Virus record (IMG/VR): IMGVR_UViG_3300025881_000010
Coordinates: 18,527 to 82,526 of that record
From: a virus
Length of the DNA stretch: 64,000 nt
Reading direction: 5' to 3' (one strand)
Part shown: piece after piece, positions 1 to 64,000 of the stretch
Layout of the letters: each line of letters begins with the position of its first letter
How positions within the stretch are numbered: the first letter of the stretch is position 1
The notes under the pieces: model-generated
Told to the model about the DNA's origin: nothing
Databases searched by the model: none
Seen by the model: the letters and a program-made list of their open reading frames with translations, nothing else
Made by a program: the position numbers and the translations under genes

Positions 1-3000
1 ATTGTCTAGTTCATTTTGAGAAATGTTAGTTTGAGTGCTAATTCTACTACGAGATAATTTACTTAGAAACTTCATTTTCTTAATGAAGCTTCTATAGTTT
101 TTAGCGAAAATTGTACTTGTTTGATCTCGGGCATCCATTCCAAGATTCTCTTCTGAACCTTTAGTTTTATTACGATCAATCTTCCAAGCAGATTTTGCAT
201 TATCAGCTTTATTACGAGCATCCATTCCTAAAGAAGATGCTTTTTTATACTTCTTAGTTTTGCGAGATTTTATGAATTCTTTTTCATCATCTGAAACATC
301 TTCATCATCAATATCGTCTGAAGTATCATCATCCTGATTATCTATACTATCATCCGGATTATCGGGATTGTTGTCTGGATTTTCGGGATTATCAGGATCT
401 ATATTATCATCAGTATTAATAGGATTTACTTTATCAATACCAAGCATTTTATTGACGATAGCATTTTTAACAGCATCTCTATTTTTAACTCTGATATCTT
501 CTTGACGATTGGTAAGCTCTCCATTATTCATGATAGCTTCAGCAATACCATTTAAAGTTTCAGGACTTACTTCTCCAGTCTCTTCAAATTGCTTGAAATC
601 TTCATCTGATACTGTTTCATTTTCATCTGTAACAACAGCTTCCTCAGCCATCTGTTCAGCTTCAGCTTCCGCAGCTTGTTGAGCTTCTTTAGATTTCTTA
701 CCTGTTACATTATCAACTTGATCACTTTGAAATTTCTTTTTAGCAACTTTTAGTTCTTCATCAAACCTAGCATTGATTTCTTTGATATCGGTTTCATCTT
801 CGACACCTTCAAGTTCTGCAGCACGTTGTTCTTCAATACCGGCTTTCGCTTTTTTGAATTCATCATAACCTTTAGTAGCGTTGTCAATTTTTTCTTCAGC
901 ATTCTTCATGAAAGGACTGGTAATATTTTTCAGCCATTTATTGAAGTTAGATCCTGCAGATTTGATTTCTGGCAATACACTACTTTTCTCTCCAGCTTTT
1001 GTAAAAGCTTTAAAGTCTTTACGAGATAAACCAGTAACAACTATTTCATTCCCAAATTGATCATATTCTACTTCTACATCAATTGGGTTTGCACGTTTAC
1101 CTAAAATAAGATTACGTTGATTCTGCATTGCTTCTTGTTGCATTTGACCTAAACCAAAAGCACGTTTTTTGAACAAGTCTTTTTCTTGTTGAATCTTCTT
1201 TAGAATTTCATTTTGTTCTGATTTGATTTTAGCAGCTTCTTCTCTGGAAACTTTTCCTTCCGGACGAAGACTGTCAATCATCATATTTAATTTCTCAATA
1301 CGCTTATTTGCTTGTACCTGATAAGTTTCAATTTGAGATTGAGCATATCCTTCTTCAGCTTTGTTTTGTAACAAAGCTTGAAGTCCTTTGACATTTAGAA
1401 GTTTTCCTTCTTGTTTAACCTTGTCAAATTCTTCATACATCTGATCAAAACGTTTCTTTTCTTCTTCATTGATATTTTCGTTTTCTATCAATTTATTCAT
1501 GAAGTTGTTGTAAACATCTTTTCCTGTTTTTTCATCAATAACAAGATCAGCTATTTGCTTACGAACATGCATTTCTTGAAATGTAAGTTCTTTTTCAGTT
1601 CCTTGCTTTTTAGTTATTTCTTCAAAATTTTTGATTCTATTATGAAGCTTATGAGATTCATCAGCTTTCTTATCTATAAGATCTCCAATATTAAATACAG
1701 AACCACCAAGCGCACCCATAGCTGCAGAAAGAACTATAGTACCTCTGTTTTCTTTAGACTTATAGAATTCCCAAAAACCTCCCGGATTAAATAGCTTATC
1801 ATCTCCCTCACCTGTAACCTCAGCAATAGCTTTCTTTTTAGACCATTCTTCAAATGATTCTTGGAAAGTTTCTTCCAATCCTTCAAATCCAGCTTTACCC
1901 GCAACCTTAGCAATACCTTTGATAATAGGAGCAACATCATAACTAAACATTTTAGCAATAGTAGCACTAGAACCATTTTTAGCCATATTCATGCCCTTAG
2001 TGATAGGGTTAAGTCCTTTAAGTGCTTTCCATCCACCACCGAAAGTAAGTCCAAAAGAAGCCATATCTACAGCCATCCAAGCTGCATTGTTTCTAATAGT
2101 AGAAGCAGCCATTTGTGAAAGATCATCTTCATTGAAGATTAAATTTCCTTGAGCATCTTTTAAGTCTTTATTAGAGTTTACAACCTCAGCAGCATTTAAT
2201 ACTCCAGATAAAATGTTACCTGTAAAACCACCACCAATTGCTTCTACTCCCATTCCAGCAGCTTTAGTCAATCCTTGATCAGAAACAAGCTTACCAATAA
2301 TACCTTGTCCACTACCAAAAACTTCTTTACCTAAAGCATTTCTTGTAGCATTTTTAGCTACTGTTTTTGCCACTCCCTCAGCACCTTCTTGAAGACCTTT
2401 TTCAACAATACCTTTAGCGATACCACTAGCTGTTCTTTTAGCTAAAGCACCACCACCTTTTGATAAGAATATAAATTCTGCAAGTTGAGGTATCATTTCT
2501 GCAGCATGAATACTCCAAAATTTAGGATCCATCATAGAACCAAATGTCAAATTCTCAGACATTAGTTCTTCTGGAATATATGCTTTGTATTTAGATTCTA
2601 TTTCGGCACCAGTTTCTTGAAGATATCTTGAAAATGGATTTCCTGTAGCAATACTTTGTCCAGGAACAATTGCGGAAGCAACTTGGATTAAATCTCCAGT
2701 TCCTTTTACAATATGTTTACCAACACCTCTGGCTATACTTTTTGCTGATTCTTCCCAAAAATCACGCATGGTAAATTCAGCAGACCAAGCATTATTTCCT
2801 TTTTCAAGCTCTCCAGTACTTGCTACAGAAACACCACCTAATTGCTCTGAAGCAACTTTAGTATTTCTATTGACTTCATTTTCTTGGGGAGTTCCTAAGT
2901 CGTCAGGCATTGGCATAGCTTGACCAGCTTGTTGTTGTCCTTGATTTCTATATCTAGGATCTAAATACCTTTCATCCGTTCTTTCTTCAGCTAACGACGG

Positions 3001-3072
3001 GTTTTCGGGGGGAGCTTGCGAACTGGCTTTTTGGGTTTGAGCCTTATTCACAATGTCTAAAAAATCAGGCAT
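1..3072 (-). CDS. Very large virion/cargo-like protein (3' end cut by window)
   Basis: An open frame of 1024 codons starts at ATG 3072 and runs off the left edge. It opens with a polar Pro/Gln-rich stretch. Roughly residues 100-430 are Ala/Gly-rich with short hydrophobic segments, and the remainder is charged, helical and coiled-coil-like. An Asp/Asn/Pro-rich linker with repeated DNPDN units lies near residue 890, followed by two GMDAR motifs. It is the last visible gene after the giant tail protein, where crAss-like phages keep cargo/ejection proteins and giant virion RNA polymerase subunits. I see no polymerase or enzyme motif, so an ejected or capsid-cargo protein is inferred from position. 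It has its own promoter just after a terminator. Confidence 0.75.
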   Translation of the reverse strand, partial: MPDFLDIVNKAQTQKASSQAPPENPSLAEERTDERYLDPRYRNQGQQQAGQAMPMPDDLGTPQENEVNRNTKVASEQLGGVSVASTGELEKGNNAWSAEFTMRDFWEESAKSIARGVGKHIVKGTGDLIQVASAIVPGQSIATGNPFSRYLQETGAEIESKYKAYIPEELMSENLTFGSMMDPKFWSIHAAEMIPQLAEFIFLSKGGGALAKRTASGIAKGIVEKGLQEGAEGVAKTVAKNATRNALGKEVFGSGQGIIGKLVSDQGLTKAAGMGVEAIGGGFTGNILSGVLNAAEVVNSNKDLKDAQGNLIFNEDDLSQMAASTIRNNAAWMAVDMASFGLTFGGGWKALKGLNPITKGMNMAKNGSSATIAKMFSYDVAPIIKGIAKVAGKAGFEGLEETFQESFEEWSKKKAIAEVTGEGDDKLFNPGGFWEFYKSKENRGTIVLSAAMGALGGSVFNIGDLIDKKADESHKLHNRIKNFEEITKKQGTEKELTFQEMHVRKQIADLVIDEKTGKDVYNNFMNKLIENENINEEEKKRFDQMYEEFDKVKQEGKLLNVKGLQALLQNKAEEGYAQSQIETYQVQANKRIEKLNMMIDSLRPEGKVSREEAAKIKSEQNEILKKIQQEKDLFKKRAFGLGQMQQEAMQNQRNLILGKRANPIDVEVEYDQFGNEIVVTGLSRKDFKAFTKAGEKSSVLPEIKSAGSNFNKWLKNITSPFMKNAEEKIDNATKGYDEFKKAKAGIEEQRAAELEGVEDETDIKEINARFDEELKVAKKKFQSDQVDNVTGKKSKEAQQAAEAEAEQMAEEAVVTDENETVSDEDFKQFEETGEVSPETLNGIAEAIMNNGELTNRQEDIRVKNRDAVKNAIVNKMLGIDKVNPINTDDNIDPDNPENPDNNPDNPDDSIDNQDDDTSDDIDDEDVSDDEKEFIKSRKTKKYKKASSLGMDARNKADNAKSAWKIDRNKTKGSEENLGMDARDQTSTIFAKNYRSFIKKMKFLSKLSRSRISTQTNISQNELDN

Positions 3073-3101
3073 AGTGTTATTGGGTTTAATTTATGTTAAA
3101 A

Positions 3102-3109
3102 CAAATATA
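3102..3109 (-). promoter_or_regulatory. -7 box TATATTTG upstream of the large cargo-like gene
   Basis: On the minus strand TATATTTG matches the Bacteroidota -7 consensus TAnnTTTG. It lies about 30 nt before the ATG at 3072, and the T-run of the preceding terminator forms its upstream spacer. The downstream context (GTTTTAACATAAATT) closely resembles that of the box at 30587-30594. No clear -33 TTG box is visible. Confidence 0.5.
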
Positions 3110-3141
3110 AAAAAAGCAACCTACAAAGGGTTGCTTTTCAT
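3110..3141 (-). terminator. Rho-independent terminator after the 636-aa gene
   Basis: The arms AAAGCAACC (3113-3121) and GGTTGCTTT (3129-3137) form a 9-bp stem. On the minus strand this is followed by a T-run, so it should end transcription of the 3166-5076 gene. Confidence 0.75.
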
Positions 3142-3165
3142 ATATATACTATAAGAAAGCAAATA

Positions 3166-5076
3166 TTAGAGTATGCCTAAAATTTGTTTCCATTTTTGTG
3201 CTAATTCTAAGTTACGTTTATATCCAAGTGAACCTTCTTCTTGATCGCTATTCATAGTATCTAGCCATGATGCGATAATAGTTTCAGGAGAATTACCTTG
3301 CTCATATTTTTTAAGCAATTCATTAATTCCTCCTTGTGCTGCAGCTACACTAAAAATATTGTTGTCAACACTTTTTTGTACTCTGGTAGGATCTACATTA
3401 CCATCTCCACCACTTAAATGATCAAAAGCCATGTAGAATGATTTCATCATATCATAACGATTACTTTGTCCAGCACTATTAGCACCAAAGTATTCTTCAC
3501 CTTCACCTTTGAAAGCATCATTATTGAAAACTTTAGTTTCCAACATGTTCTTAGCAGATTCAAATTGAACTTGTTGTTCAGTTTCAAGATTTTTAGCGCT
3601 ATTAATAAGTTGTAAACCTTCATTCTGCATCTGGACAGTTTCAGTAATATCGTCTGCAGGCATTAATTGAGAAAGTTTAGTTTGCATCATAGGATCTGCG
3701 ATATCTACTTTCTTATAAAAAATTTCGCCATCTTCATCTTGAAGGGCAATAACCGTAGCCATTTTTACATTGTTAGTATATCCAGCTTCCATTTTAGCAT
3801 TAGACTTTTTATCAATTTTTCCATCAGATTCATATCGGTCCATAAGCAAAGCATCAGTTTCATCACTATCCATATAAGATTCTAAAGCTGTAGAAACTCC
3901 AAGAATTTTAAAGTTACCTCTGTAATCTTCAGGATCTATAGAATTGTTACCGGTAACTTTCACACCATCTTCACGATACATATCTTCAGTAGGTGCAAAT
4001 CCCATTACCATTCCGTTCTTAATTTCAAATCCCGGAAGTACACTACTTACAATTTCATTTTCATGCCCTGGGAATACATGATATCCTTCTTTAAGACCTA
4101 ACCATTCATCATCTATCCAATCTGAATCTTTAGACTTAGCAGTAAATTTATCTTTGATCATTACTGCAGCGGCCTTATTAGTTCTTTTTAAGTTTTCTAT
4201 TAACTTACCATCATAGCCACCTTCAGAACTTGGTTGGTTAATACGAGATACATTAATATCGCGATCAACTCCAGCGACAAAAGTATTGTACATATTAAGA
4301 TAACTTTTACGTTTTGGATCCGATTCTTTTGCATATTTAGCTTTTGCGGCAGCTTCAGTAGCGGCAGCTTTAATTTTAGCAGTGTTACTTCCTAAACCAC
4401 CATATCCCATTTTTTTACCAAACTGAACTAATTGCTCCCATGTTGGTTCTGGACGATCAGGATATGTGATACCATAATTGGCACGAACTTTCATCATGTT
4501 ACTCTTATGAGTAAGTATATTTTCTATTGGCATTTCAGTACCATAATCAAATAATTCTGAAGGTGGTATTTCTACCTCAGCCATCATACCTTTATAACTA
4601 ATTTCAGAACCATCATCTAAATTATAATAATCCTCCACTGATTTTAAATCAGTAGGAGAGATTAAATGACCTAATCCTTTCTCCTGAGCCATTCTTATTT
4701 TAGCAAGATTTTCAGAATTTTGACGATAGCGTTGAGCTTCTTCTGATTCTAAAATACCGTTTTTAATTTTATTGGTATATGAAGCACCACCATTAGCCAT
4801 AAAATCAGCTTTAGAACCACCATATTTTGCCATCTGATCTCTAAGTTCAGATTGCATAATTTTAGCTCTATTGTTAATTCTATTGCGATCCTTTTCAAGC
4901 ATGCCACGAGATTCCTCATATATTTTTTGAAAGGATTCTTCTTGCATTCTTTGTGCTTCAACACTAGCTGCCTTGTCTTGATTGACACGCTGATCCATTC
5001 TTTCTAATACAGAAAGTTGTTGAACCGCAGCTTCACGTTTATCAGGGCTTTGAGCCAGTCCTTGAAGTCCGTACAT
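3166..5076 (-). CDS. Coiled-coil virion protein, ejection/cargo candidate (636 aa)
   Basis: I do not recognise the family. Residues 1-150 are strongly charged and predicted coiled coil (runs of Lys, Glu, Gln, Arg). The middle is mixed alpha/beta with aromatic residues and the C-terminal third is helical again. There is no signal peptide or membrane segment. It follows the lysozyme-domain protein by one nucleotide, so the two are probably co-translated, and it ends just before a terminator. The position downstream of the giant tail protein suggests a DNA-ejection or capsid-cargo protein of a podovirus. Upstream of the ATG is AAAACCCAATAAT, one of the recurring C-tract leaders in this strand. 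Confidence 0.7.
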   Translation of the reverse strand: MYGLQGLAQSPDKREAAVQQLSVLERMDQRVNQDKAASVEAQRMQEESFQKIYEESRGMLEKDRNRINNRAKIMQSELRDQMAKYGGSKADFMANGGASYTNKIKNGILESEEAQRYRQNSENLAKIRMAQEKGLGHLISPTDLKSVEDYYNLDDGSEISYKGMMAEVEIPPSELFDYGTEMPIENILTHKSNMMKVRANYGITYPDRPEPTWEQLVQFGKKMGYGGLGSNTAKIKAAATEAAAKAKYAKESDPKRKSYLNMYNTFVAGVDRDINVSRINQPSSEGGYDGKLIENLKRTNKAAAVMIKDKFTAKSKDSDWIDDEWLGLKEGYHVFPGHENEIVSSVLPGFEIKNGMVMGFAPTEDMYREDGVKVTGNNSIDPEDYRGNFKILGVSTALESYMDSDETDALLMDRYESDGKIDKKSNAKMEAGYTNNVKMATVIALQDEDGEIFYKKVDIADPMMQTKLSQLMPADDITETVQMQNEGLQLINSAKNLETEQQVQFESAKNMLETKVFNNDAFKGEGEEYFGANSAGQSNRYDMMKSFYMAFDHLSGGDGNVDPTRVQKSVDNNIFSVAAAQGGINELLKKYEQGNSPETIIASWLDTMNSDQEEGSLGYKRNLELAQKWKQILGIL

Positions 5077-5077
5077 A

Positions 5078-7492
5078 TTATTGGGTTTTATAGTAATCGT
5101 TCATACTTGCTATTTGATTTTCTAAACCTGAAGCTAAACCGGGAGGGGCAATTCCCGGCGTAGCAAGCTGTGGAGCAACACCTCGATTCTGGGGCGAATT
5201 CGGTTGAGGCATTGTTTCTGCTTTTAATTCAGGCTGAGCAAGACCATTCATAGGTAGGGTTACTGGATTAACCGTTGCTCTTTGGAGTTGGGGAGAAGGG
5301 GGCAGATTAAGTTGTAATGGTTCATCAGTAAAAGGTTTAGGTTGAGGTAATGTAGAAGCTACTTCTTCTACAGGACGTTTACCACCGGCCAAAGCTTCTT
5401 CTCTACTCATTGCTAATAAACCATAATTTCCAGTTTGTTTAGCTAGATCTATATTATCCATGTTGATACTAGCTAAATCTATCTCGGGATTTTGTTGCAT
5501 GAAATCTATCATCTTTTCTGCATTACCAAAATCTCTACTTCCATTAGCCATTAAATTATCCACAACACTTTGTTGTGTAGAATTTAAATTACGGAAACGT
5601 TTATCGAATTTTTCTGCTTGCATCTTTTCATCTGCAAGAATACCAATATTTTTTTCATAATGACTACGAGTTCCTTTTTTTGTTCCACTACCATCATCTT
5701 TCATGTTAGGATCAAAACCAAACATATCTTGCATCAAATAACTTTTGTACATATGATTGGCACTTCCAGGACCATTCTCTCTCGCATATTGTAAATCATT
5801 AATCATGCTTGCAAATCCAGCGTTAGCAACTTGCTCACCTCGATTTCTTTTAAGCATAGCTTCTTGATATTTAATACCATGATTAGCTACATCTCTATTG
5901 GTATCAAAATCATTGATATACTTTACCGCTTCACCATATTGCTGAAATGCTTTTTCTTTAGCTTCATAATCAGCAATTTCCATATCTATAATACCTCTAG
6001 TTTTAGCAACTTCAAGCATTCCTTGATTACCAAGAATTGTAGCTCTGTTCCCAGCTGAAGCATTGACAATATTTCTAAGACCACCATCATAAGCTTCAGT
6101 AATATTATTTGCCATTTGAGCTTCTTTCTCAGGTGGCAATCCTATTTTAGATCTTCTTGCTAATTCTGCAGTAAGGTTTTTTACAGCTTCAGAAACTTGT
6201 TCTTCTCTTAAAGGTATATCTACCTCAGAAGCCATTTTATTACCTATTAATCCCATTGCCATTCCAGATACAGCATCTAAAGGCAACATTGGATTAAAAT
6301 TCTTTTTATCATAACCAAGTCCACTTGGTTCTGGAGCATTTAATCGAGCGTCTAAAATATCAGAAGTAAGACCTTTATTATTTTCAGAAACTTTAATCTT
6401 AGAACTTGTAGTTTCATCTCCAGTTTTTGCCGCACTTGTTTCCGAAGTACTCTTATCTGCAGGAACATCTTCAACAACTGTTTGTTTTGCTTGAGGTGGA
6501 AATTCTGAAGGATTTATTAAAGTACGTGGAGTATAATCTTCTTGATTAACTTTTAATTGTGTGGAAGATTTATTTTTTCCTACAGCTGTTGATTCTGTTA
6601 CTGTTTTTGGAAATATATTTTTATCGTTTTTATTTTTAGAACGATTTTTCCAAGACTCTAAGTCTTTATCTAAATTGGATTTTTCTCTACCAGATTTAGA
6701 TAAAGCTTTATCTTTTTCTTTCTGACTGTTTTGCTCTTTTATATAATCATTGAAAATCTCAACATCTCCGTTGTTTGAGATTTCCTGATACAATTCTCTT
6801 CTTGCTAATTCTTTAGTTTTTGTATCAACATCCATATTACTGATTGCTGAATCTCTTTTAACATAATCTGACTTTCGCTGATCAATTGTTTTTACAATTT
6901 TTTTTTCAGCCTCAGTAAGCACATCACCTCTTTTAGATCTTGCCATTACATCTTTAGTAACATCAATCTTATCTAAACCTTTTTCTGATAAAGCAGAATT
7001 ATAAGTATCAAGATATTTTTGCATTGCTACATTATCTACAGTAGCACCATCTACACCTTTTTCAGTAGATTTTCTGTATGCAGATTTACCTTGTGTAATA
7101 GCTCTTTTAGCAACTTCCGGAGATTGGAAATGATAAAACATTGTCATTTCCTCTAAGCTTAAATTTTCAGGATTTTTACCACTATCATATACTTCCATTG
7201 CTTTAGGAAGAATATCATTCTTTACATAGTGTTCAAAATAAGATTCTTGGAAAGCTGGAGAATTTATGAAATCTTCATAATTATCAGCTTTAAATCCATT
7301 GGCTTTACCAAATTTGGTAATTTCTTTCCACCAATATTTAGGAACAAATTGATATTTACCTAACGCATTGGATTGTTCATTAATAGCTTGATATCCCTTT
7401 CTAGGAGATTCAACTTTACTGATTCCAATTTTTAAATTTTGGACGATACGGTTAAGTGCTTGAGGACTTAAATTGAATGAAGGTTTCGGCAT
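5078..7492 (-). CDS. Virion protein with N-terminal lysozyme/transglycosylase-like domain (804 aa)
   Basis: Residues 1 to about 115 resemble the SLT/lysozyme-like fold: Glu28 in SKVESP fits the catalytic acid, and ALGKYQFVPKYW (about 43-54) matches the usual GxYQ core. The following 690 residues are low-complexity Ser/Lys/Thr linkers, helical segments and a Pro/Gln-rich C-terminus. Such virion-associated enzymes open the peptidoglycan locally when a podovirus extends its ejection conduit. The flanking large structural genes support a role in DNA entry rather than in lysis, since a separate amidase endolysin exists at 14685-15230. The fold call rests on motif reading only. Confidence 0.7.
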   Translation of the reverse strand: MPKPSFNLSPQALNRIVQNLKIGISKVESPRKGYQAINEQSNALGKYQFVPKYWWKEITKFGKANGFKADNYEDFINSPAFQESYFEHYVKNDILPKAMEVYDSGKNPENLSLEEMTMFYHFQSPEVAKRAITQGKSAYRKSTEKGVDGATVDNVAMQKYLDTYNSALSEKGLDKIDVTKDVMARSKRGDVLTEAEKKIVKTIDQRKSDYVKRDSAISNMDVDTKTKELARRELYQEISNNGDVEIFNDYIKEQNSQKEKDKALSKSGREKSNLDKDLESWKNRSKNKNDKNIFPKTVTESTAVGKNKSSTQLKVNQEDYTPRTLINPSEFPPQAKQTVVEDVPADKSTSETSAAKTGDETTSSKIKVSENNKGLTSDILDARLNAPEPSGLGYDKKNFNPMLPLDAVSGMAMGLIGNKMASEVDIPLREEQVSEAVKNLTAELARRSKIGLPPEKEAQMANNITEAYDGGLRNIVNASAGNRATILGNQGMLEVAKTRGIIDMEIADYEAKEKAFQQYGEAVKYINDFDTNRDVANHGIKYQEAMLKRNRGEQVANAGFASMINDLQYARENGPGSANHMYKSYLMQDMFGFDPNMKDDGSGTKKGTRSHYEKNIGILADEKMQAEKFDKRFRNLNSTQQSVVDNLMANGSRDFGNAEKMIDFMQQNPEIDLASINMDNIDLAKQTGNYGLLAMSREEALAGGKRPVEEVASTLPQPKPFTDEPLQLNLPPSPQLQRATVNPVTLPMNGLAQPELKAETMPQPNSPQNRGVAPQLATPGIAPPGLASGLENQIASMNDYYKTQ

Positions 7493-7504
7493 GATATGAG
7501 GGGT

Positions 7505-8224
7505 TTATCCTAGTAATCCTAATTGTTTTTTATTTTGTGATTTCATAGCTTCAAGGGTATCTAATCCTTCAGCCATACGATATTCATCTTCACGTTTTTT
7601 CTTTTCAAAGTAACTTTCTTTTGCCCCCTTTTCTTTAGCTACTCTTAATCTTCCACGATTTCTTGCTTTCCCGGCAATTACTCCAGATAAAAATGGAGCC
7701 GCTATTGTTAGACCTTTTTCAAAATCTGTAGCATCTTCACTTTTAAGTGTTTCTAATTGTCCTGAAAATGGATCTACAATTCCAGAAGCTATATCTCCAC
7801 CGCTTTCACCCCCCATAGCAGTACCGATATTCTTAGCTCCTTTTTCTACAGCTCTACCCGCAGCCATCCAAGGATTTGTTTGAGCAGCCATATCTTTAAC
7901 TCCTTCCATTGCCATCATTTGATTTTGCAATTTAGGATCATAATCATATCTATTCATAAAACCTGCATTACTGCCACCGGAACTCTCTGAAAGAGTTCCA
8001 ACGGCATCTCCTAATAAACCACCAATTTTACTTTGTGGTTTAGCAGCATTAGCAATTTTATTCTGTTGACTCATTTCTAAACCAGAAGTATCAATTTGAT
8101 TTAATTCAGGTTTAGAAAATGATAGTGAATTAGTTTTTAAAGAAGATACGGATTGAACCTGATCTCTTTGAGCTTCGGGTTGTCCGAACCTATCAAAAAA
8201 TTCATTTAAGGCTGTATCGTACAT
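7505..8224 (-). CDS. Small ejection/internal virion protein candidate (239 aa)
   Basis: The family is not recognised. The N-terminal 80 residues are polar and probably disordered. Residues 80-180 are rich in Gly and Ala with weakly hydrophobic stretches (GLTIAAPFLSGVIAG), and the C-terminus is highly charged and helical. This pattern, small size and position between the giant tail protein and the lysozyme-domain protein resemble small internal ejection proteins of podoviruses that interact with membranes. That role is an inference from composition and context. Confidence 0.6.
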   Translation of the reverse strand: MYDTALNEFFDRFGQPEAQRDQVQSVSSLKTNSLSFSKPELNQIDTSGLEMSQQNKIANAAKPQSKIGGLLGDAVGTLSESSGGSNAGFMNRYDYDPKLQNQMMAMEGVKDMAAQTNPWMAAGRAVEKGAKNIGTAMGGESGGDIASGIVDPFSGQLETLKSEDATDFEKGLTIAAPFLSGVIAGKARNRGRLRVAKEKGAKESYFEKKKREDEYRMAEGLDTLEAMKSQNKKQLGLLG

Positions 8225-8232
8225 ATTGTAGG

Positions 8233-11200
8233 TTATTGGTGGCTAAATCTAAGGTGGTTTATAATTGCTAAGATATCAACTTTATTTTTGTTTAAGCTCT
8301 CTGCAGTAACTTCAACATATACCCAATTACCTCTAAGGTCTGCATATTCTTCAGGTATCTCACTTTCATTCTTAGCTGGTATAGTATGATTCCCTTCTCT
8401 AATTTTGTACCATCCATGAGTACCAGGAACAATTCTATATTGTTTTAAACTTGATCTATAAATTACTTGTTTTATTGGATAATCCAAAGAGGTAATTATA
8501 GAAATTCCTTTATGGATAAAAACTTTATCTAATTGAGCATTTACATAGAATCCTATCTTCAATTCTTTTTGCTCGCCAAATAAATTTAAGTAATCTCCTT
8601 CATTAAGTTCATGTAGCTTATTAGGGCTTCCGTTTACTGGAGAATAAATCTTCTTGTCAAAGTTAATATAAAGATCGTTATTATACTCATATTCACCATT
8701 AAAGACATTCAACATTTCATTCAATGAAAGTAATATGGATTTTCCACTTTTAGTACGAATCCTAATATTACTTTCTTTCATCTCATGATCATAGTAAGCT
8801 TCAGTATCAATAATTGGATCCTTTTTAAACATTTCAAAATAATCCATGTGAAGCAATTTCATAGCTAACATAGGTTTATCTAATTTGATAAACTCTACAT
8901 TTTTTTCATCAAAAAAGACAAATCCATAATCGCTTTCAGCTACAGCTCTACGTATAGAAGTTCCATAATCTGAAATGATTCTATGACCATCTACAACTTG
9001 TCCAGAACCTTGTTTAATATTGATTGGTTGTCCTGATTGATCAGTAAGTATTCTATCAGTTCCTATATATATCAATGAAGTTTGACCTTCTTGAATAGCA
9101 TAGATTTCTTCTTTATGTCTAAAGATGTTAGATACATCACCTTTATTTTTTTCTAATTCAGCATAGAAATTATTAGGCTTGAACATTGTCCATGCATCAT
9201 AGATCTCTCCAGCAATTTTTACATTTGAAACAGCAATTACATTTCCTAAATTAGGATCGTCTTTATACTGAAATGGTTTTGGTATAAATTGCTTTAATGA
9301 CTTAGAATTAAAGTATGCCGGATTGATCATTTCAGTTCTATTAATCTGAAAATTATGAGAACCTGAATCTTTGTAAAATTCATATCCATAAGTTTGCTTT
9401 GGCTCTACTTGCGTTTCTAAAACATTTACATAAGCCCAAGCTCCTTCTCTAAGCCATGTTTTAATTTCACCTTTAGCTCTACCACCTCCAGCATTATCAA
9501 ATTCTATTTCTTCAATTTCATTTTCTCCGGAATCATTTTTTGTTCTTATGTTAAGCGTAACATAGGTATCAGCACCACAGTCAAAAAATTGAGCTCCGCT
9601 ATTTTTTGAGACTGGAATGGTTTTACTTAAAGGAATATATTTGTTATTGCTATAAGCTTGTTCAGTTCTACCACCATACACAGCTTCTCTATTGTTCCTA
9701 AAAATATTTATCAAAGGATAAGTCTCATAAACAATATGATTGTTGATAGGTCCTCCTAATCTTATTTCTGAATCAATTTTATAGATATCTCCACCTATAA
9801 ATTCATCAGTAAATAAATCTTCTTCTGTTTTAATTATTGTAGTAGGATAACCAGGAGAAGGAATTACATGATTAAAAAGATCAGCTCTAGGTCTTCCACC
9901 TTGTAAATCCCATCTTCTTTGATAATCACTAAAGAACCAAGGCATACAAGGAAGTACTACAGCATTATTAGAAACATCGTGATTTATACCAAAAGCAGCT
10001 CCCGAGATTATTTCTCCACGATTTAAAGTTTCTGCAGCTTCTATAGAAAATTCTTTTTTAGCGTATTCTGTATTTTTAGCAAAAACAGAAACATTGATAA
10101 AGTAAGTTTCATGAGTACCACTTTCTCTATCTTCTCTAGCTCTTCTTGGTAATTCATCAGTATGATTATCTCCAGCTACTTCATTCTCTAAAATTTTTCT
10201 TGAGAACTTAGGATATATTTCTGGAGAAAAACCATTAAAGCCGCCATGTTCCATAATTGTTTTTGGAGAATGATCAGTATTTAATTTAGATACTACAGAT
10301 AACTTTGAAGTTTTTATATGTTGATCGGAAATCTTATTAAAATATAAGTCCGGAGAATCAAAATACATTAATCCTCTATGAGTAATTATACGTTCACTAG
10401 AACCATCACCTTCATAATTGAAGTTTTCTCCATTGGCATCATATTGTTGTAACCCTCTTTTTTCATAAACCGGACCGCCGTAATAAGGAAGATTCCATTT
10501 GTTTTTTAAAGGAACTGGAACATCATAATGAATTGAATCGTTATTATGCTGCATCCTGTTTAAAGGCGCTGCAATACCTTGACAAAGAATAGTTCTATCG
10601 TTCTCTGTTCTTTCTACATATAAAATTTGATACATAGAAATTAGATTTTGAATTTCACAGCTTAAACGAACTTCAAAATGCATTTTAATTCCATGACCAT
10701 AAAGAATACCATTCTCTACGGATTGATTTACGTACTTCTTAGAAGTTATTACAGGATTTCCTTGATCATCTATGTAAGATATTAAATCGTTGATTTCAGG
10801 TATCATTAAATCACCAATAGGAATAGCAAAATATCTACTTGATGCAGTATCATAAGATTGAAACGATAATCGGTAGATCTCACCTTTCATATTATACTTC
10901 TCTCCTGAAGGTTTTATGTAATCTAATATAGGCCCGTTACCATCGTATTTAGATTGAGCTTGATTTAATAAAGGCTCTTTGAATTCTCTATAAGTAACTC
11001 TAATTCCATTTCCTTGATTGAAACCAATTGATTCAGCACCATGAATAAAATTAGATTGATTTACTCCAGGATCTAAAAATTTAATGTCATTTTGAAAAGT
11101 TTCAATGAATTGATCATTATTAGATTCAAAAACATAATTACTAAAATCAGTAGCTATATTTTCATCTAAATAGGTAAACAATAACTGACCGTTATTGTCT

Positions 11201-12843
11201 ACTATTTTTAAGTTTGGAAATACCGCTGGAAAATAATTTTGTTCTTGTTCAGCGACAAGCCAAGCAATAACTCTAGATAATACATTAGTATATTCTTCAA
11301 CTGATAAATTTGGAAAAGGGTATGTAATATCATTACCGGTAAGTTTATTTCTTAACGTTAAAGTAAACGGCCCGAAAGAAGAAATGTTATCATATTTCTT
11401 TTGACGAATTCTAATAAGTGGATTAGTATTCTTAGGATCTATAAATCTATAATTCCATGGTTCCGGATTCATGATAGACTCAAAAGTATTTCCTTGAGCA
11501 TCCCAGGCATGTAATGGTAATAGATATTCTAAATCTCCAATACTTGTAGGTATAGGAGAGTTTCTTAGTCCAGCTGGAATTAATTTATTTTTTTTAGAAG
11601 TGTAATCATTACAATATTTAAAAGTGTTCTTGAATTCAAGAATGTCTTGAATAGTTATGTTATCTGAGAATTGAGGTTCATTTCCTAAATGCTTAAATTC
11701 TACAACACTTCTTACTGGCTCCAGTCCTAAATTTTTAATACCTGTAGGAACACCTAAAGCCTCAAATTCTAATGCTATGCATTCAATTTGAGCTGAAGGT
11801 TCAGGATTAATAATATTGCATTTTATAGTAACTACTTTATCTGTAGTTTCATCAACATTTCCACCTCTATATTTTATAGCATCTTCTTCTGGAAGTATTG
11901 TGGCAAAATCTGAAAAAGGAGAGAATTCAGATACTTGTCCATTTTTAGAGATTATTCTATACAAGTACAAAGCTTTCATAGCTTTAAGTTGACCACCACT
12001 ACTTATGTCTGAAACTATAGGCTGTAATAATACGTTGTCAAGAATTTGATTAAACTCTTTAGCGCTTCTACTAAATAATGAAAGATCTTTAAGGTTTACT
12101 ACTCTTCTTGGATTTACAGCATCACTATAATAAACTCGTTTATAAAATTCATTTTCTTCAACTCCCTCACAAGTAATCTTTCCATTTAGCGGCCAGTTTT
12201 GTGCTCCAGTCCAAATTCTAGTTCCAGTAAGATTTCCTTGACTATCTTTTTTGAAACTAATGATTGTATCATAATATTCTAAATTACTGATAGGAACTTC
12301 CCCAATGTTTATTGAGCACAGTTCAAAGTTGGCAACATTAAATCTTTCTTTATAATATTCTCCAAAATCTAAACTTACAGTTTCAGTATCAACTTCAGTA
12401 TAGTTTACTTGAAAATCAGTAGGATCTTCTACCGGTTTGGTAATAGTATAGCAGCTTATAGATTGTTCGCTATTTTCAGATATCTTATTTCCTATAAATA
12501 ATTTTTCTTGAGCTGCAGCACTATCAATTACTGTAAATGATTCAGCTATGATAACATCTTTACAAACTTGTTGTTCTGTAGTTTGTCCACTACCTGTAGG
12601 TTTTAAACATTTAGCAAAAATAATAGCCTCATCTCTAAAGGAATATACTCCTAACCATTTTACTATATCATCATTTTGATAGACAAGCTTGCTACCCTTA
12701 ATCGCACTAAACGAAAAAACTCCATCTCTTGAATAAATACGTCCATTCAAAGGATTAGAGTAGGTGTTTTTCTTTTCTATATTGTTGGTCAACTCTTTTG
12801 AGTAGCCGCCATCGAAAGTATTTTCGCGTGGAAAGTTTAACAT
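8233..12843 (-). CDS. Giant tail protein, nozzle/stabilisation (P22 gp10-like role) candidate (1536 aa)
   Basis: This is the largest complete gene of the window. It is almost wholly beta-rich, with many short strands, Asn/Asp turns and aromatic residues. The N-terminus (NGRIYSRDGVFSFSAIKGS) and the region around residue 1300 (VFFDEKNVEFIKLDKPM) look like beta-propeller blades as in tail nozzle proteins. Genes of this size at this place in crAss-like phages are usually annotated as tail stabilisation or hub proteins. There is no peptidase or glycosidase motif. Upstream of the ATG is GCCCCTTAATT, a C-tract leader. Structural role likely; exact position in the tail uncertain. Confidence 0.7.
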   Translation of the reverse strand: MLNFPRENTFDGGYSKELTNNIEKKNTYSNPLNGRIYSRDGVFSFSAIKGSKLVYQNDDIVKWLGVYSFRDEAIIFAKCLKPTGSGQTTEQQVCKDVIIAESFTVIDSAAAQEKLFIGNKISENSEQSISCYTITKPVEDPTDFQVNYTEVDTETVSLDFGEYYKERFNVANFELCSINIGEVPISNLEYYDTIISFKKDSQGNLTGTRIWTGAQNWPLNGKITCEGVEENEFYKRVYYSDAVNPRRVVNLKDLSLFSRSAKEFNQILDNVLLQPIVSDISSGGQLKAMKALYLYRIISKNGQVSEFSPFSDFATILPEEDAIKYRGGNVDETTDKVVTIKCNIINPEPSAQIECIALEFEALGVPTGIKNLGLEPVRSVVEFKHLGNEPQFSDNITIQDILEFKNTFKYCNDYTSKKNKLIPAGLRNSPIPTSIGDLEYLLPLHAWDAQGNTFESIMNPEPWNYRFIDPKNTNPLIRIRQKKYDNISSFGPFTLTLRNKLTGNDITYPFPNLSVEEYTNVLSRVIAWLVAEQEQNYFPAVFPNLKIVDNNGQLLFTYLDENIATDFSNYVFESNNDQFIETFQNDIKFLDPGVNQSNFIHGAESIGFNQGNGIRVTYREFKEPLLNQAQSKYDGNGPILDYIKPSGEKYNMKGEIYRLSFQSYDTASSRYFAIPIGDLMIPEINDLISYIDDQGNPVITSKKYVNQSVENGILYGHGIKMHFEVRLSCEIQNLISMYQILYVERTENDRTILCQGIAAPLNRMQHNNDSIHYDVPVPLKNKWNLPYYGGPVYEKRGLQQYDANGENFNYEGDGSSERIITHRGLMYFDSPDLYFNKISDQHIKTSKLSVVSKLNTDHSPKTIMEHGGFNGFSPEIYPKFSRKILENEVAGDNHTDELPRRAREDRESGTHETYFINVSVFAKNTEYAKKEFSIEAAETLNRGEIISGAAFGINHDVSNNAVVLPCMPWFFSDYQRRWDLQGGRPRADLFNHVIPSPGYPTTIIKTEEDLFTDEFIGGDIYKIDSEIRLGGPINNHIVYETYPLINIFRNNREAVYGGRTEQAYSNNKYIPLSKTIPVSKNSGAQFFDCGADTYVTLNIRTKNDSGENEIEEIEFDNAGGGRAKGEIKTWLREGAWAYVNVLETQVEPKQTYGYEFYKDSGSHNFQINRTEMINPAYFNSKSLKQFIPKPFQYKDDPNLGNVIAVSNVKIAGEIYDAWTMFKPNNFYAELEKNKGDVSNIFRHKEEIYAIQEGQTSLIYIGTDRILTDQSGQPINIKQGSGQVVDGHRIISDYGTSIRRAVAESDYGFVFFDEKNVEFIKLDKPMLAMKLLHMDYFEMFKKDPIIDTEAYYDHEMKESNIRIRTKSGKSILLSLNEMLNVFNGEYEYNNDLYINFDKKIYSPVNGSPNKLHELNEGDYLNLFGEQKELKIGFYVNAQLDKVFIHKGISIITSLDYPIKQVIYRSSLKQYRIVPGTHGWYKIREGNHTIPAKNESEIPEEYADLRGNWVYVEVTAESLNKNKVDILAIINHLRFSHQ

Positions 12844-12855
12844 AATTAAGGGGCT

Positions 12856-13374
12856 TTAAAATATCTTTAATCCAATTCCGGCTCTAAGATTGAACTTATT
12901 AAGTTCGGATTGTCCTACTGTAAAAATATAAACTTTTTTAATGTCATAAGTCAATCTACCTCGAAGTCTAAAATCATTTATCTTGGAAACATCAGTATCA
13001 GCTTCAACCTTAAATGTAAGTCTTGAAAATAGGTTTGAAGCTATTTTTATTTCTTCTTTAGAAATATCATCTATCTCTTGATTACTGTCTTTTATAAAAG
13101 AAGTAAGCTCATTAATGCGATTAGAGAGAACTTTAGAAGTTTTAGCTAGTTGTTGTATAGTATTTTCTTTGACAGCTATCACGCTATCCTGATAGGCTAC
13201 AACGACTAATAATCGTTCATATTCATCAGCCATTATTGAATAATCAATATAAGCTTCTGGTGCTACCTCAACTTTATTTGTTCTTTTGTTGTAGGAATCT
13301 TTGTCTTGCCCTTGGCAAACGATTAAGGGCAGTATCAAGACTGCGATTAACATAAATGATTTTTTCGTAAACAT
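12856..13374 (-). CDS. Exported coiled-coil/beta protein, outer spanin candidate (172 aa)
   Basis: Residues 1-23 form a Sec signal peptide (basic FTKK, then SFMLIAVLILPLIVC, then QGQ). The Cys is not in a canonical lipobox, so both signal peptidase I and lipoprotein processing are possible. Residues 45-115 are coiled coil, and the last 60 are beta-like, ending in a strand with a terminal Phe (AGIGLKIF), which is typical of outer-membrane-associated proteins. The start lies 101 nt inside the preceding membrane-anchored coiled-coil gene in another frame. That is the arrangement of inner/outer spanin pairs. It sits in the lysis region downstream of the endolysin. Function is inferred. Confidence 0.6.
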   Translation of the reverse strand: MFTKKSFMLIAVLILPLIVCQGQDKDSYNKRTNKVEVAPEAYIDYSIMADEYERLLVVVAYQDSVIAVKENTIQQLAKTSKVLSNRINELTSFIKDSNQEIDDISKEEIKIASNLFSRLTFKVEADTDVSKINDFRLRGRLTYDIKKVYIFTVGQSELNKFNLRAGIGLKIF

Positions 13375-13624
13375 AGGGGCTGTATTTGATTTTAGAATTT
13401 TCTTCGAGTATAGAATCTATTTTTTTATTATAATCTTCAGTTACATCTTCTAACTCTTTAATGTAGTTGTCTCGTTCTACTTTTTTAAGCTCTTTTTTTT
13501 CTTTCAGAAAATCAAGCTTTTGTTCTGTGCTATCATCAAGATTTATTTTAATGATCACTCCCATTATAATAACAGCAATGATCAAAATTATAATTAGATA
13601 ATATTTCCAGTTAAGTCTAAACAT
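13274..13624 (-). CDS. Membrane-anchored coiled-coil protein, inner spanin candidate (116 aa)
   Basis: One N-terminal transmembrane helix (about residues 9-27, YYLIIILIIAVIIMGVIIKI) is followed by a charged periplasmic coiled coil (35-80) and a basic tail. This is the topology of i-spanins, which link inner and outer membranes in the last step of lysis of Gram-negative hosts. It overlaps the end of the 331-aa gene by 8 nt and the next exported protein by 101 nt. The topology is clear from sequence; spanin function is inferred from overlap and position. Confidence 0.6.
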   Translation of the reverse strand: MFRLNWKYYLIIILIIAVIIMGVIIKINLDDSTEQKLDFLKEKKELKKVERDNYIKELEDVTEDYNKKIDSILEENSKIKYSPYVYEKIIYVNRSLDTALNRLPRARQRFLQQKNK

Positions 13625-14612
13625 CTGTTGAAAGTGTTACACTATCATTGGCTGAAACTAAAGAGAGATCTTCATTAATACTATTTAAGAGAATAGTTGT
13701 AGAACCTATTTCATTAGCATCATCTTTAATAACTTCATGAGTTACTTTAATATAAGCACTTCCGTTATCATCTAAGTTTGCTACTAAATTAAAAATTTCA
13801 TCTGCTGATTTGATATCTTCGATTCCATTAACTTCCACATAAATATAACTTTGAGTACTTACTAAAATGGTATCTAAGAAGTCGGCATTGATAGTAACTT
13901 CAATTTCTGCAGTTCCATTTTGATAACCTTTAGTGATCATTACTTCGTAAACTTCTCTAATCACATCGTAGTTTACAATTCCTCCAGCACCATCATCAAA
14001 TTCTTCATTAGTAGTTGAGGTCTTAGTATCGATTAAATTTATCTCTGCAGAACTCATAACATTTACAGTGTAATTGTAAATAGTTGCTTCTAAAGTTTTA
14101 CCTCTTCCAACTTTATAACTTAGATTAAAATAAGGTTCACCACCACCAAATTCATTTACATTAAATGTTGCAGATAATAAATCTGAAGTTTCAATTCTGT
14201 TTCCAGGAATCAACTTAATATTATTTAGCTTTAAATTTTTAACTCCATCAATAGCTGTTATCTCAATAAATTCTACTCCAGAATTAAGCGGCAGCACTTC
14301 TAATAAAATCTTTTCATCTAAACTATTTAAAGTCTCTTCAAAATCTGCAGATGCCGGAATAACATCTGCATTTTTGAAAACTATATTTCCTACAGCTTCA
14401 TTGCTGTCAAGATTTAAATTAGAATCATGAGTTTTATACATAAAGCTTTCACTTACGTAAAAATCATCAAGTGCATCTATTCTTTTAAAATTCAATGTGC
14501 TTTCATCCTCGATAGGATAAAGCACATTTTGTTGAACAGGTATTAATCCTAATAAAGAAATGATCTTGTTCTCGTCAGGTAATTTGGTTATTTTAAAGTG
14601 AGTCGTTGCCAT
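13617..14612 (-). CDS. Beta-rich protein of unknown function within the lysis region (331 aa)
   Basis: The protein is acidic and rich in alternating beta-strand pattern with many Asn, Asp, Thr and Ile residues and no Cys, signal peptide or membrane segment. It could be an Ig-like decoration or fibre-type virion protein. It starts inside the 31-aa membrane peptide gene and ends inside the spanin-like gene, so it is embedded in the lysis cassette, which is odd for a structural protein. I do not recognise a family. Confidence 0.65.
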   Translation of the reverse strand: MATTHFKITKLPDENKIISLLGLIPVQQNVLYPIEDESTLNFKRIDALDDFYVSESFMYKTHDSNLNLDSNEAVGNIVFKNADVIPASADFEETLNSLDEKILLEVLPLNSGVEFIEITAIDGVKNLKLNNIKLIPGNRIETSDLLSATFNVNEFGGGEPYFNLSYKVGRGKTLEATIYNYTVNVMSSAEINLIDTKTSTTNEEFDDGAGGIVNYDVIREVYEVMITKGYQNGTAEIEVTINADFLDTILVSTQSYIYVEVNGIEDIKSADEIFNLVANLDDNGSAYIKVTHEVIKDDANEIGSTTILLNSINEDLSLVSANDSVTLSTDV

Positions 14613-14688
14613 AATTTATTATTATCAATATCAGTAAAAGAATAGATGCTATTGTCAAAACTATTAAAGTTTTGATATGCCTTTTCAT
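14593..14688 (-). CDS. 31-residue single-TM membrane peptide after the endolysin
   Basis: The ATG at 14688 overlaps the TGA of the amidase gene (ATGA), and the stop lies 20 nt inside the 331-aa gene. The predicted peptide has a basic start (MKRHIK), one long hydrophobic helix (LIVLTIASILLLILIII) and a short polar tail (NYGNDSL). The overlaps on both sides and the clean membrane helix argue for a real gene. A holin, antiholin or lysis regulator is possible from its position; nothing in the sequence decides this. Confidence 0.55.
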   Translation of the reverse strand: MKRHIKTLIVLTIASILLLILIIINYGNDSL

Positions 14689-15230
14689 CTATTATGAGGC
14701 AAAGTCTGAATAGAATTAGTTGCTCCATAAATGATGTTGTATTCTGGAATAGCATCAAAACTAGGACATTCTTTAATTCTTTCGTTAGACTGAATAACAT
14801 TATCGTGATTTCTATCAGTAGAAAAATCTCTATGACCTAATACCATAAGATCTTTCTTAATATCCTTGCCATTATCTCTGAGCCAGTAAACAGCTTCAGA
14901 TATGCATTTATGAATACCTACTTTTTGTAAATCAGTTCTGGTATCTTCAGCAATATAAATTCCTGATTTTGATTTCTCATAATTGATACCACCAACATAA
15001 GAGATATGAATACATTGAGAGTTGAATCCACCAACTCCATTTGTTACTCTATTAAAATCATATAGCTCGGCAATCTGACCACCTCTTTCTACAATACGAT
15101 GATAACCTCCAGTATGCCATCCTCGGCCACCTTTAGTTTTAGGTCTTAAAAAATAATCTTCAACTGCAAGTGCAGATTTAAAACCTGCAGTACAGTGAAT
15201 AACAATGTACTTAATCTGGGGGGCTCTCAT
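14685..15230 (-). CDS. N-acetylmuramoyl-L-alanine amidase endolysin (Amidase_2 type)
   Basis: This protein of 181 aa should cleave the amide bond between MurNAc and L-Ala of the peptide stem and act as the endolysin. Visible motifs are IVIHCTA (zinc ligand His12), GWHTGGYHRIV (38-47), VLGHRDFS with the second zinc His near residue 131, and KECPSFD with the Cys ligand near 154, as in T7 lysozyme-like amidases. No signal peptide is present, so release depends on a holin. It overlaps the preceding membrane protein by 20 nt and is coupled to the following 31-aa peptide, forming a lysis cassette. Confidence 0.9.
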   Translation of the reverse strand: MRAPQIKYIVIHCTAGFKSALAVEDYFLRPKTKGGRGWHTGGYHRIVERGGQIAELYDFNRVTNGVGGFNSQCIHISYVGGINYEKSKSGIYIAEDTRTDLQKVGIHKCISEAVYWLRDNGKDIKKDLMVLGHRDFSTDRNHDNVIQSNERIKECPSFDAIPEYNIIYGATNSIQTLPHNR

Positions 15231-15882
15231 TTTCGTAGTCTTTTAAATGTTCATATGATTTGTTCTTTTTTTCAAAGATATCTTTACCTTCAAAAAATTT
15301 TAAGATTTTTAATTCAAATATTGCTTCAACAATAGTAAAGATAGAAGCTTTTTTGTCATAGATCACAGTGGAGTTCTCTCCAATGCTTTTAAACTCATAG
15401 TACCAAAATATAGCTACAGGAGCTTTACATAAAGCTTCTGTTGTAAAATCAAAAAAAGTTCCATTGTCTTCTAATAGTTTTGTAACAAAATATAGATATC
15501 CAAGAAGCGACATACATTTAAAAAAAACGAACTGAAGTCTTTTTGCACTAAAAGCGTTTCTCTGCATTTTAGCAATAAATAGATCTACTTGTTTTTCTTC
15601 AATCTCGGTATCTAAAGCTCTTTGTTCATAGTAACGAAATAAAACTTTACTTTTTCTTACTCCGTAATAAGTATTAAAAAATACTGTCAAAAAAACTAAG
15701 GAAAGAACCATATTGGTAGTTCCAAAGTATTCTTGTTTCATAAAAATCTCTATGAATTCTCCACTTAAAGTAACTCCTATTGCGGCAAATGTGGTTTTAT
15801 ATCCATTGGCGTAGGCTAAAGCACCAATTTTTTTTAACCACTGCGTAAGTAGTAGAATTCTTATACTGTCTGCATTCAACAT
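15211..15882 (-). CDS. Multi-span membrane protein, holin candidate (223 aa)
   Basis: Hydrophobic segments lie near residues 15-35, 42-62 and 115-135 and are separated by basic regions; the C-terminus is charged. The layout resembles phage holins of the toxin-secretion/holin type but the protein is longer than most. It directly precedes the amidase with a 20-nt overlap, which supports export of the endolysin as its job. The leader contains two C-tracts (CCCCCC and CCCCC) within 25 nt of the ATG. Confidence 0.6.
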   Translation of the reverse strand: MLNADSIRILLLTQWLKKIGALAYANGYKTTFAAIGVTLSGEFIEIFMKQEYFGTTNMVLSLVFLTVFFNTYYGVRKSKVLFRYYEQRALDTEIEEKQVDLFIAKMQRNAFSAKRLQFVFFKCMSLLGYLYFVTKLLEDNGTFFDFTTEALCKAPVAIFWYYEFKSIGENSTVIYDKKASIFTIVEAIFELKILKFFEGKDIFEKKNKSYEHLKDYENESPPD

Positions 15883-15954
15883 ATTGGGGGCTGTTGGGGG
15901 GTTCGTATCTTATTGTTTTTTAATATAATGCTAATAATGAAAGCAGTACAGTAC

Positions 15955-16536
15955 TTATTTTAAAATGAACCATAAAAATGTGAATAAGATTAATAATAAA
16001 GGCCAGATAGGAGTCAGCATACATTTGAAACGATCTCCACCACTTCCAATTTGAAAAGTAAACCAAGAGTTAGCGTAAGAAATTCTACCGCATACAATAC
16101 CTTTAGTTTCATAATAGATTACTCTCCATCCATAAAGCTTATCTCCACTATTGGACCATTTCATTTTATCAGCATATTCATCTATATTATTAGGATCATT
16201 TAGATGTGCTGGATATAAAACATTGACTTTACTTTTATCTGAAGTTCCGGGTTGAGGATAAGAATTAAGATAGTTATCACATGGATTTCTTAACCACCAA
16301 CGAATAGCACTCCAAGTACCAGGTTTTAATTTATATTTTATAAGCCACCATTCAGCGCCATAATCTCCATCTGGACCATCATTTAAAAACGGTGAATGAT
16401 CATTTTTACCCATATGGTGCTTACGATAAAAATCTATAAACACCATCAATGTAAGTACTCCAAAAAAGCTATAGGAGAACCACGCTAGTAGCACTCCTAT
16501 ATATTTTTTCCAATACTGTAATTTAATATCCACCAT
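15955..16536 (-). CDS. Membrane protein with Trp-rich extracytoplasmic domain (193 aa)
   Basis: I chose the ATG at 16536; a GTG at 16572 would add 12 residues. There is one transmembrane helix near the N-terminus (about 9-30) and another at the very C-terminus (PLLLILFTFLWFIL), enclosing a domain rich in Trp, Tyr, Gly and Asp. Similar unnamed proteins with a DGDYG/WW pattern occur in many tailed phages, but I know of no assigned function. It overlaps the preceding membrane gene by 14 nt. A lysis or host-envelope function is only a guess. Confidence 0.6.
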   Translation of the reverse strand: MVDIKLQYWKKYIGVLLAWFSYSFFGVLTLMVFIDFYRKHHMGKNDHSPFLNDGPDGDYGAEWWLIKYKLKPGTWSAIRWWLRNPCDNYLNSYPQPGTSDKSKVNVLYPAHLNDPNNIDEYADKMKWSNSGDKLYGWRVIYYETKGIVCGRISYANSWFTFQIGSGGDRFKCMLTPIWPLLLILFTFLWFILK

Positions 16537-17029
16537 GTCCTGAAAAGAATATTGAAAGGGCAATGTAAACACCTATTCCTGTTATTATAAAAGGCAATAA
16601 TCCAAGAACAACATTTACGTTTTTCTTTCCATTAAATTTAGCATCATGCCATATTTTCAATTTTTTGTATTCTTCTTGATATCTAAAACCTTCAGGATAG
16701 GATTTATCTTTAATACCAATACCCGGTAATTTATTAAGCATCTGCCATTTTTGTTCTTTACTTCTAAGTTCTGCGTAGGTAATTGGATTTTTTCCAAAAT
16801 ATCCAATTCCAAACCAAGGAAAACCATAGTAAACAGGTATTGAAAATATAGCCCATATTAATAATAAAAGAAATCCATTTTCAGTATAAAGACTAAGACA
16901 TATACTAATGAACATTGCTATTAAACATGGAATTACAGCTCGTAAGTATTTACCTGTTGGACCTATGTTCTTTCCTAGAACTCTGGTTTCATAGCTTAGT
17001 GCAAAATATTTAATAAGGGAATTTCTCAT
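16523..17029 (-). CDS. Small multi-span membrane protein (168 aa)
   Basis: Two adjacent transmembrane helices (about residues 30-75) and one C-terminal helix (about 143-162) flank a basic cytoplasmic-type loop with many Lys and Tyr residues. The family is not recognised. Its ATG overlaps the stop of the preceding exported protein gene (ATGA), and its end overlaps the next membrane gene, so these genes are translated as a coupled unit. Confidence 0.6.
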   Translation of the reverse strand: MRNSLIKYFALSYETRVLGKNIGPTGKYLRAVIPCLIAMFISICLSLYTENGFLLLLIWAIFSIPVYYGFPWFGIGYFGKNPITYAELRSKEQKWQMLNKLPGIGIKDKSYPEGFRYQEEYKKLKIWHDAKFNGKKNVNVVLGLLPFIITGIGVYIALSIFFSGHGGY

Positions 17030-17499
17030 TTTTCAATTTTTGAAGTTAAGGTTCTTAATGTGTAGTTGGAACGGTTTTGTTTATAAAAAATAATTTCAGT
17101 ATCAGGACTGACTTTAAAATTTGATAATACAGAAGGTCTTTTTTCATTATCAATTTTACCTCCAGTAAGTAAATATATTTCTTGCCATATAGCTACTTGC
17201 TTAGTATAAGGAAAGCTATTTAATCGGCTATTGAGATAAATAGTTCCATCTTCAAAAGAACTAACAAATTCTCGATCTTTATTTATTATCTGAATATTAG
17301 AAATCTTTCTAAGTATCGGTTCATAATTAAAGTTGCTTTCTTCCATGTTTGCTATAAATCTTTTTACAGCAATTTCACTAATACTATCAGGAGTATTGAT
17401 CTGGTGTTGGATTTCTCCAGTAATTTTAACCATACCTTCAATTTGAGAGAATGAAGTAGCATAGATTAAAAAAAAGAAGAAAAAAAGTGGGAGCTTCAT
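17026..17499 (-). CDS. Exported protein of unknown function (157 aa)
   Basis: The N-terminus KLPLFFFFFLIYATSFSQ is a clear Sec signal peptide with a probable cleavage site after Ser-Phe-Ser. The mature part of about 138 residues is mixed alpha/beta with no Cys and no known motif. It is coupled to the next membrane protein gene by an ATGA overlap. A periplasmic role alongside the membrane proteins is likely. Confidence 0.6.
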   Translation of the reverse strand: MKLPLFFFFFLIYATSFSQIEGMVKITGEIQHQINTPDSISEIAVKRFIANMEESNFNYEPILRKISNIQIINKDREFVSSFEDGTIYLNSRLNSFPYTKQVAIWQEIYLLTGGKIDNEKRPSVLSNFKVSPDTEIIFYKQNRSNYTLRTLTSKIEK

Positions 17500-17563
17500 T
17501 TTTTCTAGGTTTTAAGTTAATTTTAAGATAAAGATAATAGAAAGAATTAAACCAACAATTATA

Positions 17564-18061
17564 CTATGTTGAAGCTTTTAAAATTGCAGAATTCAATTCT
17601 ATTATTTTTATAGCTTGATCAATTTCAACTTGCACCGATTTATTACAATGGTCTTTTTCTAAAAATTCCAATAATTTATATAATCTCATTCCAGATTTAG
17701 AAAGGTTATTTATTAAGTAATTCCATTGTATTACAGAGCTTATTCTTTGCCCAGCTATTCCAAAAGGAAACTGTTTTACCTCTTTAAGGAATAACCAATT
17801 AAAAACTCCTGAACCCGAAATGCATCCTAAAATATCGATACCAATAGCCACCATTTTTGCAAAGCTTCCATTGCTTAAAAGGATTTCTTTTGCTGAAAGT
17901 TTTCTACTCCATACGGTTATTAAGTAATGAGCAGCATTTGATAAGCACACAACCACAAAAACAAAGGCTGCTAAAAAAATTAAAAACACCCCTAATACAA
18001 ACCGCCACACATTGGTAGCAGCTTCTTTGATCCAGTTTAAAAGGGGGGATAGTTTTTTCAT
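17564..18061 (-). CDS. Membrane protein of unknown function (165 aa)
   Basis: One strong transmembrane helix spans about residues 20-45 (FVLGVFLIFLAAFVFVVVCL) and a weaker hydrophobic segment lies near 70-90. The C-terminal half is soluble and helical. The gene starts exactly where the 122-aa gene ends, so they are probably coupled. The family is not recognised. Confidence 0.6.
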   Translation of the reverse strand: MKKLSPLLNWIKEAATNVWRFVLGVFLIFLAAFVFVVVCLSNAAHYLITVWSRKLSAKEILLSNGSFAKMVAIGIDILGCISGSGVFNWLFLKEVKQFPFGIAGQRISSVIQWNYLINNLSKSGMRLYKLLEFLEKDHCNKSVQVEIDQAIKIIELNSAILKAST

Positions 18062-18429
18062 TATTCAGTATCTATTTCCCAATCGCTTGGATTAGTTCCA
18101 TAATTATCTCCCGACTCTTGTTGTAGCTGAAGCATTACAAATTCTTCCAAACGCTGCGAGATGTTAGCGTATAGGTTTTGAGTATTATTAAGTGCTGGCA
18201 AATTGTTATTTTCTACCTGCTCTACAATTACCCATTGTTTTTGGGCATTACTTCCAAGATCATCAAGCTTTATAATTTGTCCATTTTCATCTATGTAGTA
18301 GTAATAACCCTTAGGAGTAATGTTATTCTTATCTAAAAAAATACCATCAATAATTAATCTAACTATTGCTGTTTTGACTGCTCTAGGAGCAGGTATTTGA
18401 AACTCTGTTTTTGTTCTTAGTTTTAGCAT
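18061..18429 (-). CDS. Small protein downstream of the tail adhesin (122 aa)
   Basis: A mixed alpha/beta soluble protein with a Gln/Asn-rich C-terminal half. It follows the FN3/LamG adhesin by 6 nt and precedes a membrane protein with a 1-nt overlap. It may be a fibre-associated accessory protein or chaperone by position, but no motif supports a specific role. Confidence 0.6.
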   Translation of the reverse strand: MLKLRTKTEFQIPAPRAVKTAIVRLIIDGIFLDKNNITPKGYYYYIDENGQIIKLDDLGSNAQKQWVIVEQVENNNLPALNNTQNLYANISQRLEEFVMLQLQQESGDNYGTNPSDWEIDTE

Positions 18430-18435
18430 GATTTT

Positions 18436-20013
18436 TTATATTAAGGATTGTCCTGAATTTCCTTTAGCAAATATTTCTGAAACTTCTGCAGCAGTTAATT
18501 CTTTATTAAAAATTGGCATTTCATCTAATTGCCCGTTTAATTTAAAGTTAGCATCTGCCTGATAATTTCCTATCCATAATTCATTATTTGTATTTGCCAT
18601 TTTAACATAAGTACCGGTCATTATACTGGCAGAAGAAACTAAAGTTCCATTTATATATGTTTTCATACCTCCATTTCCTAATCCGTTATAAGTATGAACT
18701 ACATGAACCCAAGCACCAGAAATAATAGCGTTTGTAGTGATATTTTGAGTAATATTATCGTATGAACCGTTACTAAATAATCTCCAAGTTAAAACTCCAC
18801 CATTATAATAACCGAAATATTCATTATTGGAATAGCTTGAATTCAGCTTAGAGAAAATCATAAATTTAGTATCCGTAGTTTTTATCCAATATGAAATACT
18901 AAAAGGCTTATCGTTTGTGCCATCTATAAAACTCAAACTATCAGTATCGCCTAAATTTATAAAACTAGTTGAACCATTTAATACTGCTGCCTGTCCTACT
19001 AATCCGGCTGCATAAGTAATTGCTGTTGGCGTTCCATTATTCGCTCCGAAACTATCTAAAACATTCCCTTCCATTTTGTAGTAGGAAATAATACTACTTA
19101 CTGGATAAGGCTCACTAGCATTTGTTTTTTGCGATACTGTATTACTTGTAGATTTATTATAGTAAATATCTACTGGCTTCACTTCAAAAGTATAAGTGGT
19201 ATCAAGACTTAAACCTATACAATATCCACCTGATTGTATTTTTCCTTTATAAACTCCATTAGCATATACCTCATAAAACTCAATTGCATTTGTGCTTCCT
19301 GTGGGTGCGGTAAAATTAAGTTGAACGGCTGATCCGTAAACATTGCTTATACTTAGGTCTGTAATAGGATTTGGTAAAAGTTGATCGTAGGTATAAATAT
19401 CTCCAGTTACCCACTCGACTTCTAGCATATCGTTTGCAATTCCATGAGCTATTGTTGCATTTACACCCCCTGAATTACTTGTTTTATTAAAAATATTTGC
19501 ATAAATCTTTTGTTTTACATCGCCTAATCCAAACATTGTTGTATCTGCAACAGATGGGTCTCCGCCTATATTCGTTGCTAAAGGAAAGTATAAAATACGA
19601 GGTGCTAAATCAGTATAATTCGAATGATAAAATGAACTATTATTAATAGTTAAACAACCAGGGAAATAAAACATTGCTGTATTGTTACTAACATAAAATG
19701 ATGCCGGTAATAATTTACATTTTTTTGCTATATCTATCCAATAAGTTGGACTTGAAATTGTGTTTGCAGTATTTTTGAATGCATATGGTCTAAGGTTATA
19801 ATCCAAATCAATAAAGCATTCAATATTATCACCAACAATAGTAAAATTATAAATATTAGAGGGTGAAAAATCTGAACCGCTAGGATAATTTAAAAGTTTT
19901 GCAGCCAAGAGAGATGGTGTATTTATTATAGATGCAACCCCACCAATAAAAGTATTAGGCTGCAACGCCTGAATACTACTTTTCCCATATTCAAAATACT
20001 GTACTGGATTCAT
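18436..20013 (-). CDS. Tail adhesin with FN3 and LamG/concanavalin-like lectin domains (525 aa)
   Basis: Residues 1-210 are beta-rich with a BspA/LRR_5-like flavour (FYFPGCLTINNSSFY). Residues about 213-295 look like a fibronectin type III domain (PITDLSISNVYGSAVQLNF start, YTFEVKPVD later). Residues about 305-520 are a LamG_3/concanavalin A-like lectin domain, with YKMEGN, QAAVLNGSTSFINLGD, SISYWIK and QLDEMPIFNKELTAAEV as diagnostic segments. Such modular proteins bind surface glycans, so this is the best receptor-binding candidate. It follows the 996-aa fibre with a 1-nt gap. Domain calls are from pattern reading. Confidence 0.75.
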   Translation of the reverse strand: MNPVQYFEYGKSSIQALQPNTFIGGVASIINTPSLLAAKLLNYPSGSDFSPSNIYNFTIVGDNIECFIDLDYNLRPYAFKNTANTISSPTYWIDIAKKCKLLPASFYVSNNTAMFYFPGCLTINNSSFYHSNYTDLAPRILYFPLATNIGGDPSVADTTMFGLGDVKQKIYANIFNKTSNSGGVNATIAHGIANDMLEVEWVTGDIYTYDQLLPNPITDLSISNVYGSAVQLNFTAPTGSTNAIEFYEVYANGVYKGKIQSGGYCIGLSLDTTYTFEVKPVDIYYNKSTSNTVSQKTNASEPYPVSSIISYYKMEGNVLDSFGANNGTPTAITYAAGLVGQAAVLNGSTSFINLGDTDSLSFIDGTNDKPFSISYWIKTTDTKFMIFSKLNSSYSNNEYFGYYNGGVLTWRLFSNGSYDNITQNITTNAIISGAWVHVVHTYNGLGNGGMKTYINGTLVSSASIMTGTYVKMANTNNELWIGNYQADANFKLNGQLDEMPIFNKELTAAEVSEIFAKGNSGQSLI

Positions 20014-20014
20014 A

Positions 20015-23005
20015 TTATACGTCGTTTGAAATTCTTACGTTAATAACATTCCCTACTACACTTACAGCAGCGGTACTTCCTAAAGCTCCATCAAGCACTT
20101 TATTGGTTTGCCTTATCGTTTTCCCTGCGCTTGCAACAAATGTGATGTTCCCAGTTCCTTCTTTTTGGTAGGTAGCTATAAAATTATCTGTAGCTCCAAG
20201 GGTGATATTGATGGCATTCGTACTGTGCTTAATAACATTGTTTCTACCATTTTGAGAATAACCACCATCGCTTAAAGTTTCAGAAGTGATACTTACTTCA
20301 GTAGTAATGGTTGTCTGGCGAATGTCTGTGTAATTCTTTGCAGCAGTAATTGCTTCAGCTTTGGCGGTGGCGATTTCAGCAGTGGTTGCATAATCTGAAG
20401 ATTCTAAAGTACTAATTCTAGCTTCATAATCATTATCTAAATCAACACTTTCCTCTTCAGAATATTTGTAGTAGTCATCAATAGTTCCTAAAGTAGTGCC
20501 TAAATATTCATAGTTAGCACGTCCAGCTGTTACTGTTGGATCTGAGGAAGCATCATTTACTCTAAATTGATCTAAATCAAATTGAGTATTTTGATCAGCA
20601 ATCATATCAGAAATAGTAGCATACACTTTAGTAAGCCCAGAACCTCCAGAAGAACCTCCTAGTAAGCTTGAATCTAAAAAAGGACGTTTATCCCATCCTA
20701 ACTTCAAGGCGTTAAAAGACTGTCTAGAAACACCTGAATCACCTTTAAAACAATGTATTCTGTCTGTCTGATCTACAAAATAATATTTATCAAATAGATC
20801 TGTATAAACAAATCTATTTCTAAAAAAGTCTTTGGCATAAATAGTTTGTGGGTCCTGAAGAATGAATAACGCTTGATCTTTATTCCATTCAAAAACTTCA
20901 TAAGAAAAATCTTCTTTAGGCCAGAATATATATTTTGTAAGTCCTGTAAAATTAATATTACTGAACTTTGCATCTTGCTGTGATCTTGCAGCAAACCCAA
21001 CTTGTCCAAAATTTTTGAATGGTTCTAATTCTGGAAAATCAACAATCATAGCATCAATATCTACAATTATTTCTGTAGCTTCATCTATAACTGTACTTCC
21101 AAATTGAGAGGTTTTAAATGTAAAAACATTTCCTGTTCTATTGATAGAACCTTTTGAAGGACCGTTTGTAGTCCAACCTCCATTAGCTCCATTAGGATAT
21201 GGAGCTAAATCAGTTCCTTCAACTATTACTTTTTGATTTGTTTGAGCAAAATTATAATATATTCTATAAGTCCAATCTCCTTGACCTGAATTTTCAATCA
21301 TACATCTAATTAAAGATAAAGTATATTCATATCCTGTTTCTGGATCTTTATAAAACGCAGCGATTAAAGCAATAAAATCATCATCATCATTACTTGAAGA
21401 CATTATAGCTTCAAAATCATAATTTCCAAAAGGTCTTGGTGAAATATAACCTGTATAGCAATGATAATTTCTATTAAGACTGATAGAATCATCTGCAGCA
21501 TTATAATTCCAAGCTGTTTTATTATAAAATTCTTCAGCAGTTAAACTTACTCCAGGTCCATCATTAGGGTTTAACGCTGGAAAGTTTGGTGGTGATTTAG
21601 CACCTGTTCCTCCATTAGCTCCATGTTCACCATTATAATGAGAAAACATTTCCCAAGTATCAAAGACTTTTTCTAAAGTAAATCCTTCAGCTGTAGCTAT
21701 GTCAAATTCTTCTTGACTTTGAACTATAATATTTTCTAATAATAACCAATCTGGAATTACCTTATTAGTTCCTTCTTCAGATATAAAATAGATTTGATCT
21801 TTTAATCCTTTAGGCAAACCAAAAGGACTAGGAATTACAGGTAGTTGATCTAAATCATAATAGTTGTTTGTTTGTCCAGCAAGACCTACAGTAAATAATT
21901 GATTACCTCCTTGACTAATTGTTATAGCTCCTGTTTCTGGATCTACAGAAACAGATGCTACATATTTAGAAAGATTTATTTCATGTGGAGTTCCATCAGT
22001 TTCATAAACTACCCATACATCTGCATCATCTGGATCAGGTTCTATTTTATCAATATTAATATCTAATACTGCAGCAGGAATTAATGGGGTAAAATCAAAT
22101 TCTCTATAATATTCTACTCCAGTTTCATTTCTGTAAAACCAACGTACTTTTTTTGTGCCGGCAACATGTTCAATTTTAGTTAGATCTGTAATTGTTTCAA
22201 AAAACTTTTTCAAGTTTATTTGACCAATTTCATTTCTATTAGCTCTATTATTTAAATCTGTAACTGTAATGCTTGTTGAATCACCTCTTTGATCTTCATA
22301 AGATTGTTGGAATTCTTGACCGTTAACAAGTCTTAGTGTTAATGTTATGATTCTTTTACCATTAACATCTACAGATGGAGATACGTCAAAATAATTAAGA
22401 GGATTATCTATAGGGGTACCATCTCCACCATTAGGCTGTAAAACAAAATTCTTTTTGACGTTTACATTTTCCCACGGAATAGGACAAAATATTTGTGTTG
22501 CTGTTTCTAATTGAGATACAGTAGATCTCACAGAAAACTTGAATTCTAAATCAGAATTACGAATACCAATTCCTTGAATGGTAATCATATCTGCAGTGTT
22601 ATTAGGATCAACAAATACAAGCAAACCATTATAGTTTGCTATCATTTTATATCCTAAATCATTTTGAGTTTGAATTATTGTATCTAATTCATTTTCAAAA
22701 CGATAAAGAACTCCATTATGAATAACATAATTTGAAGGAACTCTAAATTCTAAATTCTGAGCATTTACAGAAAAAAATGTATCATTAATTTGTAATGGAT
22801 TTTCATTTAAATAAAGAAAATTATTTTCTATTGGTAAACTTTTTATAGTTACCAATCCCGGATTCCCATTTAATAGATCTTGCCAATTTTTAGAAAATGA
22901 ATTTTGATCAAAAACATTAATAGGATATTTTATCAATAAAGAATTCTTCTCTACTGAAGGTTTATATTTTGATTCTCCGGATTGATGAAATCTTGCTAAT
23001 GCCAT
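20015..23005 (-). CDS. Long tail fibre protein (996 aa)
   Basis: A long beta-rich protein with repeated Gly/Asn/Asp turn motifs. About residues 500-690 contain a compact domain rich in Trp, Tyr and Gly that could be a lectin or glucanase-like fold. Near residue 865 a short helical coiled coil (TAEIATAKAEAITAAKNYTD) leads into a C-terminal head of about 100 residues, typical of trimeric fibre tips. It lies between two small beta proteins and the adhesin, forming the host-recognition module. No catalytic triad is obvious. Confidence 0.75.
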   Translation of the reverse strand: MALARFHQSGESKYKPSVEKNSLLIKYPINVFDQNSFSKNWQDLLNGNPGLVTIKSLPIENNFLYLNENPLQINDTFFSVNAQNLEFRVPSNYVIHNGVLYRFENELDTIIQTQNDLGYKMIANYNGLLVFVDPNNTADMITIQGIGIRNSDLEFKFSVRSTVSQLETATQIFCPIPWENVNVKKNFVLQPNGGDGTPIDNPLNYFDVSPSVDVNGKRIITLTLRLVNGQEFQQSYEDQRGDSTSITVTDLNNRANRNEIGQINLKKFFETITDLTKIEHVAGTKKVRWFYRNETGVEYYREFDFTPLIPAAVLDINIDKIEPDPDDADVWVVYETDGTPHEINLSKYVASVSVDPETGAITISQGGNQLFTVGLAGQTNNYYDLDQLPVIPSPFGLPKGLKDQIYFISEEGTNKVIPDWLLLENIIVQSQEEFDIATAEGFTLEKVFDTWEMFSHYNGEHGANGGTGAKSPPNFPALNPNDGPGVSLTAEEFYNKTAWNYNAADDSISLNRNYHCYTGYISPRPFGNYDFEAIMSSSNDDDDFIALIAAFYKDPETGYEYTLSLIRCMIENSGQGDWTYRIYYNFAQTNQKVIVEGTDLAPYPNGANGGWTTNGPSKGSINRTGNVFTFKTSQFGSTVIDEATEIIVDIDAMIVDFPELEPFKNFGQVGFAARSQQDAKFSNINFTGLTKYIFWPKEDFSYEVFEWNKDQALFILQDPQTIYAKDFFRNRFVYTDLFDKYYFVDQTDRIHCFKGDSGVSRQSFNALKLGWDKRPFLDSSLLGGSSGGSGLTKVYATISDMIADQNTQFDLDQFRVNDASSDPTVTAGRANYEYLGTTLGTIDDYYKYSEEESVDLDNDYEARISTLESSDYATTAEIATAKAEAITAAKNYTDIRQTTITTEVSITSETLSDGGYSQNGRNNVIKHSTNAINITLGATDNFIATYQKEGTGNITFVASAGKTIRQTNKVLDGALGSTAAVSVVGNVINVRISNDV

Positions 23006-23006
23006 A

Positions 23007-23483
23007 TTAATTTACCCATTGTCCGTTTACAGCATCTCTAATTGAAAAATCAAATACATCTATTTCTGAAGAACCAGGAACACCGTAATGAGAGAAATCA
23101 AAATTAGGATCTAATAACTGTAAGCGAGTGATTATTGTATCTTTTGTAATTGGTTGATTATTTATTAAAAAGTAACCTATGTTGGTTTTATAAGGATCTA
23201 AGTCTTTTAATAATACAGCATCCAATAAGTCATTTTCTTTATCGTTATATGGAGGTGCAGCTATAGATGTGAAATAATCTAAAGTGATTCTTGTCTTTAC
23301 TCCTGAAGGAATATAAACATCAATATTTCCTATTGTAGGTGCTTCGTTACTTTCCGGATCTGGACCATTACCATTATCATTCGTGAAATCTAAAACAAGT
23401 ACTCTGTTTAGATACCCTTTAGAATATGATATTCCATTGTGGAATGCTCCACCTATTTTTATTTTATTTAAATAGCCAGCCAT
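23007..23483 (-). CDS. Small beta-rich tail/fibre-associated protein (158 aa)
   Basis: The sequence begins AGYLNKIKIGGAFHNGISYSK, a pattern common at the start of Bacteroidota phage tail accessory proteins, followed by an Asp/Gly/Pro-rich linker and a beta-rich C-terminal domain. It ends 2 nt before the long fibre gene and overlaps the preceding 158-aa gene by 16 nt. A fibre adaptor is likely by position; the family is not recognised. Confidence 0.6.
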   Translation of the reverse strand: MAGYLNKIKIGGAFHNGISYSKGYLNRVLVLDFTNDNGNGPDPESNEAPTIGNIDVYIPSGVKTRITLDYFTSIAAPPYNDKENDLLDAVLLKDLDPYKTNIGYFLINNQPITKDTIITRLQLLDPNFDFSHYGVPGSSEIDVFDFSIRDAVNGQWVN

Positions 23484-23944
23484 TCCGGTTGTATTGCTTC
23501 TGGAGTTAAATAAAGAATTTTAGGATCATCTTCATCTGCATTGATCAAATCAATATATTCTTGTTCACTTGCAAGAAATTTGATTTCACTTAAATCAGCG
23601 CTTTCAATCATATTGACAATATCTTGTGTTGTCAATTTATCTTCTTGAAAGAAGTTAAAAGTTCTACCTGAATAATCTATACCTATCGCTTGGCTTCCGG
23701 CAGGATAAGTAAAATGAGTTGCAAGAAGACCAGGGCCATCATCGATTTTTACTTCTCTCCACTGATAACGTGTTTTATTTTCGTTCACATAAGCAAGCAT
23801 ACCTTCGTAATACTTGAATGCATTATTATTTCCGGCTCCTAAATTTTTAATATCAGTAAGCGTTAAAAAAAAGGTTTTTCCATCCAATGGTATTTGACCA
23901 TTAGAAATAAGCGCGGTAAGAATATTGGAGGCAGTTCCTATCAT
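23468..23944 (-). CDS. Small tail/connector protein of unknown family (158 aa)
   Basis: Mixed alpha/beta with a conserved-looking aromatic core (YEGMLAYVNENKTRYQWREV). Its ATG overlaps the stop of the ring-protein gene by 4 nt and its end overlaps the next gene, so translation is coupled through this connector to fibre boundary. No known motif is visible. Confidence 0.6.
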   Translation of the reverse strand: MIGTASNILTALISNGQIPLDGKTFFLTLTDIKNLGAGNNNAFKYYEGMLAYVNENKTRYQWREVKIDDGPGLLATHFTYPAGSQAIGIDYSGRTFNFFQEDKLTTQDIVNMIESADLSEIKFLASEQEYIDLINADEDDPKILYLTPEAIQPEWLAI

Positions 23945-24960
23945 AATTTAATGAATTTGTAGAATACGTTTGAAGTAGTGTAATATTCCTTAGAGATAAA
24001 AATCTCAAAAGTTCCATCATAAATTCTATTGAAAGCAGTTTCATTTACAATGTTCCCAATAATATCAGTTATTTGAAATTGGTTATCTGTATTGGTTTTT
24101 ATAGCAAAACCAATACGGCCAGTAGTTTGATACATTACAAATTTACCAGCTTCTAAATCTGATTGTAAATGAAGCTCAGCATTTAAATCTAAATAAGCTT
24201 GATCAATTAAATTGCTTTGATTGATATCGTCAGTTAGATTTTGAAATTGAAATGAATAAATTGGTATTTGTTCTCCTTCCACGGTTCCAGTATTTGATGA
24301 ATATTCAGTTTCTTTTACATTGCAAAAACATCTATTGATGTGAGAATACAATAGCGCTTCCATAGTACTATACTTCCAAGTATTGGCTATTCTTTCCCAT
24401 TCTTCAGGAGTGCTTGGCATAACATCATCTCCTATAGCTTCAGCAAGTCTATTTTCATATTCTATTTCCATATCAAGATATACTTGCTTACCGATTTCTC
24501 GATTATAATATCTTGGACGATTTATAAAATAAGTTACTCCAGCAGTGATCGCTTCAGCATGATTTTCAGGAATAACAGGATTACCATTTCCATCTAATAG
24601 CAAAGCATAATAAATAAGATTGAATTCATCTCTGGAGAAACCTTCACAGAAGAAAAGGTAATTACCTTGAATGATATAATCATCCGGACACATTCCCTGA
24701 GTACACATTCCAACGGCTTCTAGTGAAACTACATCTGCAGGAATTTTAACTTTAAAACGTTTTCCATCAGTAACGATACCACCGTTAAGCTTGCTGAATT
24801 TTATTTTTTTGAGAATTACTGAAGCTCCATAACCAAGATCTTTTTCGATTCTTGATATATGCCGTAGAATAGCCGGCTTCATTGAATTGATATTATCAAT
24901 TCCGTTATCATCTTGAATTTGTTGCAAAATGGTTTCGAATGGAACTAAATTGGAGTACAT
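23941..24960 (-). CDS. Head-tail ring/adaptor protein (T7 gp11 / P22 gp4-like role), 339 aa
   Basis: The N-terminal 190 residues are helical with the pattern of podovirus adaptor/tail tubular A proteins: an initial helix, a short beta hairpin around DGKRFKVKIPADVVSLE, a Cys-containing loop, then AEAITAGVTYFINRPRYYN and a final helix with EWERIANTW. The C-terminal 130 residues are a separate beta domain. It sits between the presumed connector genes and the fibre genes as expected. Assignment is by pattern and synteny with crAss-like phages. Confidence 0.65.
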   Translation of the reverse strand: MYSNLVPFETILQQIQDDNGIDNINSMKPAILRHISRIEKDLGYGASVILKKIKFSKLNGGIVTDGKRFKVKIPADVVSLEAVGMCTQGMCPDDYIIQGNYLFFCEGFSRDEFNLIYYALLLDGNGNPVIPENHAEAITAGVTYFINRPRYYNREIGKQVYLDMEIEYENRLAEAIGDDVMPSTPEEWERIANTWKYSTMEALLYSHINRCFCNVKETEYSSNTGTVEGEQIPIYSFQFQNLTDDINQSNLIDQAYLDLNAELHLQSDLEAGKFVMYQTTGRIGFAIKTNTDNQFQITDIIGNIVNETAFNRIYDGTFEIFISKEYYTTSNVFYKFIKL

Positions 24961-25487
24961 ATATATAACGTTTTATTAAGTTTGCCCCTCTTAAATTCCG
25001 AGCTAAATATAGGCAATAAATCTTTGTTAAAATTATCTTTATATAAATTTTCGATCTCTGGTAGTCGATTGCTTGAGCCTGTAAGCTTTTTTATCTTGAC
25101 CATATAGAACATTTTTTGACTAGCTCTCATGTACCAATATAAACCTATAGCACCATCACTTCTACTGAATTTCTTTTCAGCTTTTCCTTTGGCCATTTTT
25201 CGAGCCCATTTTTTATAAATTACTTTCTTTAAAAATCCACCAAGAAAAAAATATATTGGAGATTCATTCATATAGAAATCATAGAAGTAAACTTTAAAAT
25301 ATTCTAATATGATTTTTTTATATAATGAAAGTGGTACCGGTTGAGGTTTCTTTTTTCTAGTCTTTTCACCAAGACAAAAAAGAGAAGGCGGGTACCTTCT
25401 CTTTTCAAGTTGAAACATGTCAAAAAAATATTTTACACTAAGTACTTCAATTTTAGATTTCTCTTTTTTCTTGATCATCTTTAGCAT
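24945..25487 (-). CDS. Basic connector-region protein (180 aa)
   Basis: Very basic and aromatic: many Lys, Arg, Tyr and Phe, no signal peptide. It overlaps the preceding ring-like gene by 35 nt and the following ring gene by 16 nt, so it is firmly embedded in the head-tail connector operon. A nucleic-acid or portal-bound function would fit the charge. The family is not recognised. An alternative ATG lies 9 nt downstream. Confidence 0.6.
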   Translation of the reverse strand: MLKMIKKKEKSKIEVLSVKYFFDMFQLEKRRYPPSLFCLGEKTRKKKPQPVPLSLYKKIILEYFKVYFYDFYMNESPIYFFLGGFLKKVIYKKWARKMAKGKAEKKFSRSDGAIGLYWYMRASQKMFYMVKIKKLTGSSNRLPEIENLYKDNFNKDLLPIFSSEFKRGKLNKTLYICTPI

Positions 25488-26160
25488 CGTTTTTCATATC
25501 TCCAACATCATCAGTTCTTGCTCTTAAAAATATGTTGAACTCACGAGCATTTACAGAATTAATTAGATCTTCGGTTAATTCATCAGGAAATGGATAAGGA
25601 GATTTTCTAAAGTTATATCCAGCTTCATCATCAGGATTTACAAGTACAGCTTTTACATTTACTGAAACTTGTTTTTGAGTGAATGACTTGGCTAATTTTC
25701 TAACTATGATATTCAATTCTGATTGAGAATCATCATTGAAATCATTAGGCTGAATTAGTCCAGGATATAATTCTAATTTATTATTTACATACTGCAGCAT
25801 AGGTTGATATTTATTAAATCTATGCTTCTGATTGTTTCTAAATTCTCCGGGGGGAACTATCGCAATTGGATAGGTATCTATATCAGCTATTAACCCGAAG
25901 TAATTTTCAAAACGGATAGTCTTGGGGAGCGCCGGTGATAAGTAAACTTCGGATTGTAAGCTGAATGGAATAGGACCTAAGTCTTGATAGACTTCGATAG
26001 GCATGTTCTTACCATTCTTGTAATTTCTGGCAAGATGCTTACCTCTATGAATTCTAAGAAATGCGCGTAGCAATCTCTCATTTATAGGATCATCTTGGTT
26101 GTACTGACCACCTCTGACAATCTCATGAATTCCGTATATGATTTCTAATTCTGTTTTCAT
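25453..26160 (-). CDS. Head-tail connector/ring protein candidate (235 aa)
   Basis: An initial helix (ELEIIYGIHEIVRGG) followed by DPINERLLRAFLRIHRGKHL resembles the helical start of head completion proteins. A beta-rich middle and a C-terminal charged tail follow. It begins at the base where the 214-aa gene ends and overlaps the next gene by 35 nt. Position between the capsid gene and adaptor gene supports a ring protein under the portal; the specific ring is unknown. Confidence 0.6.
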   Translation of the reverse strand: MKTELEIIYGIHEIVRGGQYNQDDPINERLLRAFLRIHRGKHLARNYKNGKNMPIEVYQDLGPIPFSLQSEVYLSPALPKTIRFENYFGLIADIDTYPIAIVPPGEFRNNQKHRFNKYQPMLQYVNNKLELYPGLIQPNDFNDDSQSELNIIVRKLAKSFTQKQVSVNVKAVLVNPDDEAGYNFRKSPYPFPDELTEDLINSVNAREFNIFLRARTDDVGDMKNDAKDDQEKREI

Positions 26161-26804
26161 TATTTAAATACTTTAGCGAAAGATTCTTCTAAACTATTAT
26201 TTACTTGCACTCTTTCATCTCCAGTACTTTTAAATACATGAGTACAGACTTTTAGAATAATTTCTTCAATACTATCATCAGGCAAATCAACAATTCTATT
26301 GTCTTTTTTTCCTGTAGTAGCAAAGCTTGGTTTTTTACAGTAAACCAACTTTAAATATTCTGGAACATAGATTCCAGATCTAATACCAAATAAATTTGCT
26401 TCTTGAACAATTTCAGGATAATCCTTTGTAGCTTCTCTATAAGGATTGTTTCTATCCATGTTAGAGCGTGCGTGTTGCTTTAAATCTGCACGGATGCACT
26501 TAGAGCCATCTTTGTAAATAACGTCATAAGCGACAAGCCTATGGTAATTTACAGGAAGAGGTGTGATAAACCTTTCGGTATCATTTTCATCTCTAATGGC
26601 AATAACTTTTTTATTCTTAATTAGTGGCCGAATTGCTTCGACCACTTCTTGAGTTTTTTCTATGACTTTAAGCTGACTATTTACAAAGTCGTAAGTTGAG
26701 GTTTCAAAATACATAAGTAGCACCTTCATAACAAAGTAATCAGATCCTATTTTATCACAAAAGACTTTCATCTTTTCGTCAATTCCGGCTAGTGAATAGT
26801 CCAT
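26160..26804 (-). CDS. Head-tail connector/ring protein candidate (214 aa)
   Basis: Mixed alpha/beta with a hydrophobic first helix (MKVLLMYFETSTYDFV) and a beta-rich C-terminal part, ending in a helix. No Cys cluster, signal peptide or enzyme motif is visible. It abuts the 235-aa gene (shared base), so they are probably translated together. The leader contains CTCCC 9 nt before the ATG. Confidence 0.55.
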   Translation of the reverse strand: MDYSLAGIDEKMKVFCDKIGSDYFVMKVLLMYFETSTYDFVNSQLKVIEKTQEVVEAIRPLIKNKKVIAIRDENDTERFITPLPVNYHRLVAYDVIYKDGSKCIRADLKQHARSNMDRNNPYREATKDYPEIVQEANLFGIRSGIYVPEYLKLVYCKKPSFATTGKKDNRIVDLPDDSIEEIILKVCTHVFKSTGDERVQVNNSLEESFAKVFK

Positions 26805-26817
26805 ACTTAAAGGGAGA

Positions 26818-27660
26818 TTATTTTCTTAGTTCAGTGTATAATTCTTCAACTAATTGCTGATAGAAATCAGGATTCTTTTCAAAGTAGTCAACTACTCTTT
26901 CTTTAGAAATACCAATGTTTCTACCTCTATACTTGAATACAGCTCCATCAATATCTATGATGTTGATACGTACCATTTCTGTAATTTCGAAATTGTACTG
27001 AGCTTCTTTCATGTTGTCAAGAATTCTATTCACGTTTTCAGCATTCTTATAAGAACTACGTACATACTTCTTCAGAATACTTTTAAGTTTTAATAATTCT
27101 TTCCCAGGATCATTCATCAACTTCTCTTCACGATATTGCAATCCAAGAGCATTTAAAATGTATCTGGTTCTATCTAATCCTAAAGTTTTACCTTTTTCAG
27201 AAGAGATGTAACCTACAAGTTGATCAATATAATTTTCTTGTTCGATATCTTCAACATCTTGATGGTCAAGATTTTTTAGCGTATAAAGCGGATTGCTTCT
27301 TTTCTTGCTATATCTTTTGTCGTCCAAGTGGACTTGCTCATTGTTGATACCTATTTCCGGATGCTTGATTAAGTGATCAAGGTCCAATAGATCTTGTCTA
27401 TTTTCTGAAGGCTTGTAATTCTTAATTACTTTGTCAATCCAAACACCGTGTTTATGTCCACCTTGAGCATTCTCAGGATAAACATCTTTACCGGAAGTTG
27501 GATCCTTATAGCTACCGATCATACGGCCACTAAATCCTTCAATTCCTAACTTGTTAGTTAGCTTAACTCTTAATTGCCAAGTACCTCGCATAATTCCTTC
27601 GCGAAGCATCTGGTCTCTTTTCTTCAATTTTTCAATTTTGTCTTCGTGTAATGTTTCCAT
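26818..27660 (-). CDS. Conserved-looking head-region protein downstream of the capsid gene (280 aa)
   Basis: The N-terminal third is basic with a Gly-containing, His-rich segment (AQGGHKHGVWIDKVI); the rest is charged and helical. It follows the capsid gene across a strong terminator, so it is expected at a lower level than the capsid protein. It could be a head completion or capsid accessory protein. The family is not recognised. Confidence 0.6.
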   Translation of the reverse strand: METLHEDKIEKLKKRDQMLREGIMRGTWQLRVKLTNKLGIEGFSGRMIGSYKDPTSGKDVYPENAQGGHKHGVWIDKVIKNYKPSENRQDLLDLDHLIKHPEIGINNEQVHLDDKRYSKKRSNPLYTLKNLDHQDVEDIEQENYIDQLVGYISSEKGKTLGLDRTRYILNALGLQYREEKLMNDPGKELLKLKSILKKYVRSSYKNAENVNRILDNMKEAQYNFEITEMVRINIIDIDGAVFKYRGRNIGISKERVVDYFEKNPDFYQQLVEELYTELRK

Positions 27661-27670
27661 GGTTATAATA

Positions 27671-27702
27671 ATAAAAAGCTACCTCCAGTGCGGAGGTAGC
27701 TT
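27671..27702 (-). terminator. Strong terminator between capsid gene and connector genes
   Basis: AAGCTACCTCC (27676-27686) and GGAGGTAGCTT (27692-27702) form a perfect 11-bp stem with a 5-nt loop, followed on the minus strand by TTTTATTATT. It lies between the capsid stop and the ATG at 27660. Partial termination would set capsid mRNA above connector mRNA, a common solution in phages. Confidence 0.8.
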
Positions 27703-27718
27703 GATTAATAAAAACTAT

Positions 27719-29386
27719 CTAAAAAATGAAATCAGTAGCTTTTTGTCCAGCGATAGTAGTACCGTTAAGATCTCCACCATCCCAAACTGCTGAAGCTTTT
27801 AAGATACCACAAGAACGAGTATCATAAAGAACAGCCATTTGCTCAGAAAGCATATGCACAGCGCATCCATCAAAACCACTTGCCGCATGGCTAGAGTTTT
27901 TGCTAGAAGGATCGAAAGATGTCATACCATCTACAAACTTACGTTTGTGCTCTCTTTCTTGACGAGATATGATCTCGAAGTTACCAACTCCATCTACAGA
28001 AGTCGTGTTGATTATGTAGATGTTACCAGTACCCACAAGTCCACCGTTTGTAGGAAATAAACCTGGGTGGTTGAAGATTTCATCTTCGATGATAGTAATC
28101 TTGTTGTTCAAGTACTCATAAGTAGTAACATTGAATCCAAGAGTAACATCTTGTCCAGTTGTGATGTTGTAAACAATATTGTTTCCACCACCATTTCCTG
28201 AATCAAATTGAAGAAGTTTCTTCATACCTCTATCAAAAGCTGTTCTACCAATACGGTCAGTTACAGCTAAGAACTCATTGTTATCAGTTCCCGCAGGGGA
28301 ACGAGTAGCAAGTACGTTCAATAACGCTTCGATAAGTGTATGAACTAATCCGTTGTTAGGATTATAATCGAATGTTGCGTTGTCTTGAATTTGAGGGATC
28401 CAACCTTCTCCGATTATCGGAGCTGTCATACCTGACTCAGCACGGAAACCAGAAAGCGAAAGCTTATTGGTACCGTAGTTTTCATACCAAGAATGAGTTT
28501 CAGGGTTCATGGTAGTTCTAGAGAAACGTAAAGAAAGTTCGTTGAACATTCTGAACATTTCATCAGCCTTCATAACCTCAGCAAATTCCCAAGAACTTTC
28601 GTTTTGGTTTTTACCGTTCCAGATCTTAGCTACTTTTTGACTTGCAGCTGAACCAGTCATAGTTAATGTGTAACGAGAGATAACTGAATAGTTAATTCTC
28701 CATTTGTTACGAGAAGTTCTTTGGCTACCTTTCATAGACCCTTCACCAAATGCAGAACCACCTTCACCAAGAACGTTTCCGTCAGCTAAGTGTGCTTCGT
28801 CAAAAAGTGGAGCTTCACCAATAAACTTACCATCGTAAACAACGTTGGTTTTATCTGCAGATGCTCTACCAGGTTTCTGAATTAAGAATTGAAGACCAAG
28901 ACCATTGTCTAAGTTCATTCTATCGTTAGGGTTGAATTTGTCTCCAAAAACACCATTATCAGGATCATGAGCAATAGCAATAGAACCTGGAACATCAGTT
29001 TCTACTTTAGTTGCATCAATACCTCCTGTGTATGCTACTGCGCCAGCTTGTCCAGAAATATCCGGACTTGGATTGGCAGCATCAAAATATCCTCCGATAT
29101 AAGCTTTCCCAAAAGAGTAAGCTGGAAGAATATTCATTCCTTCATAAGAAATACGGTAAGCATTATCATTAATGCTTTTATCTCTTTTCATTTTACCAGA
29201 CTGAACCCCTTGGTTCACTCGGCCAGTATTATAAATCCATGACTGGAATTTATTGTACTTTTTAAATAAGTCGAAAGTCTTTCTTTCAACTGCGAAGTCT
29301 TTTGCCATCAAAGTAGTCAGCGAGTTGTCTTCGGTGTGGATTTGGGGATTGAACCTTTCTACAGGTCCACGCATAAGTAATGCCAT
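27719..29386 (-). CDS. Major capsid protein (HK97-fold candidate), 555 aa
   Basis: The gene follows portal and scaffold-like genes and has its own strong terminator. The protein starts ALLMRGPVERFNPQIHTEDN, then an N-arm-like helical stretch, and from about residue 100 the mixed beta/alpha composition of an HK97 capsid protein with an expanded insertion around 320-420. The length exceeds the usual 350-500 aa but fits crAss-like phages with an extra domain. Codons are more C-rich than in neighbouring genes (GTA/ATC/AAC use), as expected of a very highly expressed gene. No cleavable N-terminal scaffold is evident. Confidence 0.75.
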   Translation of the reverse strand: MALLMRGPVERFNPQIHTEDNSLTTLMAKDFAVERKTFDLFKKYNKFQSWIYNTGRVNQGVQSGKMKRDKSINDNAYRISYEGMNILPAYSFGKAYIGGYFDAANPSPDISGQAGAVAYTGGIDATKVETDVPGSIAIAHDPDNGVFGDKFNPNDRMNLDNGLGLQFLIQKPGRASADKTNVVYDGKFIGEAPLFDEAHLADGNVLGEGGSAFGEGSMKGSQRTSRNKWRINYSVISRYTLTMTGSAASQKVAKIWNGKNQNESSWEFAEVMKADEMFRMFNELSLRFSRTTMNPETHSWYENYGTNKLSLSGFRAESGMTAPIIGEGWIPQIQDNATFDYNPNNGLVHTLIEALLNVLATRSPAGTDNNEFLAVTDRIGRTAFDRGMKKLLQFDSGNGGGNNIVYNITTGQDVTLGFNVTTYEYLNNKITIIEDEIFNHPGLFPTNGGLVGTGNIYIINTTSVDGVGNFEIISRQEREHKRKFVDGMTSFDPSSKNSSHAASGFDGCAVHMLSEQMAVLYDTRSCGILKASAVWDGGDLNGTTIAGQKATDFIF

Positions 29387-29510
29387 TTTTTTAAATTTTA
29401 AGGTTATAAAAATTTGTTTTTATAGTCCTTAAACTTCACTACCATTGGCTGATCGGTTAAAGGGGGTAATTGTAATAAACATAATTTCAAACGGCTTTGC
29501 CTGTTATCCA
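29387..29510 (-). other. Capsid gene leader with AT hairpin
   Basis: The 124-nt gap upstream of the capsid ATG carries a hairpin with arms ATAAAAA (29406-29412) and TTTTTAT (29417-29423). It may stabilise the capsid mRNA or mark a processing site. I see no full TAnnTTTG promoter in it. Confidence 0.35.
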
Positions 29511-30566
29511 TTACTTGTCGCTTGTTAAAGCGGAAATTAATCCTTGTTGTGTAGATGCTGAACCACTGGTGCCTCTTCTTTGGGCTTTAGTTAATGTAGA
29601 AGCAGTATTGTTTTCTTCGTTCTTTTCAAACGCATCAATAGCAGCCTTCAGTCCATCACTATAGGTTAATCCGGAACTTTTTTTATAGATTTCTTCTCTA
29701 TACTCCAGTATCGCGGCTAACTCTGTGGCTAATTTAGGATCACCTTTCACTTTTTCAAGGAACTCCCCAGAATTTACAGATTTATAAACCTTGGAAAGTG
29801 TCTTTTTATCAGGATTGATACCAAAAAAACTCTTAGAGTTATGGATATCAACCACTGCATTTTCAATATTTTCTTTTCTAGTACGCTTTAAAGCATTCTC
29901 AGCTTCTTCTTTACGTTTTACAATTTCTTGCTTGGTATTAAGAGCTGGATCTATTTTCAGTTCTTTAATATCTCTACGTAAATTTTTGGCATGAAGACCG
30001 ATAGTTCTATTATCAATGATTTCTTGAAGTTGATTTTCAATTTCATATTGAACATCTTCATCATTAAGATCTTTACCTTCTTGAGCTGCAACCATTTCAT
30101 ATTGCTTTCTCATAAGACCTTCATCATTCATCACTTGAGGATCTACCAATTTCTGATAATAATCTAAAGTGGTTTCCGCACTTTCTAATTTTTGTTCATC
30201 AGTTTTATCATCAGCTTTGTTGTCCTGAGCTTTTAATGCAGTTCTAAATTCTTCAGCGGATTTGAAATCCGTTCCGAATTTAGCATTTAAAGAGGCTAGA
30301 TCTTCATCAGTAATATCTCCTTCCGCTTGCTCTTCTTCTTCTTCTCCGAAGTTAAAAGAATCTTCCTCTTCCTCTTCCTTTTCTTCTTCAGCAGTTTGTT
30401 CAGCCGGTGGATTAGCTGGTGCTGTAGGTGCAGGAATTTCCTCTGCGGGAGTGTTGTCATTTCTAAATTCTGATGTGTCAAAATCATCATCATCAGTTTC
30501 AGTCTCGTTTAAATTACGGCGAAACATTTGATTTTCATCGATAGTATTTTCTTCTGGTCCAGGCAT
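29511..30566 (-). CDS. Scaffolding protein candidate (351 aa)
   Basis: The true start is probably ATG 30566; a TTG two codons upstream is also open. Residues 1-95 are extremely acidic and disordered (Glu/Asp/Ala/Pro runs), residues 100-290 are charged coiled-coil helices, and the C-terminus is Ser/Thr/Lys-rich. Such a protein between portal and capsid genes is typically the internal scaffold that guides procapsid assembly. There is no protease motif. A -7 box lies 21 nt upstream of the start, so scaffold and capsid can be transcribed separately from packaging genes. Confidence 0.65.
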   Translation of the reverse strand: MPGPEENTIDENQMFRRNLNETETDDDDFDTSEFRNDNTPAEEIPAPTAPANPPAEQTAEEEKEEEEEDSFNFGEEEEEQAEGDITDEDLASLNAKFGTDFKSAEEFRTALKAQDNKADDKTDEQKLESAETTLDYYQKLVDPQVMNDEGLMRKQYEMVAAQEGKDLNDEDVQYEIENQLQEIIDNRTIGLHAKNLRRDIKELKIDPALNTKQEIVKRKEEAENALKRTRKENIENAVVDIHNSKSFFGINPDKKTLSKVYKSVNSGEFLEKVKGDPKLATELAAILEYREEIYKKSSGLTYSDGLKAAIDAFEKNEENNTASTLTKAQRRGTSGSASTQQGLISALTSDK

Positions 30567-30586
30567 TTTCAAAAATTTATGTTAAA

Positions 30587-30594
30587 CAAATCTA
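30587..30594 (-). promoter_or_regulatory. -7 box TAGATTTG of the scaffold-capsid unit
   Basis: On the minus strand TTTTTTTATAGATTTG is followed by TTTAACATAAATT, nearly the same context as at 3102-3109 and related to 35750-35757. It fits the Bacteroidota -7 consensus TAnnTTTG. No -33 box is obvious. Confidence 0.5.
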
Positions 30595-30620
30595 TAAAAA
30601 AATATTAATTATTAAGCTAT

Positions 30621-32858
30621 TTAAGCTTTTTGAGGTGTCTTTTTTGTATCACTTCGATCTTTTTGTTCTAATTCAGCAGCTTTTACTCTTTCGGTTGTAG
30701 TAGCTTTCATACCTTCTGTGATAGCTTTATTGTTAGCATATGTATCAGCAATTCTTTCTTGAGAAGCATTTCTATCATCAGCAATTTGTTTTGTCTGTTC
30801 TAGTTTAGCTTGTTCGGTTTGAGCTTCTAATTTAGCTTGTTCCTCAGCAGCTTTTCTATTTGCTTCTTGCAATTCCATATAAGATTTCATGGTTCTTTTG
30901 AAAACCGCTTTTTTCTCTGAAGCTGTTTCAGCTTCGAGAACATCAATTAAACCTTCCATCATTTCAATAGCATTTGAAGATGATAAAGCTTGTTCTGCAG
31001 CGGCATCAATTCTTTGAGCTTTTTCTTTATCCTTACGGCTATCAGATAAATAAATACCTAAATCAGATTCAAAAAACTCTTTGTAAATCTTAATGAATTT
31101 AGCTTCTAAATCTCCAAAAGCCATTTGTAATACTTCTCCTTCAGAATAATCATGTTTAGATTTCATGATCACTCGCTCAATAAGCGTTTGCACAAATTCA
31201 TCAAAAGGAGTGAATACAACTTCTGTACGTGCAGCTGAACCCGCGATTGCGGCATTAGTTCCTCCGGCAGTTTGGTATTGTCCAACTTGACCTTCACGCT
31301 CTGGAGATATCCCTACAAACTTACTAGCCATATCTTCAATCATTGCCAAAGCAGTAAACATATCTTGCATAGTTCCTTTTGCAGATAAGTCAAGTGAATT
31401 GAATTGATTGAAAGTATTTTTTTGTTGAGCTCTATCTTTAGAGTTTATGAACATGATCTTATCTTTCTTGATGTGGTGCATTACTCTATCAAGTGCAGAA
31501 TCATATCCTTTTTTAGAAACATCTTTAGGAGTTTGAGCAACATCATATATTAAAATACGACTATCTCCCATGTGCTTTACAGCAAGTCTAATTTCGAAAA
31601 GAATTTCAGAAGCTAATTGTTGTAGTTGATACAATTTAGCAGCTGGTGATTTTATTTGAGAACTTCCAGTAGCAATATCTCTAACTAAAGAAACTACCGG
31701 TAATTTACAAATATATGGATTGTCAATAGAAGAGAAACGTTGTTTCATAATTCCAAAATCCAAGCATATTTCAGGACCTAACATTTGAACAAATCTTGGC
31801 ACTTCACCATAGATTTCTTTTATGTTATCGTTCTCTCTGGCTTTTTCATCTATACCTAGTTTCTTATAAAAAACTTTTTGAGTTTTTTTGCTTTCAGAAA
31901 CTTTGATAGAAACTTTTTTCTGAGATTTCCACATACCGCTAACCACTCTCATACGTGTAGTTTTGTTATCGGTATTTACCCAGCCATCATACTTCTTAGC
32001 GTTTTTTAAAGGCTCACTATTATTGGTATTATCTCCAGTAGTAAAAGCACTAAAGATAGCATTTACAGCATCTTTCTTTTTCTTATCTAATTTGAAAATA
32101 TTGAAAATCTCATTTTTCGTCAACCAATAGTTTTCGAAAAAATATTCATGATCATCTTGAATAGCTTGATAAGGATCTGTATCATGGTCAGCATCTAAAG
32201 GATGCACTTTTCTTGCAATAGTATGGCCTTTCATTTTATCAACTATTGCATGGCATTGATCAGCAATACAAAAGTCAGTGAACATTTCCGGTATTCTATT
32301 TTTACCTTTATTCACTTCAAGCCAAAGCTGTGCTAAATTATCAGCTACATCTTCAGCAATCATTTTGAACTTCTTAGTCATGAACTCTTCTACATCTGGA
32401 GGAAGCTCAACATCTTTGTGTTGAGTTTCAATCTCAAATCCAAGTTCTTCTTTAGTTTCTTGCGATACCCCACGCATTACTTCTTCAGTAAGAAGATCTA
32501 ATTTTTTATCTAACTTTTTTGAAATTGATTTTTTATCTATAACGTAAGCTTTTTTCCTAAGTGGTCGGCTCATGTATTCCCCAACAATTTGCTCGATCTT
32601 AGTTTGAATCAAAGGATAAACAATAAATTGAACTCCCAAATTAACTCCATTAGGACAAGTGATGGATTTTACAAGTCCTTCTTGTTCTGGAGATAGTTCA
32701 GCAAAGTAAGCTCGATAAAGCTTTTCAATTTCTTTTTTTCTATCATCTGCAGTTCCAGGATTAGAAAATCTAGCATACTCTATAGCATGCTTAATGTGAA
32801 ATTCCTCGTTCTTCTGATTTTCAGGAATTGTTTGGTCGGGGAGTGCAAAGTAACTCAT
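30621..32858 (-). CDS. Portal protein (745 aa)
   Basis: This should form the dodecameric portal through which DNA is packaged and which nucleates head assembly. Supporting features are its place directly after TerL, its length, the N-terminal segment YPLIQTKIEQIVGEYMSRPL (about residues 78-97) typical of crAss-like portals, a long helical core, and a C-terminal coiled coil rich in Ala, Gln, Glu and Lys (barrel). A segment near residues 440-480 (MHHIKKDKIMFINSKDR) recurs in the mini-gene at 40389-40709. The leader has CCCC 3 nt before the ATG. Confidence 0.85.
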   Translation of the reverse strand: MSYFALPDQTIPENQKNEEFHIKHAIEYARFSNPGTADDRKKEIEKLYRAYFAELSPEQEGLVKSITCPNGVNLGVQFIVYPLIQTKIEQIVGEYMSRPLRKKAYVIDKKSISKKLDKKLDLLTEEVMRGVSQETKEELGFEIETQHKDVELPPDVEEFMTKKFKMIAEDVADNLAQLWLEVNKGKNRIPEMFTDFCIADQCHAIVDKMKGHTIARKVHPLDADHDTDPYQAIQDDHEYFFENYWLTKNEIFNIFKLDKKKKDAVNAIFSAFTTGDNTNNSEPLKNAKKYDGWVNTDNKTTRMRVVSGMWKSQKKVSIKVSESKKTQKVFYKKLGIDEKARENDNIKEIYGEVPRFVQMLGPEICLDFGIMKQRFSSIDNPYICKLPVVSLVRDIATGSSQIKSPAAKLYQLQQLASEILFEIRLAVKHMGDSRILIYDVAQTPKDVSKKGYDSALDRVMHHIKKDKIMFINSKDRAQQKNTFNQFNSLDLSAKGTMQDMFTALAMIEDMASKFVGISPEREGQVGQYQTAGGTNAAIAGSAARTEVVFTPFDEFVQTLIERVIMKSKHDYSEGEVLQMAFGDLEAKFIKIYKEFFESDLGIYLSDSRKDKEKAQRIDAAAEQALSSSNAIEMMEGLIDVLEAETASEKKAVFKRTMKSYMELQEANRKAAEEQAKLEAQTEQAKLEQTKQIADDRNASQERIADTYANNKAITEGMKATTTERVKAAELEQKDRSDTKKTPQKA

Positions 32859-32882
32859 TGGGGATATTTTAAGATAAAAATA

Positions 32883-35090
32883 TTAATTATTATTTATTTT
32901 CTTATGATGTTCGTTCAAAATGAATGACATAGGATCATGACCGTATTTGTCAAGTATATCTTGTCGCTCTTTCTCAATGTATCTTTGATTCTCTACAATA
33001 GTACTTTCATACTTTTCTTTTTCATATCCTTCAAGATCATATTCTGGTTTGAATTGAATTAAATCTTCATCGTAAGAATAAGGATCTTTCTTGTTTGTTA
33101 ATTGTCCAAAGGTTTGATATTCGTATTGTCCGTTTTCATTTACAACCCAAGTTCCTGCACCATCTAATTCAGAAACATCATTATGGTCTTCTTCTATACC
33201 ATCGGTAAGATCTCCGAAAATACTCATTTTATAAATCATTGCCATTGCAAAAGCAGAACCTAAATCTGAGTTTTCTTCTCCGAAGTCAATAAGATGCAAC
33301 AATATTTCTTCAAACCAGATATTATTCCAGAAATTATTAACCTCAGCTTTTAAAAGCTTCGCAGATAATTTCCATGAATGCTGATTGGACATTTTAAATC
33401 CATATGTATTCGCAGCATTAGAACTATAACCATCTATATCAGGTCTTCCGGCAAGATGCTTAGTACCACCACAATCAATGAAATGTTGCTTGATAGCAAT
33501 CTTAGTATATTCCAGTAGCATTTCTGAACCATAATATACCGTTAGTCTGAATGTTTGAGAATAGAAGACATCATCTTCATCTGAAGTTCCACGATCTAGT
33601 ATATACGCGATAGGGAGATTGCAAACTTTATTTATACTGTAGAAACAGCGATACACAATCGTTGCACCTTCAGAACCAGTACCTTCTTTTACTTCATCAT
33701 CATAACTATCACAAGCAACTAAGTCAGGACAGTAAGGAAGATTTTTGGAATCAATAGGATCCATAATCTTCTTAACAGTACCAAATTCTTTATCATCTAC
33801 AAAAACAGCTTTAGAACCTCTAGTGAAATGTATCTTGTCATATTCTTTCAAGTTTTTGGCTCTGGCCGCAAGCTTTTCAGTTATAGGATCATTAGTCTTC
33901 CACTCAATTCTACCTGTCTTAATTTCGTAAGGGCAGTTATCAAGATTTGCTAATTGAGCATTAAGTTTTTGGCGATTTAAATAACCACCTGAATTCTTAA
34001 TGAAAATATCAGCTTCTTTAAGTGGGTATGATTGAATATGTTTTACATAACCTTCAGAACCTTCTTTTTCTAAACGCTCTTTAATGATGTGCTCATGAGC
34101 AGCTTTAGAATTTGTTCTACCTGTACGGAAATCAAAGAATGATATTTTTTCTCCTGTTTCTTCATCAGGAATTCCATCTCCAGGATAGTAATCAGTAGCA
34201 GAAACAAAAACTTTTTTAAGGTTGTAAGTTTCTTTACGGCTATGCCACATGCTCTTATATCCTTTAGAACCTTTATCAATTTCTCCACCGGTACCATATA
34301 CAAGTGGTGTTCCAAATTGAATAGATCCTTCTTTGAAACATGGTTCGGTAGATTTGTATGCAGCAATTAAATCTTCGAAAAGTCCAGCTTCTTCAAAGAT
34401 TACCATAGAAAGCGATTTACCCTCAAAACCTGTTGGTTTTGCGTACATCGTTTTCATGTACATACTGGATTTTAAACCACCTTCTTTTTTCTGTTTGTTC
34501 TCTGTGTATTGGTAAGATAATCTGATTTCATCAGCATTACGAACACTGATACTGGACCTGTATTCAGGTCTAATATTGTCAAGTAGATATTGCACTTTCT
34601 CATAGAAATCTTGTGCTTTATCATCTTGTCCGGCAGCTACTCCAATTTTGTTTCCTTTGTAGAATAATAATTCATAAGCTGAAGAAGTAGAACCTACCCA
34701 CGATAAACCTACTCGACGTGGTTTACCAATAACAAGTCCATAATGACCTCTTTTAGCTTGATGTATTTCATCGAATAATCTCCTATCTAATTCTCTGTAG
34801 AATGGAGAACCCATGCTTTTTCTTGTTGCTCCTGGTTCCAGAAGCTCAATGTTACACATGTTTAGGTAAAAGTAATGTTCACCTGTGATTGAAGGCATGT
34901 AAGCTCTAGGCTTATAACCATTGATACAACGGTTATCTTGTTCATCCCAAAAATCATCATATGCGATAGTTCCCGGATTATAGTCAGGAATTTCTTCCTC
35001 TATAAGCGGACGATAGTATGTACTATCAAAACGATCCCAATTGATATTTACTTCCATAAGTAGGTTATTAAAAAAGGCACCGGTATTCAT
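32883..35090 (-). CDS. Terminase large subunit TerL (735 aa)
   Basis: This is the ATP-driven packaging motor with nuclease. A Walker A-like segment KPRRVGLSW lies near residue 120, Walker B MVIFEEAG near 230, and RNase H-like nuclease acidic motifs are seen in DLVACDSYDDE (about 460) and ILDRGTSDEDD (about 500). Length and order before portal are as expected. An alternative ATG at 35057 (MEVNINWDRFD) is preceded by AATAACCTACTT, similar to the leader AATAACCTACAAT at 8224, so the true start may be 11 codons later. Confidence 0.9.
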   Translation of the reverse strand: MNTGAFFNNLLMEVNINWDRFDSTYYRPLIEEEIPDYNPGTIAYDDFWDEQDNRCINGYKPRAYMPSITGEHYFYLNMCNIELLEPGATRKSMGSPFYRELDRRLFDEIHQAKRGHYGLVIGKPRRVGLSWVGSTSSAYELLFYKGNKIGVAAGQDDKAQDFYEKVQYLLDNIRPEYRSSISVRNADEIRLSYQYTENKQKKEGGLKSSMYMKTMYAKPTGFEGKSLSMVIFEEAGLFEDLIAAYKSTEPCFKEGSIQFGTPLVYGTGGEIDKGSKGYKSMWHSRKETYNLKKVFVSATDYYPGDGIPDEETGEKISFFDFRTGRTNSKAAHEHIIKERLEKEGSEGYVKHIQSYPLKEADIFIKNSGGYLNRQKLNAQLANLDNCPYEIKTGRIEWKTNDPITEKLAARAKNLKEYDKIHFTRGSKAVFVDDKEFGTVKKIMDPIDSKNLPYCPDLVACDSYDDEVKEGTGSEGATIVYRCFYSINKVCNLPIAYILDRGTSDEDDVFYSQTFRLTVYYGSEMLLEYTKIAIKQHFIDCGGTKHLAGRPDIDGYSSNAANTYGFKMSNQHSWKLSAKLLKAEVNNFWNNIWFEEILLHLIDFGEENSDLGSAFAMAMIYKMSIFGDLTDGIEEDHNDVSELDGAGTWVVNENGQYEYQTFGQLTNKKDPYSYDEDLIQFKPEYDLEGYEKEKYESTIVENQRYIEKERQDILDKYGHDPMSFILNEHHKKINNN

Positions 35091-35136
35091 TTCTGAATAT
35101 TCGATACCTTTTCATGGAAACAGAAGATTTGTTAAG

Positions 35137-35742
35137 CTACCTTTTATCTTGATAAAAAGTATTCTTCTTTTTTTCTGCTTTTTGTTCTAGTCTTGAAAGT
35201 TTGTACCCACCACGCGATGGCGAATTCTCGTAAACATCATTTCCTTGGATATACTCATTGTACTTTTTCAAATCTTCGTTAATCTTACGAAGTCGAATAG
35301 ATATCTTCTCCGGATTCTCGAAAATCATTTTTTCTCCATCTGAATTTTGTCGATTATGGGGCTTACCAAAATAACGTTCAGATTCTTTAAGATCTTCTAA
35401 AGCTGTGAGTTTTCTTTGGAAATGAATTTTACCTTCTTCTACAGTTAAATCAAATTGAAGTTCATCATACTTGATCAAAGCTGCTTGAATTTTTTCAAGG
35501 TTCCAATTAAAGGCACTTCTATCACCAATTACTTCTTCCATTGCTTTTTTTGGACGATCTGCATCGGAATAAAAACGTAAAGGAGATTTGTAATCTGCGG
35601 TGAGAGCAATTGCTGTAAAACATTTAAGACCTAATTCCTCGTCATAGATTACTTCACGGAATTCCTTGATGGATAATACTCCATCATCTTCTTCGGAAAG
35701 TTTTATCAATCCGGTTTTCGTGTCTATTGGGGTTAGATACAT
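35137..35742 (-). CDS. Packaging-region protein, possible small terminase (201 aa)
   Basis: The protein is charged, with an N-terminal alpha/beta half and a C-terminal helical basic half ending in EKKKNTFYQDKR. It is the first gene of the packaging/head unit and precedes TerL, which is where small terminase subunits usually lie. No helix-turn-helix is obvious, so TerS is only a positional guess. A -7 box TACATTTG sits 7 nt before the ATG, which would make the mRNA almost leaderless. Confidence 0.6.
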   Translation of the reverse strand: MYLTPIDTKTGLIKLSEEDDGVLSIKEFREVIYDEELGLKCFTAIALTADYKSPLRFYSDADRPKKAMEEVIGDRSAFNWNLEKIQAALIKYDELQFDLTVEEGKIHFQRKLTALEDLKESERYFGKPHNRQNSDGEKMIFENPEKISIRLRKINEDLKKYNEYIQGNDVYENSPSRGGYKLSRLEQKAEKKKNTFYQDKR

Positions 35743-35749
35743 ATGTTAA

Positions 35750-35757
35750 CAAATGTA
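35750..35757 (-). promoter_or_regulatory. -7 box TACATTTG of the packaging/head unit
   Basis: The minus strand reads TTTTTTTTATACATTTGTTA. The TAnnTTTG match lies directly after the T-run of the preceding terminator, and only 7 nt separate it from the ATG at 35742. The predicted transcript would start at or next to the start codon. Confidence 0.5.
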
Positions 35758-35762
35758 TAAAA

Positions 35763-35792
35763 AAAAGAGGATGCAATTGCACCCTCTTTTTA
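35763..35792 (-). terminator. Terminator of the chaperonin/anti-defence operon
   Basis: On the minus strand GAGGGTGC and GCATCCTC pair (one G-U) around an AATT loop, with A-run before and eight T after. It closes the unit that runs from the GroES-like gene to the 105-aa gene. Confidence 0.8.
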
Positions 35793-35793
35793 A

Positions 35794-36111
35794 TTAGTGA
35801 TATTTTTCGTTTTCAAGGTAAGCTTTAATCTTCCGTTCCATGGTTCGCCTTGCTGAAAACAAGTGATAACGATTGTTCATTATCTTGTAAATATCCTCTG
35901 GCTTTTTCTGAGGATATACCTTGCGTAGAAACTCACTAAGAAATCCGGTTTTATATACAGCCTTCTCCGTATTTGTCTTGAATTTTTCAGGTACGAAAAA
36001 AGATAATTTTGAAGAAGACTCCGCTTTCTGTAGGTCCTCCAGTTCGAAGTCTCGATAATCTAAAACTTCGGAAGGATTCTCTATCATAGCGCCATCTTCA
36101 TAAACTATCAT
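35794..36111 (-). CDS. Small protein at the end of the chaperonin operon (105 aa)
   Basis: Charged and mostly helical, with a basic C-terminal half (RRTMERKIKAYLENEK). Its ATG overlaps the stop of the 129-aa gene by 4 nt. It ends 2 nt before the operon terminator. The family is not recognised. Confidence 0.6.
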   Translation of the reverse strand: MIVYEDGAMIENPSEVLDYRDFELEDLQKAESSSKLSFFVPEKFKTNTEKAVYKTGFLSEFLRKVYPQKKPEDIYKIMNNRYHLFSARRTMERKIKAYLENEKYH

Positions 36112-36497
36112 TTTTTCACTCTGGCTTTAGTATTCATTGTACGTACTGCACTTTTTGGCTTTTCTTCAGGTTTCAATTTTTGAAATCTTGCAACTTCTTG
36201 ATTGTGCTTTTCATGAAGTATATCAACATACCTACTTGTTGTAGCATCTGGAAAATCTCGGGCAATTCTTCGCATTAATTCATCATCAACTGACTTGATT
36301 ATTTTATTATTCCTGTCAATTTTTTTCTGAAGAATTTCTTCTTGCTCTTTTAAGAATTCATCTGAAACGATTTTCTTTTCAGCTTGTTGCCCTTCAATTC
36401 TATTGTGGTAGGTGTACATTTCTCTACTAGCCATAGCCACCATAGACTGAGCTGTGATTAAGTATTGAGTTGATAGTTTGGATAAATCTTTTCCCAT
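36108..36497 (-). CDS. Helical coiled-coil protein of unknown function (129 aa)
   Basis: Almost entirely helical with heptad-like spacing from residue 30 to 100 and a basic tail (KPKSAVRTMNTKARVKK) that could bind nucleic acid. It lies between the KTSC gene and the 105-aa gene with a 4-nt overlap downstream. No known motif. Confidence 0.6.
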   Translation of the reverse strand: MGKDLSKLSTQYLITAQSMVAMASREMYTYHNRIEGQQAEKKIVSDEFLKEQEEILQKKIDRNNKIIKSVDDELMRRIARDFPDATTSRYVDILHEKHNQEVARFQKLKPEEKPKSAVRTMNTKARVKK

Positions 36498-36498
36498 A

Positions 36499-36750
36499 TT
36501 ATACTTTGTTACATTTTAGGTTTTTTTTATTCTTTATGTGATTACTAAAATAACCACCTACACTCGGAGAGTCCGCTAACTTGTCGTAATCTTTTCGCTC
36601 TAATGGAGCATAAGCATAGACAGTATCATTCGTTTTGAAATGAACGTAAAGTGTTTTCTTTTCAGGATAATAAGCGATCTCTTGAATAAGACCGCTATTT
36701 TTCACTTTAGTTCTAGGCCATGATGGATTAATTGGTAATATGTGATCCAT
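36499..36750 (-). CDS. KTSC-domain protein (83 aa)
   Basis: The pattern SGLIQEIAYYPEKKTLYVHF followed by VYAYAPLERKDYDKL and SVGGYFSNHIKNKK is the KTSC domain, a small fold found alone or fused to nucleic-acid enzymes, with unknown function. The whole protein is this domain. It starts on the last base of the DUF2829 stop codon, so the two are translationally coupled. Confidence 0.8.
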   Translation of the reverse strand: MDHILPINPSWPRTKVKNSGLIQEIAYYPEKKTLYVHFKTNDTVYAYAPLERKDYDKLADSPSVGGYFSNHIKNKKNLKCNKV

Positions 36751-37073
36751 TATGATTCTATTTTAAATTCTTCCCAGTCTTCAGCCATGATATCAGTTTG
36801 ACTTGCTAACCATCCGTTTACGATAGTATCATCAGCTGCTTTCATACAGATGTATGAAGTTACTTTTACAAATTCAAAAACTTCTTTACGCCCAAGATGT
36901 TTTCTATCATAATATCTTTTCACTTCATCAGGAATTGATACTGCATTAAAAAATACATGTGCTGGAAGTTTATCTTCAGGACGTGAAAAAAGAAACATAT
37001 CTTTTCCGTTCCAACCTTTACGAGTTACGAGCTTTCCTTCTTTAAGTAGCTCTATTGCTTGTCCAAAATTCAT
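36750..37073 (-). CDS. DUF2829 protein, Tad2-like Thoeris anti-defence candidate (107 aa)
   Basis: The start MNFGQAIELLKEGKLVTRKG followed by WNGKDMFLF and the end WLASQTDIMAEDWEEFKI are hallmark segments of DUF2829. From memory, the phage anti-defence protein Tad2 belongs to this family; it sequesters the glycocyclic ADP-ribose signal made by Thoeris ThsB. Whether this member binds such a molecule cannot be read from sequence. It has a longer middle insertion (about residues 32-66) than the shortest homologues. It lies between GroEL and KTSC in one operon with 1-nt spacings. Confidence 0.8.
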   Translation of the reverse strand: MNFGQAIELLKEGKLVTRKGWNGKDMFLFSRPEDKLPAHVFFNAVSIPDEVKRYYDRKHLGRKEVFEFVKVTSYICMKAADDTIVNGWLASQTDIMAEDWEEFKIES

Positions 37074-37074
37074 A

Positions 37075-38727
37075 TTAATATTGTTGAGGTTTGTAGATAT
37101 CTGGATCTACGATTACTGATTCCGTTGTTAATATCATTCCCATAATTGAGACAGCGCTTTCTAAAGCTACACGAGTAACTTTCTTTGGGTCCATAATTCC
37201 AGCTTTGATCATATCATCTACATACTTGATCTCACGAGCATCAAATCCCATATTGAAATTCGATTCCATTTCCTGAATTCTTTCAATAGGAATATTATAT
37301 CCTACATTTTCTACAATTTGTTCAAATGGTTTTCTTATTGCTTTAAGTAATACCTCAGCGCCTTTCTTACGATCTTCGTTATTACTAATGCTTCCAATAT
37401 TCATTTGACTTAAACTAAGAAGTGCAGTACCACCACCCGGGATAACACCTTCTTCGTATGCCGCTTTAATTGCATAAAGCGCATCCGTTACACGAGCTTG
37501 CTTCTCTAATAATTCTGTATCACTAAGACCTCCAATATGAATAAATGATAAACCTTCAGTCAATCTAGAAATTCTAGAATTGATTATTGATTTTTGATAT
37601 CCATCAAGATTTTTAGTTTTCAATTTATCGCGAAGTTCTGAAGCTCTCTTTTCAGTATGAGCATCAATTTTTTCATACTCTTCATCTTTAAGACCAATCG
37701 GCCCTTTAAGAGAACTTGTATGTTGACCGATAGTGATCTCTTCAGATTGTGGTAAATAATCTAAAATGTTTTCATTGTCCAAAGAATAGAAATCTAATCC
37801 TTCATCAGTGAAAATTTCTTTTCCCATTACAATTGAAAGATCATTAAGAATATCAATCTTATCATTTCCGAAACCAGGAACACGACAAACACAAATTTTG
37901 AAATTCTTTTTGACTTTATTCTCAGCCATAATATTCAAAACAAATTCGTCGATATCTTCACAAATGATCAATAACGATTTATCACCTTCATGAATCTGAG
38001 TAAGCAAGATATCTAAATTGTCATAAGGCTCAATGTTCGTAATCTTTTTATCTGTAATGTAGATATACGGATTTTCAAGAACACAAACTTCTTCTTCTTT
38101 TCTGTTCATGAATACTCTGGACTTATAACCCATAGGTAAAGTCAATCCATCTACAGTACTTAAAAAAGTTTTCTCAGTATGAGATCTTTTGATATTTACA
38201 ATTCCCTGTTTTCCGGAAGTCTTGAAAGCATCAAAAACTACATTTGCAATTTCTTCATCATTGTTAGAAGATATCAAGGCAACTTGTTTTAGAATTTTAT
38301 TATTCTCTTTGTTGTCCTCGGTAACATCTTTAGATAATTTTGCCAATTGATCAACAATCAATCTTGCCATATCATCCATTCCTCTTTTCATTTCTAAGAG
38401 GTTTGTATCTGGAGCTTGCTTTAATCCTTCAATAAGAATAGCTTCTCCAATAACCGTAGCGGTAGTGGTACCATCTCCAGCTTTACTATCAGAACTATTT
38501 GCAATATCCTGGATTGATTCAATAGCAATCATTTCAAAAGGATCTTCAGAAGCCATGTGTCCAGCAACGGTAACACCATCTTTTGTTGAGAATGGTCTTT
38601 CATCCTTATTTCTAATTAGCACATTTCGTCCACTTGGACCTAATGTCGCTTTAACTGCTTTCGCAATTGAAGAAACCCCGGAAGCTAATTTCTTCCGGGC
38701 ATCTTCACCATATAGTACTTTATTCAT
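37075..38727 (-). CDS. groEL: Phage-encoded chaperonin GroEL/Hsp60 (550 aa)
   Basis: This ATP-dependent folding chaperonin keeps the defining motifs: ATLGPSGRNVLI, TKDGVTVA, KAGDGTTTAT (about residues 83-92, nucleotide binding), RVTDALYAIKAAYEEGV with the catalytic Asp near 409, and PGGGTALL. Length matches bacterial GroEL, but the Gly-Gly-Met tail is missing and the end is DPDIYKPQQY. Divergence through the apical domain suggests a specialised client, perhaps the large capsid or tail proteins. A GroES-like gene lies two genes upstream in the same operon. Clear family call; client is inference. Confidence 0.95.
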   Translation of the reverse strand: MNKVLYGEDARKKLASGVSSIAKAVKATLGPSGRNVLIRNKDERPFSTKDGVTVAGHMASEDPFEMIAIESIQDIANSSDSKAGDGTTTATVIGEAILIEGLKQAPDTNLLEMKRGMDDMARLIVDQLAKLSKDVTEDNKENNKILKQVALISSNNDEEIANVVFDAFKTSGKQGIVNIKRSHTEKTFLSTVDGLTLPMGYKSRVFMNRKEEEVCVLENPYIYITDKKITNIEPYDNLDILLTQIHEGDKSLLIICEDIDEFVLNIMAENKVKKNFKICVCRVPGFGNDKIDILNDLSIVMGKEIFTDEGLDFYSLDNENILDYLPQSEEITIGQHTSSLKGPIGLKDEEYEKIDAHTEKRASELRDKLKTKNLDGYQKSIINSRISRLTEGLSFIHIGGLSDTELLEKQARVTDALYAIKAAYEEGVIPGGGTALLSLSQMNIGSISNNEDRKKGAEVLLKAIRKPFEQIVENVGYNIPIERIQEMESNFNMGFDAREIKYVDDMIKAGIMDPKKVTRVALESAVSIMGMILTTESVIVDPDIYKPQQY

Positions 38728-38733
38728 AAATAA

Positions 38734-39705
38734 TTAATCTTTTCTTATTTCTGATAACACTCTTCCTAACTCAAATTTAGCTTCACACGTATAATTGTAA
38801 GCATTTGTTCTAGCAATAGAAGCTTCTCTTGAAACGTCAAAAGTTTCAATACCTTTCAACCACTCTGCAACTTCTTCATAATCATCACGAAGTTGATTCA
38901 CAGCCACTAATACATCAAGCAATCCAAATTGATTCAACTCTGCATAGTTCTCACGCTCTTCGTAAACATCTGCAGTTTTTGGAATCTCACGTAAGTTGGT
39001 AGCTTTCTTGTATGGATTAGCTGCACCAAATTCTGCAAGTAATTTTCCTAACCAAGCTTTAGCATAGAATGTTTTCTCAGTAACATCATCACTAACTCTA
39101 AAATGCTTCTTAGCCATTTTAGATAGCTTATCCAATTTCTTACGATAGTCTTTTATCTCTAAAATCATATCATCATTACTCTTACCCTCTTCACTACTTT
39201 CACCATTCCCCTGTTCAGTATTGAGTTCTTCAAGTCTAGCGTCAATAATTGCAAAAGCACCTTTTCGGTGATCATCTCTGAATTCGATTTTTCGTAGTTC
39301 TTCTAAAGCATCTCTACTATCAATTTTAGCAACTTCATCTGCAAATTCTGGAAGATATTCATCTTGAATATCTTCTAAATTATTTTTACTTTCAATTGGG
39401 ACCGCCGGAGTTTCATTCGTATCTGTAGGAGTAGGAAGATCTCTTGGGGCTGGAGGTGTTTGAGTGTTGTTGTCTACAGGAGTGGTTCCTTTATCTTCAG
39501 TAGTAGAACCAGCTTCATTATTTTGAACTTCTATAAGTTCTAATCGCTTAGTTTCAATTGCAGCTAAAACCGTTTTTCTTGGTTTTTCCTGATTAGATTC
39601 AAGTGTAAAAATTTGACTTAAAAATTGTAAGCTTGTAACATCAGCTACTTTCGCTATGAAATCTGTAGCATTTAATCCTTCAAAATCTTTTGTTGTCATA
39701 ATCAT
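38734..39705 (-). CDS. Two-part protein between groES-like and groEL genes (323 aa)
   Basis: Residues 1-75 form a small helical domain, 75-115 are a Thr/Pro/Asn-rich linker, and residues about 185-323 are a helical domain with many Lys, Asp and Tyr residues (KKLDKLSKMAKKHFRVSD, SIARTNAYNYTCEAKFELGR). I do not recognise it. Its position between the two chaperonin subunits and 6 nt before groEL suggests co-expression with them. A substrate adaptor or an unrelated anti-defence protein are both possible. An alternative ATG lies two codons downstream. Confidence 0.65.
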   Translation of the reverse strand: MIMTTKDFEGLNATDFIAKVADVTSLQFLSQIFTLESNQEKPRKTVLAAIETKRLELIEVQNNEAGSTTEDKGTTPVDNNTQTPPAPRDLPTPTDTNETPAVPIESKNNLEDIQDEYLPEFADEVAKIDSRDALEELRKIEFRDDHRKGAFAIIDARLEELNTEQGNGESSEEGKSNDDMILEIKDYRKKLDKLSKMAKKHFRVSDDVTEKTFYAKAWLGKLLAEFGAANPYKKATNLREIPKTADVYEERENYAELNQFGLLDVLVAVNQLRDDYEEVAEWLKGIETFDVSREASIARTNAYNYTCEAKFELGRVLSEIRKD

Positions 39706-39718
39706 TAAATTAAATTAG

Positions 39719-39985
39719 TTATTGTTTCGGTTCAATCGTCAACCAACCACCATCCGGTAACAACTTCAGGTTTTCAGTTTTTTTAATAATAATATCATCT
39801 GCAAGAACCTCATTGTAGATAATAATTTTTCCTACAAATTTTGGATCAAGATCCTTCCCAACTTTTAAAATTTCTGCAGCAGTTAATAAAACTCGATTAG
39901 ATGCAAAATTGCTTTTAAAATAATCTGAAATAGGTTTGATCAAAAATTTTTTGGAAGGAATTTCAATGTCATTGTAGTCTTTCAT
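39719..39985 (-). CDS. GroES-like co-chaperonin candidate (88 aa)
   Basis: The length matches GroES, and the order of strands fits: KKFLIKPISD near the start (GroES LHDRVIVK), a mobile-loop-like region SNFASNRVLLTA, AEILKVGKDLD (GroES GEVLAVG), FVGKIIIYNEVLADDI (GroES KVGDIVIFND) and a final strand. Identity is low, as for T4 gp31. It is the first gene of the operon that contains groEL, which supports the call. The promoter with the palindromic operator lies 120 nt upstream. Confidence 0.65.
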   Translation of the reverse strand: MKDYNDIEIPSKKFLIKPISDYFKSNFASNRVLLTAAEILKVGKDLDPKFVGKIIIYNEVLADDIIIKKTENLKLLPDGGWLTIEPKQ

Positions 39986-40000
39986 GTATATATAAATAAC

Positions 40001-40027
40001 GTAAACCCGCTGATAGTGCGGGTTTAC
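40001..40027 (-). terminator. 10-bp hairpin in the leader of the chaperonin operon
   Basis: GTAAACCCGC (40001-40010) and GCGGGTTTAC (40018-40027) form a perfect 10-bp stem with a TGATAGT loop. On the minus strand it is followed by GTTATTTATATATAC, a weak T-run. It lies about 16 nt before the GroES-like ATG. It could terminate the upstream accessory unit, attenuate the operon or protect its mRNA. Confidence 0.6.
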
Positions 40028-40108
40028 AGGTGATTAATAAAATAAGTTAATAAATAATTATGTGGGGGGTAGCATGTAGTCATAGATTATTATCGCTTTA
40101 TGGGATTG

Positions 40109-40139
40109 CTAATCTAGTCAAAACGTCAAAATGGCGCAA
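40109..40139 (-). promoter_or_regulatory. Promoter with palindromic operator upstream of the chaperonin operon
   Basis: On the minus strand TTG (40139-40137) and TAGATTAG (40116-40109, one mismatch to TAnnTTTG) are separated by 20 nt. The spacer holds the palindrome CGCCA-TTT-TGACG (plus strand 40124-40136), shared with two other promoters in the window. Expected transcription start is about 40102, giving a 117-nt leader. Confidence 0.5.
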
Positions 40140-40146
40140 GTATTAT

Positions 40147-40386
40147 TTAAGAAAATTTCGGCATTAAAGTCAAAGCATGTTGTTTTGCCATTTCCAAAGA
40201 CTCTCTCATTCTTTTTTGAAAATTTAATTTTCTTTGTTCTATCATTTCTTCAGTAGCATATATTGGTTGTGGATCTATAACAAATATTCCATATCCATGC
40301 AACGATGCTATTGTATGAATAAAACCCCAATCATATCCTTTATCTAAAAGAATTTCATAAAATCTTTGATCTTGCCATTGTGCCAT
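40147..40386 (-). CDS. Small accessory protein of unknown function (79 aa)
   Basis: ATG 40386 is preferred because it follows the stop of the preceding gene by 2 nt. The protein begins AQWQDQRFYEILLDKGYDWG, is helical, and ends with a Met/Lys-rich amphipathic helix. The family is not recognised. Confidence 0.5.
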   Translation of the reverse strand: MAQWQDQRFYEILLDKGYDWGFIHTIASLHGYGIFVIDPQPIYATEEMIEQRKLNFQKRMRESLEMAKQHALTLMPKFS

Positions 40387-40388
40387 AT

Positions 40389-40709
40389 CTAAAAGTTTGA
40401 GAATATAAATCCACAATCATTTGGATTGCGTTCTTTGCTATTAATAAACATAATTTTGTCTCGCTTTATATGATGCATCAATCTATCCAGATCTTCTTTA
40501 CTTACGCTAGGCAAAAAGTCTATATCGTAAACTAAAACTCTTGGCGGTTCTACAAAATACTGTAATCCCAATATAGGATCATAGTTGAATACCATCGTTG
40601 TCTGAATTGAATTTTTTAATTCTTCTGGATAAGGATTTACAGAAATCTTCTTATGAGTAATAGGAATTAAACCAGTCTCAATAGCCATCCTTCTTAATTC
40701 TTCGATCAT
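40389..40709 (-). CDS. Mini-gene carrying a portal-derived segment (106 aa)
   Basis: ATG 40709 follows the preceding stop by 1 nt; the longer frame upstream overlaps that gene and is rejected. Residues about 65-100 (VLVYDIDFLPSVSK, then LDRLMHHIKRDKIMFINSKE) match the portal protein segment with ILIYDVAQTPKDVSK and MHHIKKDKIMFINSKDR. The N-terminal 60 residues (LIPITHKKISVNPYPEEL) have no visible counterpart there. It is intact and lies among accessory genes. It may be a relic of a second portal gene or a small protein that engages the portal assembly surface. Confidence 0.65.
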   Translation of the reverse strand: MIEELRRMAIETGLIPITHKKISVNPYPEELKNSIQTTMVFNYDPILGLQYFVEPPRVLVYDIDFLPSVSKEDLDRLMHHIKRDKIMFINSKERNPNDCGFIFSNF

Positions 40710-40710
40710 A

Positions 40711-40896
40711 TCAATTTTGAATTTCTTTTTTAATAAATCTTTTTTGAAATTCTTGATTTTCCATAGCAAATAAATAATCAAATACTTTTCGCTTATAAAC
40801 TACAATTGTTATTCCTAATAATTTTTCACCCATTCCTGCAGTCATAGAATCAATTACTTCTATTTCTTCTTTATTTTTTTTATCAGTATATATCAT
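40711..40896 (-). CDS. Small protein, first gene after the structured leader (61 aa)
   Basis: A charged 61-residue protein with a hydrophobic centre (EKLLGITIVVYKRKVFDYLF). It starts about 20 nt after a strong terminator hairpin and ends 1 nt before the portal-like mini-gene. The family is not recognised. Confidence 0.5.
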   Translation of the reverse strand: MIYTDKKNKEEIEVIDSMTAGMGEKLLGITIVVYKRKVFDYLFAMENQEFQKRFIKKEIQN

Positions 40897-40914
40897 ATCA
40901 TTTGAAAGTTATAT

Positions 40915-40947
40915 AAAAAAAAAGCCGGCAATATTTCTATCACCGGC
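40915..40947 (-). terminator. Terminator/attenuator ahead of the accessory operon
   Basis: On the minus strand GCCGGUGAU and AUUGCCGGC pair over 9 bp (two G-U) and are followed by nine T residues. It lies between a promoter at 41071-41101 and the ATG at 40896, so it can act either as the end of a small RNA or as an attenuator of the genes downstream. Confidence 0.75.
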
Positions 40948-41064
40948 GCCCCCAATACCGAGAATAGTCCTACACTACTCTCTGCACTATTTCAATCTCT
41001 TTCAAATGCCTTTCTCAAGGTGGACATCAGTAAGTGTCTCATCATTACCATATCTGAAATAATA
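40915..41064 (-). ncRNA. Candidate structured small RNA or attenuator leader
   Basis: The predicted transcript starts about 7 nt after the TATATTTG box and ends at the terminator, about 150 nt. It contains a 19-codon ORF (ATGGTAATGATG start, product ending RKAFERD), then a 9-bp hairpin (GAGAGUAGU / ACUAUUCUC with GUAGG loop), then a G-run (TTGGGGGC) and the terminator. Leader peptide, alternative hairpins and terminator together resemble transcription attenuation. No known riboswitch class is recognised. Confidence 0.45.
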
Positions 41065-41070
41065 CTTCTA

Positions 41071-41101
41071 CAAATATATACTACGTCATTTTGACGTGCA
41101 A
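41071..41101 (-). promoter_or_regulatory. Promoter with palindromic operator (structured leader RNA)
   Basis: On the minus strand TTG (41101-41099), 20-nt spacer and TATATTTG (41078-41071) form a full Bacteroidota promoter. The spacer contains the palindrome ACGTCAAAATGACGT, core CGTCA-N3-TGACG at 41084-41096. Confidence 0.65.
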
Positions 41102-41102
41102 G

Positions 41103-41136
41103 AAAAAAGCCTACTTTTTTAAGTAGGCTTTAATTT
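41103..41136. terminator. Bidirectional terminator downstream of the 99-aa gene
   Basis: AAAGCCTACTT (41106-41116) and AAGTAGGCTTT (41121-41131) form an 11-bp stem flanked by an A-run on the left and a T-rich stretch on the right. On the minus strand it ends transcription of the 41141-41440 gene. Confidence 0.8.
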
Positions 41137-41140
41137 TTTA

Positions 41141-41440
41141 TTAAGTGTAGACCAAATCATCCCGAATCCGAGGTTTTGTCCTCGAATCCAATAAGATCTC
41201 CGTACTAAGGAATCCCACAGTCTTAGAATAATCACCTTTTAATATCGCTACATGGTTGTCTACAAGAACAGCATGAGAGATTAAACGGTAATCAAAATCT
41301 AACACAGAAATTACTTCCGGGCCTACGCTTAACTCTTTGTGAACAGATGCAACATCATCAACATGAACAATACTAACCTCGGGGAGAGTTAACAAAGCCA
41401 AGCCAATCATTCCGCATCCTACAATCAGAATCTTACGCAT
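41141..41440 (-). CDS. Small protein with hydrophobic Gly-rich N-terminus (99 aa)
   Basis: The start RKILIVGCGMIGLALLTLP can be read as a signal anchor or as a Rossmann-type GxGxxG nucleotide-binding start; the rest, about 75 residues, is beta-rich with an acidic centre and basic end. No lipobox of normal length is present. It has terminators on both sides, so it may be monocistronic. Unknown function. Confidence 0.5.
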   Translation of the reverse strand: MRKILIVGCGMIGLALLTLPEVSIVHVDDVASVHKELSVGPEVISVLDFDYRLISHAVLVDNHVAILKGDYSKTVGFLSTEILLDSRTKPRIRDDLVYT

Positions 41441-41497
41441 AATTGAAATAGTTGGTTAAACATTTATCGAAATACCAAGATAGTAATTTTTTTCAAT

Positions 41498-41532
41498 TAA
41501 AAAACCCAGCCTGTAGGGAGCCGGGTTTTATA
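41498..41532 (-). terminator. Terminator after the zinc-finger gene
   Basis: AAAACCC (41501-41507) and GGGTTTT (41523-41529) form the outer stem with a GC-containing interior, followed on the minus strand by a T-run. It ends the transcript of the 41581-42036 gene. Confidence 0.7.
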
Positions 41533-41580
41533 ATCTAGATGGGGGTTTCATTTATTTATCTGGAAGCAAATATATAAAAA

Positions 41581-42036
41581 TTATCCATTACAACCATTAC
41601 ACTGAAACGCACACCTTTCATTATGATCAATATCATCACCACAATAAAAATCCTCGCCAGTTACAATAGGAGTTTTGAAAGTCATTCGGAATTCTCGATC
41701 ACGCCTAACCTTATTCTCCCAAGCAGTATAATCAGCAACTACTTTTCCGTTAGGAATTTTTTGCCCAAAAGGCTTCTTACAACTAAAGCACTTAGCTTCT
41801 CCATTAATATCAAAAAGAATACCTAAAGATTCAGAAGGTGCACACTCACAATATCTGCTTTCAAAGCATTCTACTTTTGGTAACGAATCTTTGCTTTTTT
41901 TATAAATAATCTTCTTTTGCTTTACATGCATACTGCCCTCTTCCATAATTAATGTGAAAGATTCTTTCCTCCAGTAAAATCTCCAGAAAATCAAAGTGTC
42001 CTCAGCCAACCAAAATTGCTTCTCACAATCATTCAT
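41581..42036 (-). CDS. Cys-rich protein with primase-type zinc-binding motif (151 aa)
   Basis: ATG 42036 is chosen because the upstream TTG at 42075 lies within the promoter. Residues about 60-98 read CECAPSESLGILFD, then GEAKCFSCKKPFG, matching the CxC/CxxC zinc-binding domain at the N-terminus of T7-type phage primases. A second Cys cluster closes the protein (FYCGDD, CAFQCNGCNG). No TOPRIM or helicase domain follows. It may be a standalone primer-site recognition domain, a regulator, or a shortened primase. It is controlled by the palindromic-operator promoter. Confidence 0.55.
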   Translation of the reverse strand: MNDCEKQFWLAEDTLIFWRFYWRKESFTLIMEEGSMHVKQKKIIYKKSKDSLPKVECFESRYCECAPSESLGILFDINGEAKCFSCKKPFGQKIPNGKVVADYTAWENKVRRDREFRMTFKTPIVTGEDFYCGDDIDHNERCAFQCNGCNG

Positions 42037-42056
42037 AATATCAAGGTTTAATATCA

Positions 42057-42082
42057 CAAATATAGTGAACGCCAAATTGACG
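42057..42082 (-). promoter_or_regulatory. Promoter with palindromic operator (zinc-finger gene)
   Basis: On the minus strand TATATTTG (42064-42057) is preceded, within the normal spacer, by the palindrome CGTCA-N3-TGGCG (42070-42082). There is no TTG at the -33 position here (GAA instead), so this copy may need an activator. Confidence 0.5.
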
Positions 42083-42275
42083 TGTTCGCGTAACTCCGAA
42101 AAATTTTCAGAAAAAATTAAAAATTGGATTCACGGTTGCTTAATAGGGTTTTACCCCCTCCCCCCTTCGGGGTTTCGGGGGCCGCCCCCCTCTTGCGGAA
42201 ATTCAAAAAAGAGAGTCCGTTTAGGCTCATAGGCAGGTAGACTATTCTCCAACTAAATCCTTAATACATATAATC
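42083..42275. other. Divergent intergenic region with GC-rich hairpin island
   Basis: This gap separates the minus-strand and plus-strand halves. At 42148-42200 it holds runs of C and G that can fold as CCC-CUUCG-GGG and GGGGG-CCG-CCCCC, in strong contrast with the AT-rich surroundings. I see no clear TAnnTTTG for the rightward genes. It may hold an origin, a pause/termination element or a rightward promoter of another type. Confidence 0.5.
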
Positions 42276-42533
42276 ATGGGATCATTTAAATCTATTACGT
42301 TCAAAGCAGTATCAATCGTAAGTGGCGAACTGCACTTTATGGCACAATCAACAGCTGATTCAATCAAGCACGCTGAAGGCTATCTAGGTCACAAGCTCAC
42401 AGGAGCCAACAAGCAAGACATCATGTCTAAGCGAGTACAACTAACCAAGGCTCAACAAGCAGACTACAAGAAGTGTGCACAAACCTTGAGAGGTACTATG
42501 TCCAACAAGTTTAAGGCTATAACACTAGACTAA
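42276..42533 (+). CDS. Small protein, paralogue of the 121-aa protein at 46569 (85 aa)
   Basis: The segment FKAVSIVSGELHFMAQSTAD parallels TAKTVQIFTGEAHFLVKSAAD of the gene at 46569-46934, and both end in a Lys-rich helix. I do not recognise the family; repeated presence suggests a small regulatory or host-interaction protein. Codons here favour C or G in third position (ATC, AAG, TAC), unlike most of the window. It opens a plus-strand cluster of short coupled genes. Confidence 0.6.
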   Translation: MGSFKSITFKAVSIVSGELHFMAQSTADSIKHAEGYLGHKLTGANKQDIMSKRVQLTKAQQADYKKCAQTLRGTMSNKFKAITLD

Positions 42534-42536
42534 GCT

Positions 42537-42620
42537 ATGACAACATTAGGCATCATCATCATCATCGTCCTAGCTATCTGGGAGAGCTACGAGTACTATC
42601 AACTACTAAGAAAGAAGTAA
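42537..42620 (+). CDS. 27-residue single-TM peptide
   Basis: The peptide is MTTLGIIIIIVLAIW followed by a polar tail rich in Tyr and ending LRKK. A hydrophobic helix plus basic end suggests a membrane-inserted small protein. The stop codon TAA overlaps the next ATG (TAATG), supporting translation. Confidence 0.45.
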   Translation: MTTLGIIIIIVLAIWESYEYYQLLRKK

Positions 42621-42754
42621 TGTACTACAAGATCCACGTTATCACCAATGTAATGCGCACCCGCAAGTGTGGTGTGCAAGAAGCTATCGCTTGGCTGGAA
42701 CACAGACCAAGTGAAGGAGAATTCAAGTTTAACCCTCAAAACAAACAGTTATGA
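42620..42754 (+). CDS. Small basic protein (44 aa)
   Basis: A 44-residue frame (YYKIHVITNVMRTRKCGVQE and onward) overlaps its neighbours at both ends (TAATG upstream, ATGA downstream), so it is probably translated by coupling. The family is not recognised. Confidence 0.5.
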   Translation: MYYKIHVITNVMRTRKCGVQEAIAWLEHRPSEGEFKFNPQNKQL

Positions 42755-42903
42755 GACCACGTATCTACAGACCGATCAAAGCATCGGAAGATCACAAAGC
42801 AAAACGCGCTATTCAAGTAAGGCGTGAACTCAACGCCGGAAATTCAACAAATGATGTTGTATGGCGTAACATTCAACGAGATTGCGCTAGACTTAGCGCA
42901 TAA
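42751..42903 (+). CDS. Small Arg-rich protein (50 aa)
   Basis: The 50-residue product is rich in Arg and Lys (RPRIYRPIKASEDHKAKR) and helical, with potential to bind nucleic acid. It starts by ATGA overlap with the 44-aa gene. Unknown family. Confidence 0.5.
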   Translation: MRPRIYRPIKASEDHKAKRAIQVRRELNAGNSTNDVVWRNIQRDCARLSA

Positions 42904-42928
42904 TTATTAATCAATTAAATTCAAGATT

Positions 42929-43246
42929 ATGTCAAGATTACGTATTACCAAGACCACAGTTGCCGCCCGTTCAAAGAACTATTGTACTGATAAAGTACAA
43001 GTAGGCAACCTCAACCCAACTCGTGAAGTTTACTACCACGATGTTGCAGACTTCTATGAACTACCATGGTGTAGATTCAAGAAACAACTAATAGCTGCTA
43101 TCTATGTGCAGCGAACACAGTTCAAAACTGATAAGGAGCATGCTACAGAACTCTATCAGCAGTTCAAGCAAAGCGTCAAAGTCATGCGACGTAGAATAGC
43201 AAGAGCCCAGTCCGAAGACCAGGCTCAATTTGATATAGCTTGCTAA
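42929..43246 (+). CDS. Basic helical protein of unknown function (105 aa)
   Basis: The protein is strongly basic at the N-terminus and has a central aromatic region (FYELPWCRFKKQLIAAIYVQ) and an Arg-rich C-terminal helix. It is preceded by TCAAGATT directly before the ATG, a leader shared with several other early-type genes. The family is not recognised. Confidence 0.6.
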   Translation: MSRLRITKTTVAARSKNYCTDKVQVGNLNPTREVYYHDVADFYELPWCRFKKQLIAAIYVQRTQFKTDKEHATELYQQFKQSVKVMRRRIARAQSEDQAQFDIAC

Positions 43247-43290
43247 TTAATAACCAATAGATCATTAATGCTGACAAGCAAATATATGGA

Positions 43291-43677
43291 TTATTTATCA
43301 CCGAAGTTTACTTCTGGCTTCTTTTTAAGGCCAAAAAGTGATTTTAACCAATCCATTTGTCGGCGATTATGATAGTTTATCATATTGGGATTGATATAAT
43401 GATCACTCAGATCATATTGCAAGAATCCAGCTACCACAAGTTCCTTACGGTATCGACTGAATAGATTTCGGTCCATGCTGAGGTCTTTGTAGGTAGCATT
43501 AACTACAATAGACTCCAGATCACAGCCGGCATTTACCTTATCAAGTAATGCCCACAGCAAGCTTCGAGCACTAGGCTTCAAGCTAGCGTATGCTTCAAGT
43601 GATTCCCGAGTAAGTTCATAAGTACGTGTGTATTCAATAGAGTGCTCACGGATTAGAGCTTTGATGGTATTAGTCAT
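43291..43677 (-). CDS. Winged-helix/RepL-like DNA-binding protein (128 aa), isolated on minus strand
   Basis: ATG 43677 is preferred over the TTG at 43704. The pattern is that of a small winged helix: LTRESLEAYASLKPSARSLL, then KDLSMDRNLFSRYRKELVVA as the recognition region, then a wing, followed by DHYINPNMI, which resembles the YxINP motif of RepL-type plasmid initiators. Three 21-bp palindromes lie directly upstream, one across its promoter, so it probably binds them. It could be an autoregulated repressor or a replication initiator. Confidence 0.6.
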   Translation of the reverse strand: MTNTIKALIREHSIEYTRTYELTRESLEAYASLKPSARSLLWALLDKVNAGCDLESIVVNATYKDLSMDRNLFSRYRKELVVAGFLQYDLSDHYINPNMINYHNRRQMDWLKSLFGLKKKPEVNFGDK

Positions 43678-43716
43678 TAAGTCAAGTATTGGGTTAATTG
43701 TCAAGTTATATCATTG

Positions 43717-43724
43717 CAAACATA
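43717..43724 (-). promoter_or_regulatory. -7 box TATGTTTG of the winged-helix gene
   Basis: On the minus strand TATGTTTG fits TAnnTTTG. The first palindrome (43731-43751) covers the upstream spacer and -33 position, so binding there would block RNA polymerase. Confidence 0.5.
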
Positions 43725-43730
43725 ATAAAT

Positions 43731-43819
43731 TGTAGCCTAAGTCAGGCTACATTTATTCAAAAATTGTAGCCTAAGTCAGGCTACATTCTAAGGTACGTTG
43801 TAGCCTAAGTCAGGCTACA
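43731..43819. repeat. Three identical 21-bp palindromes spaced exactly 34 bp apart
   Basis: The unit is TGTAGCCT-AAGTC-AGGCTACA at 43731-43751, 43765-43785 and 43799-43819. Each is a perfect 8-bp inverted repeat around a 5-bp centre in the same orientation, and start-to-start distance is 34 bp both times. The spacers differ. This is the structure of an operator array or of replication iterons. Confidence 0.9.
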
Positions 43820-44155
43820 TTTTCTTTTCTAACTATCTCATTACTATAGAGTTAAGTGAAAAGTCTGTACCAGTATTACTATATAGTACGTGTACAAGCT
43901 ATCAAAATTATGTACACACAATTACTATTACGTGTACTTGAACATTGACTCGGTAACGCTACGACGCCTTAATACTATGCGTTCTGTAGCTGTAATACCG
44001 TTGTTACGTGATAATTTACTCTATCGCGTACTTTACAATTTCATTCTACAAGTAATACTAAGCAATCTCGATAAAAAGAGAGATTGTCTTAGAGAGGTAC
44101 GATATCGTATTGTTATCTCATTCAAACAAATATTTAAGTTTAAAACTACAAGATT
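43820..44155. other. Non-coding region with short repeats and palindromes, possible origin/regulatory region
   Basis: No convincing gene is present. It contains TACGTGTAC twice (43887-43895, 43929-43937), a related TGTACACA (43911-43918), a hairpin CAATCTC/GAGATTG (44063-44069, 44080-44086) and the palindrome TACGATATCGTA (44098-44109). It joins the palindrome array on its left and ends with CAAGATT before the ATG at 44156. Confidence 0.45.
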
Positions 44156-44638
44156 ATGAAGACAGTAAATTATTCAACAGTTGTTGTATCGTTCAAGGTT
44201 ACAAAGTTCTTTGAAGCAAGAAGAGAGGCTAATGTAACAGTATCATTCATCAGTACTGATGGGGAAGTGATTTCGGAGAAGTCGCTACGTAAAGTTAAAG
44301 TAAGTGCATTATTGGGGTGGAGATTAACTCACAATGATGCTAGTGGTACTAAGTTCATTGAACTAAATAAGATCTATACTTCGAGTAATAATGAGAAGTT
44401 CAGAAAGACAAATCCATTGCAATTGGTACAATATGCTGTGGAAGGTAACTTGGAATACAAGTTGGCATGTGTTGAAGAGAGATCGCCAAAAGTAACTAAG
44501 CATTCATCTCCATTTGGAGGTGCAGATATGTTGGAGTTTAAGACAAGGTATCATTATGCTGAACATTACAGAAGATTTAGAATTGCTTATAGTGCGAGAG
44601 TATTGAAGCAGAAAAGTAAAGAAGCTGTTACAGCTTAG
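44156..44638 (+). CDS. Early-type protein of unknown function (160 aa)
   Basis: A basic beta-rich protein without signal peptide or Cys motif. The start is fixed by CAAGATT directly before the ATG. It is followed by a terminator, so it is likely monocistronic and transcribed from the repeat-containing region upstream. The family is not recognised. Confidence 0.6.
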   Translation: MKTVNYSTVVVSFKVTKFFEARREANVTVSFISTDGEVISEKSLRKVKVSALLGWRLTHNDASGTKFIELNKIYTSSNNEKFRKTNPLQLVQYAVEGNLEYKLACVEERSPKVTKHSSPFGGADMLEFKTRYHYAEHYRRFRIAYSARVLKQKSKEAVTA

Positions 44639-44648
44639 TATAAATCAT

Positions 44649-44680
44649 ATCTCCCTTCTTCCTTAGCGGAAGAGGGAGAT
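44649..44680 (+). terminator. Terminator hairpin after the 160-aa gene
   Basis: ATCTCCC-T-TCTTCC pairs with GGAAGAGGGAGAT across a TTAGC loop (13 bp with one bulge). The T-run is weak (TAATATTTCATTT). Confidence 0.6.
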
Positions 44681-44693
44681 TAATATTTCATTT

Positions 44694-45095
44694 ATGAAAG
44701 TAGGAATGTTATGCAATAGAGGACATCAGTTTGTTGTTCAACAAAGTGAAGTAAACAAAACCATATTTAATAATCTTGGTTTAAGCCAATGGCAGTATGA
44801 TCAGAACTGTAATTTACAACGTGAATTAGAAGTTCTCAAAGTCATGCATCATGCTATTGACAAACATAAGGGTGAAGACTTGTCTGAATACAAAATGATT
44901 GCTGGAGTATATGATATACTTCAATCCTCACTCATGCGCAAAATTCAACAATACTCCGGTATTATTGAATTCACTCATACTCAAAAGAAATGGCATTTAG
45001 TACCATTATCATTTGCGACTAAAACAAAATTAGGATTATTTATTAATCCGGAAGATGTAAGTGAATTCTTTATGGATTCATTTGTCTACATATAA
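44694..45095 (+). CDS. Small protein of unknown function (133 aa)
   Basis: Helical with Gln/Lys/Asn-rich content (NCNLQRELEVLKVMHHAID) and a beta-like C-terminus. It lies 8 nt before the next gene. No recognised motif. Confidence 0.55.
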   Translation: MKVGMLCNRGHQFVVQQSEVNKTIFNNLGLSQWQYDQNCNLQRELEVLKVMHHAIDKHKGEDLSEYKMIAGVYDILQSSLMRKIQQYSGIIEFTHTQKKWHLVPLSFATKTKLGLFINPEDVSEFFMDSFVYI

Positions 45096-45103
45096 AAACA
45101 GTT

Positions 45104-45328
45104 ATGGCTAAAAGAAGATTCACAAGCGAGAAAAATGCTAGAGCATTTGCTAAGAAGATTAATGGAGAATTTAAAGATCTAAGGGACATACCTGGATCGA
45201 TAAGTAAATTCGTAGTCAAGTATAACGGTACACCTAAAACTAAAAAGTTTTGGGATTCTGATCAATCTAATGATTGGTCTCCAGAAGAAGGTAGAGATTT
45301 TGGTTATCCAAATGAATACTGGAAATAA
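45104..45328 (+). CDS. Small basic protein (74 aa)
   Basis: A Lys-rich N-terminus (AKRRFTSEKNARAFAKKING) is followed by a polar aromatic C-terminus rich in Asp, Trp and Tyr. The pattern resembles small phage DNA-mimic or host-takeover proteins only in a general way. The family is not recognised. Confidence 0.55.
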   Translation: MAKRRFTSEKNARAFAKKINGEFKDLRDIPGSISKFVVKYNGTPKTKKFWDSDQSNDWSPEEGRDFGYPNEYWK

Positions 45329-45396
45329 GAGCTTCTAAGCTAACATAATTACAACTTGGTAGGATTACATACATCAAGCCAAAAACATTCAAGAGT

Positions 45397-45425
45397 ACCT
45401 ATAAGGATATACTGTATAGGTTTTA
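45397..45425 (+). terminator. Terminator between 74-aa and 319-aa genes
   Basis: ACCTATA (45397-45403) and TATAGGT (45415-45421) form a 7-bp stem followed by TTTTAAT. The rest of the 154-nt gap shows no other feature. Confidence 0.5.
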
Positions 45426-45482
45426 ATCATTCAATTCAACAAACCTGATTGCAAGGGATTATAAAACGTGCTCATTATCATC

Positions 45483-46442
45483 ATGGTATTTACATTAAAA
45501 TTCAACAACGGAGTTTACACAGTAGTATTTGGATTTGCAACTGTATCAATAGATCTTAAATCTATAGAGCAAGATGCAAGTTCAATACTTGATTTCATAT
45601 CATCTGTAATTCCAGAAGAATTTGAAGATTATAAAGATATGTTGAGAGATAAAAATATCATCTCTAAATATCTACCACTAATCACTAGAGCTGTATCATG
45701 TATTGAAGGCTGTAATTCAGAGTACAGCTTGAGATTTACACCTGAAGGAAATATTGAGTTATTCGATATTAAAATGGAAGGTGGAACATTATACATGAAA
45801 GAGCTTATGCTTGTTATTAGTGAATTCCAAGAATTGGAAAAAGAGAAGATTGATAAATCCAGAGCTGAAACAAAAAGAATCTTAGATCAATTTGATTTAA
45901 ATTCTGAAGAAGAAGAATTCACTGATATACATATCAAGAGAGGTTCTAACTACAATGATTTATTAATCATACTAGATGAACACGAATTGTTAACTGGACG
46001 TATAAGTGATCTTCTAAGCGATTGTGATATTACTACTAGGGTATCACAAGCAAGGTTAAATCATTTAAACTTAGCTATCCAAGAAGAGCAATTCAAAATA
46101 TCATTTGAGGATTCAGATGATAATGAAGAAGAAATCATTAAAAGCTTAAGAGGTCAAATAAATTTAGATGAAACTGAAGAAAGAATGTATTCACTACAGT
46201 CTGATGAAGTTTATCCAGCTGGTACAGATGATGTAGCTCCTAAGCGTAAGAAATTAATATTTTCTGATACTCCAAGTAAAGGAGATTTCCTATATCATTT
46301 AAAATGTAATGGAATTATTGATGAACAATCTATGCATTCTAGATTAGGAGCGCTTGGTCTTCGTCGTCATAACAATATCACTTCTGATTTTTATGAAGAA
46401 TTCAATGTTGAGGTAATCATTGGAGATGATAGCAACATGTAA
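45483..46442 (+). CDS. Acidic protein of unknown function (319 aa)
   Basis: ATG 45483 is preferred over a GTG five codons upstream. The protein is strongly acidic with long helical Glu/Asp-rich stretches and no Cys motif apart from one short CIEGC. The last 90 residues contain KRKKLIFSDTPSKGDFLYHL and look like a small separate domain. The family is not recognised. Confidence 0.6.
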   Translation: MVFTLKFNNGVYTVVFGFATVSIDLKSIEQDASSILDFISSVIPEEFEDYKDMLRDKNIISKYLPLITRAVSCIEGCNSEYSLRFTPEGNIELFDIKMEGGTLYMKELMLVISEFQELEKEKIDKSRAETKRILDQFDLNSEEEEFTDIHIKRGSNYNDLLIILDEHELLTGRISDLLSDCDITTRVSQARLNHLNLAIQEEQFKISFEDSDDNEEEIIKSLRGQINLDETEERMYSLQSDEVYPAGTDDVAPKRKKLIFSDTPSKGDFLYHLKCNGIIDEQSMHSRLGALGLRRHNNITSDFYEEFNVEVIIGDDSNM

Positions 46443-46455
46443 TACATTCAAATCC

Positions 46456-46540
46456 ACACTATAGTGTAGATTATAATACATTACTAAAACAATGTTTCAA
46501 AAAAACATCTAATTCCTCATTACAATGTGGAATTAGATGT
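46456..46540 (+). promoter_or_regulatory. Palindrome and 12-bp hairpin upstream of the 121-aa gene
   Basis: ACACTATAGTGT (46456-46467) is a perfect palindrome. Downstream, ACATCTAATTCC (46505-46516) and GGAATTAGATGT (46529-46540) form a 12-bp stem with a 12-nt loop but no T-run. They lie between the 319-aa and 121-aa genes and may be an operator and an mRNA structure controlling the latter. Confidence 0.5.
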
Positions 46541-46568
46541 AATTAATAATAATTTAATTCAATTCAAG

Positions 46569-46934
46569 ATGGGAACAAATAACAGAGGATCCAGAGGATC
46601 TAAAAAAGAGAAAGCTAATAAGTCAAACAAAATGACATTCAGAAGATTTACCGCTAAAACTGTACAAATATTTACAGGTGAAGCACACTTTTTAGTTAAA
46701 TCTGCAGCTGATAGTATCGTAGCTACTGAAGCTACAATAGTTCATAAACTATTACCAGATATACCGTATAATCATATTTATGCGGATCGTCATAACAAGA
46801 CTGAAGCTAAGCAAGAGCGTATCATTAATGATTGCAAGAAGCTTAAAGAGAACATGAACAAGATGTTCGCTTCAGCTAGCAAATGTGGTAATGATGCTGA
46901 TAGCATTTATAATGCTGAACTTAATCAACAGTAA
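46569..46934 (+). CDS. Basic protein, paralogue of the 85-aa protein at 42276 (121 aa)
   Basis: ATG 46569 is chosen because the upstream GTG frame begins within a hairpin arm. The N-terminus is basic and disordered (GSRGSKKEKANKSNK). The core FTAKTVQIFTGEAHFLVKSA followed by ADSI aligns with the smaller paralogue, and the C-terminus is helical. Codon use is normal for this phage, unlike the paralogue. Unknown function. Confidence 0.6.
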   Translation: MGTNNRGSRGSKKEKANKSNKMTFRRFTAKTVQIFTGEAHFLVKSAADSIVATEATIVHKLLPDIPYNHIYADRHNKTEAKQERIINDCKKLKENMNKMFASASKCGNDADSIYNAELNQQ

Positions 46935-47302
46935 TGAAAACTTCAGTAAAAGGATTAGCAGGATTTGGAGCAATAGTATTATTATCATTTATGATAGGGG
47001 ATTTCATAATGACCTCAGCATTCTTTGGATGCTTAATACTATTGGGAATGTACGTGATGATCAACAGAACACACTTTCTGATTTGGATTGTCATGAAGAT
47101 GAACACTGTGATTGATATATCCATATTCCTATTTACAATATTTGCTATGGCAAGCATCGGACTAAATATGTCCGGTGCTTTAACCGTAGCTGGATTGGGA
47201 TATACTATGTGGATGGCTCCACACTTTCGCGAGAAAAGCGAAGAGTATGAGAAAAAACGTAAACCTGTTAAGAATAACAGATCTAACTATGATATGAGAT
47301 AA
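46934..47302 (+). CDS. Small integral membrane protein (122 aa)
   Basis: Three to four hydrophobic helices cover residues 5-100 (LAGFGAIVLLSFMIGDFIM and others) and the C-terminal 25 residues are basic (EKKRKPVKNNRSNYDMR). The ATG overlaps the preceding TAA (TAATG). It may modify the host membrane early in infection; no family is recognised. Confidence 0.6.
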   Translation: MKTSVKGLAGFGAIVLLSFMIGDFIMTSAFFGCLILLGMYVMINRTHFLIWIVMKMNTVIDISIFLFTIFAMASIGLNMSGALTVAGLGYTMWMAPHFREKSEEYEKKRKPVKNNRSNYDMR

Positions 47303-47304
47303 TT

Positions 47305-47799
47305 ATGAAAAGATATATTTTCAGTGAACCTTTCAAAGGTACATTTCTAAATACAATTACAAACGGTGTAGTTGACTACACTGGAGTACTTGTTGAAGAA
47401 ACTTACAGAGATAAGAATGGATTCTATTGTACCAGGAATACATATCAGAATGGTCAGACTCTCAAAAAATATGTTGAGAAAAAGAATCTAGATCGTAAAA
47501 CTTTAAAAGTTGTAGATGAAGATACCATGCACAAAAGACTTTTGGAGTATTATGACAGCTTAGTTACTAAGTGGTCAGAAATTACAGAGGAAAAGTATTG
47601 GTATTACTTAGAAGTATTGCCACCGGAACGCTGGACAAAGTACACTTATGGAGATGTATTCTTCATGTCGGAAGCTTTAACCGGGAACATACATGGGTGT
47701 GTCTGCCAGTTTAAAGACAAATACTATTTTTGCAATCAGAAGATTAATATAAATATGAAAGATTTGATTGCCACAATTACAAATCAACTCAATACTTAA
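47305..47799 (+). CDS. Protein of unknown function (164 aa)
   Basis: A basic, aromatic-rich soluble protein, beta-like in the first half and helical with Trp residues (WYYLEVLPPERWTKYTYGD) in the second. It is 2 nt after the membrane protein and 3 nt before the lipoprotein gene. The family is not recognised. Confidence 0.55.
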   Translation: MKRYIFSEPFKGTFLNTITNGVVDYTGVLVEETYRDKNGFYCTRNTYQNGQTLKKYVEKKNLDRKTLKVVDEDTMHKRLLEYYDSLVTKWSEITEEKYWYYLEVLPPERWTKYTYGDVFFMSEALTGNIHGCVCQFKDKYYFCNQKININMKDLIATITNQLNT

Positions 47800-47802
47800 A
47801 TT

Positions 47803-48186
47803 ATGAAAAGAATATTTATTTTATTACTTGTAGTATTCGTGAGCTCATGCTCTAAAAATGATTTAATCATTCCTAACAGAGAAATGTTATGGGTTCAATT
47901 AGATAAACCAGGTGTATATAATTGGACTGATGAATCAGATCCAAGTGAAGCTTGGCAAGAATATCAATGCGGTAACGGACCTTACGATGTAAGAATCGAA
48001 GGCAATATGATTATTGTTGATACCTACAAAAATATTAGTTGGGTAAAACATTTAACTGGTAAGTATCGACGTGAAGCTGTAGATATAGGCATTATTGAAG
48101 GCACTAAATTTAAAGTAAAGGTTGATACTCCAGACAAGTTTGGACAGGTTATACGCATAGCATTTGAACCTGAGATAGTTGAATAA
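47803..48186 (+). CDS. Phage-encoded lipoprotein (127 aa)
   Basis: KRIFILLLVVFVSSCSKND is a typical Bacteroidota lipoprotein signal: basic start, hydrophobic core, lipobox VSSC, followed by Ser-Lys-Asn-Asp. The mature domain is beta-rich with several Trp residues. Early-region phage lipoproteins often block superinfection by binding receptors or phage proteins; here that is an inference. The export signal itself is clear. Confidence 0.75.
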   Translation: MKRIFILLLVVFVSSCSKNDLIIPNREMLWVQLDKPGVYNWTDESDPSEAWQEYQCGNGPYDVRIEGNMIIVDTYKNISWVKHLTGKYRREAVDIGIIEGTKFKVKVDTPDKFGQVIRIAFEPEIVE

Positions 48187-48194
48187 CAATTTTA

Positions 48195-48202
48195 TATATT
48201 TG
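48195..48202 (+). promoter_or_regulatory. -7 box TATATTTG upstream of the 125-aa gene
   Basis: TATATTTG fits TAnnTTTG and is located 34 nt upstream of the ATG at 48237. No -33 box is clear. With the terminator at 48636-48665 it defines a one-gene transcript. Confidence 0.5.
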
Positions 48203-48236
48203 TTACTCACTGATATATCATTTAAACCCCCAAATT

Positions 48237-48614
48237 ATGGCAGGAATTCCAAGAAGAGACAAAGGCGCTGCAGCTATTGTACCTGAGTCTAACGAAGTGG
48301 TAAGACAAGTCAATTCAATGAATGCTCCAGAATCAGTACAAGCTACTGGTTTAGATCTGGAACCAAACAAAGATTTGTATGTCGCAGCACATTCAGCAAA
48401 TTTCGGTAATATCGTTCAAGGTATGGCCGCTTATGTAGGTAATCGTAGAGGATATGTGAAATCCAAAACGTTTACCGGTGTTAATCCTAATGAAGTGTTA
48501 GCTTCAGTAACCGTAGGTTATAAGGATAAAAAAGGTGTAGAGGAAACTAAAGTTTATACGGCAGCTGACTTAGCATCTGATTCAACATTATTCTTTCAGA
48601 AAGAAAGAGTATAG
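48237..48614 (+). CDS. Abundant-type small protein with own promoter and terminator (125 aa)
   Basis: A soluble beta-rich protein with an Ala/Gly-containing core (VAAHSANFGNIVQGMAAYVG). It is the only plus-strand gene with the CCCCC leader typical of the minus-strand structural genes, and it has both a -7 box and a strong terminator. That suggests high independent expression, possibly as a virion or nucleoid-like protein. The family is not recognised. Confidence 0.6.
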   Translation: MAGIPRRDKGAAAIVPESNEVVRQVNSMNAPESVQATGLDLEPNKDLYVAAHSANFGNIVQGMAAYVGNRRGYVKSKTFTGVNPNEVLASVTVGYKDKKGVEETKVYTAADLASDSTLFFQKERV

Positions 48615-48635
48615 AGTAACAAATTTATTATAACA

Positions 48636-48665
48636 AAAAGCCACCTTAATAGGGTGGCTTTTTTA
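48636..48665. terminator. Terminator after the 125-aa gene
   Basis: AAGCCACC and GGGTGGCTT form a stem with a short TTAATA-type loop, with A-run upstream and T-run downstream, so it may work in both directions. Confidence 0.8.
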
Positions 48666-48679
48666 ATTACATCAAGATT

Positions 48680-49105
48680 ATGAATAGCATTAATGGTATG
48701 GATTTGACTGAACAAGAAAATCAAATCTTACGTCTTTACGCAATGGGTAAAGAGTATGAAGAAATTATTCAAACTTTATTTGAAGAGTTTGGAGAGAAAT
48801 TTAATAATCGAACACTCGGTTATAAAATGGGCGCAATCAAAAAGAAATTAGATTGCAAAACACAATTTCAAGTAGGATATCAATATTCTCACAAGGAATT
48901 TCAATCAATAGTAGAAAGTTTAAAAGATCAACATGATATTGTTCTCAAGAAAGCTGAGGTAAAATATTTCTCAGATGGCTACAAGAAAGGTCATGATGAA
49001 TCTTTAACTAGAATACAGAGTAATGAAACATCATTCGGAATTATAATGGGAGTGTTATTCACTACCGTATTCTGGTTATTCTTTTACTATTTCATTATTA
49101 AATAA
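48680..49105 (+). CDS. LuxR/GerE-type HTH protein with C-terminal membrane anchor (141 aa)
   Basis: Residues 8-65 read LTEQENQILRLYAMGKEYEE with later NRTLGYKMGAIKKKLDCKTQ, the pattern of a GerE/LuxR DNA-binding domain. A helical linker follows and residues about 115-139 form one transmembrane helix (GIIMGVLFTTVFWLFFYYFI). A membrane-tethered HTH protein without a receiver domain is unusual for a phage. It may tether DNA to the membrane or regulate transcription there. The HTH call is by pattern and moderately sure. Confidence 0.6.
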   Translation: MNSINGMDLTEQENQILRLYAMGKEYEEIIQTLFEEFGEKFNNRTLGYKMGAIKKKLDCKTQFQVGYQYSHKEFQSIVESLKDQHDIVLKKAEVKYFSDGYKKGHDESLTRIQSNETSFGIIMGVLFTTVFWLFFYYFIIK

Positions 49106-49114
49106 ATCAAGATT

Positions 49115-49597
49115 ATGGAAACAAGTTTTCAATTATTCACTGTAGTAGAAGATGGTGATTTATTCGTTCCTTTAAATAGCATACATCAAAATCTTTCAAC
49201 AGGAAAGTTTATGTTGTATGATCAATTTGAAGATACAGATGATGGAACCTTCCCAAGAGTTTCAGACTATACAAGATTAGCCAATAAAATAGAAAACTAT
49301 GGAGCTTCAGCTTTCATTCATTGGCAAACTGGAAGAAAGTTAAAAGCTGATACTGGTTATTGTACTGTAATTAGAGAAGGCAAATCAGATAGTGAAGCAA
49401 CATTAGTATTTGATAAACCCATCAAAGTTTCTTTTGGTGAAATTAATGGAGAACATATTGTTCGAAATGTTACAGAAATCAAAGGAGAATTTGATTACGA
49501 TTGGTTCTGGAGAAAAAACGGTAGGCAAGAAAAAATTGCCAACGGTTGTGAAATTTATTTTAACTGTAAAGAATTTAAAAATGAGTCAATTAAGTAA
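49115..49597 (+). CDS. Protein of unknown function (160 aa)
   Basis: A beta-rich acidic protein with several aromatic residues (FDYDWFWRKNGRQEKI near the C-terminus). It starts after TCAAGATT and ends 17 nt inside the next gene. The family is not recognised. Confidence 0.55.
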   Translation: METSFQLFTVVEDGDLFVPLNSIHQNLSTGKFMLYDQFEDTDDGTFPRVSDYTRLANKIENYGASAFIHWQTGRKLKADTGYCTVIREGKSDSEATLVFDKPIKVSFGEINGEHIVRNVTEIKGEFDYDWFWRKNGRQEKIANGCEIYFNCKEFKNESIK

Positions 49598-49964
49598 AGG
49601 AGATCTAATGACAATGGTATATGGCGAAGGCTATTCTAATATAGACTCCGCTATACCTCAAGCATTATGGGAACAAGTGAACACAAGAATCCATGTTATG
49701 AATTATAACAACTTTGGACAATTGGAGAACCTAATGCTATTAGCTATCAAGAAAGAACTTGATATCGACTACAAAGAGGAATACATAAAATGTTGTGCAA
49801 GTAATTCATATTACTACAACAATTATTTACGTGAAGTAGGAATGCCATTCTGGACTCCAGAGGTGTTCAAAGCTTACAAGAAAAAGCTTTCAATGAAAGA
49901 AGGAAAAACTTTCCTTCAATTATGTGATGAATATTTTGATAAAAATAATATACTATGGAAATAA
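49581..49964 (+). CDS. Helical protein of unknown function (127 aa)
   Basis: ATG 49581 gives a 17-nt overlap with the upstream gene; a much longer frame in the same phase overlaps it almost fully and is rejected. The protein is helical with a Tyr/Asn-rich middle (SNSYYYNNYLREVG). The next gene overlaps its end by 10 nt. Confidence 0.55.
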   Translation: MSQLSKGDLMTMVYGEGYSNIDSAIPQALWEQVNTRIHVMNYNNFGQLENLMLLAIKKELDIDYKEEYIKCCASNSYYYNNYLREVGMPFWTPEVFKAYKKKLSMKEGKTFLQLCDEYFDKNNILWK

Positions 49965-50170
49965 CAAGAACAAGTTCTCTTACAGGAAAAGAGAACACAA
50001 TGGATTTAGATGTTACTGAACAACAAATCTATGATCATAGAAATGGAGTAAAAGCTCAGGATGCATATCCTAATTTAACAGCTCCAGAACGTGAATTTCT
50101 AATCTCAGGTGCAACACCTGATGAATGGAATGAATATTTTGGTGTTCCAAATGATGATGAAGAAGAATAA
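49955..50170 (+). CDS. Small acidic protein coupled to the helicase-methyltransferase (71 aa)
   Basis: An acidic protein with a C-terminal helix ending in DDEEE. It overlaps the upstream gene by 10 nt and ends at the base before the large fusion gene. It may regulate or chaperone that enzyme, or mimic DNA. The family is not recognised. Confidence 0.55.
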   Translation: MEITRTSSLTGKENTMDLDVTEQQIYDHRNGVKAQDAYPNLTAPEREFLISGATPDEWNEYFGVPNDDEEE

Positions 50171-52744
50171 ATGAGTATAATTGCTGAAGCTAAGAAAGAA
50201 CAATTTTCGCTTTTGTTAGATTACAAACAAGAAATAAAATATATTGAGGGAGATCTGGACAATGTCAAACAGATGCTCCCTAAACTGTATTCTACACAAC
50301 ACGAAGATGTTCATAAAGCAATGATGCGATTTCTCGTTGGTAAAGGAATGCTCTTTACAAATGGTACCGGTACAGGAAAAACTTTCGTTGGACTCGGTAT
50401 CTCTCATAGGTTTTATTCTAAAGGAAAAACAAGTCAATTAATTGTTACTCCTAACGATGCTAAGTGTGAAGACTGGATTTTAGAAGCACAACATGTAGAT
50501 TTAGTAATCACAATGATAGAGGGTACCAAAGATGCGGGTAGAGGAATCTCCACCACAACTTACGCTAACTTCTACCAAAACTACGCGCTTCTTACAAGAG
50601 AATTTGATTTAATCATTTATGATGAATCACATTATCTTACCCAAAATGCTTCGGGTAAACATACAGTCTACTTAGATCAGCATAAACGCATTGCCAATGT
50701 TCCTTCGGTAGCGAAGGAAAAGGCAATGCGTATTGTAGGAGATCCACCAGAATACAGACCTAATTGTGAGCTATGGAATAGTCAAGCTGAAGCTTGGCGT
50801 TTCCGATTAGATCACGTTACATGGGAGTATGTTGAAAAAACAAAAGTAGTATTCTTATCAGCTACTCCATTTGCTTACAGAAAGTCTATTAAATATGCAG
50901 ATGGTTGTCTTTTTGATATATGGGAAACCTTAAACAAAAAGCCACCATCATTGGCACATTCTGGAGAGTATAATGAACCTAATCCATGGGAAGCTTTCAT
51001 GATTGAAAATTTTGGTTATCGTATGTCTTACGATAAGCTTACAATTCCGGAAAGCGGAGTTGACTTGGATTTAATGGAGAGAGCATTCTTTGAGAAGTAT
51101 CAAGAGAAAGGTGTAATGTCTACACGAATACTGGAATTAGAACAAGACTATTCTAGGCAGTTCGTTACAGTAGATAGTGAACTCGGTGATTTCATCAATG
51201 ATGGAATCGAAATGTTTAGCAAACAGGAGATTAAAGATAAATACAAAAATCTATCTGAGCTTGTCTCTAAAAAATATAATTACAATTATATTAATCAATT
51301 GTTGGAAGCTATTAAAGCCAAGCAAACAGTTGAAAGAGCCAAGCAGCATATAGCATTAGGCCGTAAGGTTGTAGTGTTCCATTCATTCAATCATAACTTG
51401 ATGGAGCATCCGTTTAAATTCAATCCTAGTAAAATTACTAAGAAGGAAGAAAAACATTTAATACCAGAACTAAGAAAAGAAATTGCAGCTTGGGAAGAAG
51501 AATTTCCTGAATATGTAAATTTAGATCTTGATGGTATCTCAAATGTGCGGAAAACATTTACTGATGCATTTCATAATTGCCTTCAGATAAATGGTACTAT
51601 ACCTAAAAAGAAACGTAAGCATAATGAGAATCTGTTTAACAACAGTTCTCAACACAGGATTATTCTAATCCAAAAAGATGCCGGTAAGGAAGGTATTTCA
51701 TTACATGATAAGTTTGGCGATTTTCAAAGAGTAGAACTTAATCTATGTCTTCCAACAAGACCTACAGAGGCTATTCAAATTGAAGGAAGAATATACCGTG
51801 ATGGCGTTCTAAGTGATGCTATCTATGAGTACATGTCTATTCAAACAAACTTTGAGAGAATAGCATTTGCAGAGAAGATAGCTGAAAGAGCTAGAACGGC
51901 AGAAAACCTTGCAATGGGTAATCTTGCCCGTGATCTCGAAAATTCATTCAAAGAAGCCTATCTCGCTTCTTCTAAATTTGAACCATACATCGGCCAAGGT
52001 GTAGGAGGAAAAGCACAAGACCGTCAGGTTAAAGTATTTTCAGCTTACGATAAAGCTAAGTCTTACTATTTCGCTCAGATGAAACGAAATAGTAAAACTA
52101 AAAATAAAGAAGGTGGAGACACATTCTTTACTGCAGAACCTTTAGGTTACAAAATGATTCAATGGCTAAAAATAAAAGCTAATGAACGTTTTTGTGAACC
52201 TTCAGCTGGTGTAGGATCTATTGGTAGATTTGCACCTGGTCATTCAGAGAATACGTTCATAGAAATCAATCGTGATTCTTATGCTAAAATGATGGTTTAC
52301 TGTAAGGGTAATCATAAAAATGAGGACTTTGAAGAGTACAACATAATCAATAAGTATGAATGTATTGCTATGAATCCACCGTTCGGAGTAGGAGGTAAGG
52401 AAGCTTTTGATCATATTCAAAAAGCTGTAATAAATCACTTATCTCAACGCAGACAAGAATTCGACTTCGAAGGTTCAAGATTAGTGGCTATCGTTCCAGA
52501 TGGTCCAAGTATGAATAAACGTCTTGATGAATTATATGAATCAAATGCGTTTAGACATTTCAATTTAACTGCAGAGGTGCTATTACCTAGTTGTGCATTT
52601 GAAAGAGCCGGAACGAATGTTCGTTGTAAGGTGATTAAAATTGAACATGCTATTACAGGTAATGAAACCTTCAGGAAGATTGACCTTTCCTATTGTAATG
52701 ATATTCAAGAGTTCTTTGAAGAACTTGAATATCTAGAAATATAA
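50171..52744 (+). CDS. SF2 (SNF2-like) helicase fused to N6-adenine-type DNA methyltransferase (857 aa)
   Basis: Helicase motifs in order: Walker A GTGTGKT (about residue 65), DESH box (about 152), SATPF (about 230), EGISLHD and QIEGRIYRDG (about 510-545). From about residue 660 a Rossmann methyltransferase follows with EPSAGVGSIG (SAM-binding motif I, about 675) and MNPPFG (motif IV, NPPF catalytic loop, about 734). No nuclease or clear target-recognition domain is seen. Similar fusions serve as anti-restriction or modification enzymes, and crAss-like phages carry SNF2-like helicases. Activity of both halves looks intact. Confidence 0.85.
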   Translation: MSIIAEAKKEQFSLLLDYKQEIKYIEGDLDNVKQMLPKLYSTQHEDVHKAMMRFLVGKGMLFTNGTGTGKTFVGLGISHRFYSKGKTSQLIVTPNDAKCEDWILEAQHVDLVITMIEGTKDAGRGISTTTYANFYQNYALLTREFDLIIYDESHYLTQNASGKHTVYLDQHKRIANVPSVAKEKAMRIVGDPPEYRPNCELWNSQAEAWRFRLDHVTWEYVEKTKVVFLSATPFAYRKSIKYADGCLFDIWETLNKKPPSLAHSGEYNEPNPWEAFMIENFGYRMSYDKLTIPESGVDLDLMERAFFEKYQEKGVMSTRILELEQDYSRQFVTVDSELGDFINDGIEMFSKQEIKDKYKNLSELVSKKYNYNYINQLLEAIKAKQTVERAKQHIALGRKVVVFHSFNHNLMEHPFKFNPSKITKKEEKHLIPELRKEIAAWEEEFPEYVNLDLDGISNVRKTFTDAFHNCLQINGTIPKKKRKHNENLFNNSSQHRIILIQKDAGKEGISLHDKFGDFQRVELNLCLPTRPTEAIQIEGRIYRDGVLSDAIYEYMSIQTNFERIAFAEKIAERARTAENLAMGNLARDLENSFKEAYLASSKFEPYIGQGVGGKAQDRQVKVFSAYDKAKSYYFAQMKRNSKTKNKEGGDTFFTAEPLGYKMIQWLKIKANERFCEPSAGVGSIGRFAPGHSENTFIEINRDSYAKMMVYCKGNHKNEDFEEYNIINKYECIAMNPPFGVGGKEAFDHIQKAVINHLSQRRQEFDFEGSRLVAIVPDGPSMNKRLDELYESNAFRHFNLTAEVLLPSCAFERAGTNVRCKVIKIEHAITGNETFRKIDLSYCNDIQEFFEELEYLEI

Positions 52745-52754
52745 AACAAAATTT

Positions 52755-52991
52755 ATGGAATTAGTAAGAAATGGACTATGGATATTTTCTATAGTCTACG
52801 CTGCCTATGGCGTATTACAAATGATAGCAAATTGGATTTTAATTAAACAAACTAAAAAATCATTTGAGTATCAACTTATCTCTAAAAATCAAGAGCAGAA
52901 AATTGAAAATGTAAAAATTAAAGCTCAAAAAAAAGCATTTAAAAAAGTGCTGATTGGAGTTTGTATAATAATCGTTTTAATAATATCGTAA
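52755..52991 (+). CDS. Small membrane protein with two TM helices (78 aa)
   Basis: One hydrophobic helix near residues 7-28 and one at the C-terminus (VLIGVCIIIVLIIS) enclose a basic coiled linker. Its stop overlaps the next ATG (TAATG). Unknown function. Confidence 0.55.
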   Translation: MELVRNGLWIFSIVYAAYGVLQMIANWILIKQTKKSFEYQLISKNQEQKIENVKIKAQKKAFKKVLIGVCIIIVLIIS

Positions 52992-53263
52992 TGAAATTAA
53001 AAAAGAATGAATTGGATTGGTTGTTCAATCAATCTGAAGCAAAGAAAGCAGTTCCGGTATTAGGAGCAAGAAACTTAACACAAGTGGCATCAGTAATTAT
53101 TCATACTACTGATCAATGTGAAGAGCTTGAAACTTATGATAAGATGATAATGCATGGTTCGCAAGAAGCTGATCAAAAATTAATTGAATGGATTAAACTT
53201 CAAATCGAGAAAAATAAAACTCACGAGAAGTATATCTATTTCAGATTTAAATGCTGGAACTAA
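52991..53263 (+). CDS. Small helical protein (90 aa)
   Basis: ATG 52991 overlaps the preceding stop; an upstream ATG in the same frame lies inside the preceding gene. The product starts KLKKNELDWLFNQSEAKKAV and is charged and helical. Ends by TAATG overlap with the next gene. Confidence 0.55.
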   Translation: MKLKKNELDWLFNQSEAKKAVPVLGARNLTQVASVIIHTTDQCEELETYDKMIMHGSQEADQKLIEWIKLQIEKNKTHEKYIYFRFKCWN

Positions 53264-53439
53264 TGTGGCAAATTAATGACGATGAAGGAACTATTCACTC
53301 CGGGAGTGAAGATGAAATGAGAACTGCATTTTATATAATGACAGGTCAATTGAAGGCTACCAGACATGAAAGAGACGAATGGTCTTATGATTGGAAAGGA
53401 GATTTAGAGTTAGTACAAGTTCATGAAGTATTTAGATAA
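53263..53439 (+). CDS. Small acidic protein (58 aa)
   Basis: ATG 53263 is preferred because it overlaps the preceding TAA; an ATG 12 nt upstream is in frame. The product is acidic and aromatic (DERDEWSYDWKGD type composition). Unknown family. Confidence 0.5.
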   Translation: MWQINDDEGTIHSGSEDEMRTAFYIMTGQLKATRHERDEWSYDWKGDLELVQVHEVFR

Positions 53440-53457
53440 TGAATAAAGAAAAATTCA

Positions 53458-53625
53458 ATGATAAAACAAATAATTAAACAATTTATTCTTTCATTATGGA
53501 GAGATGGTTGGATAGATTTTAGAATGGAAAAAAACAATTATAAAGAATTTGATGAATGGTTTGAAAGGCAATATAAATCAAGATTAAGTTCTTATGAAAA
53601 ATCTTTAATAGAAAAAGATGAGTAA
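53458..53625 (+). CDS. Small Trp-rich helical protein (55 aa)
   Basis: This frame starts IKQIIKQFILSLWRDGWIDF and continues with charged aromatic residues. Its end overlaps the next gene by 8 nt (ATGAGTAA), which supports translation. Its amphipathic N-terminus could bind membranes. Not recognised. Confidence 0.5.
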   Translation: MIKQIIKQFILSLWRDGWIDFRMEKNNYKEFDEWFERQYKSRLSSYEKSLIEKDE

Positions 53626-53872
53626 TATAATTGAATGGCATCAAGCCCAAGAACTGCCAGAACATAATAGGCAGTCACAAGAAGAAGCTATTGCAGATTT
53701 CTTAGAAGAAGATAATGAAATGGCTAACGGTAGAGATCTCCAATATTGGAGTGAGAAAACCGGTAAAGATTTAGACTGGATCATGGATAATGGCAAAAAT
53801 ATAAATGCTGTTATTCGTGAGATCTATTATATAGAAGGCAGCTTAGATGCTGTATGGGAATTTAATTCATAA
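53618..53872 (+). CDS. Small acidic protein (84 aa)
   Basis: An acidic helical protein (EEAIADFLEEDNEMANG region) with Trp residues. It overlaps the preceding gene and lies 4 nt before the next. It might be a DNA mimic or regulator, but there is no recognised motif. Confidence 0.55.
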   Translation: MSNIIEWHQAQELPEHNRQSQEEAIADFLEEDNEMANGRDLQYWSEKTGKDLDWIMDNGKNINAVIREIYYIEGSLDAVWEFNS

Positions 53873-53876
53873 AATT

Positions 53877-54167
53877 ATGGCAGTAAAATATGTTGACACT
53901 TTAAATCCTAAACTTTTAGAAAAACTAAAAAGTTTAGGTGTTACTGAAGATGATTTATTTAATCATTATTCAGATTTGTATATAGGATGCACCGACATTA
54001 AGCAATCTCTTGAAATATTAAGTGGCGAAAGCAGAGCAATATTCTCAACGTTTATACCACAAGAAGGAAGCAATATGGATAAATATGGAATAGCAGTAGA
54101 AGTAGTATTCGGTTATATCGATGGCGATTTTAAAGAAAAGCATCCTAATAATCATTTAAGAAAATAG
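53877..54167 (+). CDS. Small protein of unknown function (96 aa)
   Basis: ATG 53877 follows AAAATT; an upstream in-frame ATG lies in the previous gene. The product is a mixed alpha/beta protein starting AVKYVDTLNPKLLEKLKSLG. Not recognised. Confidence 0.55.
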   Translation: MAVKYVDTLNPKLLEKLKSLGVTEDDLFNHYSDLYIGCTDIKQSLEILSGESRAIFSTFIPQEGSNMDKYGIAVEVVFGYIDGDFKEKHPNNHLRK

Positions 54168-54169
54168 CT

Positions 54170-54859
54170 ATGTGCAATATCAAATTAGATTCAAATTTCT
54201 ACCTCTTCGGAGGTAAAGGTGATGTGTGGAGTAAAACAGCTCACATAGCACAGTCAGGAAGTTTCTCAGGAGTTACCCTTTGTGGTAAACCTATGCTTAG
54301 TTCTAATCATGTTCAATATAACAATGTTACAGAACCAGGTTGTCAAGAGTGTATTAATCAATATGAAAAATTAGGATATATGAATTTCGAAGTAAATCAA
54401 GAGATCACAGTTATAGTTATCAATGGATTAGCAATGACAAGCCGTTGGCTAATGAAAGTTAAGGAAGTCATTGAAAATGATGGAGAGGAAGATTATATCA
54501 CTGTAGTCGAGAAAGGAAAAAGAAAACGTTACACTTATAAGAAATCATTCTTTGAAAAAGGAATTATTCTTAAAGGTTGGGATCACAAATTATTTGTGGA
54601 TAGTGATGGAAATTACTTTGCCGGTAATGCTTGTTTCAATCTGGTATCTGATATGACTCACGAAGAACTTCGTAAGTATTTAGATAATCATGCCTATCAA
54701 ATAAGTGATGAATCAAAGTCAAGAATCTTTCATTTATCATTTAAAAGATGTGCTGATACCTCTTACGAAAAATCATTAACTGATGTCCTTTACCCTGAAA
54801 TCTCATCTTCTTGCGCTCCTATGGAAGCGGCAAGAAGAATAACGGAGAAAAGCGTATAG
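54170..54859 (+). CDS. Protein with possible zinc-binding Cys pairs (229 aa)
   Basis: Near residues 38-65, TLCGKPML and later PGCQECINQYE give three Cys that could bind zinc together with a His. The middle is basic and beta-rich and the C-terminal 80 residues are helical. The family is not recognised; nucleic-acid binding is possible. Confidence 0.55.
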   Translation: MCNIKLDSNFYLFGGKGDVWSKTAHIAQSGSFSGVTLCGKPMLSSNHVQYNNVTEPGCQECINQYEKLGYMNFEVNQEITVIVINGLAMTSRWLMKVKEVIENDGEEDYITVVEKGKRKRYTYKKSFFEKGIILKGWDHKLFVDSDGNYFAGNACFNLVSDMTHEELRKYLDNHAYQISDESKSRIFHLSFKRCADTSYEKSLTDVLYPEISSSCAPMEAARRITEKSV

Positions 54860-54873
54860 TACGATAAATCAAT

Positions 54874-54881
54874 TATATTTG
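54874..54881 (+). promoter_or_regulatory. -7 box TATATTTG directly before the 69-aa gene
   Basis: The TAnnTTTG match ends 6 nt before the ATG at 54888, so a transcript from here would be leaderless. No -33 box is visible, and chance occurrence in AT-rich DNA cannot be excluded. Confidence 0.35.
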
Positions 54882-54887
54882 CGGAAA

Positions 54888-55097
54888 ATGTCAGAACGCA
54901 AGATTTTTTTAGTGGATGGCAAAAGATGTTATATAATTAAATGTTACACTCATACAGCAGTGGTGCATCTCATGAAAGAAAATAGAAACATGGAGGTGCA
55001 CCAATCTTACATTAAGACTTGGTACCCAAATAGAAAACCAAAGGTTAAAAAGATACCAGCTGTAAAAGTCAATCCACAAACAAGTTTGAAATTTTAA
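54888..55097 (+). CDS. Small basic protein (69 aa)
   Basis: ATG 54888 is preferred over a TTG 9 nt upstream. The protein is basic and beta-like in the first half (RKIFLVDGKRCYIIKCYTHT) with a Lys/Pro-rich tail. A nucleic-acid-binding role would fit the charge. Not recognised. Confidence 0.55.
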   Translation: MSERKIFLVDGKRCYIIKCYTHTAVVHLMKENRNMEVHQSYIKTWYPNRKPKVKKIPAVKVNPQTSLKF

Positions 55098-55116
55098 TAA
55101 TTAAATATTTTTTGAT

Positions 55117-56730
55117 ATGGCTATAAATAGCATTGAACAGTACATGGATTTCATGGGATGGAAATCCGAATGGAAGTTTTTAAATACTGCAGAGGTTGAG
55201 AGTTTAGGAGATCTTACTAAGATTCCTAATTACATAAACAACACGTATAAAGCTTCAGATAAAGATGCAGTGAATCTTGGAGGTAAAAAAGCAATGGTTG
55301 TAAAGAAAGATTGGTTAGAAAAAGAAACCTCATTCTTTGCTAATGTTACTCCAGTTGAGCAGCCTGTAGAAACTCCTAAAGCAAGTATTCCACCACCGCC
55401 ACCACCTTTAGAGAAAACAGTAGTTGATACTTCAGGTGTTCCGGAAGATATTAAACAAGTTGCTGAGGCATCTGATAATATCCACATAGTTACTATGCCA
55501 AAGCAAGAAGAACAAGCTCCAGAGATAAAATCTACTGAATGGGAACCTCATGTTCACAATAGAGTTAAAGTATTGTTATCCTTAAAATTTGAAGTTGACG
55601 ATGATGATAAGGAATTACTTCATGCTCCAGATCAGGAAATGATCAGCTATGAAGATATCGACACTATGGAAAATGCTGAATGGACTTCATTTGTGAATGT
55701 TTATAAATCAGCACCAGTAACTAATAAGTCTGAAGAGATTAAAAAAGCTGTAGATGATATGGTAGAAACTTCTGAAAAAGAAGTTGAAGCTGAAGTTGCA
55801 GCAGAAAAATCAGATTTAGATTTAGCGAGAGAAAGAGTTAAAGCTCGTATCAAGCAAGATACTGATGATGCTAAAGAACGTATTGCTGAAAGGAATAAAG
55901 CTAAAGAAGATCCTCAAGCAAATATGGTTGCTCGAAGAACAGATATTCTAATCAACTCTTTAGAGATGAAATTAGAAGGCGATAATGTAATTGGTAAAAA
56001 CGATTACAATAAAGACTTCAATTTTCATGTCAATGAAATTTCTACAATGGAAGAAGATATGTTCCATAATTCTGTAGAAAAATTGAAAGAAGAACTTTCA
56101 AAAAGAAAAGTTGAACTATCTAAGAATGAGCAAGCAGCTCATGAGGAATTAGAGAACGAAGAATTGTCTGGAAAGACTACTGATGAAGCTGTAGTAGATA
56201 ACACTAAAGCACGTAGACAAGCGCTATATGCTCTTGGTTGGAAAGAACATGAGAGATATGCTAAGTATTTGACTAGTCCTAAAGGAGGAGGACTTACTTA
56301 CGATGAGATTTTAGATATGAGCGAAGCAGAATTTAAAAAGCTGTTAGCTATTCCAGTCGAGAAGCCAGGAGATCTTCCGAACGATAAAGATGCTGGGTTT
56401 GACCAAAAAGAAGCTGAACTAGGAGTTAGTTCAAATATGCAACCAGTAATTGACATAAAGGAGTTCGATAAAGAAGAAGAAATCAGAAAAGCCAATAAAG
56501 TAGATATTCTAACTGGTGAGAATAAAGCTGAAAATTTCGGTAAGAATTTCAAAGCAGGTAAAGAAGCCGCTATTAAAGATGGTATTTGGCCTAAAGATAA
56601 TTCTCGTGATGATATTGCTTTTGCTGTCATGCTTAAAATGGTATCTCCTACATCTAAGAAAGGAGCTGATACCATAGCTAAGTTTGCTTATGAACTTGCT
56701 GATGCAATGCTTAATCAAAAAGATAAGTAA
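55117..56730 (+). CDS. Large acidic, Pro- and Glu-rich early protein (537 aa)
   Basis: Residues 1-65 are a small folded domain (QYMDFMGWKSEWKFLNTAEV). A linker with a PPPPPP run follows, then several repeats of a short helical unit such as SLKFEVDDDDKELLHAPDQE, separated by long charged coiled coils, and a C-terminal helical domain. The repeated units with DEILDMSEAEF and ISYEDIDTMENAEW patterns resemble small interaction modules. It is followed directly (ATG next base) by the 140-aa gene. The function is unknown. Confidence 0.6.
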   Translation: MAINSIEQYMDFMGWKSEWKFLNTAEVESLGDLTKIPNYINNTYKASDKDAVNLGGKKAMVVKKDWLEKETSFFANVTPVEQPVETPKASIPPPPPPLEKTVVDTSGVPEDIKQVAEASDNIHIVTMPKQEEQAPEIKSTEWEPHVHNRVKVLLSLKFEVDDDDKELLHAPDQEMISYEDIDTMENAEWTSFVNVYKSAPVTNKSEEIKKAVDDMVETSEKEVEAEVAAEKSDLDLARERVKARIKQDTDDAKERIAERNKAKEDPQANMVARRTDILINSLEMKLEGDNVIGKNDYNKDFNFHVNEISTMEEDMFHNSVEKLKEELSKRKVELSKNEQAAHEELENEELSGKTTDEAVVDNTKARRQALYALGWKEHERYAKYLTSPKGGGLTYDEILDMSEAEFKKLLAIPVEKPGDLPNDKDAGFDQKEAELGVSSNMQPVIDIKEFDKEEEIRKANKVDILTGENKAENFGKNFKAGKEAAIKDGIWPKDNSRDDIAFAVMLKMVSPTSKKGADTIAKFAYELADAMLNQKDK

Positions 56731-57153
56731 ATGAAAACATCTGAAGTATTTAAAAGATCTATTCAGCAGCACCTCAAGGGTGTTGCTGAATTAAATGAAA
56801 TATTCGCTGAGAAGCTAAATAATCCTAAGAAAAACATAGAAGATTGCCTGACGTACATATTAAATCAGGTAAAAAATTCTGGTCTTAACGGAATGGAAGA
56901 TAGTGAAGTCTATGGTATGGCTATGCATTATTACGATGAAGAAGATCTCAAGGTCGGTGCTAAAATAAACGCTACTGTAATTGTAAATCACGAAGTGAAG
57001 CTTACTCCGGAAGAGATTGAAGAACTAAAGGAAAAAGCTAGACAACAAGTAATTGAAGAAGAGAAAACGAAAATGAGAAAGAAGCCTTCTAAGACTAAAG
57101 AAACACCTAAACCTAATTTGGGTGATTCAGCATTAGGTACTTTATTTCAATAA
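56731..57153 (+). CDS. Protein with PcfK-like features upstream of the PcfJ-domain gene (140 aa)
   Basis: A helical, charged protein with a Lys-rich tail. The N-terminal part (SEVFKRSIQQHLKGVAELN) and the pattern CLTYILNQVKNSG with MAMHYYDEEDLKVG resemble Cas9-unrelated PcfK-like proteins, which in plasmids and phages commonly precede PcfJ genes. The neighbouring gene supports this reading. The function of these proteins is not established. Confidence 0.65.
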   Translation: MKTSEVFKRSIQQHLKGVAELNEIFAEKLNNPKKNIEDCLTYILNQVKNSGLNGMEDSEVYGMAMHYYDEEDLKVGAKINATVIVNHEVKLTPEEIEELKEKARQQVIEEEKTKMRKKPSKTKETPKPNLGDSALGTLFQ

Positions 57154-57155
57154 TT

Positions 57156-58466
57156 ATGAAAGCAAAAACGAAGTTTCAAAAGAAGATCGTTTCACTATCA
57201 AATAAGTTACCTGGGCTTTCAGAAGCTCAGGTAACTTATTTAAAAGAAGAACTATTTGAACATGGAGCCACATTATTAAAAAGTGGAAAACTATCATGTT
57301 TAGATTGTGGACACCAATGGCAAAACAAAGGCGCTGTATTAGCCGGAGTTGTTCTTGGAGAAGAATGTCCTAATTGTCATAGACAATTAAAAGTACAACG
57401 TACCCGTAAGAAAGTATTTGCTAATGAAACATATTATCAAGTAGTATCTGTTTTTGAAGGGTATCAAGTCGTTAGGGTTTTTATAGCAAGAAAATATTTT
57501 AAAGCTGGACAACCACAACGATTTACTATTCAGAAAGTCTATGAGAATTTTATATCTGAAGATGGTCAAATAGGAAACGTAGGATATTATCAAACATCTA
57601 AATGGTATGAATCCTGGGGAGGTGGATATGAATTAAGATCTGATCTGAGTAATTCAGATTATAGATTAAGCCTTAAAAATAAAGCTATTTATCCAAGGAG
57701 AAGTTTAATTAAAATTCTCAAAAGGAATGGTCTTACTAAAGACTTTCATGGTTGCAATCCTCCTGATTTGTTTTACACTTTAATAAATAATCCTAAATCT
57801 GAAACCTTACTAAAGGCAAAGCAATATCACTTGCTTAATCAGTATGTGATGGACTCAAGAAAGTTTGAAGAAAATTGGGCTTCTATTAAGATATGCATAC
57901 GCAACAATTATTATGTTGCAGAGCCTATCGAATGGATGGATTATCTCGGACTTTTAAGAGACTTTGGTAAAGACGTTCACAATTCTAAATACATCTGTCC
58001 TAAAAATATGATGCTTCAACACAACATATATGTGAAAAAAAAGCGTAAGCTAAGAATGAAGCAAGAACTTGAAAAACAACGTCAAGAGATTGAATATGCT
58101 CAAATAGAATATGAGAAGATGAAAAAGCCTTACATGGGACTTATATTTTCTAATGACTTAGTAGAAGTTTCTTTCATGAACACTGTAGAAGAAGTAATGA
58201 TTGATAGCGATGAGCTAAAACATTGCTCTTTTGCTAGTAAATACTATAAAAAGAAAACGCTTTTATTCTCTGCCAAAATAAATAAAAAGAGAATAGCTAC
58301 TATTGAATTTAATCCTGAGAAAAAAAAGATTGTACAACTTAGAGGATATCATAATCACATGACTAATTATGATCAGCAGATAACAGCTTTATTTCAGCAG
58401 AACATGAAAGTTATCGCTGATTGCACTAAGCCTAAACGAAAAAAGCGAAAGCTACAAACAGCTTAA
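57156..58466 (+). CDS. PcfJ-domain protein (436 aa)
   Basis: Residues about 48-80 hold a zinc ribbon (CLDCGHQW, CPNCHRQL). The C-terminal PcfJ pattern is clear near residues 350-400: ELKHCSFASKYYKKKTLLFS, RIATIEFNPEKKKI and QLRGYHNH. PcfJ proteins are known from conjugative plasmids and are a common marker gene of crAss-like phages; their biochemical role is unknown. It follows a PcfK-like gene by 2 nt, reproducing the plasmid gene pair. Confidence 0.8.
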   Translation: MKAKTKFQKKIVSLSNKLPGLSEAQVTYLKEELFEHGATLLKSGKLSCLDCGHQWQNKGAVLAGVVLGEECPNCHRQLKVQRTRKKVFANETYYQVVSVFEGYQVVRVFIARKYFKAGQPQRFTIQKVYENFISEDGQIGNVGYYQTSKWYESWGGGYELRSDLSNSDYRLSLKNKAIYPRRSLIKILKRNGLTKDFHGCNPPDLFYTLINNPKSETLLKAKQYHLLNQYVMDSRKFEENWASIKICIRNNYYVAEPIEWMDYLGLLRDFGKDVHNSKYICPKNMMLQHNIYVKKKRKLRMKQELEKQRQEIEYAQIEYEKMKKPYMGLIFSNDLVEVSFMNTVEEVMIDSDELKHCSFASKYYKKKTLLFSAKINKKRIATIEFNPEKKKIVQLRGYHNHMTNYDQQITALFQQNMKVIADCTKPKRKKRKLQTA

Positions 58467-58469
58467 ATT

Positions 58470-58712
58470 ATGGCAGAGATCTTACACCTTGACGATATCA
58501 AAGGTAAAGACGTAAAAGTCGCTGTCAATTATTGGCAGAAAGATTCAGATATCATGTCTAAATATATAACAGAAAGATCCAGATACCGAGCTTCTACATT
58601 CATAAGAACAGATATTAGGAATTTAAATAAAAGGTCAGGTAACTTCGAACTTTTATTTAAGACTCCTAATGTTATGGAGAAAGTTGAGGTACAATGGAGA
58701 TTAGTAAAATAG
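58470..58712 (+). CDS. Small basic protein (80 aa)
   Basis: A mixed alpha/beta protein (HLDDIKGKDVKVAVNYWQKD) with a basic central helix. It lies 3 nt after the PcfJ gene and 4 nt before the next. Not recognised. Confidence 0.5.
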   Translation: MAEILHLDDIKGKDVKVAVNYWQKDSDIMSKYITERSRYRASTFIRTDIRNLNKRSGNFELLFKTPNVMEKVEVQWRLVK

Positions 58713-58716
58713 AATT

Positions 58717-58986
58717 ATGAATGAAGAAAAAGAGGTTTTAGAAGCTGAAATCAAACAGGTTTCAAAATTATTAATGATGGGGCCTGGAGCTGAATACTTA
58801 ATTGTTTACATAGAAATCAATGGTATTACTCAACGATTCTTTATCTTCCGCAACCGCGTAAAAAACTACTGTATTGTCAGATATTTTGAACGTGAAATAT
58901 ATAGTGTAGGCAGCAAGATTCGATTCAAATACAAAAAGAGTACTAAGTCTAACTTTAATTTTATAACAAGTATGAAAGATATGTAA
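58717..58986 (+). CDS. Small basic beta-rich protein (89 aa)
   Basis: Beta-rich with a basic second half (RFKYKKSTKSNFNFITS). The strand pattern could be a small OB-like fold, but this is a weak impression. It lies directly before the replicative helicase gene. Confidence 0.5.
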   Translation: MNEEKEVLEAEIKQVSKLLMMGPGAEYLIVYIEINGITQRFFIFRNRVKNYCIVRYFEREIYSVGSKIRFKYKKSTKSNFNFITSMKDM

Positions 58987-58990
58987 CGTG

Positions 58991-60424
58991 ATGGAAGAAG
59001 AGAATAAAAAGAAACTTCCACCACCAGCTCCCGAAGATAATTTTAGACAAAAATCTAAAGAAGAAAGCAAAATGTTTTGGCATGAAGGAGTGCCCTATGC
59101 TCCGCCAAGTGCTATAGATTTTGAGGAAACTGTAATTGGTGCATTATTAATAGATAAGAAAAGTCAGGAAGAGGTATGTCCATACTTGTTGCCTGAAGTT
59201 TTCTTTGTCTTAAAGAATCGTAGAATTTATTCAGCGATTTTAGATATGTATCAAAAAAGTAATCCTATAGATCTATTAACAGTTTGTGATCAGTTAAGAA
59301 GAAAAGGTTATCTCAAGCTAGTAGGTGGAGAAAGTTATCTCATAGAACTTACTCAAAAAATCTCTTCTGGTGCTCATATTGATTTCCATTCTCGAATACT
59401 TATTCAAAAATATATTCTTAGAGAACTTATTCAAAATTCAACAAATACTATTACTCAATCCTATAAAGATGATCCAGATAGCATTAAGCTTTTGGACAAT
59501 ACAGAAATAGAATTGAGTAGAATTAAAGAAGTTGCATTGCGTAAAACGTCTGTCAATGAACTTTCTGAAGAAGATGAACTAAGAGAACGAGTAGAAAAAG
59601 AACGTTCAGGAGAAATCGTTGGATTTCCAATTGGCGTTTTTGATTTTGATGATTGGAGTGGAGGACTACAATTAAGAGAATTAATCTGTTTTGCTTCAAG
59701 ACCAGGTATGGGAAAAACAAGTGTTATGCTTTCCATGTCTAAGAATTTGGTAACTAATAAAAATATACCAGTTCAAATATTCAGCTTAGAAATGGCTAAG
59801 GCTGATATCAATTATAGGATAGCAGCATCCCTTACCCTAATTCCTTTTTCAAGGATTAGGAAAGGAAAATTAACCGATGAAGAGTTTAATAAAGTTGTAG
59901 AAGCAATTAGATGGATTAAGAATGATTCCTTGTTTAATATCTATGATACTAAAGATTGCAAGAATGTCTTGGAAGTGATCATTCAAATGATCAGAAAAGA
60001 TGTTCGCGATAAAGGAGTAAAGATTGTATATATAGATTATGTTCAACTTATGAATTTAGCTGTAGGAACTGGAAATGATACGCAAGATTTAAAGCGTATT
60101 ACCAGAGCCTTAAAGCAAATTGCTAATGAGCTGAATATTCTAGTTATAATGTTCTCACAATTGGGTAGAGAAGTAGATAAGCGTAAAGGTCATAGACCAA
60201 GTTTAGGAGATTTAAAGCAGTCTGGTTCTATAGAAGAAGACTCAGACATGGTATACTTCTTTTTAAGGGAAGCATACTATAGAGAGCAAGAACTTAAACC
60301 AGGAGATCCACCATTGCCAGCAGAATTTGCAGGTCAAATAGAACTTATTGGTGGTAAAGGTAGAAGTACCGGTGTGAAGAATTTCATGGCGAACTTAGAA
60401 TTTTCATCATATACTTTAAGTTAA
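58991..60424 (+). CDS. dnaB: Replicative DNA helicase DnaB-type (477 aa)
   Basis: This hexameric helicase should unwind the phage replication fork. The N-terminal DnaB domain shows ETVIGALLIDKKSQEEV and NPIDLLTVCDQLRRKGYL. The RecA-type motor has Walker A SRPGMGKTS (about 236), VQIFSLEMAKAD, and Walker B IVYIDYVQLM (about 347), with GDLKQSGSIEEDSD near 410. ATG 58991 is chosen over the adjacent GTG. No loader gene is recognised next to it. Confidence 0.95.
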   Translation: MEEENKKKLPPPAPEDNFRQKSKEESKMFWHEGVPYAPPSAIDFEETVIGALLIDKKSQEEVCPYLLPEVFFVLKNRRIYSAILDMYQKSNPIDLLTVCDQLRRKGYLKLVGGESYLIELTQKISSGAHIDFHSRILIQKYILRELIQNSTNTITQSYKDDPDSIKLLDNTEIELSRIKEVALRKTSVNELSEEDELRERVEKERSGEIVGFPIGVFDFDDWSGGLQLRELICFASRPGMGKTSVMLSMSKNLVTNKNIPVQIFSLEMAKADINYRIAASLTLIPFSRIRKGKLTDEEFNKVVEAIRWIKNDSLFNIYDTKDCKNVLEVIIQMIRKDVRDKGVKIVYIDYVQLMNLAVGTGNDTQDLKRITRALKQIANELNILVIMFSQLGREVDKRKGHRPSLGDLKQSGSIEEDSDMVYFFLREAYYREQELKPGDPPLPAEFAGQIELIGGKGRSTGVKNFMANLEFSSYTLS

Positions 60425-60450
60425 TGATGGTAGATAATTATTAATTGTGT

Positions 60451-60458
60451 TATGTTTG
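60451..60458 (+). promoter_or_regulatory. -7 box TATGTTTG of the HU/IHF-like gene
   Basis: TATGTTTG matches TAnnTTTG in the 62-nt gap after dnaB, about 29 nt before the ATG at 60487. No -33 TTG at the standard distance is visible. Confidence 0.45.
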
Positions 60459-60486
60459 TAGAAAGTCCAACAGAACGTATTTACAG

Positions 60487-60783
60487 ATGAACAAAACACA
60501 GCTAATTAGTGAGGTTTCCAAAAACACAGGAATACCTCAAAAGACAGTCAGAGATGTTATGAACTCTATGGCTAAAATTATTCAGGACAAGTTAATATTA
60601 GGAGTGAATGTAAAGATTGCAGAATTTTTATCATTCACTCTAATAACTCGTGCTGAAACAAGACGTAGGAATCCTAACACTGGAGAGGAAATAATCGTAC
60701 CTAAGAGGTATGGTTTGAAAATAAAATTGCCTACCAGTTTTAGTAAAAGATTATCGGATAAGAAGGTTTATGATGGAAGCTAG
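60487..60783 (+). CDS. HU/IHF-family DNA-bending protein (98 aa)
   Basis: ATG 60487 gives the family's normal start NKTQLISEVSKNTGIPQKTV. The dimerisation helices are followed by the beta-arm region EFLSFTLITRAETRRRNPNT with GEEIIVPKRYGLKIK, which holds the Arg-rich, Asn-Pro tip typical of HU/IHF. It should bend DNA and act as architectural factor in replication or packaging. IHF-like subunits are common in crAss-like phages. Confidence 0.9.
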   Translation: MNKTQLISEVSKNTGIPQKTVRDVMNSMAKIIQDKLILGVNVKIAEFLSFTLITRAETRRRNPNTGEEIIVPKRYGLKIKLPTSFSKRLSDKKVYDGS

Positions 60784-61060
60784 TAAAAAAAAATATTTCT
60801 TTAAGAAGGCACTTCCTAATATGAGTAAAGAGCAAATTAAAGATTATTTAGAATATCAAGTTTTCGAAACTGAATTATTTCAAGATCACGTCTTACAGGT
60901 TTCATTAAACCTTAATGTTGACGAATGTGTTGTCCGAGATATATTGAAACATTATTTTATAATGGTAATGTATATCTGCAATACGAAAAGAAAATTTTTA
61001 ACCAAAATCAATCTCTATGGTTTTTGCTCCTTATTTGTGGAGAAAGGCAATAGAGTTTAA
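60770..61060 (+). CDS. Small helical protein of unknown function (96 aa)
   Basis: Overlaps the HU-like gene by 14 nt. A second ATG directly follows the first and either may be used. The product is basic at the start (EASKKKYFFKKALPNMSKEQ) and helical with two hydrophobic Cys-containing segments. Not recognised. Confidence 0.5.
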   Translation: MMEASKKKYFFKKALPNMSKEQIKDYLEYQVFETELFQDHVLQVSLNLNVDECVVRDILKHYFIMVMYICNTKRKFLTKINLYGFCSLFVEKGNRV

Positions 61061-61071
61061 ATTCAATTATT

Positions 61072-62205
61072 ATGAGTGGATTAACAGCAAACGTAGGTGG
61101 AGACAGTAAAAAGATTGAAAACGTACCTTTAATAAATGAAGGTAGACAAGTCTTCACTATCTATGGAGTAGCCGGTATCGGTACTCAAAACACTAAGTAT
61201 GGAATGAAACAACAATTAGCGTTGGCTTTTGAGTTTCCATTTCAAAAGAGAGTATTTTATGAAGGAGATCCAGAACGTCCATCTGCATTGTTTCAATATG
61301 AAACATTATCAATGGCTCCAAAATCTAATCTTCGTAAAATGGTTCACGCTTTGACAGGTAAGAAATTAACCGATGATGAAGCTAAAGATTATGACTTAGG
61401 TAATCTTAAAGGAATGCAAGGTGTGGCTTACATTCAACATTCTGATGATGGTAAATATGCTAACATTAATAGCATTGAAAAACTAGATAGTCAGAACATG
61501 CTAATGTTCGGTTTACAACAGCCTCATGTAGATCCTGTAAATGAACAATTCTTTTATCATTCAGGTATGGGATATGATACTGAAATCTTTGGGAAGCTTC
61601 CGGGTAACTTTCGTAAGAGAGTAATGGAATCTACTGAAGGTATCACACATCATAATGCCGGAGGTAAATTCCATGATCAGATTAAGAAGTATAATAATGA
61701 TAATAATGAATCTGGAGGTACGCAAAGCAATCCTAACAGAAAGCTTATCATGAAGCCTGATTCTCCATATACATATGATCAGTTGAAAGCTTCTAATTAT
61801 TCTGAACAGCAGATGGTAGATAATAATTATGCTTTTTGGCAAGAAGTTGTAGCGGCTCCAGCACCTCAACAAGCTCCACCCGTTCAGCAAACCCAACAAG
61901 CACCGCCACCTGCACAGCAAGCACCACCTGTTCAACAGCCACAAACTCAACAGGCACCACCTGTTCAAACTCAGCAAGCACCACCGCCAGTGCAACAAGC
62001 ACCACCGGTACAGCAAGCACCGAGTTCTAGTCCTCAACCTAATCAACCGCATCCAAGTGGTCAAGGTTTTTATACAGGATATGCAGATACTCGTGGTACT
62101 CTTTTATTGAGAACAAACCAGTTTACTGTTAAAGAATGGTTTGATAACAAGTGGACTGTAGATACTTTAGTATCTAATGATCACGCGTTTTTCTTACAGG
62201 AATAG
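61072..62205 (+). CDS. SSB-like protein, zero-frame product (377 aa)
   Basis: The N-terminal 160 residues show an OB-like single-stranded DNA-binding pattern (NEGRQVFTIYGVAGIGTQNT, QLALAFEFPF, LSMAPKSNLRKMVHALTGKK). A Pro/Gln/Ala-rich linker (about 262-322) follows. Two copies of a short motif occur: YDQLKASNYSEQQMVDNNYA (about 233-255) and FTVKEWFDNKWTVDT with LVSNDHAF (about 350-372). The zero frame stops at 62205 without the acidic SSB tail, but the -1 frame continues to 62318 and ends in DDAEDDLPF. A frameshift signal lies at the junction (next entry); the fused product would be 415 aa. Confidence 0.8.
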   Translation: MSGLTANVGGDSKKIENVPLINEGRQVFTIYGVAGIGTQNTKYGMKQQLALAFEFPFQKRVFYEGDPERPSALFQYETLSMAPKSNLRKMVHALTGKKLTDDEAKDYDLGNLKGMQGVAYIQHSDDGKYANINSIEKLDSQNMLMFGLQQPHVDPVNEQFFYHSGMGYDTEIFGKLPGNFRKRVMESTEGITHHNAGGKFHDQIKKYNNDNNESGGTQSNPNRKLIMKPDSPYTYDQLKASNYSEQQMVDNNYAFWQEVVAAPAPQQAPPVQQTQQAPPPAQQAPPVQQPQTQQAPPVQTQQAPPPVQQAPPVQQAPSSSPQPNQPHPSGQGFYTGYADTRGTLLLRTNQFTVKEWFDNKWTVDTLVSNDHAFFLQE

Positions 62206-62233
62206 AAGCTCCAAAACAGTCTGCATCTATTCC
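62187..62233 (+). promoter_or_regulatory. Candidate programmed -1 ribosomal frameshift signal in the SSB-like gene
   Basis: The slippery heptamer is G TTT TTC (62187-62193, zero frame gcG TTT TTC). After a 5-nt spacer (TTACA) comes GGAATAGA (62199-62206), which pairs perfectly with TCTATTCC (62226-62233) over a 19-nt loop. The zero-frame TAG is within the stem. Slippage by -1 continues as LTGIEAPKQSASIPP and so on. The heptamer deviates from the ideal X XXY YYZ at its first base. Confidence 0.65.
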
Positions 62234-62318
62234 ACCTATCAACAAGACTGAAAGTGTAAATGAACAATTTCCAGCAAACTTCAATTTAGATGATGCTGAA
62301 GATGATTTACCGTTCTAA
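62193..62318 (+). CDS. -1 frame extension encoding the SSB acidic tail
   Basis: From 62193 the -1 frame encodes 41 residues, a polar linker and the end NLDDAEDDLPF, which is the classical SSB C-terminal interaction tip (acidic, then Leu/Ile-Pro-Phe). The frame has no ATG of its own near the junction. Its TAA overlaps the next gene's ATG (TAATG), so termination in this frame would feed that gene. It is not a separate gene but the end of the frameshifted SSB. Confidence 0.7.
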   Translation, partial: LTGIEAPKQSASIPPINKTESVNEQFPANFNLDDAEDDLPF

Positions 62319-62662
62319 TGCACAGTTTTATTTGTAAAGCTCCAAACGGCTATCCAGAGCCGTTGGAGCCTTCAAAAAGAAGTTTACTTGATAAGATACT
62401 CAAAGATGCTAAAGAGAGAGGATTGACCTTTAAACTTAGTATCGAGTACATTGAGAAGAACCTTAACGCTGAACAGAAATCATTATACAGAGGTTTTATA
62501 TTAAAAGCATCAAAATCTTTAGGTTATGAGTATCACGATATGGAGAAAGAGCTTAAAAGATTTATGCCTGATAAACCACTTGACAGATGGAGTTCACGAG
62601 AGTTAACTGAATTCATAGATCAATCTTCCGCTTTTTTAGTCCAGTGGGGATTTAATTTTTAA
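62318..62662 (+). CDS. Small protein with NinB-like features (114 aa)
   Basis: Basic at the N-terminus, then NLNAEQKSLYRGFILKASKS and a C-terminal LDRWSSRELTEFIDQSSAFL with VQWGF. The final pattern weakly resembles phage NinB-type recombination proteins, where a helix ahead of the end contains similar aromatic spacing. The start overlaps the TAA of the frameshifted SSB. The family call is tentative. Confidence 0.6.
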   Translation: MHSFICKAPNGYPEPLEPSKRSLLDKILKDAKERGLTFKLSIEYIEKNLNAEQKSLYRGFILKASKSLGYEYHDMEKELKRFMPDKPLDRWSSRELTEFIDQSSAFLVQWGFNF

Positions 62663-62664
62663 AT

Positions 62665-62886
62665 ATGATATTTCTAATATTAGCTCAAGTTTTAAGAGCA
62701 GCATTAATATGGACAACTGGATATACTGCCAAGAGAGTTACTAAAACTTTCATCTGTATGTTCGTTACGTGCTACTTACTTGAAAGATTAAAACGACAAA
62801 ATTATATAGATAACAAACGTGGATATAACACCGACCCCGAGCCAAGAAGTATTGGTAACGAAAATAGACAAGTTCCTCAACAGTAG
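62665..62886 (+). CDS. Small membrane-associated protein overlapping the helicase start (73 aa)
   Basis: A hydrophobic N-terminal half (IFLILAQVLRAALIWTTGYT, TFICMFVTCYLLERL) and a polar tail. It overlaps the predicted GTG start of the next gene by 68 nt. It lies 2 nt after the 114-aa gene. It is probably real because it fills the gap, but moderately uncertain. Confidence 0.45.
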   Translation: MIFLILAQVLRAALIWTTGYTAKRVTKTFICMFVTCYLLERLKRQNYIDNKRGYNTDPEPRSIGNENRQVPQQ

Positions 62887-64000
62887 TCATAAAATATTTA
62901 GATTGACAGGGGAGCCCGGAGTTGGTAAAACGACCATACTTAAATATGTTCTTCGGAAATACATAGAATCCGATTTGAATGCTAACAATAAGTATGATAT
63001 AAGCGTAGCGGGAATATGTTTAGCGCACCAAGCCAAGAAAGTTCTTGGTGCGTATATTCCTAACGTTTTTACTTTTGCCAAAGCTTACGGAATGAAAGAA
63101 GAGTATGTGGAAGCTACTGGAGCACGTAGGTTCGTTTATGACGAAAAAAATAAAGATCCTACTATAGGAACTATGGACATTCCAATATTTGTTCATGATG
63201 AAGTTTCTCAGTACACACCGCAAATGCTTGAAATTGTATTGAACAGTACTCCAATGTTCAGTAAGATTATTTTAGTTGGAGATAGAGCGCAGTTACCGCC
63301 AATAGATCCTGATGGAATAATGGAAGAAGATTCTGATTCTCCAGTATTCTTTATGGACTTACCGGAAGAATGTACTCACAACCTTACAGGGAGAGTTCGT
63401 CAAACTGCAGGAAATAAAATCCTTGAATTATCAGATGTCATAAGAGCTGAAATATTTGGATTGAGAAGATTAGGAGTAGTGCTATCATATTTGAATAAAC
63501 CTCAAATGATAGATGGTCATGGATTTGATTTCATTTCATTTGAAAATTACCTTAGTCATTTAGAACAAAAGGAATTCATGGATTGTAGGTTAATAGCTTT
63601 TAGAAGAAAAGCCATTAACAAGCATAATCCGAATGTTAGAAATTATCTGTTAAATAATCCTACCAGTAAACTTGTCGATGGAGATATAGTTACTATGGAA
63701 GATAGTTTCTACAAATTTAATGATATGGGAGATGTAGATTACATACTCTATAATTCCGAAACATTTAGATTAACTGATGTTCGCACAGCTGTAAAGAAAT
63801 TTGAGCGTGGTGGTAATGAATATAGTATTGAAACTTACTTCGCAAATATTGAAGGAAGACAAGGAGATATTTTCATTGCACCTACAGAAGTAGGTGAAGA
63901 ACAATTAAAAGAAGCACTGGAAGAAATTGCTCAAATGGTTTATCGTAAGATATTGCATTGGGGAAATTTCTGGTCAGTAAAAAAAGCTTTTTGTAAATAT
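62819..64000 (+). CDS. SF1 helicase, Dda/RecD2-like (3' end cut by window)
   Basis: An open frame of 394 codons runs to the window end. No ATG lies near the N-terminus; GTG 62819 gives DITPTPSQEVLVTKIDKFLN before RLTGEPGVGKTTIL, exactly the Q-motif to Walker A spacing of Dda/RecD-type helicases. TTG 62852 is an alternative. Motif II-like VHDEVSQ and motif III LVGDRAQLPPI follow, and TGRVRQTAGN resembles motif IV. It should unwind DNA 5'-3' in replication or recombination. The C-terminal motifs V and VI lie beyond the window. Confidence 0.85.
   Translation, partial: MDITPTPSQEVLVTKIDKFLNSSHKIFRLTGEPGVGKTTILKYVLRKYIESDLNANNKYDISVAGICLAHQAKKVLGAYIPNVFTFAKAYGMKEEYVEATGARRFVYDEKNKDPTIGTMDIPIFVHDEVSQYTPQMLEIVLNSTPMFSKIILVGDRAQLPPIDPDGIMEEDSDSPVFFMDLPEECTHNLTGRVRQTAGNKILELSDVIRAEIFGLRRLGVVLSYLNKPQMIDGHGFDFISFENYLSHLEQKEFMDCRLIAFRRKAINKHNPNVRNYLLNNPTSKLVDGDIVTMEDSFYKFNDMGDVDYILYNSETFRLTDVRTAVKKFERGGNEYSIETYFANIEGRQGDIFIAPTEVGEEQLKEALEEIAQMVYRKILHWGNFWSVKKAFCKY

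Follow-up and report, generated by a model that had tools for sequence, protein, structure and literature searches.

Genomic context of the SSB-like gene

The SSB-like gene described here lies towards the right end of the window, a stretch of 64,000 nucleotides (positions 18,527 to 82,526) from the 82.5 kb virus record IMGVR_UViG_3300025881_000010. It is part of an operon encoding DnaB, HU, a 96-aa ORF, the SSB-like protein, a 114-aa ORF, a 73-aa ORF, and a Dda-like helicase, in this order (Table 1). The capsid protein of the phage matches crAss-like phages only (best E = 1e-10), and the terminase matches mostly crAss-like phages, with ~24% identity. This crass-type capsid and terminase indicate membership of the Crassvirales, outside any named family. 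The host probably belongs to the Bacteroidota.

Table 1: Coordinates of the SSB-like gene and of the elements at its split 3' end (window positions).
Feature	Position	Strand	Basis or remark
Zero frame of the SSB-like gene (short form, 377 aa, no acidic tip)	61072..62205	+	ORF list, predicted fold
C-terminal small domain, aa 334-374, last codon is slip codon TTC	62071..62193	+	AlphaFold2, last strand E372-374
Slip site G TTT TTC (G_UU.U_UU.C; core tetramer U_UUC)	62187..62193	+	Sole A_AAG/U_UUY site in the zero/-1 overlap
Tail in the -1 frame, 41 codons (LTGIEAPK...DDLPF), and TAA at 62316-62318	62193..62318	+	Sequence and relatives
5-nt spacer TTACA	62194..62198	+	5 nt in all five split sequences
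Stimulatory hairpin (predicted), 35 nt, 8-bp perfect outer stem	62199..62233	+	Folding, covarying pairs 1, 4, 5, 6, 7
Zero-frame stop TAG, within the 5' arm of the hairpin	62203..62205	+	Sequence
DDLPF tip	62301..62315	+	In the -1 frame also in L092, L096 and L116; the L099 type ends in QDPPF
Downstream 114-aa gene	62318..62662	+	ATG has one base in common with the -1-frame TAA; same junction in L092, L096, L099 and L116

Split reading frames

In the zero frame, the protein ends with ...SNDHAFFLQE (C-terminal peptide of the short form: WTVDTLVSNDHAFFLQE) and lacks an acidic tip. A TGA at 62178-62180 closes the -1 frame on its upstream side; from 62181 onwards this frame is open, and it reads ...FLTGIEAPKQ...NLDDAEDDLPF. 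The acidic tip D-D-[LI]-P-F is reachable only via this frame, the tail portion of which contains no ATG, GTG or TTG in the window. The expected long form after a shift comprises 415 aa, with the junction peptide WTVDTLVSNDHAFFLTGIEAPK. The last base of the -1-frame TAA is the first base of the next ATG at 62318 (TAATG). The original prediction had described a tipless zero-frame end, an EDDLPF supplied by the -1 frame and a stop codon overlapping the next start, all of which is seen in the sequence. The overlap of the two frames was likewise recovered, although it measures 25 nt and not the 24 nt given at first. As TAG terminates 8 of the 39 long ORFs in the window, it is regarded as an ordinary stop here. 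Decoding of TAG as Gln was rejected for the same reason, and because zero-frame read-through does not yield the tail.

Predicted fold and identity of the protein

An AlphaFold2 model built from 15 aligned sequences predicts an OB-like core (aa 24-195, pLDDT mostly over 90), a Pro/Gln linker, and two small beta-alpha-alpha-beta units at aa 223-258 and 334-374. The last predicted strand ends at residue 374, which is encoded by the slip codon. The predicted folded domain thus ends with the slip codon itself, and a shift would replace a short stub by a tail that is presumably disordered and bears the tip. The best fold match in the PDB is PrgE (E = 1.3e-3, probability 1.00), a plasmid ssDNA-binding protein that is thought to be phage-derived (PMC11137577). 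The phrog_862 profile is matched by 9 of the 15 aligned relatives, with the window protein unmatched at E<0.001. Identification as an SSB is a prediction based on the modelled OB-fold, the tip, and the gene context. The two repeat units are encoded at window positions 61738-61845 and 62071-62193 (YDQLKASNYSEQQMVDNNYAFW / VKEWFDNKWTVDTLVSNDHAFF); the first gave short matches to proteins of Vibrio, Aeromonas, and Pseudoalteromonas phages, one of them annotated as SSB.

The acidic tip of SSBs serves as a hub for recruiting proteins of replication and repair, and most studies of its role have used engineered truncations. An acidic C-terminus is characteristic of bacterial and phage SSBs, and its removal in related SSBs leads to higher DNA affinity or to a lack of discrimination against dsDNA (PMC5686142). 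In T4 gp32, removal of the tail (gp32-A) takes away the region interacting with Dda (PMC11551737).

Predicted frameshift signal in the window

The frame overlap of the window contains a single strong slip tetramer, U_UUC, a Z_ZZN tetramer inside an imperfect heptamer. In E. coli, the tetramers A_AAG >> U_UUC > U_UUU are the top three of 16, U_UUC thus ranking second, and the usual stimulator begins 5-8 nt downstream of the site (PMC4066793). The predicted hairpin has the stem arms GGAATAGA / TCTATTCC at 62199-62206 / 62226-62233. G TTT TTC, the 5-nt spacer, and the 8-bp perfect stem enclosing the zero-frame stop were all found where they had been proposed. The stem is more stable than shuffled sequences, with z = -2.64 for 64 nt and z = -4.6 for the 40 nt that follow the spacer. 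Within the gene, its score is not reached by a hairpin at any other start position; across the locus, 11 of 5862 start positions reach it. An Rfam search returned nothing relevant.

Conservation of the split in related phages

Direct single-protein searches were empty (SSB or DnaB searches of viral and genome contigs gave no match), and relatives were therefore reached via the terminase and then via Dda and SSB alignments. A search of genome contigs with the Dda alignment yielded no match. The tail is encoded in the -1 frame in five distinct sequences, namely the window, L092 (an 82.8 kb contig with an SSB identity of 44-46%), L096, the L099 type (L098-L101, four contigs from different metagenome assemblies), and L116 (an 82.3 kb contig). 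The identity of the relatives' SSBs to that of the window is 34-45%. The tips read EDDLPF in the window, HDDLPF in L092, DDDLPF in L096, QDPPF in the L099 type, and EDDLPF in L116. Common blocks in the -1 frame of the window and L092 are EQFPANF versus DQFPANF, and DDLPF. The two share 17 identical residues in this frame, 6 of them with different (synonymous) codons. In all five sequences the -1 stop overlaps the next ATG.

Each overlap contains exactly one A_AAG, U_UUC or U_UUU site (5/5), tetramers with a per-codon frequency of 2-4% in these genes. The slip sites are G TTT TTC in the window, A GTA AAG in L092, C CCA AAG in L096, T GTT TTT in L099, and G ACT TTT in L116; that of L096 is a full heptamer, C_CCA_AAG. 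The zero-frame stops lie 0-9 nt past the slip codon. In all five sequences the hairpin begins exactly 5 nt past the slip site, and it closes after 35 nt (32 in L116). Because the overlap alone fixes the site, this constant spacing is not a product of fitting. Compared with hairpins starting elsewhere in the same loci, a hairpin starting at exactly that base has p values of 0.002-0.033 per locus and a combined p of 7e-8.

Stem pairs were counted in register, since the loop of L116 is 3 nt shorter and an ungapped alignment misregisters this sequence. The outer pairs 1-5 are kept in all five sequences, and compensatory changes occur among them (G-C/A-U, A-U/G-C, U-A/C-G). Covariation is also seen at pairs 6 and 7, which do not form in L099, where the uninterrupted outer stem is limited to 5 pairs. 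In L096, the stability of the stem does not stand out against shuffled sequences, and two further pairs are possible upstream. The heptamer, spacer, and stem put forward in the original prediction thus fared unequally: the 5-nt spacer, a covarying stem, and the slip class are kept, whereas the idea of conserved heptamer letters was rejected.

Other relatives lack the split. In the sister lineage of L094 and L104, TAG TAG stands directly before the next ATG (L094 2919-2927, L104 6015-6023) and there is no tail; the single SSB frame of L094 ends at that ATG (junction TAGTAGATG), which implies that the long form is dispensable there. L097 has the zero-frame end GDGLAF followed by TAATG, i.e. a reduced form of the tip and no signal. 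The distant L102 encodes DEDDDLPY in the zero frame without a signal, and P0002, P0003, and other phrog_862 phage proteins likewise carry the tip in the zero frame (DIKDVPF, EDEDIPF), also without a signal. The original prediction had regarded such homologues as contrary evidence; they exist, yet five sequences keep the split. Since the tip is also present in other phages, there in the zero frame, the tail is a feature of the protein family. Frameshifting itself appears, from these comparisons, to be a trait of this phage clade that was lost or bypassed in some members, typical rather than universal. The Dda and SSB trees leave undecided whether L094 and L097 are secondary losses.

Proposed mechanism

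The protein is very probably a phage SSB of the phrog_862/PrgE-like OB-fold type that is expressed by programmed -1 ribosomal frameshifting. The split frames, the slip class, the spacing, and the covarying stem in relatives support this reading; a programmed -1 frameshift on an SSB-like gene was already put forward in the original prediction. Together with the predicted fold, these are the parts that the sequences themselves supply, whereas slippage in vivo and its rate are inferred.

According to this model, a ribosome would reach UUC at the end of the last folded strand, and the hairpin 5 nt ahead would stall it or tug at the mRNA. In a fraction of the ribosomes, tRNA-Phe would leave UUC and pair with UUU one base upstream, a slip of a single tRNA (A-site) that the hairpin stimulates. 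Shifted ribosomes would read 41 further codons, producing a presumably disordered tail that ends in DDAEDDLPF, while unshifted ribosomes would decode three codons beyond UUC before meeting the stop within the hairpin. One mRNA would thereby give a short SSB of 377 aa and a long one of 415 aa, in a ratio set by slip site and hairpin. With the tip hidden in the -1 frame behind a slip codon, a 5-base gap, and a hairpin, the ribosome should decide the share of tip-bearing copies. After a shift, translation would finish at the TAATG junction, from where ribosomes may also be passed on to the next gene.

A mixture of tailed and tail-less SSB could tune DNA binding and the recruitment of partners, e.g. 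the neighbouring Dda-like helicase. As this helicase is encoded just downstream, control of its recruitment by tip dosage is a reasonable guess. It is conceivable, albeit tentative, that a whole clade of crAss-like phages sets the tip density on the SSB filament by frameshifting, with most subunits naturally tail-less and only a fraction recruiting partners; the ratio may respond to conditions, for instance through binding of the SSB to its own mRNA hairpin.

Alternative explanations

Frameshifting might be so efficient that nearly all SSB is tailed and the short form is a by-product. In E. coli, the rates of which may not be those of the host (probably Bacteroidota), the best heptamer measured, C_CCA_AAG, reaches 54% with a pseudoknot as strong stimulator, whereas tetramer sites alone give about 0.3-5.6% even with a pseudoknot (PMC4066793). 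High efficiency would also suit the acidic C-terminus of bacterial and phage SSBs (PMC5686142). However, four of the five sequences have the weaker, tetramer-type sites, and the closely following zero-frame stops define a clean short product, so this explanation is rather unlikely.

It is quite unlikely that the main function of a real frameshift is to meter the downstream 114-aa gene, and with it the Dda operon, through the TAATG junction, the SSB tail being secondary. The overlap of the -1 stop with the next ATG in 5/5 sequences speaks for such a function, as does the single SSB frame of L094 and L097, which also ends at that ATG. Yet TAATG junctions are common, and DDLPF is kept across distant sequences and matches the SSB hub motif, a tip that coupling alone would not need. 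Metering may be an additional role instead of a rival one.

It is very improbable that the tail arises from transcriptional slippage or is translated from a start of its own as a small protein. Short T runs (T5 in the window and L099, T4 in L116) would allow the former, but L092 and L096 have A3 runs only, which are too short for polymerase slippage. A separate start is available in L099, where GTG or a similar codon opens a 51-aa ORF, but not in the -1 frame of the window. Moreover, a slip tetramer and a hairpin at a fixed 5-nt spacing are a ribosomal signal. It is scarcely credible that the frames were broken by faulty sequencing or assembly, or that a single phage carries a decayed tail: the window's own phage is represented by one record and a single-base change would join the frames, but the same break occurs at the same place in four more distinct sequences, one type in four contigs, with the signal conserved, which excludes the one-base indel that the original prediction had considered.

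Relation to known systems

The proposed -1 frameshifting of the SSB-like gene resembles that of E. coli dnaX, a replication gene with a -1 shift, a downstream hairpin, an early stop, and two C-terminal forms (tau/gamma) from one mRNA. The dnaX slip site is A AAA AAG and the protein is a different one; its shift yields the truncated form, whereas in the SSB-like gene the shift would add a tail. Gene 10 of phage T7 (10A/10B) is a phage gene with a -1 shift on an imperfect heptamer near the G_UU.U_UU.C of the window, the X_XX part being G_GU (PMC5009743). This gene encodes a structural protein and has a distant 3' stimulator, in contrast to the adjacent hairpin in the window. Transposases of the IS3/IS1 families use the tetramers A_AAG and U_UUY with a structure 5-8 nt downstream (PMC4066793), but there the shift fuses two transposase ORFs.

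PrgE, the T7-type SSBs (Enc34 ORF6 and T7 gp2.5), and T4 gp32 are OB-fold ssDNA-binding proteins, a likeness that is predicted for the protein of the window. In this group, removal of the acidic tail alters DNA binding and partner recruitment (PMC5686142; PMC11551737). Tail-less forms of these proteins are laboratory constructs, whereas both forms of the window SSB are predicted to arise naturally, by recoding.

In the literature searched, with most subscription journals outside it, no SSB with programmed frameshifting was found, and none in crAss-like phages; this agrees with the original prediction, although absence is unproven. SSB is not mentioned in a 2013 census of frame transitions, nor in the accessible part of a 2016 recoding review. 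The mechanism class is known, and its use on an SSB tip appears to be new. Both SSB forms apparently come from one gene, with their ratio written in the mRNA, in relatives of the abundant crAss-like group. This offers a direct test of SSB tip dosage and places another replication gene next to dnaX among those shaped by -1 frameshifting. In these phages, the tail is missed by gene callers.

Further observations in the window

A second strong hairpin is located at 62339-62369, close to the start of the downstream 114-aa gene and inside its first 60 nt. Of 7 close-relative types, 6 have it at this position (the window, L092, L094, L096, L097, and L116); L099 and the distant L102 lack it. Its arm sequences differ, and it occurs with or without a frameshifted SSB tail. 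It is possibly a conserved RNA or DNA regulatory element.

A PcfJ-like protein (E 1e-23) is encoded at 57156-58466, in the same operon as the PrgE-like OB-fold protein; the PcfJ family is named for genes of plasmid pCF10, which is also the source of PrgE. On the minus strand, a phage GroEL-like chaperonin (Cpn60_TCP1, E 1e-48) at 37075-38727 adjoins the structural genes. Also on the minus strand, the ORF at 40389-40781 contains a 44-aa stretch that shares 59% identity with a part of the portal protein (30621-32858), whereas the sequence after it is unrelated; the ORF possibly represents a partial portal duplication.
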